From Bolinopsis microptera (Eukaryota > Ctenophora > Tentaculata > Lobata > Bolinopsidae), in the NCBI RefSeq assembly GCF_026151205.1, contig NC_087073.1:21418837-21482836 (forward strand): a DNA stretch of 64,000 bases. The letters run 5' to 3'. How positions within the stretch are numbered: the stretch's first letter is position 1; each line of letters starts with the position of its first letter. Of the stretch, positions 1-64,000 are shown piece after piece. The position numbers and the translations under genes were made by a program. Under the pieces are notes generated by a model. The model was not told the origin of the DNA. It did not search any database and saw nothing but the letters and a program-made list of their open reading frames with translations.

Positions 1-3000
1 CGACACCTAGACTGCACTTTTTAATGACTGGTAAGTAAGTGTTGGCAAAGGGAGAATGTTCGTGAATGTTGGAATTGTAACTCAAAATATCTTCCATCAA
101 GACGTGTGCAATATCCCCTCACCCCAATATCCCATTTCCTTGATAGGTTACACTCCCCCCTCCCCCCCCCCCCCCCCCCCCAATATCCCATCTCTTTGAT
201 AGGTTACACTCCTCTGACTCTGGATCACAAGATTAGTAACGTGAGAAAGACGACCGTATTGGATGTCATGAGGCGACTTCTGCAACCCAAAAACATCATG
301 GTGTCTACCCCCAAGGACAGGCGGCACAATCACTGTTACGTCAGCATTCTCAACATCATTCAGGGAGAGGTACGCTTTGTAAATGTGATCTTAAAAACAT
401 TCTGACGATGATCTATTTATAGATTCAAAACGATGTCTTCTCTTTGAATCCAAACATATATATTACCTTAATTTGTAAGTTATAAAAACTTTTTTAGCCT
501 CGTCTAATTATATCATTATCCAGGTGGACCCAACACAAGTACACAAGAGCTTACAGAGAATCAGGGAGAGAAAGCTGGCAAACTTTATACCGTGGGGACC
601 AGCAAGCATACAAGTAGCGCTGAGCAAGAAGTCCCCATACATCCAAACAGCTCACAGAGTATCCGGTCTTATGTTGGCAAATCACACTTCTATCTCCAGC
701 TTATTTGTGTATGTCCCCTTAAAAGCGTTCAGCTGTTAGATTTAGACTGATTTAATGCTCGTTGATTACGTAATCCAGATTTTCTTTTTTAGTACCACGT
801 GCCACATGCCTAGCATGAAATATTTACCTACTTACTTGTACTTGTGTAGGTCTGTAGCTACAGGCTATCCCGAAACTAGAAGCTCGTAAACAGTTGTTCG
901 CGAACAGTTGTTCGTGAACAACTTATGACATGATGGTTACCAGATCATGACTGCATAATGACACGGAGCTCCTGTACGTGTACTCTATCATAATTACTAC
1001 TAGAGAATCAACGAGTTTGTATTTTATGATCACGTGACCATTAATCTGACCAACCATAACTGAGTTACCTCTCAGCTATAATCGAAAGTTCAAACTTTAG
1101 CATAATCGAGCTGCAGATAACTACATTCTGCCTTTAAATATCGATCTGAGAATAAAAATGGTCCGTTTCTCATTGACTATAATAACAGCCACAGGCCACA
1201 GCTCATTGAGAAATTGATCGCTTGCCAGATCCCTCGAAAACTGCGCCTAGTGGCATGGTTTCCAAATGCTAATTTATGAATTGTTACATATAATCAATAT
1301 TTATATCTAAGGGAAATATTAGAGCATAAATATTAACTCAGAGCCCCCGCACGTGTACTCAACATAATATTATAATATATATAATATATATAATTACTAC
1401 TAGAGAATCAACGAGTGTGTGTTTTATGCTAATACCCTTTCGAGCCATCGTTATTAAGCCTGGAAAGGGTAATCTAACTTAACTGAGCCGCTCAGCACTC
1501 ACCTTCATCGCTTTGGTTATTAACTTATCTGGCCCCGGGTGTATTGTCCATCGTCCGCCTCTTCGGCTTCTTTATTCATAAAGCTCAAAAAGGACGATTT
1601 GCTTATTCAAGAGGTCATTATAAGTTCCTGCTGGACAGGATTGAGTTTGTTCCATAACCAAGCACATTGCCTTGAGTTTATGACCGCCCGCGCCCTGCAG
1701 TCTGCACTTGAACGGTCGTAAATTTTTTTGGCGCTTATTCTTTTCAAACTGAGCGAATACTACCATAAGAATTTCTAGAATTTTTGAATCTGAGAATTTG
1801 ACCATTTTCGCCGGGAATACTCAAAAATTATTTTTGAATCTGAGAAATTCAGCATGGATTTCTCATTTTCTCGAAAATTGTCCACTCAAAAATAGTGATA
1901 TACCAAATCATTCTTCATATCAGTGCAATGTGGTCCAAAAATACTCAAAATATTTCCTCTCCTGGAAACTTTTCTCAAAAATACTCATGATCCCCCCCCC
2001 CCCCCCCCCAAACTAATAACAATGTTACTTCTATGATTTCTGAACCTCGGATAAAGTTTAGGCACTCTAGCAAGATGAATGGAGGTCACAAGAATCACGT
2101 CATAATACTTCCTCCAACGGAATCCTCCGGAAACATCTCCGACGAAGCGGACAAATTCCTCGGCTCTCTTCTCCTAATTTCCTCTTTGATTGGCGTTGTC
2201 GGAAACACCCTAGCAGTGTACCACTTCTTAACAATAAAAACTAAAAAGGTTCCATCCATCTTGTTCATCGCAATCAGTTGTGTGGACCTGTGTACGTGTT
2301 TATCAGGGCTTCCTGTAGCCTTCACTTGGCTCAACTTGAGGCGACCTGGGTTTTGGAATAGTGTATATTTCTGTTTCGTGTGGCATATTTTCTTCACTTT
2401 AATGCTTCGTATGTCAACTTTTCTAGCCATGATGATGAGTTTAACTAGAGTTATCTTTATTTGTTTTCCTCTTCGCCAGCAAGAGAAAAAGATCGTCGCA
2501 ATCATTTCTTTTGCGTACAGTATACTACTGCTTCTACACGATGCCTTAAATGGTTCATACGTGTCTTCTATCAAGTTTATTACTGATGGACCCTATTGCT
2601 ATTGGAGTCCATCGCCCAAAGCAACTTCCAGAGTCAAGCTGGCGAACTACATAATCCTTAGCTGTGAAACAGGAATTCCACCAATCATCACATTTCTCAG
2701 TTTCACAGCGAGTATCGTGAAATTGAATCTGAAATCAAGTGTAGCTTCCACCTATAGTGGACATCGCAACAGCAAGGCTACTAAAACGATAACTTTGTTC
2801 ACCATTATCTTCCTACTCTGCAATCTCCCTTATTTTACTCTAAATGTCCTGGATACCCTGACATCGGTATTTTACAGTTACCCCGGTCCTCTGTTCTCTG
2901 GCCCTTTCATGACTTGGTATAGTTGGCCTGTGGCTAAAGTGCTGTGCACAGTTCTGAACGCAGGGGTGAATCCTGTGCTGTATTTCTGGAGGATGAGGAA

Positions 3001-4074
3001 GTTTAGGGACGGTATCCTGGAGATTTATCGAGTTCTGCTAGGTTGGAAAGCCAGGGGTCCCTCAAATTCCGTAGCATCTTGCAACATTCCTAACCAGTCT
3101 TCCGTTGTAACCAGTTTCTGAAGGATAATGCTTTATGCCAAGCAGATATTGCTTTCGCCTTTGAAGAGGGGAAAAACAAATTATATCTTTTGGTATTTTT
3201 AGGTCTGCAACAGCTAGGGCTAGTACTTTTCTTAAACTAGTGGGATTTCGCGACTGCCCCATCCCTGAGTGTTTTTTTGTGTGATAACTTTTGTTTTAGA
3301 TATTTGAGATTATTTTCGTTTGCCACTTCCAGGCTGATTAGTATATTTATTATTTATTTCCGTTAAATTAATTTTTTTTTTCTGAAGGAATCGAATTTTT
3401 ACATCGCCCATTTAATTAACCAGTCTTCAATTATATAATTACTAATATATAATAATAGTTGAACTAGCGATTTATTGTACGAAGAATTCGTCTTGAAGTG
3501 CTTGTTTTATTTAATGTGTCCACGATATTCAAATTCAGACGATAGAAGTCGACAGCAGATTGGAATTTGAAGTGAAAGGTATGCTCATTTTGTTTTTAAC
3601 TCTTCTTTTATTTCAGCAAAACGTTGCAGCAATACGATAGACTGAAAGCGAGAGGTGCGTTCTTGGAGCAGTTTAAGAAAGAGAAGATGTTTTCGGAGGG
3701 TCTTGAAGAATTTGACAGCGCCCGTGAGGTAAATATGAGCATGAAAGAGTTTCAACTACCACTGGGGGGTTCCAATGGTGAAAAATTGCGAATCCCCTAC
3801 CATTGTGGAGAATTAATTGTATTTGATTTACCTGCAGCTCGAATCCGCGAGGAATGTTAATATGATTTGACTACGGGAGTTGCAACGTGGCTTGAAGTAT
3901 TTAAAGGTAGCAAGTTGGCAACACTAAACTTACCACCTTAACTCCTACACTCACTGAACCGTACAATAATTCCAGGTAGTGCAACAGTTGATAGACGAGT
4001 ATCAGGCAGCCACACAGGTCGACTATAAGATGTACTCCGGAGTGCCACAAGCGAGTACTAAAAGTGCCGAATAG
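1..4074 (+). CDS. TUBG1: Gamma-tubulin, 3' five exons (5' end off window)
   Basis: Gamma-tubulin is the GTP-binding tubulin of the gamma-tubulin ring complex that nucleates microtubules at centrosomes. Exons read here: 1-30, 203-369, 524-708, 3617-3728 and 3976-4074. All have GT-AG borders and consistent phases, giving the C-terminal 196 residues. The first exon reads TPRLHFLMT(G); the next give [37 protein letters not shown] and [18 protein letters not shown], all near-identical to animal gamma-tubulin. The exon 3 donor is the GTATGT at 709, not the GT at 707: only 709 keeps the frame into KTLQQYDRL. The C-terminus after LIDEYQAAT is a divergent 17-residue tail. The 2.9-kb intron 709-3616 contains a whole GPCR gene on the same strand. 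The acceptor at 201-202 has a tandem copy upstream. Identity is very secure. Confidence 0.96.
111..214 (+). repeat. Tandem copy of a gamma-tubulin splice acceptor with a C-run
   Basis: The segment CAATATCCCATNTCNTTGAT followed by AG|GTTACACTCC occurs twice, with AG at 145-146 and at 201-202, separated by a C-run at 162-181. The second is the acceptor used for exon 203-369. The first lies 56 nt upstream, not a multiple of three; splicing there shifts the frame and meets a stop soon after the real exon start. Confidence 0.8.
1735..2009. mobile_element. Possible solo end of a G/C-run TIR element
   Basis: An AT-rich block with several copies of a short motif like ACTCAAAAAT ends in CATGATCC followed by a run of 18 C (1992-2009). 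The same terminal pattern, CATGAT then C-run preceded by short subterminal repeats, closes the 4.9-kb element at 59103. No matching left terminus or target duplication was found, so this is at most a truncated relative. Confidence 0.3.
2033..3121 (+). CDS. Rhodopsin-class (class A) G-protein-coupled receptor, intronless
   Basis: A single 362-residue ORF with seven hydrophobic segments. TM1 (about residues 44-66) has the GN pair in [11 protein letters not shown]2 has [11 protein letters not shown] with the conserved Asp. Cysteines in the first and second extracellular loops (VYFC, GPYCYW) could form the usual disulfide. TM6 is FLLCNLPYF and TM7 ends [17 protein letters not shown], the NPxxY motif with the helix-8 start. 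In place of the DRY motif at the end of TM3 it reads TRV in [11 protein letters not shown], so the acidic residue is missing. It probably couples to G proteins at the plasma membrane; the ligand cannot be named. The start could be the ATG at 2033 or the one at 2075. It sits whole within a gamma-tubulin intron, on the same strand. Confidence 0.9.
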   Translation: MISEPRIKFRHSSKMNGGHKNHVIILPPTESSGNISDEADKFLGSLLLISSLIGVVGNTLAVYHFLTIKTKKVPSILFIAISCVDLCTCLSGLPVAFTWLNLRRPGFWNSVYFCFVWHIFFTLMLRMSTFLAMMMSLTRVIFICFPLRQQEKKIVAIISFAYSILLLLHDALNGSYVSSIKFITDGPYCYWSPSPKATSRVKLANYIILSCETGIPPIITFLSFTASIVKLNLKSSVASTYSGHRNSKATKTITLFTIIFLLCNLPYFTLNVLDTLTSVFYSYPGPLFSGPFMTWYSWPVAKVLCTVLNAGVNPVLYFWRMRKFRDGILEIYRVLLGWKARGPSNSVASCNIPNQSSVVTSF

Positions 4075-6308
4075 AAGATCATTTCCACCATACTGGTGCT
4101 AGGGTTTGATTATTTCGGATTGTTATTGTAGCCAGTTGGCAGATGTCCACCGAGCGAGCGAGTATGATGAAAATATTTGGAGAATTCGAACTGACGAAAG
4201 GTGGAGTTAGAGGTGGTTGGGACTAAAAGTAGGGCAACTTTTTAACTATTTAAGGTTTGATTTTGATAAATATACACTTTGAAGAATTAATATTGTTCGA
4301 CCCATCCGGCATAATAATAACAGTTATATTGTCCGTGTTGTATTTTAGCTAGCTAGATTTGAAAGACTGATGAGGATGATGTCATGATGTGTGCGACTTT
4401 GACAAATTCTCAAATTTTCATGCTATCCTGTTTGTGATTTTGTGATCAGACTCATTTAATCATGAATTTCTATTTTCTATAACTTTGTAGTTTGTTGAAT
4501 ATTTTAGATGCGAAATAATGGTTATTTATTATATGTTAATGCTTATGCTATTTATACTTCATATTATTTTGTAATCAAAATCTTGCTTTTATCATTTTGA
4601 ACATTCACCGAACAGAGAAACGAGTTATTAAGTGCATTAATTTAAAAAAGCTGTTGATATCTGGATGGATAATGTATATAAACTGATGATTGTTCTTCGA
4701 CTGACAACTATGGTCCATGACGAAATCTGCGGAAAATCGCCACTTTATCAAAAAACTACCGTCTTAAGTTTTGGAGAACGACGATGTCAAAATGGAAACC
4801 ATTTCTGCAAATATAAAAAGAAACCCTCTCGCAGTTTCTTAATCTTATGCTTCTTAATTTTATTACAGTTTGGGTTTCTTAATGCTTACTCATTTTATGC
4901 ATATTAATCATTGGATTTTTTAAATGTTCTGTACACTAAGGTATGTCGAGAAATCCCGCCTCTTGACTGGTCAGACCACACGTACGCTGCGCGCGACAAA
5001 CTTTCTGCCACAGTGAGTAAAAAGTGGTATATTTGTTACATTTTAATGTTATTGCGCCTTACAAATGCGTTTCGAAAACTCTACCTTTCAGAAGGACTTT
5101 CTACAAAACTGTACCAAATAAAATGGACGAAAATAAAGTGTTTTAAAAATAACATAGAAATACAAATTTCTTGAAACTTTTCAGATAGTAAGATAATTAT
5201 AATAGGAATAATCTGTGCCAAACTTGAGATATCACTTCAAAGACAAGGAAATGTCTCCAAATTGGTGGTTTTGAGTGGTACCAAGGCATTTATCTCGAGA
5301 TTGTGTTAATCAATTTTCTTTAAACTTTCCAGATAGTAAAGTAACTATAATAGGAACAATCTGTGCGAGTTTGGGTAAATTTCTATGTGCCAAACTTGAG
5401 ATATTACTTCAAACACAGGAAAATATAACCACCAAACTTTGACGAAGCCAATAAGAATTTTTTTTAAATCGGCCGGTGGTAAGTGGTTTAATTGATGGTT
5501 TTTTGTACCCCAATGTGATACTAAAGTGTCTCACTTTTTCTCCCCCTCTGTCACACTCTCTCTCTCACTCTCTCTCCCCATGTACAGCTCCCCTAATTAC
5601 TGTTTTGTACATTATTAGGTAATTTGGCAGTGGAGACTATTAAAGTATTACTATTGGATACGTATTTGTTGGGGGCTCAGAATTAAATTTACTCTAATGC
5701 AGCCGGTTTCAACTGAGCGAGTTTATACTTTTGCACCGTTTCAACTTTTGCACTGTTTATACTTATACAATTTAACTGCGATAGTGAAGTCCCGGCCGTA
5801 GGCACGGGTTACACTAGTATTATATAATCTGAGAATAATGGTAGGATACAATAACACTAAGACTTTGTAGTTTATTTAACCTATTATAGTTTTGTGACTA
5901 ATTAAGAGCCTTGTCCTCAAAGTATTTGATGAAATTGACGTCAACAGTGTGCGTGTAGTTATGTGTAGTTGTCTTTATTAAAATGACTTACAGTAACAGC
6001 TAAAGTGCCATAATGAATAGATATTAACAGAAAGTTGCTAAATAATATCAATTGCTGATCTGATAAGTTGTCTGTTAATGTTATCGTGTAGGGAGGAGAA
6101 CCTAGAAGTTAGCCACGTTTTATGGCAAGTGATAATGGACCGTCTCTAATGAATACCGCTAAATACTTAAATACTATATACATTTTATATGGTAATATCC
6201 ATCATTATGAGATTATAGTATTTTAATGTGGACACCAAATTACCTCCATTTATATTAATGTACAGAGAATGGCTCCACTGCTGGTTTCTTAGCAATAAAA
6301 ACTCCGGA
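4075..6308. other. AT-rich region after gamma-tubulin, no gene seen
   Basis: Probably starts with the gamma-tubulin 3' UTR. Two open frames of about 80 codons (4665-4907, 4911-5174) have no family resemblance and no splice support. A CT-rich microsatellite lies near 5535-5580. Nothing else recognised apart from the direct repeat at 5173-5425. Confidence 0.6.
5173..5425. repeat. Imperfect direct repeat, two copies of about 80-100 bp
   Basis: The string CAGATAGTAA, then TATAATAGGAA(T/C)AATCTGTG, then GCCAAACTTGAGATAT occurs at about 5182-5252 and again at about 5330-5404. The second copy carries a short extra segment. This is noncoding local duplication. Confidence 0.75.
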
Positions 6309-6746
6309 TGTACCCTAACACTTAACAGTAAGTACACACCGTGTAGTTGAAGGTGTACCCTAACAGTAAGTACACACCGTGTAGTTGAAGGTGTACCCTA
6401 ACAGTAAGTACACACCGTGTAGTTGAAGGTGTACCCTAACAGTAAGTACACACCGTGTAGTTGAAGGTGTACCCTAACGATAAGTACACACCGTGTAGTT
6501 GAAGGTGTACCCTAACAGTAAGTACACACCGTGTAGTTGAAGGTGTACCCTAACAGTAAGTACACACCGTGTAGTTGAAGGTGTACCCTAACAGTAAGTA
6601 CACACCGTGTAGTTGAAGGTGTACCCTAACAGTAAGTACACACCGTGTAGTTGAAGGTGTACCCTAACACTTAACAGTAAGTACACACCGTGTAGTTGAA
6701 GGTGTACCCTAACAGTAAGTACACACCGTGTAGTTGAAGGTGTACC
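6309..6746. repeat. 38-bp minisatellite, 11 copies
   Basis: Eleven copies of a 38-bp unit made of ACCCTAACAGTAAGTACACA followed by CCGTGTAGTTGAAGGTGT. Copies 1 and 10 share a 7-bp insertion (ACTTAAC), and one copy has CGATAAG in place of CAGTAAG. GTGTAC and GTACAC in the unit are inverted relative to each other and could form a small stem. The CCCTAA core resembles a telomeric hexamer but occurs once per unit. Confidence 0.95.
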
Positions 6747-8025
6747 ACTGCTACACTAGTCTCCCGGTAGGTCACACAACTCTAATTAATAGTGCGGCTC
6801 TAGATAGTATCTCCAGCATATTTTGATTTACAGCTGGGGCTGATGTAGGAACGAGTGTACTAAATGCCCGTATCTCCAATACTCCAATGCAATATAACAG
6901 TATAGTAGAGGTCCAGTCCAGAGGCAATCAGAAATGAGTAATTTTAAAATGACCAATATAGTTCGACAGGGGTGAGGGGAGCGAAGGTGCGATCTTGTCG
7001 TCAAAATGTACTCTCTCGCTTTCTCTATATTTTCAGACGGGATTTTTTGACAGCGAACTGTTAAAATGGCAGTAGTTAAATACTTTACTGATTAAAAAGG
7101 GGTCGGTGCTGCAGTAGTGACGCGGTTACGAAACAAGGAGCAGAAAGTGGGGACATTCCACAAAACATGGGGTATTAATAACCCTGCTACTTCTAGCCAT
7201 TCTTCATCAGAGATACCACTTGCAAACCTCACAACTCAGGGTCCATGGCAATACATTTACATGGTAAGATGTTGTCAGCGTTAGAAGGGAGGATTTATTC
7301 TATCAAATTCTGAGTCACTTATCACCTGTATTAGTGAATCGATTTAAGAACTGCACTGATGTGGAGGTAAAACACATATTATGCACATATAAAACACATA
7401 TTATGCACATATATATCGGATTGGTTGGTGGCATTTTCAAACTGATTGGTCGTTCACATCAATGATCAATGTGTTAAGTGTTTTGTCTTCCCTTCGCATT
7501 ACGTTAGAACAAATGATAAAGAAAACATATTTTAAAAGTATCAATAAAAATTAAATGTTTAACAGAGTATCTCTCACCAAACTTGACTTCAATGAATGAG
7601 CAGGACACGTATTTAACGTATTTAACGTATTTAACGTATTTAAAGAGCTAATCAATCTTAAGAGACAGTCCAAACATTTGGAATGCATCATGTCTCCAGT
7701 GTATGTATAATTATTACTATACTCATATCAAAACTTGACTTAACACTACAATGGCCAAGATTATCCGCTGAAATTGGGAAATTACAACAGGTAATTAAAA
7801 ATTTCAACTGTTACAGTACATTCCAGGATACGGGATATACTGTAGATTTGCTTTTAGTATTCATATCTCAAGACCATTCCCACAAATTCGAAACGTTCCC
7901 AACTTTGAACATTAGAAATCTAACTGAACCTGAATAAATCATCAAACTCCACATGGTTAAACCGTCAAGGACCCAGACCTCTGACTTTTCAAAGTTAATT
8001 AACTTCTGAAATAAGCCTCAATATG
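6747..8025. other. Noncoding stretch with a short 9-bp repeat
   Basis: No convincing exon. Four copies of GTATTTAAC lie at 7609-7643, and AACACATATTATGCACATAT is duplicated near 7370-7410. An 84-codon frame at 7683-7937 has no recognisable motif. Confidence 0.55.
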
Positions 8026-8318
8026 TTACATATCACTCAAATCGGTCACGACTACAGGAATGTAGCCTAATATTGAGACTTCCAGTTTCCACATCGCACA
8101 TCCCGAGAACTCAGCCCTGATCTGAGAAACTGGTCTACAGTCCTCAGGGAGGAACAACTCTTCTTTCTTCTCCTCTACTTGTCGAGATATCTTCTCCTCT
8201 ACTTGTCGAGATATCACCGGCTAAAACAGTGGTATTAATGACCGAGCTGGTCGTCTCACCTCTCGTCTGCATCCTCAACATCTGAAGCATCGCATATCAC
8301 CACCTTTGGGATCTGTCT
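8026..8318 (-). CDS. Candidate exon pair of an unknown gene or gene remnant
   Basis: On the minus strand a 59-nt segment (8260-8318) lies between a good acceptor (CTCTTTTCAG) and a good donor (GTGAGA) and reads RQIPKVVICDASDVEDADE. Just downstream, 8026-8217 is open and reads through two tandem copies of SRQVEEK into LFLPEDCRPVSQIRAEF and then WKLEVSILGYIPVVV before a stop. The simplest 39-nt intron between them does not keep the frame. An alternative acceptor near 8130 does, but gives a different short ending. I do not recognise the family; it may be decaying. Confidence 0.25.
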
Positions 8319-8398
8319 CTGAAAAGAGTGTTTGAGTCAGAGTTATATTAAAAGCATCTGCCATGCCTTTGTTATTAAATACACCTAGCCTGGAGGAA

Positions 8399-8467
8399 GT
8401 ATATACTTTAATATACTTTAATATACTTTAATATACTTTAATGTACTTTAATATACTTTAATATACC
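8399..8467. repeat. 10-bp minisatellite ATATACTTTA
   Basis: About seven head-to-tail copies of ATATACTTTA, one with a G substitution. Confidence 0.9.
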
Positions 8468-8689
8468 TATATTATCTCGATTCAAAATTTGGCCGCTTAA
8501 TTTCTTTAAAGGCATCTAATGTATAGATTAGATTTACCTTTTATGTACAGTTTGTCTTGTTCAAAGATATTGATACTTGACCAATTTATGGGCCAAAATA
8601 TATGAAGTATGAGTTAAGGGGACTAACAACTGGCTTATCTTGTAAATCTTAACGAAGAATATAAATCTACTAATTGTAGGTATATTAAA

Positions 8690-9000
8690 GTATATTAAAA
8701 TGTAGGTTAAAATCGTATTCTCCTGGGGACGATGGAGTGAAAAGGTTATTATATACGAAATAGTGGTGTTAATGATTGAGGGTGTGTGATTAAGTTGAGT
8801 GGCCGGTGTGTTCTCGGTGAGGAGGTTGCGGAGGGTGGTAGCTGAGGAGTGCAAGTGGGTGACTTTGATATCGTGTTGTCCGAGTAACTTGGAGATGGGT
8901 TTGGAGAGGGAGGAATGGAAGGAAAACTTTGAGTGCGTGCTCTCTGTTCTGCCGGTTAAATGAGGCAAAGACCGGAGTGTTGGTGAATTTGTAATTATAC
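8690..9000 (-). mobile_element. Possible decayed retroelement fragment
   Basis: Two overlapping minus-strand frames together read NREHALKVFLPF, then FHSSLSKPISKLLGQHDIKV and TTLRNLLTEN. The pattern of LPF..LS..I..LL..H.IKV followed by TLRNLL resembles the linker just upstream of the GIY-YIG region in some retroelement polyproteins. The frame changes once inside the match, as expected for a dead copy. The resemblance is from memory and weak. Confidence 0.3.
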
Positions 9001-9071
9001 AGTATGCCAGCCGCCAGGAGTATTGTCGTATTAAGCAGCATCATTGTTTCTCCGCTATACACGTTGTACAC

Positions 9072-12000
9072 TCTGAATACTAATTGTATCCATTAGAAAA
9101 GTGCGGGAATGAATTTACTAAAAGATCCTGCTGGATAATCTGCTAGCTATCTCCCGTATGTAGTAGTATGCAAATTGGGCCCAAGTGATGTATCCAACAC
9201 GAGCTTGAAGCTTCTATAATGTGAACGCGTGTGTAGGAATAACCAACCGTTTATAAAATTACAGACGCAGCAATTCGGCTTCAATTTAGTCCTCAAACTA
9301 CAGATGAAGCAGGAGAAAGAGAGAGCCTGCAATAATTGGCGATCTGGTGGTCGTTACATTTAGCATTCTTGACGTTAACAAATCCAGTGTGACGCGGAAA
9401 CCGTGAAGTAATTCTTAAAGTCGATCTTTAAAAAGTCTTTAATATTTTGTAGTCTGCAGTCTGTAAGTTCAGAGAATCATTCAGGCTAGGACCTTCTTAA
9501 CGGTATCAAAAGAATGACTGCATACAAATTTTCTTTCAAATGATTCGGAGAATGGCCTGATACAGAAAAAAATATGTGTATACGATACAGAATAGTATGC
9601 GGGTATAAAATTAAACCCGCCTAAAATGTTTATAACAGCTACAGATTTAACTTTTCGTGAATATTTGATTTCCTATCGATCAAAAGAGATTGATTCTTGC
9701 CCAATATAACCACATTAAGCTCACCGCGCGTATAATTGCACTGCGTATAATTTGATATGTCATTATGTCACAGCAGGGAACGTGGATCTGTCAAGAAAGG
9801 CATCAAATGTTCTACCAATTTAATGCACTATTATATCGCTTTTTGAGGCAGAAGGGGGGGGGGGGGGGGGGGGGGGGGCTTCTTTTTTGGGCTAACTACT
9901 CTTTTAGATCAGCAAATAACATTAACATCTATTTTGTATTCCAAGTAGTCAAGAAGACTCTCCTGGCGCCCAGCCCGCTTAAAACGGCACTTCGGACAGC
10001 ACTAACAGATAACCATAATTTTTAATGTGGTTACAGAGTCTGGTCAGATATGCCTTCTAAAAATAGTAATAAATATTCATATCATGTTCATTGTTCATTA
10101 AGTATATGTTCCAGAAATTCGAGAACTTACAGTCCTTTTTCAGGTCAATAATCTTTAGAACTTAAAATATCCTTTTGAGCAACTCATTTTATCTGAGCTG
10201 TTGCTGGACAGGTGACACACGGTTGGTACACATTAAAAGGTTACTCAAGGCACACTTAATTAATACACAAACCCTATATTATATTGCACTTGAACTTTGA
10301 TTTAGATCGGAAATTTAGGCAATAAATCAGTTATCAGCAAACCTTTGAATTGTTAGAGATTCCATTCTGTTTGTCTTTACTTGAATTCTTGTTGTGATCC
10401 GTTGGTTTTGATTTGCTCTGGATACAGCCCATGTTAACTTGCTAGGGAATGTAATCAGTTACACAATCTTCATTGAATGTCAAAAATACGATTTAATCAA
10501 TGCATTTCTTGTCATAATAATATATCGAGTGGAGTAATTAATTGCATACGAATATCGCGGCTCGACCATCTTGAATTTGGAGTCATCATCAGTGTAAAGC
10601 TGTAATACATCAGTTGACGGACTTTAATCAAATCAACGAGTTCTAATGTCATTCATCAAATTACGGAGGATGGTTTTCCCATTTAACTGATCATTGACAG
10701 CTTGACGAACCGTCAAAGTGAAAAACTGTCTGAAAGCATGGCACTAACTAGGCAACTATAGGAATTCCTTGTAGTTAGAATCATTTATTGACACATTTTA
10801 GTGCTAATACCAACACATCCTACACTACCTGGAGTGCTTATTAACACGCCCTATCTGGCAGTTCAGAAATAGCTCATAAATCCCGAAATAGCTCATAACC
10901 GCTAAGTTTGTGACATATAATAATCTTGGCCCATTGATTACATGTTCATATCGCTCTCTGTGATAGGTATTAGGTATTATGGCCTATGGCCATGGGTTGT
11001 AGGGCGTGATTTCAGGTTACTGCTTTTTTTTCACTTATTTGGCATAATCACGATTCACGGCCACGAACGAAACATATTTTAAATCCGTATTCCGGTGTAA
11101 CTCCACCTAAGAGAACACCTTCCCTTTAGAGGGAGATCCAACAAGTTCATGAAAGGGCAGCAAGCTGCGAGAGTAAAATAACCAGTGCAGCCAAACTTGA
11201 ACTAAACTTAAGCTAAGATACTATTTATTAATTGCAAGTTGTTCAACTTTATTGAATACTTACTGCGATCATTGCATATTGATGTCGATATATAATATAA
11301 TATATTATATTGTATCTAAATAATGGCTCTATAACAGTAGTCAAATCTGTAGTCTTCAAACTATTTAACAATGACAAAATTTCTCCAAAAACGCGTAACT
11401 GCCGAGGGGAGGGATCTCCAAAAAAGCGATGGGACAAAGGTTGAAGATCGAGAGGATTCATATAAAAATAGTGGTTAGTGACCATATTTTTGAGGATGTC
11501 GGATATTAAATGGGAGTTTATAAAGATCACAAAAATACACAAGCCGGATTTAACTTTACAAGATAAACCACTGTCCAAATATTTGGGGATTGCGTAGGAG
11601 AGTCAGGTCACGCAAATGTGACACTATTCAAGACTCAAGTGTTATATATATAATCACAGGTAGTGAGAGACGAGCCCTAATTTAGGTGGCGTCATTTAGA
11701 ATATTTAGTTTATCTAAAAATAAGGAAATAAGGTGTTCAATTTTAACCTCGATAAGCTGGCAACAACAAGCACTTGGCGAGACAAGGAGCGGCTAACTTA
11801 TTATGATAATGACAAATGAACGGATAATGAGTATGAAATGAACGGATAATGAGTATAATTAACTGTACCATAGGAGACCGCCTGATTCACAGCGGACAGT
11901 CAGCATGTATAATAATGGGGAGTTTAAAAAGATAATGGAAAGGGAGCTCCGGCCCAACATCAGAGAGAAGGTAGTAAACAAAGGTAGCAAGCTCTCCGGC

Positions 12001-13780
12001 CGCGGCAACCAGGTGGGGGGGTTAACCGTTCAGACCAAACAGGAAAAAATGTTTGGAATGAGTCCAAAAAGTAGCTGCTCCTATTATGGGGCTGCATGGT
12101 GTACTGTACAATGTACATGCAGAGTGTGTACAATGTACATGCAGAGTTTGTACAATGTACATGCATAGTGGTCTGGTCTTGACTGAAGTTTTTGTCTAAT
12201 TAATCATTTCTCAGCTTCATTGTAACTTGATCAAAGTTCAGATTTTTATTATTAATATATAGAATCGTATTGTTAATCTATTTTGAATCTGATATATCGA
12301 CTATATTACACCCGGTTAAGATCTCTGATCTGAGTTGCCACTATAACTAGCAACTATTTTTATACTCATTATGTAAGAACTATTAAAAGCCGAATATCTA
12401 GTAAATAACTAAAATGCAGCAGTTAACTTACAACAGTAAGGTGTTAACTGTTAAAAGTTACCACATGTCATGATCATATGATATCTGAGGCGGTGCGAAA
12501 GAAAAAAACTTGCTAAACGCGGCAATCAGACTGGCCAGCAGTCAGCAAGTGTACAATAGTGTTCTGAATGTTATCTATGTCGGGTAAATGAGCTGGATAT
12601 GATATGAGATGTCATTAGTCAACAGTGCAACAACAGAGATACTCAACATCAAATTAGCAATCCTATCGATACCGATCTGTGGCAATTGGCGAGATTTGAA
12701 ACAAAGAAGCAATCGTAATCTCAACCTTACACTCAAAATAATACGGCAAACTAACAGTATTCAACACGATCCAAATCATAATTATAGATTTGCCAGTTAT
12801 TGACTGTATAACTACCTCCATTTATAAGCTCATAAATCAGACAACACATACGAATCAAGAAACTAGTACTCCAACGATAGTGTAGTAAATATCCTAATAT
12901 AATATTTATTTATAAATATTATAATATTCCACGGAAATCACCTGGCTGCACGGTGCAACTTTTTAACCACCAACAACCGCCCGCGCCACTTACCGCCACT
13001 CAGAGAGAGAGCCTGCCACTAACATCGATAACTACCCTAACTAACAATAACTATCAGTGGTGGCAGTCAGTGGCAGTCAGTGACCGGTAAAATCGTCATA
13101 TTCAGCACCGTCTAAGATTGTTTGACCAATTGTGATTAATAATTTATTAATATCTGATTATGTTTTCGGCGCGGCGTGTATACGCTTCAAGTTCAAAGTT
13201 AACCAAAACAACCGTTATGAAACATGAAAAATGCTTGGCGGCGGATACAGCCATAACCATGATGCCGGTACTATGGGTGAAGTGTGAAGAATTATAACAG
13301 TTCCAATTGAAGTTGCTAATTAAGTAATTAACAAACCGAGGCACCAAAATAAAATAGCTGTATAATTTTGTAGCACAACATTATTTGCGCAATCTGTAAA
13401 CTGCAACGGAGCAACTAAGAGTATACAATGACGGCAACTCCCAAATTTACTTGACGAAAATCCGCTATCGTCGTTTAAGTGGCTTTCTTTCTTTGAAAGT
13501 GCAGTGATTTCTTTTTAAAAGTCAACTAATTCGTGGAAGTTGCAGCACCGAGACTTTCTGCTACCATGCTGATTAGATGACCAAGTTACAAGCTGAGTGA
13601 AGAAGAATTACAAAATTTTACTCCGAAAAAATTGTAACTGGTACCAATAGAAACGCACGTCGCACAGTTCTTGAGATATCATTTCACACTGCACGTCGAC
13701 CATGTTAGACGCCAACAAATACGGAACACAGTCAGAAACAGACAAGTTCAACGAGAGGCATTGACAGACGGAGACAAACA
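9072..13780. other. Long AT-rich region, no supported gene
   Basis: About 4.7 kb with no ORF or exon I can support. It contains a 25-bp G-run at 9854-9878, a tandem TAATGAGTAT/ATGAACGGA motif near 11815-11855, and the 21-bp repeat at 12103-12164. Open frames of 60-110 codons here lack any motif. Confidence 0.5.
12103..12164. repeat. About 21-bp tandem repeat with palindromic core
   Basis: Three copies of TGTACAATGTACATGCAGAG. ATGTACAT in the unit is a perfect palindrome. Confidence 0.85.
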
Positions 13781-13957
13781 GAGACATATAGACTATAGAG
13801 ACATATAGACTATAGAGACATATAGACTATAGAGACATATAGACTATAGAGACATATAGGCTATAGAGACATGATATAGACTATAGAGACATATAGACTA
13901 TAGAGACATATAGACTATAGAGACATATAGACTATAGAGACATATAGACTATAGAGA
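13781..13957. repeat. 17-bp minisatellite, about ten copies
   Basis: Unit GAGACATATAGACTATA. One copy is interrupted (GACATGATATAGAC) and another has GGCTAT for GACTAT. Confidence 0.93.
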
Positions 13958-16900
13958 CGGACAGTATACACCCATGCCAGATACACACGCATCAAACAAG
14001 GATTCTACGATCGGTGTACTATAAATAGCTCACATCCCATTATCGTCTCCCAACAATGACGCCAAATGATCTGGCCCATTTACAGGGGCCGCCGTTTGAA
14101 AGTGTTTTTTGCGAGGAAGCCTGTATACGTCAGTTAATAATGAAGGGATGACGGGCAAGTATTTGCTGTAAAACGGGTGAGCAGCGACAGTAGTTGCTTG
14201 CGTTACACGTAGAAATGGGAGGATCATTATAGAACAGGTATAGCAGGAACCATAATAGGCAAGTGCAAATACATACGCCCACTGTTTAGCATTAAATACA
14301 TATAACACGCTGGATTAAAATACATATAACTGTCAAATTTAAACCCAAAGAACAAATAACTCCATGCAGATTGCAGGTGTTGAGGCGCCAGCCTACATCA
14401 TTGCTCAACTTTAATACGCTATTAAATGCTATCAAAATGCTAATACGATGTATCCCATTTCCGAAAGAAATTGTATTGACAATCAGATAGTATGCTTTAT
14501 TACTATTAGATAATTGGATTTTGTTTAATTCTGGAATATGCAAATATTTTGAGTTCTAATACGGTTGAAGAAAATCAGAAAAAACATCAGAAACCATCTG
14601 GATTCTGGAAATAACTTTAGTACACATCCGTTTGTTTTCTATAAACTTTACAGCATTGATCGACAGCCACGTTGAAGCTTGGTGGCTACTGTGTAGGTGG
14701 TGGCTACTGTGTAGAAGGGTTGTATTCCACTCCATACGGTTACACCAGGTAATTAATCACGCAGAGGCAAATAATCACACCCTATTGACTGTGTGTGAGC
14801 AAGCAGTGGACACCTCCTAGTGACAAATACAGGCAACTAATCTGCCCATATGGAGCTGGGGGTGACTGTAAAAATGACATGGTGAGTAGAAGATATGAGG
14901 TGGCAGGTCACTACAGGAGGCACAAATAAATTAGTTCCTTCCATTTTAGGCAAATCATGGCAACTTAATATCAGGATGAAATTACCTACAAGAATCAACT
15001 GTGACGCAGAAATAAGTTATAATTGCATCGTAAAAAAACAATATATACCGTATAAGCCGTATGCGTATGGTAAAATATATTTTTTCTGGTTAAATATGGG
15101 CGTTTGAAATTATTGACAAGAAAATCTTCAGGGTTTAAGTTGAACCGAGTGAAACATGGTTTTGCACATTGTCATTGGCTAGAGAAAAATAGCTGTAAAA
15201 GCAGAAATTGCAGGCACGGTGTTCAATTTCAATCTGTTATTGAGTAAGCTCTAACAAGGCTCTAACTATATAATAATGAAATGTAAGGTATAAAGTTATA
15301 GTCTCTGAAGAAAAATAATAATCAAGAGTTTCCAAAATAATGAGTTTGAAGGTAAAAAACGAAAATTAATAGCCGTCTCTCCATCGGAGCATTTGGATTC
15401 ATGATAAGATAAAATTGGGTATAGTATTGCGCAAACTTAACCCAGTATACTGGGTTTTGGTTAGAATATTATGGTTATATATTGGTTAGAATATTATGTT
15501 TTGGTTAGAATATTATGTTACACTACTGCAGTAGTGTAACATAATATTCTAACCAAAACCCACGGGTTTGCTCCTTTTTACGCTTCCCAGTGTACAATTT
15601 AAATCGTAAACCACACGAAAACTAATAAATACCCGACTTGTAGTAGTGCAGGTCCTTGACCACAATTTCTCTCTAATGTTTATAGACTTGATTAAACCGC
15701 AGCCCACAATCCTGTTGGGTGCAATCAGTCGTGTGAGGTGGACTTTGGTCGCAATCAGCATTTTTCAATTATTAGTATTATTTTCAAACAATAGCAATCC
15801 ATACGAATAGCCAAAATGGCACCTACATACGGTTTTAAGTTGCTCAACTATAATTTGATGATCTCGCTAAATGAAGGTCAATGCTTTCATGTGGGTCAAA
15901 TAATAAACTAAGTAGTGACTAGTATGACATTTTATGAAATATTAGAGGAAGCAAAAGACGGAAATTAAGTAATTTACTGACATGATACGCAAGACGAAAC
16001 GGTGATAATCATGTGTTGTCATGGTGATAATCAAACATTCCTGACAATCTATAAGGAGATCAAAAGTCAAGAAATACTTCAAAGTAAAAAATACAAGCCA
16101 CAAAGAGATGTTGTAAATCGTGTCCATGGTATCCATGGTGTCGAGGGCGACCACTGGCGATCATCAGATTCACTAAGATGTACCTTGATTCAATATGTTA
16201 ATCAAAATCGACACATATATATAATATAGACGACACGTCAACTCTAATGAGAGCTCAGAGCATCTCAATTTCATCCCTCCCTGACAAGCATGAAGCATGC
16301 GTAAGATGGCAACATGATGATAACGAGTGACGGTATGACATTATTTCTGATAATGTGTATTATGTTTTGCACGTGATTATATTAAGAGCGGATTGAGTGA
16401 TGATCGAACAAAAATTGTTGAGTCAACTTGAAAAGTCAACAGATAATAACGACTCAGCCACGTGGTATCTTGAACATGCAACTCATCTGATGGTAGCAGG
16501 TTTTGTAGTACTGAAAGTAACCCGATCTTTATCGGAGATATCATGCCAACCTGACCAAATTGTGCTGTTTTTCTGGAAAATGCAGTATTGCTTTGATGAT
16601 CTCCTAGAAAATGAGGGAGCAATTATCCGAGTCAAGCGAGAGAAATATACTGGTTTCAGCAGATTAGTAGGTTATATAGCGTTGGAATTCCACAGACCAG
16701 CACCAATTGTATTGTCACCAATTATATTGTGATATTGTGGTCGAGGTATTGTGATGTGTAATTATCCTCCTAAAGACAAACAAAAGGGAACGCATTACGT
16801 CATCTTCAGACTTTCAGACGCTAAAAATCGCCGATGAACACATTTCATTTCATTCACGAGAGAGCATGATGACATATAGTCTATAAAGCAGAGCAAAGGC

Positions 16901-17572
16901 AGGGCTGTCTTGATAAGATTGCTATGATTTGCTCGTGCAATCTATATTGCATGCTGCATGGCAACCAATCTAGCTTTAATCAAGACAAATATCCCGTAAA
17001 AGTAAAAGGAAAAAGTGGATAACCCCAGTCACGTCCGGTATAATATAATATTATGTACAACTTAAGGTAATCATAAATTCAGCTATGAAATGCATGCCAT
17101 GCAATGATCTCAGATACGTGATACAATAATTGTCTGCAGTAACTTTTAAAAAGTAAATTCTAGTAGTTCTAACACGCTTCGACATTTAAACATACCCAAA
17201 ATATATATTAAAGCCGTTTAAGTGTGACAGTTGTAAGTTGTAAGTATAGGAAATAATAACTTGCATGTATTCAGCTTCAGCCCTAATTTGGATGATAAAA
17301 TAATTGAATGATCGGAGTTTAGAGTAAAAACAAGCAATGTTGAAGAAACGGAAATTATCAACAATAGAAAAAAACTGATTATAAAACAAATCTATAATAA
17401 AACGTGCCATAATCACGATAATGAATATGATATCTGAATGATGAAATTATACCAATTAAATGCAATCGAGTTAGGTCTACAGACTTGTAAAATGCGAGAG
17501 AAATTGATGCAGTTTTAAATTATCAGTATAAATGTTCCTCAAATTTCGATGAATTTTAAAATATCGTAAGAA
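13958..17572. other. AT-rich region between minisatellite and SPO11, no gene
   Basis: No supported gene. It holds the palindrome at 15498-15559 and a local duplication GTGGCTACTGTGTAG at about 14680-14715. Frames at 14030-14308 (-) and 16397-16732 (+) have neither a family motif nor splice context. Confidence 0.5.
15498..15559. repeat. Perfect 62-bp palindrome
   Basis: Two perfect 31-bp arms meet at CTG|CAG (between 15528 and 15529). The arm starts GTTTTGGTTAGAATATTATG. Two more direct copies of TTGGTTAGAATATTATG lie just upstream (15455-15500). The full structure could extrude as a long hairpin. Confidence 0.97.
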
Positions 17573-18630
17573 TCAACATTCATGAAAACGATCATCGAAA
17601 TATTTCTTTTTCAATATTTTGTTAACAACAAACTCTTTCATATCGTCGATGGACTCAAGTTCAAGTTTGACACGATGCCTTTTCATTTGTGCCACTTCGT
17701 TGTAATACCGCTGCCTCTGATTGACAAAGGGCTGTGATAACAGAGAGTCACATACCTGTGTGTCCTTCTTGCCAAACTTTTTAAAATGCTTAGCATCTGC
17801 ATCCTTCACATCAAACCAATGCAGCCCAAGCCACTGAATATTTGAAGTGTATTGGATTCCTTCTCGTCCCATCCTAGTACTTCCAAACCGATAAGTTAAC
17901 AGGATTTGCAGACCATGTGGATTGTAATCAAACAATCCCAGCACAGGAAGTTTGAAATCCTGTTCACATCGTGACACAACCTCCCTCACAGCTAGACCCG
18001 GGTAACCCCGACCTGTTATTAAAATACAGGGCACCTGGTTCCAGATAACTTTGTCACATAGTGTCTTGAAAACAGCATCCTTCTCCACAACCAGCACGTA
18101 CCTAGCTCCTAGAGACTCTAACTTTACGTTTGACATGTCCCCGGGGAGCTCGTAACCAGAGTTACCTAACAGCAAACAGTCTATTTCTTCTGATCCTTGT
18201 TTCACTTTCACTGCGCCCGCTATGCTCCCTTTGGGCGCAGCGGAGAGGCCGAGTGCGCGCCGTGGCACATCCAGGATGCGCAGTACATCCTCAAAACACC
18301 TGTTAAAGTCGTTCTGGCTGGTGAAGGTGGAACTGAGAGTGTAATAAGCATCACGCTGTGTAACACACCCTCCCTCCGACACTAACTTGTAAACTAAAGA
18401 CAGAACCTGAACCACTTTGAGAACTTCAGAGTAGAGGCTCCCTGCCGGCCAAACATCTCAATCTCTGTGGTTGCTGTTCCCAGCTGTATACTAGCTGCAT
18501 CTCGTTGAACGTTGGAGCGAGATTTTGATAAGATGGTGTATTTAGGAGTCTCGTTACGTGAGAGCGAACGAGCAATGTCTGATATGATTGACTCTATCTT
18601 TTGGAGAATGATTTGCCTGTCAGTTGACAT
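17573..18630 (-). CDS. SPO11: SPO11-like meiotic DNA cleavage protein, intronless, one frameshift
   Basis: SPO11 is the topoisomerase VI subunit A relative that makes meiotic double-strand breaks by tyrosine transesterification. Two frames, 18396-18630 and 17573-18415, together encode about 350 residues, close to family size. The winged-helix part has VTQRDAYYTLSS with the expected catalytic Tyr in RDxYYT. The Toprim part has LVVEKDAVFKTL (acidic Glu), ILITGRGYPGLAVREVVSRC and LGLFDYNPHGLQILLTYRFG. The usual DxD reads D-Y-N, so the second Asp is Asn. The frame changes within about 18403-18425: LKFSK and VVQVLSLVYKLV join only if one base is added. This could be a real lesion or an assembly error. 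The gene has no intron although its neighbours do, suggesting a retrocopy. The N-terminal ATG at 18630 is the only early start. Confidence 0.88.
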
Positions 18631-19239
18631 GATGATACTAGATGGTGATGATGTGATTACATATACCTACGATATTCATCATTAATTTACAGCAAGATCT
18701 CGTGAATTATAGGGTTTCATAAGCATCTTAGCATCAGTTATACAAATTGTGATTTGTGATACATACAAATTGTGATACTCAAATTTAAAGCGTACACGTA
18801 TTAATTTGCATTAAAAAGCCAATGCAATGTTTGATCATATTGGATTGAAAAGTTGCTTCAACGCACATTTGAATTGGAGATCAGTGAATGTGACTCATGT
18901 ATGCTCTAATTTGAATAGTTCTTGTGTCTATTATTAGGATCGTTCTTTTGCAAAGAAGAATTCGTCAAAAAATAGCAGAAAACACGAAGAAAATTGCTTC
19001 AAATTATATTCAAATTTACTAACTATGACGATACAACGTATGTCAGAATTCGGAAAACATGACGGTATTTCAAATGCAATGTTCGCTTTTTAAAAAGATA
19101 TCAAAAATTCCACACGTACAATGTAAACAGGTAACACACAAAAAATAATCAACACAATACCAAGAAACCAAAAATTAAGCTCACAAAAATGCCAGCTCAG
19201 CTTCCAAAATAGTTACCCGAAACATATTATTCTCAGTTT

Positions 19240-19493
19240 TCAGTAGTTTCCAGGACGCGGACTGAAAATAACATTTCTGGGGTCGCCGATACTAACTCGA
19301 CCTGCATTCTTCAGGGTCCCTAAATAAAATATAAATAGTTACGTAATCGTCATGTAGCTTGATAATGTCAGTAAGAATTTAAGGAAATTATTAGTAAGTG
19401 GGCGGCAGTTATTAACGACACGCCTTTTGGTTGTGTTCAATAAATTACCAAATTTGACTCTGTTAAATTTCACGCCCACTTTCAAATCCCGTG
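19240..19493 (-). CDS. Candidate last two exons of an unrecognised small gene
   Basis: Exon 19449-19493 (between TATTAG and GTAATT) reads RDLKVGVKFNRVKF. It joins in phase to exon 19240-19319 (acceptor TTTATTTAG), which reads TLKNAGRVSIGDPRNVIF, then SPRPGNY and a stop. The two splice sites and phases agree and the composition is protein-like, but no upstream exon could be fixed and the family is unknown. A chance match is possible. Confidence 0.25.
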
Positions 19494-20328
19494 CTAATAT
19501 TAAAATATAAGATCTTCATATTATGTCTACTGAATTCTTATATAATATCCATATATGACTATAAGACCGCCAGCAATCCAAAATCAATAATTTATTTCTA
19601 TCGTCACATTTGAGGTAACTATAATTGCCAATGCCCCAGAGCTGGTAGCCCTAGATAAGCGTAGATTCTGTATAATCTATACATGATATGAGTGTCTATC
19701 TACAATATGAGTAAGAGGAAACATGCACAAAGCGTTATACCGAATACTATCATATCACTGTATATTATATATTCATAACCGTCAAAATCAGATCAAATCT
19801 TGTGCTTTAAACTGACAGTATCTCTACCGTAAAGTTATCAATTCGCACAGTTGCTGCACTTTAGCTCAGCTTTATATTAAACAAACGTGATCCGCGCTTT
19901 TGTTTTACATTCCGGCTGCATTATATTGGTAAATAGCTTAAGTTTGCGTGGCCTTTTATAATCATGATTTCATTTACATTTGATTTAGTTTGAAGATTGG
20001 TGACCCCGTGTTTCTTTGTCTTAAATATCAAGCCAGCAATTCGACAAAGTATTATCAATTCAATAATACTATTCTATTGTAGATACCCTTTGTTCTGATA
20101 AAATATCGAGTTTACAGCGACAATGCAATTCTACATCAGCACAACTTTTACTTATCATTTTCCAAACCAAGTATAACTTCCTGACCAGTTCACAATATTT
20201 CTAACATAAAATGTACGTCATCTATTATGCAATGTGGGGCCAAGCACCATTATTCGTATTCGTACATGTATAGAAATTATAACTATTACAATCTAGTAAA
20301 CATAAGCGAATAATACAGGTATATTTTG
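19494..20328. other. AT-rich stretch, nothing supported
   Basis: No exon with good splice borders was found. A minus-strand open stretch around 19530-19660 (GYQLWGIGNYSYLK) is noted but unsupported. Confidence 0.4.
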
Positions 20329-21858
20329 CAGTTGGTAGCCTCAGTTGGTAGCCTCAGTTCACAGTGGGCCACCATGCTATAATAGAGGAAAAATTGAGTT
20401 CTTTTAAAAGTAATTAAGTAAGTTTTGTATTGCAGTAGAAAATCTTGGCTATTAGATGCAAAAAACCATAATTGAATTGATTAAATGGCTTTCGCGCAGC
20501 GCGTCGGCGATTTTACGAAATTTTTTGACTGCCAATTTTTTCACTTTTGGCAGTCAAAATTGGCATAACCCATCATTTTATTTCTAAAATTGGCTTAAAA
20601 CACCGTATATTGACTCCTAATTAAGGTGAAAGTACTCTCTTTGATTCAATTCAAGCAAAAAACCATGTAATCATATCATTTAAGCTGAATTTTTGGCACG
20701 CACTCAATTTTAGGCCTCATTTTTGACTAATTTTTGCTTAAATTTGGCCAAAAAAAGTTTAGATGCCTCAGGTTGCCCCACTAATGCATGGTACCATCTG
20801 AAAGCTCAGAAGATTCTCTAAACAATGGTATAAGAACTGTTCTGGGGTTTTTTGGGTCTTTTTCAGAAAAAAATTCCAAAGTTGAAAAAAGGCCCAAATT
20901 TGATGGAATTTAGACTTACCTTGCAGATTTGAAAAAATTATTTTTTCTCAAACAAACCCCATTTTGAACATCTTTCTTGGCTCTCAATGTCGTGGCCTGG
21001 TGCCATGAGGTTATGGGGTACTAAAAAGTGGTCTGTTTTGGAAATATCATCAAAAAATGCTATTTTTCTGGAATTTTACTGGTATTTTCTGACAATTTCA
21101 GAAATTTCTGGCATTCGCGCCCAATTTTCTGGTTTCAATTTGACATAACTTTGGCTACGATCAATATTTTTTCATAATTCAAAAACTAAAATGATCAATA
21201 GCCTCAGGACTATCAATTTAAAAACATTCTAAACACATTCAACGATTATCTTTAGCAAAAACTCGAATTGGATGCCTCTAGACCTACATTTCAGCCATGA
21301 AAAATTTCTATGGAATGAGCCAAAAAAATTTTTCTGTGACTTATAAAGGACCAAAATTTGTTTAAAAATCAATATTCAACTGATTTGAAGTAAAAAATAA
21401 TGTTTGAAATGATCTAAATTGATCACTGATGGTCTATTATAGTATGACCCCCTATTCTGGCCCACTGTGCAGTTGGTAGCCTCAGTTGGTAGCCACAGTT
21501 GGTAGCCTCAGTTGGTAGCCTCAGTTGGTAGCCTCAGTTGGTAGCCTCAGTTGGTAGCCTCAGTTGGTAGCCTCAGTTGGTAGCCTCAGTTGGTAGCCTC
21601 AGTTGGTAGCCTCAGTTGGTAGCCTCAGTTGGTAGCCTCAGTTGGTAGCCTCAGTTGGTAGCCTCAGTTGGTAGCCTCAGTTGGTAGCCTCACTTGGTAG
21701 CCTCACTTGGTAGCCTCAGTTGGTAGCCTCAGTTGGTAGCCTCAGTTGGTAGCCTCAGTTGGTAGCCTCAGTCGGTAGCCTCAGTTGGTAGCCTCAGTTG
21801 GTAGCCTCAGTTGGTAGCCTCAGTTGGTAGCCTCAGTTGGTAGCCTCAGTTGGTAGCC
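20329..21858. repeat. 13-bp minisatellite CAGTTGGTAGCCT, split by an insertion
   Basis: Two and a half copies lie at 20329-20359 and about thirty at 21470-21858, all of CAGTTGGTAGCCT with a few point variants (GCCACAG, CACTTGG, CAGTCGG). The two blocks were one array before the transposon at 20360-21469 inserted. Confidence 0.95.
20360..21469. mobile_element. Non-autonomous TIR DNA transposon inside the minisatellite
   Basis: The 1,110-bp insert begins CACAGTGGGCCA and ends with the exact reverse complement of CACAGTGGGCC. A second matching block, CATNCTATAATAGA, lies a little further in at both ends. CAGTT (20355-20359 and 21470-21474) is a possible 5-bp target duplication; the array sequence resumes in register after it. 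The interior is AT-rich with stretches like TTTTCTGGAATTTTACTGG and no long ORF. The superfamily is not determined. Confidence 0.85.
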
Positions 21859-23300
21859 GCATATACAGTGACAGAGCCGGAGTCTTTATATAGTTTATAC
21901 TCCTATAACTATTCGCCTATATACAAGACGGTCTAGTGACTAGTGTGACTAATGGTATGTTAATACCCTGGACAAGTGCTCCGCCATAGGAATTAACTGT
22001 TCTCATAATTGTAGCATCAGACTGGTCCATATCTTATCAGGGTATTTAGATATTGGCAGTTTGGAGATATTCCTAGGATATGTTGTATTATTTATTCAGA
22101 AGAAGCTCACAAGAGAATCAATCTAGGTACAACCACTAACCATCAATCAGTTGTTTCACAGATTAAAATAGTGGTGACAAGTAACACCTGATAAAGTCTG
22201 ACCTCCCGGAGACACAACGGTTTGTCGGCAAAATGAGGCCAGACCACCGACCACGTGACCAGCAATTAAATGTAATAGCTCTGTGAGCCCCTAACAAAGC
22301 AGGTATGAGGCAATGTGGGAGAGCGAGGATGTGTGTGGTGCAGGGTACACTGTACATGTGCACACAATGCCACACACAGTCTGTACCTGATGTAACGCAC
22401 ACTTACACTGTACATGTGCACACAATGCCACACACAGTCTGTACCTGATGTAACGCATGATTGAGCGTCCCTCAGCTCCTTGTGTTTCTATTGTGATGTT
22501 TTACATATTTTACATGACACGTGACATGCAATCTTGTGACATAATGACATATATATGATTTTGACATACATGTATATTGTAGTATCTGTATCCTTAATAA
22601 CTTCAAATTGTAAAAACTGCAGAGAAGCGGATGTAGATAAATGGTAATTAGACTGCATAATCAGAGCTAACGAGAGTTCCAGATGTAAGTAAGAGCCTGA
22701 TTATTCCTGACATGAGCTGTGATAGCAAGATGTTAAATACTGTGGCTTTACTTAGATGGGGACTAGGTCTGAGACCAGAACGCAAGGGTATATGGTTATT
22801 AGCCTAAGATTAATATGCATGAATATTGAATAAGACATGTTCACTGTGTACAAGGTTACGATTCAAACAGGCTCAGTTCAGGATTAATGATTTAAATATA
22901 AGCTCATAATAATGATTATTATAATAATGACGATAAATACGATATTTTATAACCATCACATTGTATTACCATGACAATAACTAGGGCGAATCTGCTGATC
23001 TACATGCCGTGCCCATAATAATACAAACCCATACAATAGACGTGTTATATCATTTATCGTGTGGTGTAATTTACTGGATTATTACTCTTTAGTAAAGTAA
23101 TAAATTTAGTAAAGCAATAAATCTTCCCTCAAGAAATATGTACATAACCTGGTGCTGAGTAATTAGTATACAGTATGTAATGTTACAGAGGGCACAAGTT
23201 ACCGGAGAGTGAAGCAGCAAGTTGCTGGGGTGTACTTTAACCAGTACTGCCCGAGTAAACGCAGCAATATACAGGAAAAGATGCATTATATATGTGGTGG
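21859..23300. other. Intergenic region with a 58-bp duplication
   Basis: No gene found. A 58-bp unit (TGTACATGTGCACACAATGC onward to TGATGTAACGCA) occurs twice in tandem at about 22346-22461. Confidence 0.55.
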
Positions 23301-24351
23301 GAGTGCACTGTGGTAGTGCACTGTGGGAGTGCACTGTGGGAGTGCACTGTGGGAGTGCACAGTGTACTGTGGGAGTGCACTGTGGGAGTGCACTGTGACA
23401 GTGCACTGTAGGAGTGCACTGTGACAGTGCACTGTGGGAGTGCACTGTGGGAGAGCACTGTGGGAGTGCACTGTGGGAGTGCACTGTGGGAGTGCACTGT
23501 GGGAGAGCACTGTGGGAGTGTACTGTGGGAGTGCACTGTGGGAGTGCACTGTGGGAGTGCACTGTGGGAGTGCACTGTGGGAGTGCACTGTGGGAGTGCA
23601 CTGTGCCTGTGGGAGTGCACTGTGGGAGTGCACTGTGGGAGTGCACTGTGGGAGTGCACTGTGGAGTGCACTGTGGGAGTGCACTGTGGGAGTGCACTGT
23701 GGAGTGCACTGTGGAGTGCACTGTGGGAGTGCACTGTGGGAGTGCACTGTGGGAGTGCACTGTGGGAGTGCACTGTGGGAGTGCACTGTGGGAGTGCACT
23801 GTGGGAGTGCACTGTGGGAGTGCACTGTGGGAGTGCACTGTGGGAGTGCACTGTGGGAGTGCACTGTGGGAGTGCACTGTGGGAGTGCACTGTGGGAGTG
23901 CACTGTGGAGTGCACTGTGGGAGTGCACTGTGACAGTGCACTGTGGGAGTGCACTGTGGGAGAGCACTGTGGGAGTGCACTGTGGGAGTGCACTGTGGGA
24001 GTGCACTGTGGGAGAGCACTGTGGGAGTGCACTGTGGGAGTGCACTGTGGGAGTGCACCGTGGGAGTGCACTGTGGGAGAGCACTGTGGGAGTGCACTGT
24101 GGGAGTGCACTGTGGGAGAGCACTGTGGGAGTGCACTGTGGGAGTGCACTGTGGGAGTGCACTGTGGGAGTGCACTGTGGGAGTGCACAGTGTACTGTGG
24201 GAGTGCACTGTGGGAGTGCACTGTGACAGTGCACTGTGGGAGTGCACTGTGACAGTGCACTGTGGGAGTGCACTGTGGGAGAGCACTGTGGGAGTGCACT
24301 GTGGGAGTGCACTGTGGGAGTGCACTGTGGGAGTGCACCGTGGGAGTGCAG
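23301..24351. repeat. 13-bp minisatellite GTGGGAGTGCACT, about 80 copies
   Basis: Variants include GTGGGAGAGCACT, GTGACAGTGCACT and a 12-bp GTGGAGTGCACT. AGTGCACT in the unit is palindromic. The unit has no stop codon in most frames, so frames on both strands stay open for 140-400 codons; these are artefacts, not genes. A variant-rich block near 23344-23510 recurs near 24172-24340 at a spacing of 828 bp, indicating a higher-order duplication. Confidence 0.97.
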
Positions 24352-25163
24352 TTATAAAGTAAGTCCGGGAGTTTGATCTCCAAATGGGGACCATGCGAAC
24401 ACTAGCGTTATAACACCTGGCCTATCTTTTCAAGATACCAACGTATTTCATTATAGAAATTGTACCTACACTCGACAAAGTATATAAAATATACACACTC
24501 TGGTACATGCAAGACTTTGAGTCATTAGCAAACGGAGCTGCAGCTCAGGAGCAATGATAATTGGCGCAAAACAACTGATACATGATGGGTGTAATGAGCC
24601 CAGAGAGAGAGAGGGTGTAATGGGCGAGGTTAGATGATCCAGAATTAATTGCTGCAGCCTAATCAGTGCTAATGAGTGTAATTAATGCCGTTACGGCTCA
24701 TACGGCACACTGATCAAGGAGCTCTGTTACTAAAACAGTACAATGTTTGGTATGTACTATGTATGCTTGTACACCTAGGTCCTAGGCTTACACCTAGGTC
24801 CTAGGCTTAAGTACACCCATTAATATTGAAGTAAGCAGTATGATAGTATGTATTGGCAACTTACAACAGTTTAATAGACTAGAGTTTTTGACAGGGCCAG
24901 GGGCAGATGCATTTGAAATAAATTACAGGGATCTGCAATTTAATTTCAAGCACATCGCCGTCACGTGTCAATAAATACGAATCACTTTACAGTCTACATC
25001 CCTACATCCCTACTATACCAACATCCCTACTCAACATCCCTACTCAACATCCCTACTTTACATCCCCACATCCCTACCAACATCCAAGACTATATTATTT
25101 TAAGATTTAAATAATCATAGAAAGAATAAATAGAAGTATGAATTATATGTAATTACGTGTGAT
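24352..25163. other. Downstream flank of the coiled-coil gene
   Basis: Probably includes the 3' UTR of the minus-strand gene. TACACCTAGGTCCTAGGCTT is duplicated near 24770-24810, and CATCCCTAC is repeated about six times at 25008-25082. No gene seen. Confidence 0.5.
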
Positions 25164-28100
25164 TTAATTCCATTTGGAGGTAGAACCTTGGGTAGGTTTA
25201 CTCGCAGAGGGTTTACGCGAACCAGCAGGACCAGCCGATGGCTTACGAACTGTGCTTGGGGATACTTTTCCAGCAGGACCAGCCGATGGTTTACGCAATG
25301 TGCTAGGAGATACCTTGCCAGCAGGACCAGCCGATGGTTTACGCAATGTGCTAGGAGATACTTTTCCAGCAGGACCAGCCGATGGTTTACGCAATGTGCT
25401 CGGGGATACCTTGCCAGCAGGGCCAGCCGATGGTTTACGCAATGTGCTAGGAGATACTTTGCCAGCAGGACCAGCCGATGGTTTACGCAATGTGCTAGGA
25501 GATACTTTTCCAGCAGGACCAGCCGATGGTTTACGCAATGTGCTCGGGGATGCTCCTGATGGCTTTCGGGGCCCTGTAACGGGAGCTTGTGGTTGGGATG
25601 GTTTGCGTGCTGGTACTTTACCACCCTGTTGTTGTAAAGTGCCGCGCACAGTGCTGGGAGATCCCGTTCCTTTCACAACTGGTTTGATGAACTTTCCAGG
25701 GGGAATAACGGCGCCAGTAGGTCGACGCTCCTTCACTACACGCCCTGCCGACTTGTTTGCTGGTATCCTAGCCTGAAATTAAGAGTATGAAAATAACATG
25801 TACTGGCTAAAGCTGTAGCGATAGATGTGAAGTAGATTATAGATATGTGTGATATAACAGAATTTCGAAAAACAAACCGGTCCTGTAGTTTTATGAAGAA
25901 CTTTTTTGCGATCTGTGTTCGCTATTACATCTATAGAAGTTCTCTTTGCTTGCGCAGTTTTTGCCTGAATAGTACTAGTTAAGCCAAGAAATTTTCATAT
26001 TTAAAACTAATGAAGTTACATCAGCCAAATTGTAGCTGAAGCACCTTCTAATAAAGTTTAGTATCTGTATAATAGTAGTCAATTAAATTAGACCAAACTC
26101 CTTTAAGTCAAGCGAGGCTTCCGAAAAAGAAGACGAATAACTACACTATAACCACATACATCGTGCTTGGTGTCAGTAAGATACGTTGTATCAGCATTGT
26201 CCAGCACCTCCTTCCTTTTGCCATAGTCGTTTATCTTGTCAATAGTGTCCACTCGTGCTCGGTCGAACTCGTCATTCTTCCTCTCCTCGTCTCTTAGCTT
26301 CTCTACTTCCTTACCCTTCACTTTGTGCACCATGGTATCCTGAAAATAATACCGAGTACTAAATTTATTAGTTATTCTAGATCACTCACAACGTGCAACA
26401 CGTTTAACCTGTGTGATTAGACAGCGGGCAACTCACTGAGACTGTGTTAATGAAACCTCGCGAACGCTTGGTCACTTAATTGAAAGTAACGCATAGTTAC
26501 CAAATTTACCATGTCATTTCAGAACGTTTCATTAACTTCGAGACAGCTTCAGCTGCATTTTAAAAGTGTTGATGGTAGAACATGGAGAGTGGACAGCGGT
26601 AAAATATCTGTGTATTTAGCTCCCTTCTTTGTTAAACTATTTCAAGCAGTTTACTGGTTTTAAACCCATGAAATGGCCGAACAGATTAAACGATCGTTTA
26701 AACTATAGCCATCTTACTGTATATAAAGCGATACGATATATATTATATATAGGCGTGACAAACTAAACGGTGTTGTCGCCCAACTAAATGTTTCATGTGG
26801 ATGGAACTCTTCGGAAAAATAAAGAAATTCTGGTAGGATATTTTTCGACAGAATGAGTTCGTAAATCAGTGTTAATATTCGATGATTTGGCTACATCGTG
26901 TAATCTTTGATATATCAGTCATATTATTAAACATAATATATATTATAGATACCAATCTCACAGAGTTTACGTATAGCTACAGGGCGAGGTCATGCTCTTG
27001 AATCTCAATCATTATTAAATAATGAATTTCCTATGTCAAAGCGGCTCTACAAAGTCCAAAAACAAAGACTCTAATATTATAAAGGTATCTACTTTCTCTT
27101 CTCCAAGGAGCATAAAATCGACACAATTATTTTTACAGCTAAATAGACAAGGGCTAGGATTACTGTTGATAATCAAGTTCCAGAGTATACTCATAGTATA
27201 TATACTCTTAGTAGTAGTACTGATATCAAGCTATTAATTTCATAGTCAAATGTTCTGAGCATAACGTTCAATATATAATATAATATTCAAATATATAATA
27301 TAATATTCAAATATAATATTATATTTACAGTCTAGTCACGGAGTTACATGGTGATCAAATAGCACTACATTTGACGTATTTCGGTTTTAAAAGTAGTTTA
27401 CTTGATCAACGATCACTCAAATCGGGCGTTTTAGGGTCAAATAAAGTAGTACTTAAAGAACTTACAAGTATAAAGTAGTTATTTAAGTTATTTAAGTTAA
27501 ATAAGTTAAAGAACTTACAAGTACTACACTCATCCTACTTAAAGAACTTACAAGTACTACACTCATCCTACTTAAATAACTTACAAGTACTACACTGATC
27601 CTACTAATAGAACTTACAAGTACTACACTCATCCTGTCCTTACACTTCCTCTCCTCCGCCGCCACCTTGCGCTCCTTCTCTCCGGTGTTCCTTGCCATGC
27701 TTACCATCAGCTCACTGTGGACGATAGACTTCTTACGGTTATTCTCTGCTATCTGGGAGATAAGAGTCACATATTACTCGGATATATACACATATTATAC
27801 ACATATATTATATACCGATCAGGTAAGTCATTATAAATGATTTGTCTGCTGGATGAATTATGTTGATGACACAGATTGGAGTAAGATATTTATCATACTT
27901 AGTAAGAACAAGGATATTATATGCTTAATACTGATAATTGGTATGGGGTAAAACAGAATTCAAAGATAGTTACGCGTACGATAGGATGATATTTAAAATG
28001 ATTGTATAATATGTAATTACTTACATTTTCCATGTTAGATTTAAAAGCATCGCTTCCCTTCTTACAACTGCGACCAATCTTTCCAGCACCCTTCAATAAT

Positions 28101-30197
28101 GTTCCCTCCAATGGGCGAGGTATATCGTTTTCTTCACTCAACTGAAGTTTTAGGACGATTCATATGTAAAATTTATACATTGTCCTATGTACAAAATATT
28201 GAATCGCACAAAAATATTTTAAAACCATATTTTGAAAAAAAGAAATTGAAGCTATCATTAACTGTAATATTTCTTTTGTTGCATTAAAAATTTCAACGTT
28301 TGTGTTTTAGATTGCAGTACATTTCTTTGATTAATTATTACAAAGTTCTTTAGCCCATCTAATTATCTATAATCGGTATTTGATCGAACTGTATCAGCCA
28401 CTGCACTGTCAAGGCCTTAAAATTTTACTTACAATGTCAACTTTTGATACGATAAAATTCTCACGAAGAAGCCGACTGAAAGCGAAGACACTCCAATCAT
28501 TGCATTGGCAATGTAAGTATCTATAGGTATCTATAGGTCTAGGTAGTATAGAGCTTTCTAAGTAAGCAGTGTCTGTGCGTGATCGGGTGGAGCAAAAAAC
28601 ATTTGTCAGTTCATATCAGTTGTCACTGCCTTGTAATAAGTCATTGTACGATTTTATAGGTCAGATGTATCGAAAGAAGCGTTCTGTATGCTGCAGATGA
28701 CAGATATAAGTCACTTTACGGATATTTTTACTGTCCATGCCGGTTCTTACGCATTCATTAAACCGATATGAGTGTCATAAAAGAAAAGGATTCATCATAT
28801 GTATTATATAAATTATTTAGAATGTCATTCACGTACGGTACGAACGATTATTTATTTTTACAATGTATTACCTCGACCGAGTCCAATATGTGATTCATCT
28901 TGTCCCTTGTCTCCAGCACTTTCTCTCTCGAATCAGAAGAATAGAGAGACTCGAAATCACCGCTCGAAGCTGCCCTCACCACAGTATTGGCACAAGCATT
29001 TTCTCCCTGTAAACGAGCAGCTGGTGGAAAATTTGGAACATCAACTCCGCTAACTATTTTTAGTATAATTACAACCTTTAACAAGCGGAGATGGTCAACG
29101 CTCTCCTACTATACACTCCAACACGGGTAAGTTAAAGTGCATTTTCCATTGGGTTACTATTTATAATCATTACTTGAAAGAAATATGTAAGCTGCTCGTG
29201 TATGGGCGTTAGTTGGGCCACCATATCAATCGTGGCTCGTCTGCCGCTGTTATCTTGACACTCTATTACTCTTCGTGCCTATTCAAACGTAAACATTAGA
29301 TAAGAAAATATTGACGAAGATATGTTGTTGCAGAAATTAAAATAATTCAAAGACAGTGCTAATTACAAATGAAGCGTTATTATTATTATTATTAATTTTA
29401 GATCGGTGAGCACAGTTCATTATTTCACTTTCAGTCATAGATAGAAGCGAAAGAACTGACGTAAAAGAACAATTAAAATACCTGTTCAGTTTCCTCTTGT
29501 TTGTCAGCTCGCAATGCATTTGAGAATCGTCTCAGGTCCGACAGTAGCACTTTCTTCTTCTCTTTCAGCTGTCCTTCTTCCAGGGAATCGTTCTGAGCCT
29601 TTTCTGCCTGGGGATCATCATTTTGTTTTTAAATATGATTGAAAATGGTTTAAATTAATTTTAAAATAAACTGATTCAATAAAGCAATTACAATTGTTTT
29701 GTGATGGGACAAGAACCGCTTTATTAGCGACTTTTGATCAAAAATAATCACCACATGAAAATCTTAATGCAAACATAATCGCAATCAAAGTTACCAATCC
29801 TGGTTAAACTAAATAAAAAATATGAAGGTTTTACCTTTGCTCTAGAGGAAAGATGATTGATTAAGTTTACGACATTTTCCTTGTATTCCAAATAGTTGGT
29901 GTTGTTATGAACTTCTTTATTACTTTCATTCTCTCTTCTCTTTCGCTCAAGTTCGCTGATCAACCCAGTCAGCTGTTTGGCAGCACGGTGAGAGGTCAGG
30001 CTATCCTTGTTGATGTTGTAAGACTTGAATTTTGGCTTGAATGGTTTGACTAGAATGGCTGTTTCTTCAAGTTCAACCTCATCCTCATCTTCGATTTCAG
30101 GCTGTTCTTCATTTTTAATTGAACAGGGTGGGTAAGGAAGTGCTAGCATGTGATACACTTCCTTAAGTGTCTTGTCAAACCCAGTTTGGATCTTCAT
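25164..30197 (-). CDS. Nine-exon coiled-coil protein with repeated basic Ser/Pro tail, family unknown
   Basis: Exons in transcript order: 29835-30197, 29482-29607, 29174-29278, 28980-29053, 28433-28475, 28025-28141, 27618-27752, 26160-26339, 25164-25772. All borders are GT-AG and phases agree, giving about 583 residues. The start is the ATG at 30197 (MKIQTGFDKTLKEVYHMLAL). An acidic patch (EIEDEDEVELEETA) is followed by charged helical regions (LISELERKRRENESN; KEKKKVLLSDLRRF; KVKGKEVEKLRDEERKNDEF) suited to coiled coils, and an amphipathic helix rich in Leu and Phe from exons 3-5. The last exon has seven or so 16-residue repeats, KVSPSTLRKPSAGPAG, each with an S-P site and net positive charge, like a microtubule- or nucleic-acid-binding tail. 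I cannot name the family. The 27618 donor lies in a four-copy donor array, so isoforms may differ by multiples of 11 residues. Confidence 0.72.
25212..25560 (-). repeat. 48-bp coding tandem repeats in the coiled-coil gene
   Basis: About seven copies of a 48-bp unit encoding KVSPSTLRKPSAGPAG. Copies are almost identical at the nucleotide level, including synonymous sites (CTAGGAGATAC versus CTCGGGGATAC types alternate), which points to recent expansion or gene conversion. Confidence 0.95.
27485..27650 (-). repeat. Four-copy 33-bp array carrying a 5' splice site
   Basis: Read on the minus strand, each 33-bp unit encodes MSVVLVSSLSR-like text and contains the same donor, CTT|GTAAGTT(C/A). Exon ends would be 27618, 27585, 27552 and 27519. 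The spacing is exactly 33 nt and the frame stays open, so each later donor adds 11 residues without a shift. Confidence 0.88.
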
Positions 30198-30506
30198 GGT
30201 CTATGAGCTGAGTGCTGGATGAGTTAGTGACGAATGGTATATGATAGATAATGATGAATGATCGTTATTATTTAATTTGATGATAATGTGAATAATAAGT
30301 TCTAGGATTGATGTTCATTGTCCATTCCATTTCATTGGTAAAACTAAATTTCCTGCCCCTAATTTTGTTGAAAAATGATGGATAATTGCTAAGCTATACT
30401 GTGTTCACTCCCTCTTCTTCAACCTCTAGGAAAAATACCCTATGCAGTATGCAGCAGATAAATATATTTTTCAACATTCAGTTAATTTCACATCATTGAG
30501 AACAGA

Positions 30507-31093
30507 CTATTATTGTAATAAAGTAAAGTAAAGTAAATTAAAGTCAAATTTATGACATCACATCATCGCACATGTCTACAAAATATCATCGCACTATGTG
30601 AAAATATATATAATAAATATTTCCCCACCAACATTAATTATTTATCAATACAATACATTTTTTTAAATTTATCAGAAACATTATTTTAAAACTTTCCAGT
30701 GGAATAAAGATTTATAAAACGCTTCTTTGTCACATAAGGATGAAACCAAAGATAATCGTTATGTTTCTCTTTATTACTGACATAACTGGCACCCTCAATT
30801 CTTATTAAAACTTCATTAGAAACATTCTACAAAAAGCAATCATTTGTAATACTTTTAGAAATCATATCTTTCTTAAATCCTTCTAATTTAATTTTAAAGC
30901 CTAAAACTGTCACAAAGTTCTTGACGCCCGGAGGGAGTTTGTTCCAATGGCAATATGGAATAACTCGCTCCGGGAGAAAAGACTTCTGGATAGTTAAACT
31001 TCTACTGTATCTATTGCTTGAAACAAGATTAAGACCGGATCTGCCAATTCTAAACATACCCGATCCATAATCAGTCAAACCACTTGTTACTTT
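30507..31093 (-). mobile_element. LINE, 3' part (end of reverse-transcriptase ORF and tail)
   Basis: On the minus strand the frame 30827-31093 reads GLTDYGSGMFRIGRSGLNLV, then SLTIQKSFLPERVIPY and HWNKLPPGVKNF, the usual C-terminal pattern of CR1/jockey-like LINE proteins (FFxxRVI..WN.LP..V). The presumed 3' end is a TTTAC-type simple repeat at about 30507-30545. The upstream part of the same element lies at 33281-33440, on the other side of the Mutator insert. Confidence 0.82.
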
Positions 31094-33280
31094 CATAGTA
31101 GCTGACAGTTACTGTAGGAGACTCAGGTCTCAAGGCCCATATCCTCAGTACACAAAGCCACCTCCAGACCACCAGGGTTGGCCACTGCAACAAATGACCC
31201 CTCAAACATCTGAACCTGTGGCAGATCACTAATTCCAGAAGGTCCAGGGCATTCACAGCCACCAGGAATATAGCTGTCTTCATCTTGAGCCAGTGGGAGC
31301 GCTTTAGCTGCATCTAAAGCCTTATCTTCATAGAGTTTCTTAGCTTTCTTTTTTTTTAAGCATGAAACACACGCGTTTTCGACAACTGTGCTCTCCTTTC
31401 CATTGTCTGCTCCGATGACGGTGGCAACCCTAGATGGTTTTGAATTGCCATGTAGGCAGATGGTCCAGACTCAAACTGCAGCATTGCTAATGCTGCAGCG
31501 ATGTAAACCCTCTTATATCCATGAAACTTGTGCTTCGGTGTGTTCAGCCACACAAGTTGGTTGAGCGATTCTAGGGCATTTTGGTTACCTAGAATCACTC
31601 TCCGGAGACAATTATCCGTTGTTCGTTTCCGAAATATTATCTCGACGTGGGGAAGCAACAGTGGAGAAAGGTGGTGGCCCTTCTTCCGTCCCACTCCACA
31701 CCACGTCTGTAGGGACACCAGGAGTCCTTTCCCTCAGGACAGAATTGGTGCCGGCTGGTAGGATCCTCTATGCACATGGAGTGGTATAGGACAGCAAAGA
31801 GACTTGTCCTCAGTCTACCAACTCCACGTGCAATATCAACTTCAGAACTGTTTGGGGCCAACTTGCCCTCAAACAGAACTTGCCTATACCTTTTGCCAAG
31901 GCGGGTTATAGACATCTGCCCTAGCCCATTCTTAGACCGGGTAATGCTCTTCAATCCCTCCACTTTTAATCCTGACTTCTCCAAGTCCTTTCTAAAGTTC
32001 TTAGCTTTGTGATTAATGCAGTCACGTTTAAAAACAACTTTGCATGAAGGATTGTGACTCACACCAATCAGTGTAGCTCTCACTCTTTACCCACTCAGTA
32101 AATGATGCATCCGCGAGGTTCGTGAACTTTTGTTTGTTGTCCATGCACTGCTTGCAGATACCATAGATCCCAAAAACGTCAATGTATGATTTTGAGTCTC
32201 CGTCTGAAATTATACAATGAGGTAATGACTGAAAACCGACTATTATCAAATAACATAGCTAACTTTAATAATATGTAGTAGTAGTAAATCTTTCAAAGTA
32301 CGAAATATCTCTTTAAAAGAGCATCCTAGGCACCTTATAGATATCAAAACGCATAAAAAAGAAAACAAAAACATCAACCATCTTCTAACTTCTTCCACTC
32401 CTCCCTATCTAAAGCTAAAAATCTAAGGTCTTCGAAATCAGTCAAATTCTTAAGTCTAATATCAAGATTTCTACTAGTCAAGTCTTTTCTAATAACATCT
32501 AATAAGTTTAAACATGGTCTACCCCGTCTCCCTTCCATAAAAATATCAGAATTTATAGCAAATAACATAGAGGTGTATGCTGGTGAGTTGATAATATGTA
32601 CCTACTGTTATGTCCAAGCATTGATTCACTATAAGATATAGTCGTTACATAAACTGTTACCTGAGACAAGAGCGCGGTAGGTAAGATTGAAAGACCTGGA
32701 TTGCTCAAACATCTCTACTGCTGCTTTTCTCTCCATCTCACAGGAACTGCCAATGTAGTTCGAAGTACACTCGTGCATGGGAGCAGAAGAACGTTCAGAG
32801 TACTGGTCACAGGTAAAGCATTTCTTGCTTTGGATGACAAAGTCAAGAATTTCGTCTGTGTCAGCATTCGATATCCACACTACGGCTACCTTACTGCTAA
32901 AGCCCCTTGTCTGGTATGTGCCATCAAACTTAACAGCAATTTCTCCTGATGGATTCGCCCGAAGAGCTGCAGGCCTGTTCATCTCCAAATGTTTAGTTTC
33001 ATTACAGCCGTTTTGCTTGCCTTGTATATTTTCTCGACATACACACTATTTTTAATAAAACAAAAAAACCACCCCAGCAAAAATAGCCCTCATGTTTAAT
33101 GGTGTCCCTTCCCTGAAGTGTTTGGATGGTTGAAGGGTGTGGCTAAAATCACAGCAGGAGCAAATCACGACACTCGTAACATATATACCCTGGCTTTGAG
33201 GCAACCTGTTTATGTTCAGGATTCCCTGGGCACAATTAGGTCTGTGAAGCGCCTGTAATAGGACCAACAAAGAGCTCTCA
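31094..33280 (-). mobile_element. Mutator-type (MULE) DNA transposon with degenerate transposase
   Basis: The minus strand reads, in order, VICSCCDFSHTLQPSKHF, EIAVKFDGTYQTRGFSSKVA, HECTSNYIGSSCEMERKAAV, DGDSKSYIDVFG, VVFKRDCINHKAKNFRKDL, HQFCPEGKDSWCPYRR and ALESLNQLVWLNTPKHKFHG. These are the landmarks of the animal Mutator-like transposase domain: DGT..KRGF, GSS..ME, DGDS.S, K.DC.NH, CP.G..SWC, Q..ES.N..VW...PK. The reading frame is broken at least near 32030-32080, 31640-31720 and 31350, so it is dead. A GT-AG intron (32219-32661) is inferred because LVS and DGDSKS join in phase. Eight-bp copies GTTACTTT at 31086-31093 and 33281-33288 flank it. No clear terminal inverted repeats were seen. 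Confidence 0.85.
32374..32630 (-). mobile_element. LINE C-terminal scrap inside the transposase intron
   Basis: The frame 32374-32568 reads INSDIFMEGRRGRPCLNLL, then DVIRKDLTSRNLDI and LALDREEWKKLEDG, the common ending of many LINE polyproteins (GRRGRP...DL...LA.DR..W). It sits wholly within the inferred intron of the Mutator transposase. A related scrap is in aminopeptidase intron 48097-48919. Confidence 0.78.
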
Positions 33281-33440
33281 GTTACTTTAAAAGCTTCTAT
33301 GAGTTCCCCACGTATTCGCCGCTCTGCTAGCGTTATTAAATTGAGGATTTCCAATCTACGGCTGTAGGGAAGAGTACCCACCTCATCAATCAGACGGGTA
33401 AACCGCCTCTGGACGCTCTCCATCTCCAAAAACAATGATG
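33281..33440 (-). mobile_element. LINE, upstream part of the interrupted copy
   Basis: The minus strand reads MESVQRRFTRLIDEVGTL, then RLEILNLITLAERRIRGELI and EAFKV, the standard LE.VQRRFTR...RL..L.L..L..RR.RG.LIE.FK motif near the LINE C-terminus. It continues in frame with the part at 30507-31093 once the Mutator insert and one GTTACTTT copy are removed. Confidence 0.85.
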
Positions 33441-33489
33441 AAAACAATAATGAACAATTGCTTTTGACATAATATAATACTTTCACTCT

Positions 33490-34221
33490 TACTCCTGCAT
33501 CAATTGATGTATATATAACATAAGAAAGCCCATGATCACAGAAAGGAAGGTAATAGTATTTTTGATAGCAAATTTCTTACGCATTTAAAAAATCATCCTA
33601 ACCAGAGATACATCCGATTGTAAAGACAATATGCAACAAGACGAAATGACAGAAATTTTCTGTGAGGATTATATAGTAAAATTAATCATTAATCTAAATA
33701 TGAGATCTGATGAAGTGGCATAAATTTATTTTGCAGTATAGTAGGCAATACTGAGGCATGAGTGGCAGGAATGAGGGACCCAAATAAAATGCTTGGTGCT
33801 AACAATGGCTCATTTACAAACACTTCAGATATACCAAGTTCACGATCGAAGTCTGCGAATCGAAGGCCACACTTGATAACTATGTTCAATTTTTGTATAT
33901 GATGAAAATCTTAAAATAACTGGCTACAATGAGCATTTCTATAAGTTGTAGAACAATAAAAGATCTAAGCTGGTTCTTAATGCTTACTTGTTCAAAGTAT
34001 AAATTAAAACAGCCATTATCAGCGTATCTGTGAACTAAACAGCTCAGCTACAAGCTAGAACAACTGTTTTCTAATTTTACTTTCAGTATCAAAGTTTAAA
34101 ATGTTGTTTGTCAAATAAAACAAAGCCTATCATCGCTTAACTAAACTTTCATATACTTGGTAATTCATCCCTCATTTAAATAATAACAAAATTATCAAAA
34201 TTTAAATATTGTTGATCACTA
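33490..34221. other. AT-rich stretch, nothing supported
   Basis: No exon, repeat or element end was recognised. Confidence 0.4.
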
Positions 34222-34230
34222 ATATAAAAC

Positions 34231-34329
34231 TTGCTCTAACCAGAGCCCTCTCGCTTGCAGTAGCGCGCGACCTTGTGAAACAAGCGCGTCACGCAGTACG
34301 CGTAGGCACATGGCTATTGGCTATGTGAA
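34231..34329. mobile_element. GC-cored micro-element, type D
   Basis: A 99-bp element starting TTGCTCTAACCAGAGCCCTC and ending GGCTATGTGAA. It is flanked by 9-bp copies ATATAAAAC (34222-34230, 34330-34338). It contains TAGCGCGCG and CGCAGTACGCG. Confidence 0.85.
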
Positions 34330-34439
34330 ATATAAAACCAACAACAAAGTCGGTGGACTTCAGCACATATATTTAAAATGTATAAACTTGTAGTTTCTAG
34401 AACAGTTCTGTTGAATGAAGTCTTGTTGATCAGAATATA

Positions 34440-34545
34440 CATTGTCCATTATTTATGGACGGACCCGGCGCGCGCTACTAACTACTTAAAAGCTCTTTGT
34501 CTTTGCCTCAGGTCAATATTTCGAGAATAAATTTAGACGAGTACT
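34440..34545. mobile_element. Partial type E micro-element
   Basis: It shares GGCGCGCGCTACT, TTTCGAGAA and AAATTTAGACGAGTA with the two full type E copies near 53.4 and 54.0 kb, with a divergent middle. No target duplication found. Confidence 0.55.
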
Positions 34546-34555
34546 AAAATTTTTG

Positions 34556-34912
34556 AACGGGTGATACTTTGCTCTATTCAGAGCCCTTACGCTTGCAGTG
34601 GCGCGCGCCCGCCTCCATCTCCCGGCGTGAAACAAGCGCGCCTGCAGTCAGCGGTGGCGCGAAAGCGCATGGTTAGGTGAAGTTGTCATACGTTGTTCAT
34701 TGTATGACCCGCCGCGCACGAGTGCGCGGCTCCCCCTGTATCGTAGAAACTCTACAGGGGTAGTAGTGAAACGACGATGGGGTCACTACGTGATACAAAG
34801 GTGAAGGTGATACTCGTAAAATATTTGTTTTAAATATTAGACCACATAATAAATAATTAGATCAAATTACAAAACCGTCGACGAGTCCAACTCGGCGCGC
34901 GTCTTGGTAGGT
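34556..34912. mobile_element. Type C micro-element interrupted by a type D element
   Basis: Type C (AACGGGTGATACTCGTAAAA start; GAGTCCAACTCGGCGCGCGT and TTGGTAGGTT near the end) is split after GGTGATACT by a 237-bp type D-like element (34569-34805). GGTGATACT is present on both sides (34560-34568 and 34806-34814) as a perfect 9-bp target duplication. Confidence 0.85.
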
Positions 34913-34915
34913 TAT

Positions 34916-34988
34916 TTGCTCTAACCAGAGCCCTCTCGCTTGCAGTAGCGCGCGTTACGCAGTACGCGTATACGCATGGCTATGTGAA
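34916..34988. mobile_element. Short type D micro-element
   Basis: It starts TTGCTCTAACCAGAGCCCTC like the 34231 copy and ends CATGGCTATGTGAA, with an internal deletion. It directly abuts the type C end on its left. No clear target duplication. Confidence 0.7.
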
Positions 34989-35002
34989 GGATCTGGTTAG
35001 AG

Positions 35003-35100
35003 TTGTAGCGCGATGCACTACTGGGTCGCGCGCGCGCATCCAATAATGCTTCTCGCAACCACAGATCGGCGAGATGCGAAGGATTGACATCGTGAATCAA
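35003..35100. mobile_element. Type B micro-element
   Basis: A 98-bp element starting TTGTAGCGCGATGCACTACT and ending with ATTGACATCGTGAATCAA, a near-hairpin. It is flanked by perfect 9-bp copies TGGTTAGAG (34994-35002, 35101-35109). Confidence 0.85.
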
Positions 35101-35169
35101 TGGTTAGAGCAACTAAACAGGTGTTATTTGAAGTGGGATAGAATAACGACATGTTATATATAGGTTGCT

Positions 35170-35262
35170 TTAACGGGTGATACTCGTAAAATGTTTGTTT
35201 CAAATATTAGACCGTCGAAGAGTCCAACTCGGAGCGTGTCTTGGTAGGTTATAAACCTACAA
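35170..35262. mobile_element. Type C micro-element, complete
   Basis: It starts TTAACGGGTGATACTCGTAA and ends with a hairpin, GTAGGTTATAAACCTAC. It is flanked by 8-bp copies AGGTTGCT (35162-35169, 35263-35270). Confidence 0.85.
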
Positions 35263-35270
35263 AGGTTGCT

Positions 35271-36587
35271 ATAATATAAAAATAGGCCAACAGTTCATTA
35301 ACATGACAATATACATTTCATTAGTTGTTTTGACATAATTAATATTTAATAGCAATGGTGGCATATTTGCAATTCAATGATGTTATATGTTTTAAATAAT
35401 CATAATCGGGACGCTAGATGTTGCATCACCAAAATACAAATATAATATTAATAATACAAATACTGAATACGAAATCTAAAATTTACGCAGACTGAAATTC
35501 CTTTACGCCGCGCATACCTTATTCACAATTATAAATTTCCAGCAAATTTTCTCCGCATACAATCATCGGCGCAATTACGCGCCATTGAAACGTCTGATAT
35601 TTCCAGCACTATTTTCTGGAAATGACTATTCTGCAATTATTTGCATATTGTTTGAATATGTTTTGACTAGATACTTGCACTGTGCTTCCTCGTGTACTTA
35701 AAATGTATGCCTCCAGCGTGGTTGCGTTTTTATCTTCAGCGTTACTGCTACTACATCTTTTGGTATCTGTTCAGTTTTCGTTCCGTGACAATTTCTTGAT
35801 AAGTTCTGCAAGGAATAATGAAAGGCTTTAGGCTACCCTTTATTTACATGTGATGATAGTAGTCTTGATTTCTCATATTTCATGCTATTCATCGACTTCA
35901 TTACAAGTGGCGGTGTTTGCTTTCTTTAACTTCTAACATCGAGTATTACTGCACCATTCCTTATGTTCTTCATCATGTAGTATTTGTTATTACAATCATT
36001 CCTGGAATGCAATTAATTGGCATCGACTTTCTTATTAGTCTTCCATCCGGGCTTTTAAGTCTCATTATCGTAATGAGACACTGTCGTCGGCATGCGATGT
36101 ATCATGCAATTAACGTTCATCCCACCAATTAGTGTTGCTATCTGTCAAATTAAGTGTTAATTAACAGTAACTGCTCTAATCCGCTAATAGGGTAGTTACC
36201 GTCTAGATATGGGTCTGACTTTATAAGCAATTGAAAACCTGATCTCTTTGTGTTGATGAGTTTGAATCTTGTTTCATTGCTTTTGGGAAATAAGTTTGAT
36301 TAACTCCACTTGGGATTAAAACAATTTGACCAGTCTGTTTGATCTTAATACAATCTTAACATAGGTTCGACCTCATATAACAGTTTCTCATTTCTTTTGG
36401 AGACAACCTCATCCCTGCCCCTATGATGGAGTAGTATATATTTGATTGTTGATATTTCTTGTAATATTGGTAACAAATGTCCGTTGCCTTAGCTGTGTAT
36501 TGTGCTCTGGCAATTGCATCACTTGATTTAATTGAATGTATAATGTATATATATTGTTTTAATGACCTTCGAAATCTGTTTCTTTAG
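35271..36587. other. Region upstream of the RRM gene
   Basis: No exon could be fixed. The acceptor at 36581-36587 just before the RRM start codon implies an untranslated or short coding exon somewhere upstream. A hydrophobic frame at 35917-36132 has no support. Confidence 0.45.
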
Positions 36588-36592
36588 GAGAC

Positions 36593-37827
36593 ATGAGTTT
36601 GACCAACAAGGTGTTTTTGGGTGGATTACCGGGCGACATATTGGCTGACGAAGTCAAAGAAGCATTCAAAGAGTACGGAAAAATCGAGAATGTTGAGATT
36701 TTGTACGACAAAGAAACGAAGAAATGTCGAGGTTTCGGCTTCATCACATTCGACTCGCCCGAACCAGCTGAAAAAGTACTAGCCTTACAGCACTTCAGTA
36801 TTGCTGGAAAACTTGTCGAAGTTAAATCTGCTAATCCAAAAGTTGACCGAAACAAGATGGAAGGTTCCGGACACAACCGTGGCCCTCCTCACATGGGCGG
36901 TGGCTCTGGGATGGGCCCAGGAGGACACCCTCCAGCCATGCCTCCTGGTTATCCTTATCCTTACCCTTACCCTTACCCTCCTGGTGGTCCACAACAACAA
37001 CGTCCTAGTGGCGGCGGTGGTGGTGGTGGCGGTGGTGGTGGTGAGTTCCAAACTCTTATTACCTGCTTACTTATTTTATCCTTAATTATTATACAGTTTC
37101 TCTACGGCTATAAAAAAATGTATTGTTATCATGAGATGTTTAGTATTAAATGTATCTCACTTTCAGAGCACGATAACAGATCGCCTCCCCGCGGTGGTCC
37201 CGGTGGTATGCCCCCTGGTATGCCTCCAGGCGGCCAAGGTGGACACCCTGCAATGTACAACCCTTACTACGCAATGTACTACGCTCAGATGGCAGGAGGT
37301 ATGCAGCACGGTATGCCACCCGGTTACGGAATGCCACCAGGATATAGCGGGTCCAGCTCGTACAGTGGAACCAGCAGACACAGGAGTAGGTCTCCAGCTA
37401 GAAGAAGCAGGAGCAGGAGTCGATCTCCCCGACGTAGAACACCACCCAGGCATTCTCCCAGACGGTTTGTGAGACTGCATTAGAATTTAGAATGTTATCA
37501 TTTTGTAAAAACATTACAATTTTGTACTTGTATTCTACTTGAACTATGAAGCTGTATGCATCTGGTACCTTTAGTCCTGATCTTCTCAGATACAGGTCTA
37601 GATCCCGATCCCCCCCGTATCGTGGACACTCCCCCGCACACCGCCCTCCATACCCCGCCCGCAGTCCTGGTGGTCGCAGCCCCTCGCCTCGCAGAGACTA
37701 CCTAGCAGCCTACGGGAGCAGCATGCCTGTGGATTACTTGTACGGTAGACGGGAGAAGGAGCCCCGGTCCCCCAGTCCTGCTAGAAGAGCTCCCAGATCT
37801 CCTCCAAGCAGTTACAACCCTTACTAA
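36593..37827 (+). CDS. Single-RRM, Gly/Pro-rich, RS-domain RNA-binding protein (hnRNP/SR-like)
   Basis: Three coding exons, 36593-37040, 37167-37464 and 37590-37827, in consistent phase, give about 327 residues. The RRM occupies residues 5-80, with RNP2 VFLGGL and RNP1 RGFGFITF; its sequence is closest to the hnRNP A/B, DAZAP and Musashi type of RRM. It is followed by a Gly/Pro/Tyr-rich stretch (PYPYPYPYPPGG, then a run of 11 Gly), Met/Pro/Gly-rich text (GMPPGYGMPPGY), and an RS domain split across exons 2 and 3 (RSRSPARRSRSRSRSPRRR; YRSRSRSPPYRGHSP). It is probably a nuclear pre-mRNA binding or splicing factor. An acceptor lies five bases before the ATG, so there is an upstream exon. Intron 1 is 126 nt with no in-frame stop. 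A GTGAGG just after the stop suggests a spliced 3' UTR. Confidence 0.88.
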
Positions 37828-39697
37828 ATACCAGGTGAGGTTCAATCATATATTGTTCATTCTAACTCTAATCAAATTATATACTCTGTACGCTAACTTT
37901 ACGGTAAGTCCTGTATCACACAACCACTTCATATAAAGCATACATGCAGGACAGAATTCATGTGCATCTAAAAATCATAAGATCAATTATTACCGGCGGG
38001 TAGGTGAACAATGAGTTACAGCCATAATTAGGAGTTGTAGATGAAAGTGTTTGCAATGATCCCATATCTTATCTGCTCTAATAATGAACTAATAATGAAT
38101 AATGAACCCGTATTTTAGGATGGTTTGTAGCAGTTTGTATTGGCAGTTGTATAGATAGATGTTGATGTTGTCTTGTGTTGACATTTGCTTGATATTTGCA
38201 TTTCTCATCAACTCAACTATAATCGATCAATTTGGCAATAAATCAAGTAATTGGGCTTCATGAGTGAAAGGGCCTGTTCATCAGCCCACTTTGTACGGAC
38301 GCTATTTAACCACTGCTAGTCCGCATGAATTTTCTGTACTTTTGCTTGACTATTATATCCAAATCTGCTGAAACTAATTTCAATCTGTTTAATCACAATT
38401 TAATTGATTCAATGACAGTTTGTTGTTCATGACAGCTTGTTGTTCATTTTTGTACGACGACAAAGCACTAACATTCGAAATTGACGAATTGTGTAGTTTA
38501 AATTTCCTTGAATTTGTGCAATCACCAGAACTTCATCTAATCTTACCTTCTCTCACCAGAAAAAGAGCCTTGATATAAAGACTAACCCTGCAACAATTCC
38601 TAGGTTGTGTTGCAGTTTGCGTAGTGTTGTATTTGTTAACAACGAACACTCTTGAATTGCTTGCTCTCCCCCTACAACGATTGCCTTGCTCGACCGAAAT
38701 AACGGCCGCCCCTGAGCCGGTCCGTAATCAGTCTTCTCTGGACTATTTTTTTCTTGCTGGTAACACCTGCATGGTATTTGCACTATGTTGCGCTTTCTAC
38801 TCACCCTGATTTTGAAGACATTTACTCAGTGGCTATAAATACCCGGTTGTTTTGCACTTGCTACAATTTTGTTTTGTAGTTTGCACAGATTTAATTTCAT
38901 ACCCATATTATAGTGTAGTTGTCCAATGTGCTGAACGGATTACAGATTACAGTTTTATTTGAACATCATTCATGTATAACTTGACTCTATATTTTAACAT
39001 TCTTATACAAGAGTTTCAATTGTCTCCAAAAAAAAGTTAAAAGGGTACCGGGGAAAAAGCGCGCACATCTAACTACTCTGCAAACGCTCGCGTCACGTCC
39101 AATACCCGATGCGGGACAATTCCGCTAAATAAGCTTTTGATACTAGCAAACTTTTACATATTCAAGTACAAAGGCCTTAATTTCGTGGCGCGCACTCATC
39201 TTTATATAGGACGCATTTGCACCTCGTCTATAATTGAACCATTTATACATCTACAAGTTTACACGTTATCAGAGCGATCTTTCTAATGGATCACATTAAC
39301 CTCATTATCAGTCGCTCTAGTAGTCTAGTTACTCAATAAAAGGAAAGTGTTCAGCTCTATATCGTCACTAGATGTATCCAATAATATGTACAGTCGTCAC
39401 TTTGGCATTGTCGTATTGCCACATGCTATATTACTCGCTCTCGGCTCTGCTGTGATATCAATCTTAAAGTGAGATATTATTATAAGTCCATTGTACTGAA
39501 ATCTGAATATTAGCAATAACACTGCTTCAACGTGGTGTCTACGGTTGCTCCTTTCCACCCCAAGTTCTTGCTGAGGATCGGTCGGATTTATAGGATGTGA
39601 GGCAATTTCCAAATCGAAATCGATTCAGTCTATTCACTTCTTGGCGTGGAAGATTCTCCTGACCACACAACTTCGTTGTGTATAATTTCTGGTACAG
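37828..39697. other. 3' flank of the RRM gene
   Basis: Probably mostly 3' UTR or noncoding. AATAAA at 38238-38243 is a possible polyadenylation signal. Overlapping frames at 38553-38809 have no support. Confidence 0.45.
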
Positions 39698-39963
39698 CAG
39701 TGGCGTAACGTTGCGTGTTGGCGCCCCCGCTGAAAAAGCGCCCCCTAAAATTGAACAAATTGGATGAATTTAAATTTTAGAGGATACGCCAGTAAAATCT
39801 CCAAAAAAGTGTGTTTCTAGAGCAAAACGCGCAGTTTTGCTAGTACCGTAGTTATTTTTTTCCGAAATTGTCCCACATTCAAACGACGATTTGGCGCACC
39901 TCTAACATTCAACATTGCGCCCCCCGCACAGCGGGGTCGACGGGGCCCTTCGTTACACCACTG
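39698..39963. mobile_element. hAT-type MITE, first copy
   Basis: 266 bp with TIRs CAGTGGCGTAACG and CGTTACACCACTG. The flanks TGGTACAG and TTCTACAG match at 6 of 8 positions, an aged 8-bp target duplication. It is in inverse orientation to the copy at 40268. Confidence 0.88.
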
Positions 39964-40149
39964 TTCTACAGGTTTTCTCTTCTCAAATGTGACTAGTTTG
40001 ATGTCTGATATCGATTATGTCCTATATTTATAACACGTAAATCACAAATGCGGTGTTTTTGGAAATATATCTATTACGCTGGAACATTTTCGGTCCTAAA
40101 AATCAAAACACAACTGAAACTGATAATTCAAAATAAAACAAATTGTTTA

Positions 40150-40235
40150 AAACTGGTGATACTCGTAAAATAATTTTGTTCGAAGACTGAAGACCGTCGA
40201 CTACTGACTAGTCCAACTCGGCGCTCGTCTCGGTA
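40150..40235. mobile_element. Partial type C micro-element
   Basis: Shares GGTGATACTCGTAAAATA, AGACCGTCGA and AGTCCAACTCGGCGC with other type C copies, with divergent spacing. Confidence 0.6.
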
Positions 40236-40267
40236 GTGAGATCTACTCTATTCTATACGGCCACTGC

Positions 40268-40556
40268 CAGTGGCGTAACGAAGGGCCCTGCTGACCCCGC
40301 TGTGCAGGGGGGCGCCGTCTTAGGGGGGGCGCCAAATCGTCGTTTGAATGTGGGACAATTTCGAAAACTTAACTAAAGTACTAGCAAAACTGCGCGTTTT
40401 GCTCTAGATACACACTTTTTTAGAGATTTTACCGGCGTATCCTCTTAAATCGCCTAATTTGTTCAATTTTAGGGAGGGGCACCAAAAGGAGAGGGGGCGC
40501 CAACAGGGGGGCGCCTTTTCGGCAGGGGGGCGCCAACAGGCAACGTTACGCCACTG
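40268..40556. mobile_element. hAT-type MITE, second copy
   Basis: 289 bp with TIRs CAGTGGCGTAACG and CGTTACGCCACTG. Perfect 8-bp target duplication GCCACTGC (40260-40267, 40557-40564). Rich in GGGGGGCGCC blocks. Confidence 0.95.
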
Positions 40557-40596
40557 GCCACTGCAATGAGCTGTTAGTGTTACGCCTACGGCTACA

Positions 40597-40676
40597 TTAC
40601 TGGGCCGCGCTCAGCCTGTCATTCCGCCGAATCTCTATATATGTTTATGAACATGATAGCCTGAGGTCCCCAGGTA
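40597..40676. mobile_element. Type A micro-element
   Basis: An 80-bp element starting TTACTGGGCCGCGCTCAG and ending CTGAGGTCCCCAGGTA, so the ends are imperfect inverted repeats. Flanked by 9-bp copies ACGGCTACA (40588-40596, 40677-40685). A second copy is at 59543. Confidence 0.85.
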
Positions 40677-40685
40677 ACGGCTACA

Positions 40686-43063
40686 CTGTACATGTACTGT
40701 ACGCGGCTGAACGCTATCATTTATTAGCAGGTTCGGTTTGGCTTCAATCAATTAGCCACGCAACCGAACACATCCAGCTGACATCACGCAGTAATTCCAT
40801 CAAAACGTTGATCCAGACTCCAGTTCAGCATCAAACCTCACCGGCTCACCTTGTTTGACTACTCATTTGCAATTCAGGGACCTAAATTGTGTAAAAATAT
40901 TCCCTACCATCTGAATATCATTCAAGATCTCGAGCATACAAATTATAATAGATATGCTCGAGAGATAAGCTCACCAAGTGCATGTTGTATCAGCTCCCTG
41001 ATAAGCCGCCGATCGGGATACACTCCGGGATACACTCCTCCAAACTCTGCTGTGCTGGCGCAACGAGCGAGACTTTACTTCGCTATGAGTTGGTCAGAAG
41101 ATGTTATGCCTCTGTCAAGTCTTGCTGAAAGTCAACATATATCACCTATCCACTATCTAGACCATGCTGTCAAATGAAGTTGTCCTCTGAGATATGAGAT
41201 TCAGTCCACCATATCAACTAAAATTTGCACATAAAATGAGAAAAGCCTTTAATTTTTAGTGAACTTAGACCCCATCGTCATATTAAAGACACTACTGGAG
41301 TAGTGTTAGAGAAAAGTAACTGTTAAATTACGTTTTGTCGCTATTTCAGCAGATTTCAGTGCTCCAGTATGTTGAGACGAGGAAACCTGATAATTTTATA
41401 AAGATTTTTACAGAAAACTCCCCAATTTGAAATACTGCATCAGTGATTTAATTAATATGGTGAGCATCTTGAATAAATGTTGCTGAAAGAAATGATGTAC
41501 CCTATATTAGACACATGTAACGTGCTCCAAATTTTAAAATTATTTGGCTGATTTATTTCGGTTCGAGTCGCGAGTAGAATTTGTGCCCAGCAACTTATCG
41601 CCCACAGTTAATTATTGTCCGATTTAAAATTGAGAAATTTAAAATTTTATCGCTGTCTTATCTCTGGAATTCTTATTTAGAGTCAATTAGAGATCCTCGT
41701 AAAAATGATCGGGCACTTTTCACCCAGAATTTTAGGGTCCTGATTACTGTACCATTTCCAAGATAAGCGAATTACTCTTCCCCAATCGAAACTAATTTCA
41801 GAGAAGATTGATGCAAAAGATAAAGTGTTCATCTCTTCCTTCGCGGAAAAGAATTTTAAAGGTGTGCTCATACAAGTGGTTAGTGGTTTAAAGAGAATAA
41901 TAATCTTTATTGAGTAAAATGTGTTTTTATTCATGTGTTATCGATTAAATTTTTAGAGGTTGAATTTAAACAGTTGTTGTGCCACTGCCGAACAGAAAGT
42001 CTCAGGTTACCTTGTAAACCTGCATCACGTGTAACGCGTTACCTGTCCTTATTAAATCATCCGCCACCAAATCGATTTGCCCCCTCAATTAGCAGAAATT
42101 ACCAACTTCGTATTTTGATTTTTGATAAAAAGATCATCGTCACTGATGACGGTGGTGTAGTCCAGTGACCCTGTGCTAGGATAAGTTTTATACAAAATGT
42201 TTTGAAATCTTTATCTCTCGGAGTCCCTCCCAAAACGTGTTAAATTTCAGTGGTTATTCTTAAATCTTTGCGTTATTAAAATTCAGTTATAGAATTCGAA
42301 TTGAGTCTTTTTGCAAATTATATTATTCAGTGGTTAGGAACCTTGCAGGAGTTGCTATGACCTAGTTTTCTTCAGGAATTTTATTTAAAATTTCATTCTA
42401 AGCCTAAAAGATTGACCCATTTGTCCCTAAAAATGATCGAAGCGTCTTTAATCCTTAGTCTTATATTGATTAAATCAACGGAGTAAGTTCTCAGCCAATA
42501 CCGTGGACACCTTTTTGCAGCAACAGAACTCTATTTTAAATTCGGGGTTTACTTTTATTTGTAAGGTCCCATTCTTTCCTAGGTGGTTATTATGGTAGCG
42601 CTGCAAACATTACTCTACGTTATACATTCAGAATCAAAAACAGAATCAAGCAGCCTTATGTGCTAATAAAACCGTTTGACACATTTAGAAACGTAATGTC
42701 CAGCCTTCGAAAACACATTGAAGAATAAATTGTTAGTCAGCAGCATAGTCTGAAGCCTTTCAGTTTGTGGTTGTATTTTTCAGTTAATCTTTAATCTTTA
42801 ATTGAATCACGTGAACAGTTAATTGAGTTTTATTTTGGCCTCAAAATATAGATACAAAATATAGGTGGCTCATTTCATTTGAATTGCCTTGCAATTATAT
42901 AAGATTCCACAGATCACAGAGATTGAACACGTGTCAAGACTTCAGTGGCCGTATCAAATTGCGAAAATGGTTTGTTGTTCAAAACTTCATTCCCTGTTCA
43001 TATAGTTCAGTTGCGCATTGTGGCGGTTAATAGCATCGTACGATTCCCATGAATAAGAGGGTA
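40686..43063. other. AT-rich stretch upstream of the aminopeptidase, nothing supported
   Basis: Frames at 40851-41177, 41581-41766 and 41935-42168 lack motifs and splice support. No repeat stands out. Confidence 0.4.
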
Positions 43064-43252
43064 CTAATCCTCTTCACTAATAGGAGTTTGCTTCTCATTA
43101 ATTGTACTTTTTCTGAGACTGGGATATAATACTGATGAGGGTGTTGGGTCCTGGGACAGTGTAAGCTTTATGTCCGCAAGTTCTACAGGTGCCGCAAAAT
43201 TGTCGGTGCCAATCTCACAATCTGTAACATCGCTCGCCCCGCTTAGTGACAG
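43064..43252 (-). CDS. Candidate terminal exon of an unknown minus-strand gene
   Basis: After an acceptor-like TTTTTGTTCAG, 63 codons are open: LSLSGASDVTDCEIGTD, then PVELADIKLTLSQDPTPSS and INEKQTPISEED and a stop. Composition and acidic tail look protein-like, but no upstream exon was found on this strand within the aminopeptidase introns. It could be a stray fragment. Confidence 0.25.
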   Translation of the reverse strand: MSLSGASDVTDCEIGTDNFAAPVELADIKLTLSQDPTPSSVLYPSLRKSTINEKQTPISEED

Positions 43253-43431
43253 CTGAACAAAAATGTGACCTTTCGCACGAACCAATTTTATCTTTAAAGT
43301 TAAAAATCGCGAGGCTGTTTTGTCTTGCTGGTAGAATCATGTACAGTATACCTTATATGGGTATCACGTGACTCTCTCACCTCAATCAGCACTGATAATC
43401 AACGTAACCACGTCTTGTGACTTTAGAAGGT

Positions 43432-46400
43432 ATGCGAATTTCTATCGGAACTTTGATTGGGATATGTGCGCTGGTCCAGGTGTCCGAAGGAGCTGTAATC
43501 GATGTGCCAACTAGAGGTGAACGTGATACAGTTGATGGCCCCTGGGATAATGTAAGTGTTGGGCTCATCAATTAAAGTGAACCAGTGAACCTCTGATCTT
43601 ACGTAATTCATTAATGTGGGGCTGCTGTTTGATTCAAGATTAAATAAATTAAAGTTTAATCTATTTAGTAGTTTCACGACTAATAGTATAAGAACCTGTA
43701 TTAGTAATACAGGTTCTAATTGGTGTTGACTCTGTATCGTATTTTAACGTGGGTATGTTCGTTAACAATCCTCATCATCTCAGCTGCTCAGGTGACCAAA
43801 TACGGTGTCCACTATCAGTATCATAGCCACAAAACAATTGTTACGAACTGTATTTCTACGTTTGTTGCTGAGGGTCATTTGAAATGTGGACCATAGCGTT
43901 GAGATGACTTTTTTCGTTACTTATCAAGTTGGTTGAATACCAAGGCTCGACCGGAACCGCTTTTTTTGGCCGGGACCGGGATTGGGACTGGTAAAAAGCG
44001 CCGGGACTAAACCGGGAACGGGATTTTTGGGTTTTATAAATTAAAGTTGCTTTAAAAAATCATTTTAACCAGCATGTTAATTAACAAGAGCCAGAATCGA
44101 CCCTCGCTGAAACTTGATCAGATGTTACAAAACTTGACCAAATGATACAGAAATTGATCTTTGTTAGTTTTTACTCTGATCTCAAAAAATGAACGATAGT
44201 TCTGCTTCACAAAATGGTACTCCTTCCTTCCTTAAGTACACTTACGAGGTTCATGAATTTGCTTATGAATTTGCTTATGAATTTGCTTGATATATTTTAT
44301 ATAAATGGATCGTTTCCTGAAATTTCCCCTCGATTGCTGAGTACCCAGTCCAAGCCATCTATAAAACGGTTCGATATTTCAAATGAATAGATAAAGTTAA
44401 ATATCTAATAAATATTTGACAAAAATCATCCTCCCAAATATAATACAAATTCCAGCTTCGTGCCGGCCAAATTGACGAATTTTGAACGGGACCGGGATTC
44501 CAAATAAAAGCTGATTTTGACCGGGACTGGGACTAAAGTGTGATTCCGGTCGAGAACAAATACAGTGAAACTTAAATTCCTAGACCAGTTTCAGTCCGAA
44601 AAAATCACTGTTCAAGTGTGGTTATTTAACAAATTTTAAAAACAAGGCTAAATGCGAAACTTAGTACCGTATTACATTTATAAATTTCCCTAAGATTAGC
44701 TTATCTGGAGTTTGATTTTTCAGTTTATGGTTTAATTGATCTTAACTAATTTTGAAAAATAAAGGAAAATGCAGAAAAGAGCTAAGATAGGACTTGCTGT
44801 TGCAGTTGGTGTTTGTGCAGCAATTGCCCTTATTGTGATTGTAGTTGTTTCCACGGGTAAAAAAGGAGATGACCAGATAGATCCGGGACCTTTGGACGGA
44901 CCCTGGGATAATGTAAGTTGGGAAATACAAATTAGAATATGCCAAATTCCAATTCTGACTTTATATACTTTTTGTGAAATTGCATGACATGATCATTATT
45001 ATTCTGAAGGAATTTATAATTATTATCTCACTGTCGCCCAGAGGCAACATGTTGGTGCGGTAAAAAACACCGCAATTAAGTTGAACAATTCACCAACAAT
45101 TACACGATTGTTGTGTTTAACACGAAAATTAACTTAAAATGTGTCTTATGTAGTGTCTTATAATTGAGCTGGCGATGGGCATAATTTACGTATAGTCTTC
45201 AACATTATAACTTTATAACTATACAACATTGTAACCCATTGTGTGTATGTACCAAAGTGACTATATTTCAATCTGTTTAGGGATTGCGAACAAACTTAGT
45301 AGTTCGATTCTGCAGTACGCACCCGCTGTCGACGATAAACTTATATTTTAAATTAATTTGTAGTTTAGCACTTAGTAGTGTCGTGTAATAATTGGAATGG
45401 CTGTTGTGGGGGTTTGTACACTGATATTTGTAGCTGTGATCATATCAGTGACTACATCAGTAGAGGTCGACCCTGGGCCCCTTGATGGGCCTTGGGATAA
45501 CGTGAGTTCGGCATTATATGAAACCGTTACCATAGTTACCATGACACCGTTACCAAGGGCACAAATTGTGAATACATTTGGGTCTTTCCACTTGTTGTTG
45601 TTTTCATGATTTATGTTGAAATATAATGATACGTGTCATAATAATTGGAATTATTGTTTTTTAAAGATTAATTATGAACAATGAACAAGAGATCATTTCG
45701 CCTGACACTCTTAGTTGTCGGATATTATACAATTATTTAAACTTGAAGTACTGCGAAAAGTTTGAAACACATCATGATACTTGTTTGTTGATCTTCTCTT
45801 TTATTTTATTCAATTAAACGTATGAAATTTCAGATCCGGCTGCCAGAAAACATAGCAGCCAAAGCGTACACAATGACTCTCAACATTAATTGGGGGACCA
45901 TGAATTATACTGGTGTACAGGAGGTAATTAATCCTTATTATTTAATTGCGAGATGTAATACTGTAAGAGTAGTGATGTAAGAGAATGACACAGACTATTC
46001 GTTAATAATTTGTCTCGAAAATATTCAGATTAGCTGTTACCAGTATGTAAGGTTCCACATTGTAACTTCCTCACTTTCTACCAGGTGACAATGGAAGTAA
46101 CGGGTGATGACACCAAGTATTTCCTGATTCACACCAGTGGTCTGGTAATCGACAAGACAGCTACCACACTCCACAAGGTTGTGGGGGATGTTGTCACTGA
46201 CCTCGACATCAAACGCACATTCATGTTAGTTAACGCCTGATAAGCTATAATTCCCAAAACTAGCCGTAAATTCTTATAAGTCACATATTATCGAATAAGA
46301 TTTAAGTGAATGACTTACAGGGACACTGAGAAGAAGGCAGAACTGAGACATGATTTCTATGTTGTCGAGAGTACTGACGCTGTAACTGCTGGCACTTACA

Positions 46401-49400
46401 AAATGATAATATCCTTTGCTGGACAGGTACTTACCAAGCATATTGTCATAATTTAACTATCCATCAAATGTTTTCAAGATCGATATTTTTACTTATCAGT
46501 GTTTCTAAATCCAAACTCTCTTTTTTTCTTCAATTAAGATGAGGGCCATCGCTCGAAATTGTTGAGATTTATAATTCTCCGCTCGTACGGTTGCCTTGAC
46601 ATCAGATAACAGGTTAATTCTAACTGATTAATTAGGTGCAAACAGAGAAACTGACTGGAATATACAGAAGCAAATACATTCGTAAATACCAAGACGACAC
46701 TGAAGTACCAATGTGAGTTTAACCTGTAAACTGTCATATTGTACTTATAATTTGTCTTTAAAATTAAATTAAATAAAATCGATGAAAGTAAAACTTTTAT
46801 TGGCTGGTAATATTTAAAATGTATCTTTTCTTGTAGCGTCACATTTATGTTTCAGATACCAGATCTCGACTGATTTCGAACCTGTGGATGCTCGTACTGC
46901 GTTCCCCTGCTTTGACGAGCCCGCTCAGAAAGCTAACTGGACTACTAGTGTAAGTTTTAGCTAGAAAATTGTCCTTTTTAATGTTCGCATTATCTAATTT
47001 TGGATGCCAATTACCAATTAAACATTATTTCTGTGCAAACTAATATTTGAACAAACGATTATTTCAGATAAAAGTTACATTTCCGCCTGGTATTGATATC
47101 AACGAGTACAACATCCTTAGTAACATGCCGCTGAAAGAAGCACCAACTAAAGAGAATCAAATAATATCAGCAAAGTTCAAGGTTTCAACTTTCAGTTTCA
47201 TAAACGAAATAAACACGCCTCACAAGATTCAACTACTTTTACGATTATTGTTTTATCGATTAATTTACATTACTTTCTGCCCTAGGAGAGCGTTCCGATG
47301 AGTACATATCTGGTTTGTTTTGCTGTCTCAGATTTCATATTCAAGGAGGCAGTGCACACTCGCGCTGATGGGTCTACTGTACTTGTAAGTACTGTTTATA
47401 TATCAATTATGTCAATTAATATGTTTTCAGTAAATTATCATCTTGCGTTTTATCCATATCATTTTAAATCTCAATTCCTTAAAATTGTGTAAATCTCAGA
47501 TGCGAGTTCACGCCAGAAGAGAACCAGAGTTCCAGGCCTCTGCTTCATATGCTCTACAAGTTACACCTGCAATCATCAAAGAATACGAGAAGTTTTACAA
47601 AGTCAATTATCCTCTCGAAAAATTAGGTAATGCTCAAAAATATTTGCCAAATTTTGTCAGAGGGAAAATATCAACTGAACCAACAATAATGTTTCAATCG
47701 AAGACTTAAAAGATTCCATTAGTTTTTTCTATGTTTAAACTTCGAGTAGTCAAAGATAAAATTGGCTCTTATCAAATTAATCGTCAATGAAATAGAAGTT
47801 ATACTGGGGGGGGGGGGGGTCCAACTACATTAATGTACATCGCCATCAGATTTTTGCCAAATGTACGCTAAATTAGTGTACAAAAATGTAGTTGGACCCC
47901 CCCCCCCCCCTTATACTAATCTAACCAACATCGTATCTCAGACCAGATCGCTCTGCCGGAATTCAACTCAGGAGCGATGGAGAACTGGGGTTTAATAACT
48001 TACAGAGAGAGCTCCCTACTCTACAACCCTGTAACCAGCTCTACCGCGGAGAAACAGCGGGTCTGCTCCGTCATCGCTCACGAGGTCGCTCATCAGGTAA
48101 CATATCTAGATAACTCTGTTAGTGTTAATAATGATACTATTGGGACTATTTCTAATTTGTTAGGACATGTTATGCGGGGTCCTGTTGAATGTTGATGGAC
48201 CAGCGTTTTCTTGCCTCATTTTTGCCATCAATACCATGGACTTACCAGGGAGAAGAGGAAGACCCCAAAGCAATCTATTCTCGCTGATTGTGCATGATTT
48301 ATGTAAAAGAAATCTTTCTATGAATAATATTTTTAATCTGTATTATCTCCGTAATTTAGCTATGAGAAAAGATGTTGGCAGAAATTACGATGAAGTTTTG
48401 ATATTTAGTTATTTGTTTTAGGGAAAGATTACACTTGGGCGTTGTTTTTAACTATCCTTTGTTTAGAACTTTTGTTTAATAATTATGTTTAAATTTCGGA
48501 ATGTATAATTTTTACTTAAACTTTGTACCGTAAATAATACACATCCTTCTTCCCAGATATTCTCGTATATATTTTCAGTGGTAAATGGTAACCTAGTGAC
48601 AATGTGTATATTTTCAGTGGTTTAGTAACCTAGTGACAATGTGAATATTTTCAGTGGTTTGGTAACCTAGTGACAACGTGTATATTTTCAGTGGTTTGGT
48701 AACCTAGTGACAATGTGTATATTTTCAGTGGTTTGGTAACCTAGTGACAATGTGTATATTTTCAGTGGTTTGGTAACCTAGTGACAATGTGTATATTTTC
48801 AGTGGTTTAGTAACCTAGTGACAATGTATATATTTTCAGTGGTTTGGTAACCTAGTGACAATGTGTATATTTTCAGTGCAAGTGGTTTGGTAACCTAGTG
48901 ACAATGTGTATATTTTCAGTGGTTTGGTAACCTAGTGACGATGGCCTGGTGGAACGACCTGTGGTTGAACGAAGGGTTCGCTTCATTCGTTGAGTACTAT
49001 GGTATTGACGCGGCTGAACCTACGTGGAATATTGTGAGCTATTTTTATTCGCTAAATTTATCAATCTAAGATTATTTATTTATTTTATTTATTTAAAGTT
49101 TAGTAAACTATCGTTATATAATTTTAATTTCAGTTGGACTTTTTCTACCCGGATGAAGTGACGACAGCAATGAATTTCGACAGTTCCCCTAGCTCCCATC
49201 CCATCTCAGTTCAAGTCTCTTCTCCAGAAGAACTCAGCGGTCTTTTCGACACCATCTCCTACAGAAAGGTTTTGTTTTGCACAACTGGGACTGTTTTCCT
49301 TGCAATTCATTTATAGATTTTCCGATATTTATAGATTTTCCGTTATTTATAGATTTTCCAGTCTTCACCTAAAATAGCTACTATTTCACATGCGTTCATC

Positions 49401-52400
49401 ACCTAAATATCATTGTTAACATATTTGCAGGGCTCGTCAATCAACTGGATGATGCAGAAGTTTATGGGCGATGAAAACTTCGCAACAGGCTTAGAAAACT
49501 ATATAGCCACAAACAAATATGGGAACGCGTACATGGTGGATCTTTTTGATGCTCTCAACCCGGTAAGTGAGCCCCCCCCCCCCCCCCCCCCCCCGGCCAA
49601 ACCCCCCCCCCCCCCCCCCCCCCTGAAATTATCTCCTAAAGACTAAACAATTGCTTGTTTGGCAAAGAGCCATTATGATTAAAACATGATATCGTTTTGT
49701 ACGAATTGAAGTATAATTGTTAAGTTTTATAGGAATGTGTTGTTTGCTAAGTCTCCCACTACCTATACTTTACGGTCCTCAGGCTTATGGTGGAGTGAAC
49801 GTTACGAAGGTTATGTTAACGTGGACCCTCCAGATGGGTTTCCCTTATGTAACTGCAGCCCTGGATACCACTACTACTCCAGGATCTACCATCATCACCC
49901 TCGAACAGAATAGGTACCTTTTCTGAGTCTGCTAAAATGCTTTGTAACGTTAACAGCAGCTATACTTATAGTTGGTACAGACTGATTGCAGATTTAGTAT
50001 GCTCCTTTGTTTTCCCTCTCCTGTGTGAACTGTGGAATGTGGATAAAATGCTACCTTTAGTTACACTTGTTAAGATATTTGTGTTATCAGGTTTTTAGTA
50101 GGAGATGCAAAGGAGGATGACACTTCTGAGTTTGGTTACAAGTGGCACATTCCATTCTCCTACGTATACAAAGTCAAAGATGGAGCTGTTGAGACAGGCG
50201 TAACCCACTGGCTCATGGCTGATGATGAAAGCTGTGAGTTCTTGTCAGATAATTTTAGAGACTTTGTATCAAGATATTTAAAAGATGTGATGGTTGGATA
50301 TATTTATATATTAAATATATTTATAAAAGCAACAATGCAGACTATCTTCTTCCTGCATATCTGGTATAATTAACTAACTGAAATTATTCTTTTATCAGCT
50401 AAAACAATAACTGTTGAGAAAGAACTAGAATGGATCAAAGGAAACGCTGACGGTAACTTTTACTATCTGTCAAACTATGAGGAGGCTACATGGACAGCTC
50501 TTGCTTCTGCTCTTCAAAATGGGGAGCTTACTTCAGCCACTGACAAAACGTCTCTTGTTTACGACGTTTTCCGGCTAGCTGAGTAAGTTAAGGAGCCGCG
50601 TCTTATCATACCTCGCTAAAAATCAGCTTTTAATACTAAGTTTTATAGAATAATGAAATCAATAACATCAAAACTTAGCAAAAGTAGTACATCAAAACTT
50701 TGTCCAGGACGGCTAAAGTGGCTTACAGTAAAGCTTTAGATATGACGAAGTACGCTAAAGCTGAATCAGAGTATGTCGTTTTATCCCGTATTCTGAGCGA
50801 GGTTCTTACTGCTGGTGATGGAGTAAGAAGCGACGAAACTGCTTACACCGAATTATGGGTCAGTTTATTAACGCTTTCACTTTCACTTTCACTTTCACTT
50901 TCCACCCTCTTCACAATCGTTTTGTTTTTGTGAACTTAATATTGTCTTTGCTCACTTTAATTTTTTAAAAGTTATAAATTGTCAGAAATATGTAGCTGCA
51001 ATGTTAAAGCCGCGAGTTGAGGACATGACATGGGACCCTAAAATTGACAACGAACCAATAACCTCTCCAAAAATGAGAGACATGGCGCTCAGAAACTATT
51101 GCAGGTTTGTTTTTCTACCTCTTATTGAAACTATCTTTTCTTTGGCAGGCCTGATCTTTTTGCTTTGTTTCATTTGTTTTTACCTCGTCAATGCAACACT
51201 AGGCAACAATGAATGGCAACTTGGCAACAATGAATTACTGCTGTCAACTCAATAGGTTCAATAGGTAGAAGTATTTTAAGATTATCAACTGCTACAGGGC
51301 TGTTAAAGATAAATCTGACGCTTATGTAGTAGAAGCCCTGAATAAGTTTACGGAGTTTGCGAAGGATCCGGCTGGAAAGAAATCCGGAATAAAAGACGTG
51401 TTCACAACCGTCATGCGAACTGCTATAATATACGACGACACTGAGAACACTAATTGGCACAAGATGTGGAAACTTCTACAGGTCAGCTTCCCGAGTTCCA
51501 ATCAGCAGAGTGGTCAACAATTTCCAATTTTAGTACACTGATTGATATTGAGAGGACTATAATGTGATTGTGTATTATATTTCAAATTTGAGTACACTGA
51601 TTGATATTAAGAGGACTATAATGTGATTGTGTTTATATTTCAAATTTTCAGGACTCTGATTGGGAAGCAGATCAGAGGATTTACATCGCCGCTTTAGCGC
51701 GATCATCTAACACAACTGTTTTAAGACAGTAAGTAATCATTTTTCCATTAAAATTAACTCTAAAGATAGTTTGATATAGTTGAAATGTTTATTTTACCGA
51801 AAGTAGATGCCAATCTTGTAAATTGTTTGCTTTGCAGGATGATCGAAGATTCCTTCTCCGAAGACGCTAAAGCAGGAACTTGGCGATATCTGTACTATGT
51901 TAGTTACCATGGAGATAACTACGACCTTGCCTGGGAACTGCTACAGTCCAGATGGGACGAATATGCTGTGCAGTGAGTCAATAACATTATCTTACTACAG
52001 ACTTACTTTAATGTAATAACATTAGTGCGTGATCCTTTTTTTCGTCCAATTTTACTGTAATGAACATTTCTACTTATTTAATCGTAAAATAATATTTAAT
52101 TAACAGGTACAACACCACCTCATTTACTATGGGGTACCTTGTTCAGATACCTGAGGTCTTTGATACGCAGGAAATGTACGATGAGGTATGTAAACATGGC
52201 ATAATGGTAACGCTCTGTTTTAACTCCGCCTCATCATGGACAATTAAATGGTTATAATCAATCAGTGTTATCGAATAATTAATTGATGAATATTGTCAAT
52301 ATCGAACTAACTTAATTCAGGTGAAAAAGTTCTTCGACGGGAAAGAAAGTAACATCGGCACTGGAAAGAAGACAGTCGAGGAAACTCTTGCTAAGATCAA

Positions 52401-52473
52401 ATCTAACATCAAATGGAAAAAGGAACATTTTGAAAGCGTCAAGACATGGTTTACGGACTTGGGAAGCAAATAA
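43432..52473 (+). CDS. M1-family aminopeptidase (aminopeptidase N-like)
   Basis: A zinc aminopeptidase of about 950 residues. First exon 43432-43551 or alternatives 44769-44912 or 45397-45501, then 22 common exons: 45834-45923, 46085-46224, 46321-46426, 46636-46712, 46856-46949, 47068-47181, 47286-47384, 47500-47626, 47942-48096, 48920-49033, 49134-49268, 49431-49562, 49783-49913, 50091-50233, 50399-50582, 50708-50858, 50986-51104, 51298-51481, 51652-51728, 51838-51972, 52107-52185, 52321-52473. All phases agree. The exopeptidase motif GAMEN is in [16 protein letters not shown]. The zinc site is HEVAH, then 18 residues, then the Glu of WLNEGFASF, split by intron 48097-48919. [11 protein letters not shown] and [12 protein letters not shown] are further landmarks, and the ERAP1-like C-terminal half is present. 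The 43432 form starts with a signal peptide, so it is secreted or lumenal. Confidence 0.95.
43691..43717. repeat. 27-bp palindrome in aminopeptidase intron 1
   Basis: AGAACCTGTATTA and its exact reverse complement flank a single G. Confidence 0.9.
43946..44554. mobile_element. Candidate TIR element rich in GGGACCGGGA blocks
   Basis: Starts CTCGACCGGAACC and ends with the reverse complement of CTCGACCGGAATC. Both ends carry GGGACCGGGA or GGGACTGGGAC blocks in inverted arrangement around an AT-rich centre. No clear target duplication. It lies between alternative first exons 1a and 1b of the aminopeptidase. Confidence 0.6.
44769..44912 (+). CDS. Aminopeptidase alternative first exon 1b (membrane anchor)
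   Basis: 48 codons in phase 0: [20 protein letters not shown], then LIVIVVVST and a short linker ending [10 protein letters not shown] before a GTAAGT donor. A basic N-terminus followed by about 22 hydrophobic residues fits a type II signal anchor. It would replace the secretory first exon and give a membrane-bound enzyme. Its end matches those of the other two first exons. Confidence 0.85.
45397..45501 (+). CDS. Aminopeptidase alternative first exon 1c
   Basis: 35 codons in phase 0: [18 protein letters not shown], then [17 protein letters not shown] before a GTGAGT donor. The hydrophobic start could be a signal peptide or an anchor. It joins exon 45834 in the same phase as 1a and 1b. Confidence 0.82.
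47806..47910. mobile_element. 105-bp MITE with G-run terminal inverted repeats
   Basis: A G-run (47806-47819) then TCCAACTACATTAATGTACA at the left, and TGTACAAAAATGTAGTTGGA then a C-run (47897-47910) at the right. Perfect 7-bp target duplication TTATACT (47799-47805, 47911-47917). It sits in an aminopeptidase intron just before the GAMEN exon. Confidence 0.92.
48150..48430 (+). mobile_element. LINE C-terminal scrap in aminopeptidase intron 10
   Basis: Two plus-strand frames read [12 protein letters not shown] and then [29 protein letters not shown], the LGHVxR...GRRGRPQ...DL ending typical of LINE proteins. One frameshift separates them. Similar to the scrap at 32374-32568. Confidence 0.72.
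48565..48942 (+). repeat. Ten-copy splice-acceptor array (37-bp unit) in the aminopeptidase
   Basis: Each unit holds TATATTTTCAG followed by TGGTTTGGTAACCTAGTGAC and AATGTG. AGs end at 48578, 48617, 48654, 48691, 48728, 48765, 48802, 48839, 48876 and 48919; only the last leads into the rest of the exon (ATGGCCTGGTGGAACGACC). The unit is thus the intron end plus the first 23-24 nt of exon 48920-49033. Copy 1 is divergent and copy 9 has a 6-bp insertion (TGCAAG). From an upstream AG the frame runs into TGGTAA in the next copy. Confidence 0.95.
49572..49623. repeat. Two C-runs beside an aminopeptidase donor site
   Basis: C-runs of 23 and 22 bases are separated by GGCCAAA and start nine bases after the GTAAGT donor of exon 49431-49562. 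Run lengths are likely to vary or be misassembled. Confidence 0.9.
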
Positions 52474-53100
52474 TTTTTAGTGTACCAATGTCTTAGGTAT
52501 CACTTTAATCACAACTAGGAAAGTTATTGGGATTTTTGCAAATCCCTGAACTAAATGACATTTCAGACAATTAAATGTTGAAACTACAGCTGCTGTTTGT
52601 GGTTTTTAGGCTGGATTTACTTTTAGAGTTTGGCAGATTGAATATAATTTATTAATTTTTAGGTGTTTATTGATAACAAATATATTATAAATTTTTATGA
52701 TTAAACCTTTACCCAGGTATTTTCAATATTTTTCGTTCTCCAACATCAAATATATAATGTTAATCTGTGTAGATTCTGGATTTGGAAATATTGTTAATCT
52801 TTTACTGTCGCGTATTGTCACTGTCAGTATCACATAAAATCAAATTTTACATTTTAACAGCGCAATTGTCTCGTTTGTTATGAATTAGGAAAGCCAAAGG
52901 GGTTTCAGTATTTTAATCCTACACATTTATCTTTTATCGTCCAACTATGCGGACAGAGGCTGAAATGGTGCCTCCGGTTACTTCATGGCCATGCAATGCG
53001 TACCTGAGTTTATATATGGATCATAGAGTACGTTCTACCTTAGTAGTTTTGGTCAATCTTTAGGACACAGACGATTGATTGGGTGCAACTGTCGTATCTG
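52474..53100. other. Aminopeptidase 3' flank
   Basis: Probably 3' UTR then noncoding. No further exon seen. Confidence 0.5.
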
Positions 53101-53104
53101 ATCT

Positions 53105-53235
53105 TAATTGACGATGTCAATTCTTCGCAGCTCTCGAGGCCCAGTGGCAGTAGCGCATCTCGCCGATCTAGCGAGGTGCATGGTTGCGAGAAGCATAATT
53201 GAGTGCGCGGCCCAGTAACGCATCGCGCTAAAATG
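53105..53235. mobile_element. Type B micro-element, inverted
   Basis: Starts TTAATTGACGATGTCAATTC and ends GGCCCAGTAACGCATCGCGC, the reverse complement of the type B start. An inner segment (CATCTCGCCGATC...GTTGCGAGAAGCAT) matches the middle of the copy at 35003. No target duplication seen. Confidence 0.7.
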
Positions 53236-53393
53236 GGGAACCAAGCAACAACTATTTATTTGATATATATTTATTTTATGTTCTATGTCTGAACTTTTAC
53301 ACAATGAAAAAGCAGTTTTGACTAGATCCTCGTAATATTCTTTGCATCATTTATTTACATCAATTCTGAGAAATTATATCATTAAAGCAACTA

Positions 53394-53523
53394 TTGACCA
53401 TTGTTAATGATCTGGCCCGGCGCGCGCTACTTCTGACTTCGTAGCTCGTGCCATCGGGCTACATTTCGAGAAGAAAGCGGCGCGCGCTACTTCGAAGAAA
53501 TTTAGACGAGTAACATCCGTCAA
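53394..53523. mobile_element. Type E micro-element, first full copy
   Basis: 130 bp, TTGACCATTGTTAATGATCT to ATCCGTCAA, with two GGCGCGCGCTACTTC motifs. Flanked by AGCAACTA (53386-53393, 53524-53531). Confidence 0.85.
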
Positions 53524-53596
53524 AGCAACTATAACAAATACGAATCATATATAATATATATATGAGTACACTGCAAAATTAAATATTAAAACCTTG

Positions 53597-53693
53597 TATT
53601 GTAGGTTAACAACCTACCAGGACGCGCGCCGAGTTGGACTCGTCGACGGTCCAATATATATATGGAACAGATATTTTACGAGTATCACCCGTT
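53597..53693. mobile_element. Type C micro-element, inverted
   Basis: Starts with the hairpin TTGTAGGTTAACAACCTACC (offset by four bases) and ends CGAGTATCACCCGTT. Flanked by perfect 9-bp copies AAAACCTTG (53588-53596, 53694-53702). Confidence 0.88.
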
Positions 53694-53699
53694 AAAACC

Positions 53700-53764
53700 T
53701 TGTAGCGCGATTAGATGCGTTACTGTGCCGCGCCGAGCTGCCATGAATTGACATCGTCAATTAA
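53700..53764. mobile_element. Type B micro-element, 65-bp copy
   Basis: Starts TTGTAGCGCGATTAGATGCG and ends with hairpin TTGACATCGTCAA then TTAA. Flanked by perfect 9-bp copies GTTAAAACC (53691-53699, 53765-53773). It lies directly against the preceding type C element, whose right target duplication overlaps its own left one. Confidence 0.88.
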
Positions 53765-53859
53765 GTTAAAACCGTTCTATACTATCAACAATCAACTATG
53801 CAACTTGATAACACAAAGATTGGACTATGAAAATAAAACAGCTTTAACATTTAAGCTAA

Positions 53860-54110
53860 ACAGGCGATACTCGTAAAATATTTGTTCCAAATATTTCAAG
53901 ACCACCGATGACCACCGATGACCACACGACGCGAGTCCAACTCGGCGCGCGTCTTGGTAGGTTGACCATTGTTAATGATCTGGCCCGGCGCGCGCTACTT
54001 CGTAGCTCGTGCCGTCGGGCATTTCGAGAAGAAAGCGGCGCGCGCTACTTCGAAAAAATTTAGACGAGTAACATCCGTCAACTTGGTAGGTTATGTTTAT
54101 AAACATACAA
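53860..54110. mobile_element. Type C micro-element carrying a nested type E element
   Basis: Type C text (GGCGATACTCGTAAAATATT; GAGTCCAACTCGGCGCGCGT) is split in its terminal CTTGGTAGG by a 120-bp type E element at 53962-54081. CTTGGTAGG is present on both sides (53953-53961, 54082-54090). The type C hairpin then follows as ATGTTTATAAACAT. Confidence 0.88.
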
Positions 54111-54159
54111 CTTTAGACTTTAAGTTCAAAGTCGAAAGTTTGATTACCTGGTATAGTGC

Positions 54160-57100
54160 GGGGGGATCATGTTTTTTGTCCGTTCGGTACCCTATATTTT
54201 CAAAACGGAAAAAAATAGAGCGGATAAAAACGGACAAAAACGGACAAAAACGGACAAAAACGGGAAAAAATAACAAAAATGGAAATAACATTTAGATGCT
54301 TCCTCCTCCTCTTCCTCCTCCTCTTCCTCCTCCTCCTCAGTCCTCCTCAGTCATCCTCCTCAGTCCTCCTCCTCCTCCTCTTCCTCCTTCTCTCCCTCAG
54401 TCCTTCTCCTCCTCCTTCTCCTCTTCAGTCTTCCTCCTCCTCCTCCTCCCTCTCAGTACTCCTCCAGCTTCCTAAATCATCCTCCTCAGTCATCCTCCTC
54501 AGTCCTACTCCTCCTCCCCCTCCTCCTCAGTCCTCCTCAGTCCTCCTCCTCTTCATCCTCCTCCTCTTCATCCTCCTCCTCTTCCTCCTCAGTCCTCCTC
54601 CTCAGTCCTCTTCCTCATCCTTCTCCTTAATTCTCCTCCTCCTCAGTCCTCCTCAGTCCTCCTCCTCTTCAGTCCTCCCCCAGTCCCCCTCCTCCTCCTA
54701 TTCAGTCCTCCTCCTCTCTAGTTCTCCTCAGTCCTCCTCCTTCTAAGTCGTCCTCAGTCCTCCTCCTCAGTCCTCCTCCTCCCCCTCTGTTCTCCTCCTG
54801 GGACCTCCTCCGATCATTATTTGTCCTCCTCCTTCTCCTTCTCCTCCTCAGTCATTCTCCTCCTCGTCCTCTTCCTCCTTCTCAGTCCTCCTACTTCTCC
54901 TCCTCCTCCTCCCTCTCAGTCATCCTCCTCAGCCATCCTCCTCAGTCCTCCTCCTCATCCTTCTCCTTAGTCCTCCTCCTCCTCATTCCTCCTCAATCCT
55001 CCTCCTCAGTCCTCCCCCAGTCCCCCTCCTCCTCATCCTATTCAGTCCACCTCCTCCTCTTCAGTTCTCCTCAGTCCTCCTCCTTCTCAGTCCTCCTCCT
55101 CCTCCTCCTCCTCCTCCTCAGTCCTCCTACTTCTCCTCCTCCTCCTCCCTCTCAGTCATCCTCCTCAGCCATCCTCCTCAGTCCTCCTCCTCCTCCTCCT
55201 CAGTCATCCTCCTCAGCCATCCTCCTCCTCCCAGTCCTCTTCCTCAGTCCTCCTCCTCCTCCTCCTGGGTCCTGCTTCTCCTCCTCCTCATCCTCCTCCT
55301 CCTCATCCTCTTCCCCCTCCTCCTCCTCCTCCTCCTCATCCTCATCCTCCTCCTCCTCTTCCTCCTCCTCCTCAGTCATCCTCCTCAGCCATCCTCCTCA
55401 GCCATCCTCCTCCTCCTCCTGGGTCCTCCTCCTGGGTCCTCCTCCTCCTCCTGGGTCTTACTCCTGGGTCATCCTGATCCTCCTCAGTCCTCTTCCTCCT
55501 CCCGTCCTCAGTCCTCCTCCTACTCCTACTCCTCATCCATCCTCCTCATCAGTCCTCCTCCTCCTCCTCCCCATCAGTCCTCTTCCTCCTCAGTCCTCCT
55601 CATCAGTCCTTCTCCTCCTGGGTCCTCCTCCTGGGGCCTTTTCCTGGGTCCTCCTCCTGGGTCCTCCTCCTCCTCCTCCTTCTCCTCCTCAGTCCTTCTC
55701 CTCCTCATCCTCCTCCTCCTCCTCCACCCTCATCCTCCCCCCAGTCATCTTTATCCTCCTCGTCAGTCCTCCTTCTCCTCCTGGGTCCTCCTCCTGGGTC
55801 ATATTCTCCTCCTGGGTCATTTTCTCCTCCTGGGTCCTTCTCCTCCTCCTCCTCAGTCTTCCTCCTCCTCCTCAGTCCTCTTCCTCCTCATCCTCAGTTA
55901 TCCTCCTCCTGGGTCATGGGTCCACTTCCTCCCTCTCCTCCTCAGTCCTCCTCCTTCTCCTCACCAGTCCTCCTCCTCAGTCCTCCTCATCCTCCTCATC
56001 CTCCTCATCCACATCCTTCTCCTCTTCATCAGTCCTCCTCCTCCTCGTCCTCCTCAGTCCTCCTCATCAGTCCTCATCAGTCCTCCTCCTCCCCAGTCCT
56101 CCTCCTTCTGGGGCCTTTTCCTTGTCCTCCTCCTGGGTCTTCCTCCTACCAGTCCTCTTCCTCAGTCCTCCTCCTCCTCCTCCTGGGTCCTGCTTCTCCT
56201 CCTCAGTCCCCCTCCTCCTCCTCAGTCCTCCCCCCAGTCACCCTTCTTCTCATCCTCATCCTCCTCCTCAGTCCTCCTCATCCTCCTCATCCACATCCTT
56301 CTCCTCTTCATCAGTCCTCCTCCTCCTCGTCCTCCTCAGTCCTCCTCATCAGTCCTCATCAGTCCTCCTCCTCCCCTGGGTCTTACTCCTGGGTCATCCT
56401 GATCCTCCTCAGTCCTCTTCCTCCTCCCGTCCTCAGTCCTCCTCCTACTCCTACTCCTCATCCATCCTCCTCATCAGTCCTCCTCCTCCTCCTCCCCATC
56501 AGTCCTCTTCCTCCTCAGTCCTCCTCATCAGTCCTTCTCCTCCTGGGTCCTCCTCCTGGGGCCTTTTCCTGGGTCCTCCTCCTGGGTCCTCCTCCTCCTC
56601 CTCCTTCTCCTCCTCAGTCCTTCTCCTCCTCATCCTCCTCCTCCTCCTCCACCCTCATCCTCCCCCCAGTCATCTTTATCCTCCTCGTCAGTCCTCCTTC
56701 TCCTCCTGGGTCCTCCTCCTGGGTCATATTCTCCTCCTGGGTCATTTTCTCCTCCTGGGTCCTTCTCCTCCTCCTCCTCAGTCTTCCTCCTCCTCCTCAG
56801 TCCTCTTCCTCCTCATCCTCAGTTATCCTCCTCCTGGGTCATGGGTCCACTTCCTCCCTCTCCTCCTCAGTCCTCCTCCTTCTCCTCACCAGTCCTCCTC
56901 CTCAGTCCTCCTCATCCTCCTCATCCTCCTCATCCACATCCTTCTCCTCTTCATCAGTCCTCCTCCTCCTCGTCCTCCTCAGTCCTCCTCATCAGTCCTC
57001 ATCAGTCCTCCTCCTCCCCAGTCCTCCTCCTTCTGGGGCCTTTTCCTTGTCCTCCTCCTGGGTCTTCCTCCTACCAGTCCTCTTCCTCAGTCCTCCTCCT

Positions 57101-59103
57101 CCTCCTCCTGGGTCCTGCTTCTCCTCCTCAGTCCCCCTCCTCCTCCTCAGTCCTCCCCCCAGTCACCCTTCTTCTCATCCTCATCCTCCTCCTCAGTCCT
57201 CCTCATCCTCCTCATCCACATCCTTCTCCTCTTCATCAGTCCTCCTCCTCCTCGTCCTCCTCAGTCCTCCTCATCAGTCCTCATCAGTCCTCCTCCTCCC
57301 CAGTCCTCCTCCTTCTGGGGCCTTTTCCTTGGTCCTCCTCCTGGGTCTTCCTCCTACCAGTCCTCTTCCTCAGTCCTCCTCCTCCTCCTCCTGGGTCCTG
57401 CTTCTCCTCCTCAGTCCCCCTCCTCCTCCTCAGTCCTCCCCCCAGTCACCCTTCTTCTCATCCTCATCCTCCTCCTCAGTCCTCCTCATCCTCCTCATCC
57501 ACCTCCTTCTCCTCCTCATCAGTCCTCCTCCTCAGTCCTCCTCCTCCTCGTCGTCCTCAGTCCTCCTCATCAGTCCTCATCAGTTCTCCTCCTCCCCAGT
57601 CCTCCTCCTCCTCCTGGGGCCTTTTCTTGGGTCCTCCTCCTGGGTCCTCCTCCTTCCAGTCCTCCTCATCGTCCTCCTCCTCAGTCCTTCTCTTCTTCCT
57701 CCTCCTCCTCAGTCCTCCTCCTCCTCCTCAGTCCTCCACCAGTCACCCTCATCCTCCCCCCAGTCATCTTTATCCTCCTCATCAGTCCTCCTTCTCCTCC
57801 TCAGTCCTCCTCCTCCTCCTGGGCCTCCTTCTCCTCCTGGGTCCTTCTCCCCCTCCTCCTCAGTCCTCCTCCTCATCAGTCCTTCTCCTCAGTCATCCTC
57901 TTCCTGGGTCCTCCTCCTCCTGGGTCCTCCTCCTCCACTTCATAAATCCTCCTCCTCATGGGTCCTCCTCCTCCTTCGCCTCCTCAGTCCTTCTCCTCCT
58001 CCTCCTCAGTCCTCCTTCTTCTCCTCTTCCTGCTTCATCTTCCTCCTTCACCTCCTTCTCCTCATCATTCCTCCTCCTCAGTCTTCATCCGCCTCCCCTT
58101 CTCCTCCTCAGTCCCCCTCTTCAGTCCTCTTCCTCCTCAGTCCTCCTCCTCCTTCTCCTCAGTCCTCCTCAGTCCTACTCCTCCTCCTGCTCTGTCGTCC
58201 TCAGTCCTCCTCCTTCTCCTCCTCCTCAGTCCTCCTCATCCTTCTCCTCAGTCCTCCTCCTCCTCCGTCCTCCTCCTCCTCCTCCTTCTATTCAGTCATC
58301 CTCAGTTCTCCTCAGTCCTCCTTCTCAGTCCTCCTCCTCCTCCTCCTCAGTCATCCTCCTCCTCTGGCCTCCTCCTCCTCCTCAGTCCTCCTCCTCCTAC
58401 TCCTCATCAGTCTTCCTTCTCCTCATCCTCCTCAGTCCTCCTTTTTCTCCTCCTATTCAGTCCTCCTCCTCAGTTCGCCTCCTCATTCTTACTCCTCCTC
58501 AGCCCCCCTCCTCCTCCTCAGCCCCCTCCTCAGTCCCCTCCTCAGTCCCCATCGTCAGTCACCCCTCCTCAGTCCCCCTCATCCTCTTCCTCTCTTTTAT
58601 CTCTCAATAATTTGTTCAATCTATAATTATTGTTGGTGTTATTGTTTACACAATTTATTGTTATACTATTACTAAAATGTTTTTAACGCATTTGAGTCTG
58701 ACTCAAAATGTGCTCAAGAATCTTTTGGTTTAACAGAGTTTTACTCTCCAGTAATATTGAATATGGAAAAGTTGTTGCATGATATTTTTCATAAATAAAT
58801 TGATTTTCATTCCTTATTAAAAAATGTGTAGACTATCCTTAGTATAGTCTTAGTATAGTACCTAATTGAGGATTAAAAGTTTGAGAAAGGACCATGGTCA
58901 TTAACCGGGCTACCCATTTCTGCAAATATCCTGTTACAAATTGTGGATAAAATTTAAATCAAAAGTTACAATTTTTGTCCGTTTTTGTCCGATTTTGTCC
59001 GATTTTGTCCGTTTTTGTCCGTTTTTGTCCGTTCGGTACCCTATTTTCTGAAAACGGACAAAATTGAACGGACAAAAACGGACAAAAATAACATGATCCC
59101 CCC
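54160..59103. mobile_element. 4.9-kb element with G-run terminal inverted repeats
   Basis: Left end GGGGGGATCATGTTTTTTGT; right end is the reverse complement of GGGGGGATCATGTTATTTTT. Both are followed inward by TTCGGTACCCTAT and by runs of the 10-bp motif ACGGACAAAA (inverted at the right end). TATAGTG flanks both sides (54152-54158, 59104-59110), a 7-bp target duplication. Between the TIR regions lies only the 4.3-kb pyrimidine repeat and about 350 bp of AT-rich DNA; there is no transposase. Confidence 0.82.
54290..58600 (+). repeat. 4.3-kb pyrimidine-rich repeat (CTC/TCC with CAG)
   Basis: Almost pure C/T on the plus strand, built from CCTCCTCCTCAGTCCTCCT-like units with occasional CTGGGTCCT. 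A 925-bp higher-order duplication is visible: 55451 matches 56376, 55921 matches 56846 and 56110 matches 57035; a further 282-bp shift links 57035 to 57317. Long open frames across it (up to 919 codons of S, P and L) are low-complexity artefacts. Confidence 0.96.
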
Positions 59104-59472
59104 TATAGTGGTATGGCAATCCCAAAACCTACAAGGGTAGGTCAGTATTTGTGGTTTGAAATGATTAAAAATATGGTGGAGTCGTCTAACTCTAAATAAA
59201 AGCATTTTCACTGTGACATGTGAACATTCTTGTGATAGCTATAATTTATTTACTTGTATCACGTCGTGACCCCCACGGTCGTTTCACTATGGCGTAGAGT
59301 TTCTCGGAGACGCGCAAAAGTTGTCACTGTTGGCATGGTTTGGGCGAGCGATTTAGTAAGAGCCAAAAATACATTGGTATAGCTTACTTTAATTTCACAA
59401 TCCTACAGCTTACTCATAAAACCAAAACGTATAAGCGACATGTACACAGAACACAGAACCTTAAAAATCTAA

Positions 59473-59525
59473 CCTACCAGGACGCACGCCGAGTTGAAAC
59501 AAATATTTTACGAGTATCACCCGTT
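59473..59525. mobile_element. Type C micro-element, 53-bp deleted copy
   Basis: CCTACCAGGACGCACGCCGA to CGAGTATCACCCGTT with the middle and hairpin missing. Flanked by perfect 9-bp copies AAAATCTAA (59464-59472, 59526-59534). Confidence 0.88.
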
Positions 59526-59542
59526 AAAATCTAATCGTACCC

Positions 59543-59625
59543 TTACTGGGCCGCGCTCAGCCTGTCATTCCGCCGAATCTCTATCATTATGTTTATAAAC
59601 ATAATAGCCTGAGGTCCCCAGGTAA
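59543..59625. mobile_element. Type A micro-element, second copy
   Basis: 83 bp, TTACTGGGCCGCGCTCAG to CCCCAGGTAA, with an inner palindrome ATTATGTTTATAAACATAAT. Flanked by 9-bp copies ATCGTACCC (59534-59542, 59626-59634). Confidence 0.9.
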
Positions 59626-59639
59626 ATCGTACCCCTATT

Positions 59640-59750
59640 CTAGTTGACGATGTCAACCCATCGATATCGTTGCTCTGCGAAGCATAGCAACGATCTTCGA
59701 TGCGAAGCTAGCAAGAATGCTAGTTCGCGCGGCGCGTCGAAGCCCTCCAA
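59640..59750. mobile_element. Type B-like micro-element
   Basis: 111 bp starting CTAGTTGACGATGTCAAC, with inverted ATCGTTGCT/AGCAACGAT and CTAGCAAGAATGCTAG inside, ending AAGCCCTCCAA. Flanked by perfect 9-bp copies ACCCCTATT (59631-59639, 59751-59759). Confidence 0.85.
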
Positions 59751-59759
59751 ACCCCTATT

Positions 59760-60957
59760 ATATTAAAGTCAATTAATGTGAGCCGCGCATATGAGATGTT
59801 AATGCGCGGGAACTAACCTAACCGTTAGCTGGCGAATTTAATTTCGCGTTGGATAAATGTATTGATCGGTAGTATACAATCTACACCCAAATGCTGTTCA
59901 ATAATTGTATACAAGCTATTTACCCCTAAATAACTTGAGCAGTCGTTGGCAATTGTCCCAGAAACATTAGTCACAATAACGGCGAGTGCCGATATAAGAG
60001 TCTACTGTAAAAAACAAACCTTTCGCTCCGTATATTTTAGTTTATTACATACACAAAGAGCATATGACTTTAAAACGGAACGAGATGTGAAAAGGGTGGA
60101 TATATTTGGGTGACACTGTCAAGTGTTAATACAAACTCCCGCCAAGGCATTGTTCAGCGAAGGAGGAGTTTAAACAATATTATGTCAGCCGTCAGGAGCT
60201 ATCTATAGCATAGATTTCTCATGTGTTTAATATGTCAAAACAACGTTGCTAAGGATCTTAGGATAGAGCCCTGAACAGCGAATCTATAAATAGTTCGTGC
60301 TCATTTTTAACACACCATGTAGTTTAAATTGATTCATATTCAATTCAAAATGTATGTGTCGTTAGATCTCCCCGGAACATGGTCCAGTCTAATAAATTAA
60401 CTTATTACTTAAGGTAGTTCATCTAACTGCAGGGTGCCCAAGTGGGTTCTATAATTAGGACTAAACTTCGATATGGAAACTTTTAAAGTTCCGAGCGTTT
60501 ATATCTTAACTCAGCGATTTTTTGCAAAAGATGGGTACTCTATCCTATTTAAGAGTCAGAGAAATTCCAGGTTATGATAAAAATTGGAGTATTCAATTTG
60601 CGAACAGTACAGAACAAATATTTTGAAATCAAAACGATAACATCGACAAAAAGTACCACGTATAAGAATGGATTTAAAGACAGAGAGATACTGTTAAAGC
60701 AGTAATAAGCACAGAATCTAAGTGGAAGTAACCACAAATTCTGTTCTCACTAACTTTGAAATCAAAACATAAATAAATAACTTCAATATTTACACCACAA
60801 TTAGAAAGATAACTGTTTGTGATGTCCACTCGATCTACAAGTATGTATTCGATAAAATTTCGATTCGTCGAGTTTTACTGATAACAATAGAAACAAACTC
60901 ATAATTAAAAAAAAGTTAAAAACACTGTATTCTCTACGAGAATAATTGTAGTTGACG
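59760..60957. other. Flank downstream of SETD1, nothing supported
   Basis: AT-rich, probably includes the SETD1 3' UTR near 60.6-60.95 kb. No exon recognised. Confidence 0.45.
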
Positions 60958-63890
60958 CTAATTTAAAAAACCACGACAAAGAGGGGATTTACAAAGACAG
61001 GATATTTTGTTAGCTTCTTCTTCGATCGCAAATTTGTAATCGTAGGTAATTTCTTCGCTGGTGTCGATGTCTCGCTTGGAGTAAATCCCTATTTTCTTTT
61101 TCGTTCCAACAGAAATAACTCTGGCATAACAGTTTGGCTGAAACATTCTTTCGTTAAAATCGGTCCAATTGAGAATAATGCACATTGCGATTCAATAAGT
61201 TCATCCTTCTAAAGATTAGATAAAATACTAACGCATCATCATAGAAAGTCAAATATTATCACAGGTTAGTGTCACATTTACTTTAAATGAGTAAAATTCT
61301 AATCGAAAAGTTAAACTCACATCACAATTATGGTTGATGAAACGAGAAATGCTGCCTTTGTGGGTAGCATCCACAATGTAACTAGTCTGGTCTATTCTAA
61401 ACAAATAACTGGATCCAATTCCTTCCTTCTCGTACCCCCGTTCTCTGATATTAGCGATTATTTCCCGGACCACCTCGCCCACGTACTCTATGACCAGTTC
61501 ATCTGCCATGATTGGCTCCTGGGCAAAGAGTCCCCAGTCGTGGATATCCGATCTCATAAACTTCACTTGTTTCCTTCTCGTCTGTTAAAGAGGAGATTGA
61601 TATAAGACACCGTCCAATTAAAGGGTTAACTTGAAAGATAATCTATAATCAGCAAGTTTTAAGATGTAAAGATGAGACTGTTATCTTAAATACAATACAG
61701 AAATCAAATACTTACAGTGAGCTGCATGAACTGAATTTCAGGAACAGTAAGATAGTGAGTTGCTTGTCGGCGCTGCATAGCTCGAGTACTCCGCGCAGTC
61801 GTCCTCCCGTCCACCTTCTTAACAGGATATATGGGAGGTGGAGGTGGCGCACCTGGCGCAGCTTCTGACAGAGGTCCTTTATATAATGCAAACTTTAGAG
61901 CCATTTTCTCTTGTTTTGTCATCTGAAACGTGTAAGTGTGAGCAGGTGGACTCGGCTGAACATTCCGTAGTAATTGTGAGGCTCGCAAATTTCAGAGACT
62001 AAGCAAGTGTAAAAACTTAAAAAGTACTCAGAAAAGGGCACACAGTCACGACTGCAAGAAAGATAAATGGGCAGAGTGAACTTCTCGAAAAAAAATTAAA
62101 ACTAACTCGGTAGAAGCCCTCAGTTCTCGCACACCCAGTTCGGTGCCTTACATCCGCGGAGGAGGGCTGCCTCCGTCGAGCTGAGTAAGGTATTTCCGGG
62201 GCAGATAACCAAGTCACCCCCTCCAGTAAATCTCGACACTCTGAGAAAAGCTGATCGTAAGCCGTTTTGAAGAAGCCCTTGTCTTCCTCCGTCAAATCTT
62301 CTCTGAACAGCTGCTCCAACACCAAGATGTCCTCTTCGTCCAGACGGGGAGTATACTTGGGAGGTGTAACACTCGGCAACGTGATTTCCTCTGATAAAAA
62401 AAGAAGGGTCAAAGTCTTGATTTCATGTGTAAACACGAGAAATAAATAATCAGATCACTCTGAAAAGCACCTGGAATATTCAGAAATTTAAATGTATTCC
62501 TATCAAACCCCCTGAATGTTTCAATATAAAACCTTTAGGCTCAAGATCTGAAAGCTCGGCCTCCTTTTCAAGAACTGTCTGTACTTCTTCTCCTTCCTCC
62601 TCAGACTCACTGCTCGAGGAGGAACTGTAGATCTTGTTATATCTGTTACCCACTTGTTCTGTTAGGAAGATTATTGTTTACAAATATTTACATGGCAACG
62701 CTTATTTCTAAAAATCAGGAAAAATACTTGATAATGAATATTTTTAAAACATATTTGAGGATCGAAATGAGACGAAGAAAAAAAACGTACTCCTCTTGGC
62801 GACAAGGTCCAGGTCGTTAACCTCATCATCGCTGGGTTCCTCTGCAGAATCGAGCTTCTTCGGTAACTGCATTTTCTTAACGATAACTTGAGGTCTCATG
62901 CCACGGTTCAACTTGGGTACCTGTAGAAAAACATTATTACTAATTTCAGAGTGCAGAATATTTGATTATTTGTCTTCGTTAATTATAAAAGGGTAATCTG
63001 TGACAGTGAACCCAGTTAAATTATGAAATGAAAACAAAAGTTTGGACATTTTTACAACTCAACAGTATTTAGAGTATTTGGTCTGGTAAGGATGTTCATA
63101 TGAAGTACCTTGAAGGAGAGGTTAGCTTGTCTGATGTGGGAGGATTGTTTAGCGTCACTCATACTTCTCATTTCTGACAAGCTCGGCATGTCAGGTGCTC
63201 TACTCGACCTGAACGAATAACAGTTATTTTTATAGCTTTATTAACAGCATGTTTTGAATATAAATAAAGGGATTGTAATGTAGGGATTGTAATGTAGGGA
63301 TTGTAATGTAGGGATTGTAATGTAGGGATTGTAATGTAGGGATTGTAATGTAGGGATTGTAATGTAGGGATTGTAATGTAGGGATTGTAATGTAGGAATT
63401 GTAATGTAGGGATTGTAATGTAGGATGAATGATGTTTCAACATACGTCTGATCAGCGTTATTGGCCATATCCTCCTTCTTCTTTGCAGCTAGTTCTTCCT
63501 CCTCCTTCTTTTTCTTGTCCTCCTCCTGGTTCCATACTTCTTCCAACTTTGTGAACGCTGTTTTCTCGTTCAGAATGATCTTTACGTCCTGCAAATTGTG
63601 TGCTATTAATATAACACTGCAAATTGGCATTCGACAATGAGACTTCTGATCATATATTAAAACCTGACTAAAAAGGAAACTGTCACATTCATTTCATCTC
63701 CAAAACCCCAACGAACCTTCATAAGGATGCTCTCCATCAAGGAAAGCATCATGTCCAAAGATCTGTTTTTCCGTTCTTTATTGCGTGCTTGTTCGAGGCG
63801 TTTATTGGCAGCTTTCTCCTCAGCCTCACGTCTTGCGAGTATATCGGCAGCCTCGTCAGGGTTGTAGGACTCGTATCCATACTGGTACAT
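60958..63890 (-). CDS. SETD1: SETD1/COMPASS-type histone H3K4 methyltransferase, 3' exons
   Basis: Exons in transcript order (all GT-AG, phases agree): 63717-63890, 63446-63588, 63109-63208, 62791-62920, 62533-62658, 62107-62390, 61716-61922, 61321-61581, 60958-61137; the 5' part lies beyond the window. They encode a charged helical region, acidic and Ser-rich linkers ([12 protein letters not shown]), the N-SET region ([13 protein letters not shown]), and the SET domain: [60 protein letters not shown] and [27 protein letters not shown]. The post-[16 protein letters not shown] ends the protein. NH.C and the ITYDY motif needed for cofactor and substrate binding are intact; NHSC reads NHNC. In animals this subunit methylates H3 lysine 4 at promoters within COMPASS. 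SETD1A or B cannot be distinguished. Confidence 0.94.
63259..63424. repeat. 14-bp minisatellite in a SETD1 intron
   Basis: About twelve copies of GGGATTGTAATGTA, one with GGAATTG. Because 42 bp is three units, a false minus-strand peptide repeat ([14 protein letters not shown]) appears; it is not coding. Confidence 0.95.
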
Positions 63891-64000
63891 CTGACAAACA
63901 TACCATTTATAGAATGAGACTGAGATAAGTTGAGATGTTACGGCAATTAATAAAGTTTGGATAATATTATGTGATGAAAGAGATAGCAAGAGAAGAAAAT

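Follow-up and report, generated by a model that had tools for sequence, protein, structure and literature searches.

How can a coding exon that is preceded by ten almost identical 3' splice sites be joined correctly to the exon before it? The question is raised by a gene in a 64,000-nt stretch of Bolinopsis microptera DNA, which was analysed as a whole and is called the window below. Splicing its 23 exons (Table 1) gave a single open reading frame of 947 amino acids, identical (100%) over its whole length to the RefSeq protein "glutamyl aminopeptidase-like isoform X3" (P0001), which, like RefSeq protein models in general, is a prediction. The closest relative in the PDB was the glutamyl aminopeptidase 4kx7 (2.8e-135, residues 30-944), and a protein of Mnemiopsis was 78% identical. 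The spliced product carries GAMENWG and HEVAHQ...LWLNEGF in one open frame, and its HEVAH-(18)-E spacing, counted on the sequence, is unbroken. We take the HExxH-(18)-E zinc site together with GAMEN to be the motifs of M1 zinc aminopeptidases. Intron 10, with its donor GT at 48097, is the longest of the 22 introns of the gene, the shortest being 96 nt. A first-pass annotation, made from the sequence alone, had placed an array of acceptors between HEVAHQ and the third zinc ligand, and the end of exon 10 and the start of exon 11 in the spliced protein bear this position out.

Table 1. Positions of the aminopeptidase gene, its acceptor array, and related arrays in the window and elsewhere in the genome.
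Feature	Position	Strand	Remarks
M1 zinc aminopeptidase gene (glutamyl aminopeptidase-like)	45397..52473	+	23 coding exons, isoform X3
Exon 10	47942..48096	+	terminates in HEVAHQ, two zinc ligands
Intron 10	48097..48919	+	823 nt, array at 3' end
Tandem array, 37-nt unit, ~10 copies	48568..48943	+	from TRF, AG list and copy comparison
Nine upstream acceptor copies	48568..48906	+	AGs ending 48578 ... 48876, premature stop from all
Tenth, last acceptor	48907..48919	+	sole one yielding the enzyme
Exon 11	48920..49033	+	carries third zinc ligand
Second tandem duplication, 59 nt x 2.4	51520..51662	+	across exon 20 acceptor, junction 51651/51652
Donor array, gene LOC134811769	27506..27635	-	four tandem 5' splice sites, 33 nt, in frame; exon 27618-27752
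TSP1/SRCR locus	C2:1041719		3 acceptors, 45 nt apart, in frame, no stop
Kelch/attractin-like gene	C1:15756547	-	11 acceptors, 27 or 28 nt apart, before kelch exon
OTUD7-like gene	C2:15154766	-	13 acceptors, exactly 53 nt apart
MFS transporter gene	C3:10522204-10525882		76 TTTCAG sites, 68/75 intervals exactly 47 nt

The array at the end of intron 10 is real. TRF reported a period of 37, 9.9 copies, 92% matches and a score of 631, values that fall within the usual description of a minisatellite (tandem units of 10-100 nt with high identity). The ten TTTTCAG acceptors have the G of their AG at 48578, 48617, 48654, 48691, 48728, 48765, 48802, 48839, 48876, and 48919, and they are spaced by 39 nt, then seven times by 37 nt, then by 43 nt. 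The earlier description of a mostly 37-nt spacing (seven of the nine intervals are exact) and of a unit length that is not a multiple of three thus stands. Each unit consists of approximately 13 nt of intron end and 24 nt of exon start. The intron-like 13 nt show three substitutions in 130 sites and the TTTTCAG part none in 70; with so few changes overall, the conservation of TTTTCAG is no proof that the AG is under selection. Deviations from the common unit occur in the exon-like part of copies 1, 2, 3, 7, and 9; copy 10, which is the real exon, reads GACGATG. Two statements of the first-pass annotation hold in part. Every copy was said to share the same junction sequence, which is true of TTTTCAG (ten of ten copies), but only five of the ten have the full 19-mer TATATTTTCAGTGGTTTGG without a change; GTGTAT was said to follow each copy, and as read off the sequence it follows seven of the nine upstream copies but is missing after two. 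When a 32-nt probe over the last acceptor was compared with intron 10, the score was 64, while the best of 200 shuffles reached 27. The duplication therefore crosses the acceptor of exon 11, as it does in intron gain by boundary duplication.

Joining exon 10 to the upstream AGs led to a stop codon in nine of nine cases, as would be expected of poison splice sites, where the alternative sites bring a premature stop. The prediction that upstream choices end inside the zinc-binding motif was thereby confirmed, although the route proposed for it, through TGGTAA, is not the only one, copy 2 ending at ATG-TGA instead. Only the last AG was productive, as had been proposed: its reading frame is intact through the 23 exons, and the product in RefSeq X3 is exactly the last-acceptor sequence, without an insert. 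This protein, a predicted model, is in line with the suggested polarisation of the choice to the 3'-most site. No truncated Bolinopsis form was found among the representatives of the protein database; the five matches at E ≤1e-60 included none that was Bolinopsis by name, and the database is clustered, which could hide a minor or truncated isoform.

On balance, we think it probable that a minisatellite was born across the intron 10/exon 11 boundary, that the last acceptor is chosen from the exon side, and that the leakage to other sites decays. A tandem duplication would have taken in about 13 nt of the intron and 24 nt of the exon, and the duplicated unit would then have expanded to about ten copies, with the ancestral intron kept before the first copy and the ancestral exon kept after the last copy only. 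In the enzyme mRNA, exon 10 would be joined to the last, exon-proximal acceptor, turning the nine upstream copies intronic. The choice could be made by exon definition, in which the acceptor nearest to the donor at 49034 would pair with it across the 114-nt exon, after the 823-nt intron. Any residual use of upstream acceptors would give premature stops and nonsense-mediated decay, and such arrays would be tolerated since the exon-proximal site suffices. With regard to decay as a shelter for weak new splice sites, PMC2809761 was considered. Among the points against the favoured reading is that the upstream decoys are nearly identical to the acceptor taken to be used.

Folding, site strength and branch-point words all fail to single out the last acceptor. 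RNA structure was rejected as the means of selection. Only one of 100 dinucleotide shuffles folds as well as the array (z -3.3), but among 150 shuffled units, each in nine tandem copies, 22 equal the real unit in nine copies, and no last copy stands out: TTTTCAG has a mean unpaired probability of 0.47 in copy 9 and of 0.31-0.37 in the nine others. A stronger last site found no support from a small matrix built on the 21 other acceptors of the gene, in which the last acceptor scored 1.93, the same as five other copies, the remaining copies scoring 0.93 (one), 1.96 (one), and 6.71 (two); with n=21 this matrix is overfitted. Branch-point words were not enriched upstream of the 21 acceptors (CTRAY 5 against 4.1 expected, YTNAY 34 against 31.3, TAAY 20 against 18.8), and so do not point to the copies that carry a branch point. 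YTNAY is absent within 60 nt of the last acceptor, as it is in three of the 21 other introns. Outside copies 3-8, the laxer NTNAY occurs, with its A at -27 and -19, in copies 2, 9, and 10.

In the available part of PMC9225289, which is not ctenophore work, acceptors separated by 20 nt or more are usually chosen individually in the first step, and the upstream acceptor is preferred in general, which counts against the favoured reading, with a weaker preference under exon definition. According to the same text, exon definition is mimicked where the upstream intron is long and the downstream one short, and the exon-nearest site is then favoured. Exon 11 is a 114-nt exon with an 823-nt intron before it and a 100-nt intron after it. 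An exon-side choice is favoured here because these lengths suit the geometry described in that part of PMC9225289, where calling 823 nt "long" is our own judgement. Mnemiopsis is listed in the available part of PMC6142364 among the non-bilaterians with higher exon skipping.

Related duplications are present in the same window. With a probe over each acceptor and the preceding intron as the target, a junction-spanning upstream copy exceeded all 200 shuffles at two of the 22 acceptors of the aminopeptidase gene (exons 11 and 20), and none of the 22 donors did so against the following intron. The exon 20 duplication is more diverged, the contexts of its upstream AGs differ from that of the used AG, and we regard it as older than the ten-copy array. 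On the opposite strand, the donor array of the neighbouring gene LOC134811769, which had no Pfam match, is the mirror geometry of the acceptor array: each unit combines 18 nt from the end of the exon with 15 nt from the start of the intron and contains CTT|GTAAGT. The RefSeq protein P0126 (LOC134811769 isoform X2) and two related proteins have no insert at this position, which fits a putative use of the exon-proximal donor. An intact protein needs the last acceptor in the aminopeptidase gene and, in its mirror counterpart, the first donor; in these two genes the annotated proteins agree. Intact downstream coding is also expected from survivorship alone. Elsewhere in LOC134811769 (25164-25778, minus strand), a 48-nt in-frame coding repeat of PSAGPAG units has seven units in the window and five in P0126, hinting at length variation or at differences between models. 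A 38-nt array of 11 copies, nearly all with GTAAGT, lies at 6323-6746; as a second donor array it was not supported, there being no coding exon beside it by eye.

The genome was scanned with the pattern TTTTCAG-N20..50-TTTTCAG-N20..50-TTTTCAG, which gave 1077 matches in total. The loci listed cover approximately 59.8 of 264.65 million bases and, by our own grouping, make up at least 22 distinct loci, all of which were viewed. Among the 22 loci listed, five, the aminopeptidase array included, are placed where a coding exon has its 3' splice site. The exon of the TSP1/SRCR locus matches Pfam TSP_1 (3e-15), an SRCR domain is also present (4.5e-9), and both upstream sites are open. In the kelch gene, ten of ten upstream sites lead to a stop; the kelch exon by itself had no match, and two kelch exons joined by eye matched an attractin/LZTR1 propeller at 6e-8, which is under Pfam's curated score. 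One of the 12 upstream sites of the OTUD7-like array is open. The first exon of this gene alone had no match and Pfam OTU reached just E 0.3 with the exon and the next one joined, and the case rests on PDB matches, which extend across the join (OTUD7B, 5lrw, 1.8e-12). The MFS array, in an intron of about 5.2 kb by our own reading of the donor, has one open site among 75 upstream. Its joined exons matched MFS_1 at 9.6e-6 (under the curated score), the exon alone at 7e-3 and the upstream exon alone not at all; in the PDB, the join found only SPNS2 (0.07). The array units of different genes look unrelated, and for this reason the arrays probably arose separately.

For the other 17 of the 22 loci listed, no acceptor role was shown. 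By eye, some lie next to coding stretches or antisense to them, two are dispersed copies that do not stand in tandem, and the rest have no clear coding exon after them. The two dispersed stretches matched by the pattern, C2:14067300-14068900 and C2:17830000-17831600, are closely similar and, judged by eye, probably represent a mobile element.

Such arrays are probably not directed to splice sites. In the two modelled genes of the window, three of nine arrays contain a junction, where 3.4 would be expected under random placement, the junctions of the minus-strand gene being approximate in this comparison. As junction-spanning arrays occur at the random frequency, the ordinary birth of minisatellites is enough to account for them. 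The genome scan gave 599+478 matches against 101+94 for the reversed pattern, and, with the array left aside, the two strands of the window contain TTTTCAG 17 times and its reverse 8 times. Large satellites and the commonness of TTTTCAG inflate this pattern excess, and targeting of splice sites was rejected as its explanation. The recurrence of this kind of array in other genes shifts the weight from a special control of the enzyme to a by-product of minisatellites. In a broader form, which we put forward only tentatively and regard as somewhat doubtful, arrays of ten to approximately 76 acceptors might be a recurrent, unselected product of this genome, resolved by exon-side choice, with array length acting as a heritable dial on the productive transcript in many genes.

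The alternative that survives best, although we consider it unlikely, is a splicing rheostat in which ten near-equal acceptors are in competition, unproductive transcripts that decay form the majority, and the copy number sets the amount of enzyme. The first-pass annotation had likewise raised unproductive splicing as a control of the enzyme level, and on this the results lean neither way. The shared TTTTCAG of all ten sites speaks for it, as do the stops at all nine upstream sites, after which twelve introns still follow. A premature stop with introns downstream is a classic substrate of nonsense-mediated decay. The kelch array behaves likewise at all its upstream sites. On the other hand, stop-making is not a feature common to these arrays, as the TSP1/SRCR acceptors are in frame without a stop and the LOC134811769 donors are in frame too, and the arrays in the two window genes meet junctions no more often than random placement would have them do. 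We find it harder still to credit that the ten copies stem from an assembly artefact, or represent a private allele of the animal that was sequenced. A single assembly was examined, tandem arrays are prone to assembly errors, and the differing PSAGPAG counts of the neighbouring gene suggest that repeat length may vary between sources; however, the copies differ by point changes and indels, which plain read duplication is not expected to produce, and the same anatomy is seen in several unrelated genes. Finally, the first-pass proposal that the copies act as 23-nt micro-exons is highly improbable, and so is a role as stepwise (recursive) splice points: the units do contain the donor-like words GTAACC and GTGTAT, introns skipping one or more AGs would be longer, and the potato RdRp gene gained an intron by such a boundary duplication (available part of PMC4974935), but the next AG is only 14 nt from GTGTAT and 30 nt from GTAACC, below the shortest intron of the gene, a single 23-nt insert shifts the frame, and the RefSeq product contains none.

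Returning to a minisatellite born across the boundary with exon-side choice of the last acceptor, its parts are familiar, whereas the copy number and the recurrence are not. Tandem duplication of an intron-exon boundary is known as a route of intron gain from the potato RdRp gene (2016, PMC4974935). As far as the available text of that paper goes, the duplication took in the intron end, the acceptor and the exon start, as in Bolinopsis, but it was a single duplication that created a new intron with both acceptors in use, whereas the Bolinopsis arrays have 3 to 76 copies, the intact product needs the last acceptor alone, and the other copies are intronic. NAGNAG and longer-spaced tandem 3' splice sites likewise offer one exon a succession of acceptors. 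Those at most 9 nt apart are described in the available part of PMC9225289 as second-step choices, while the 3-76 repeated sites of the Bolinopsis arrays, 27-53 nt apart, would be separate first-step choices by the rule given there. With minisatellites (VNTR) the arrays share head-to-tail units of 27-59 nt and, mostly, little divergence; they differ from ordinary ones in that the unit straddles a splice junction and every unit contains a splice signal. Tandem repeats are reported to be enriched near intron-exon junctions in plants and green algae (PMC3887541), and units that copy the junction are not described in the available part of that paper. Literature listings from an open-licence library showed no earlier report of multi-copy acceptor arrays. 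How one acceptor is picked from several equal ones has long been asked, and the usual material for such studies is a pair of competing sites. Here a single genome offers a natural series of 3, 10, 11, 13, and approximately 76 near-identical acceptors together with a four-donor series, and these loci are thus a natural test of how one splice site is chosen among many copies.

Some further features were seen in and around the aminopeptidase gene. There are three candidate first exons (43432-43551, 44769-44912, and 45397-45501), each of which, by eye, has an ATG with a hydrophobic stretch and ends in DGPWDN followed by a GT donor; they resemble alternative starts that would provide the protein with different anchors or signals at its N-terminus. 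The third is used by RefSeq X3, and a related protein (P0002) starts like the second, again by eye. Intron 9 contains an inverted repeat with poly-G and poly-C ends (47800-47911) that by eye is like a small inverted-repeat element, and part of intron 10 (48160-48330) resembles, by eye, a decayed retroelement tail. Downstream of the gene, a TCC-rich repeat of approximately 4.3 kb containing CTCAG extends from 54301 to 58592.
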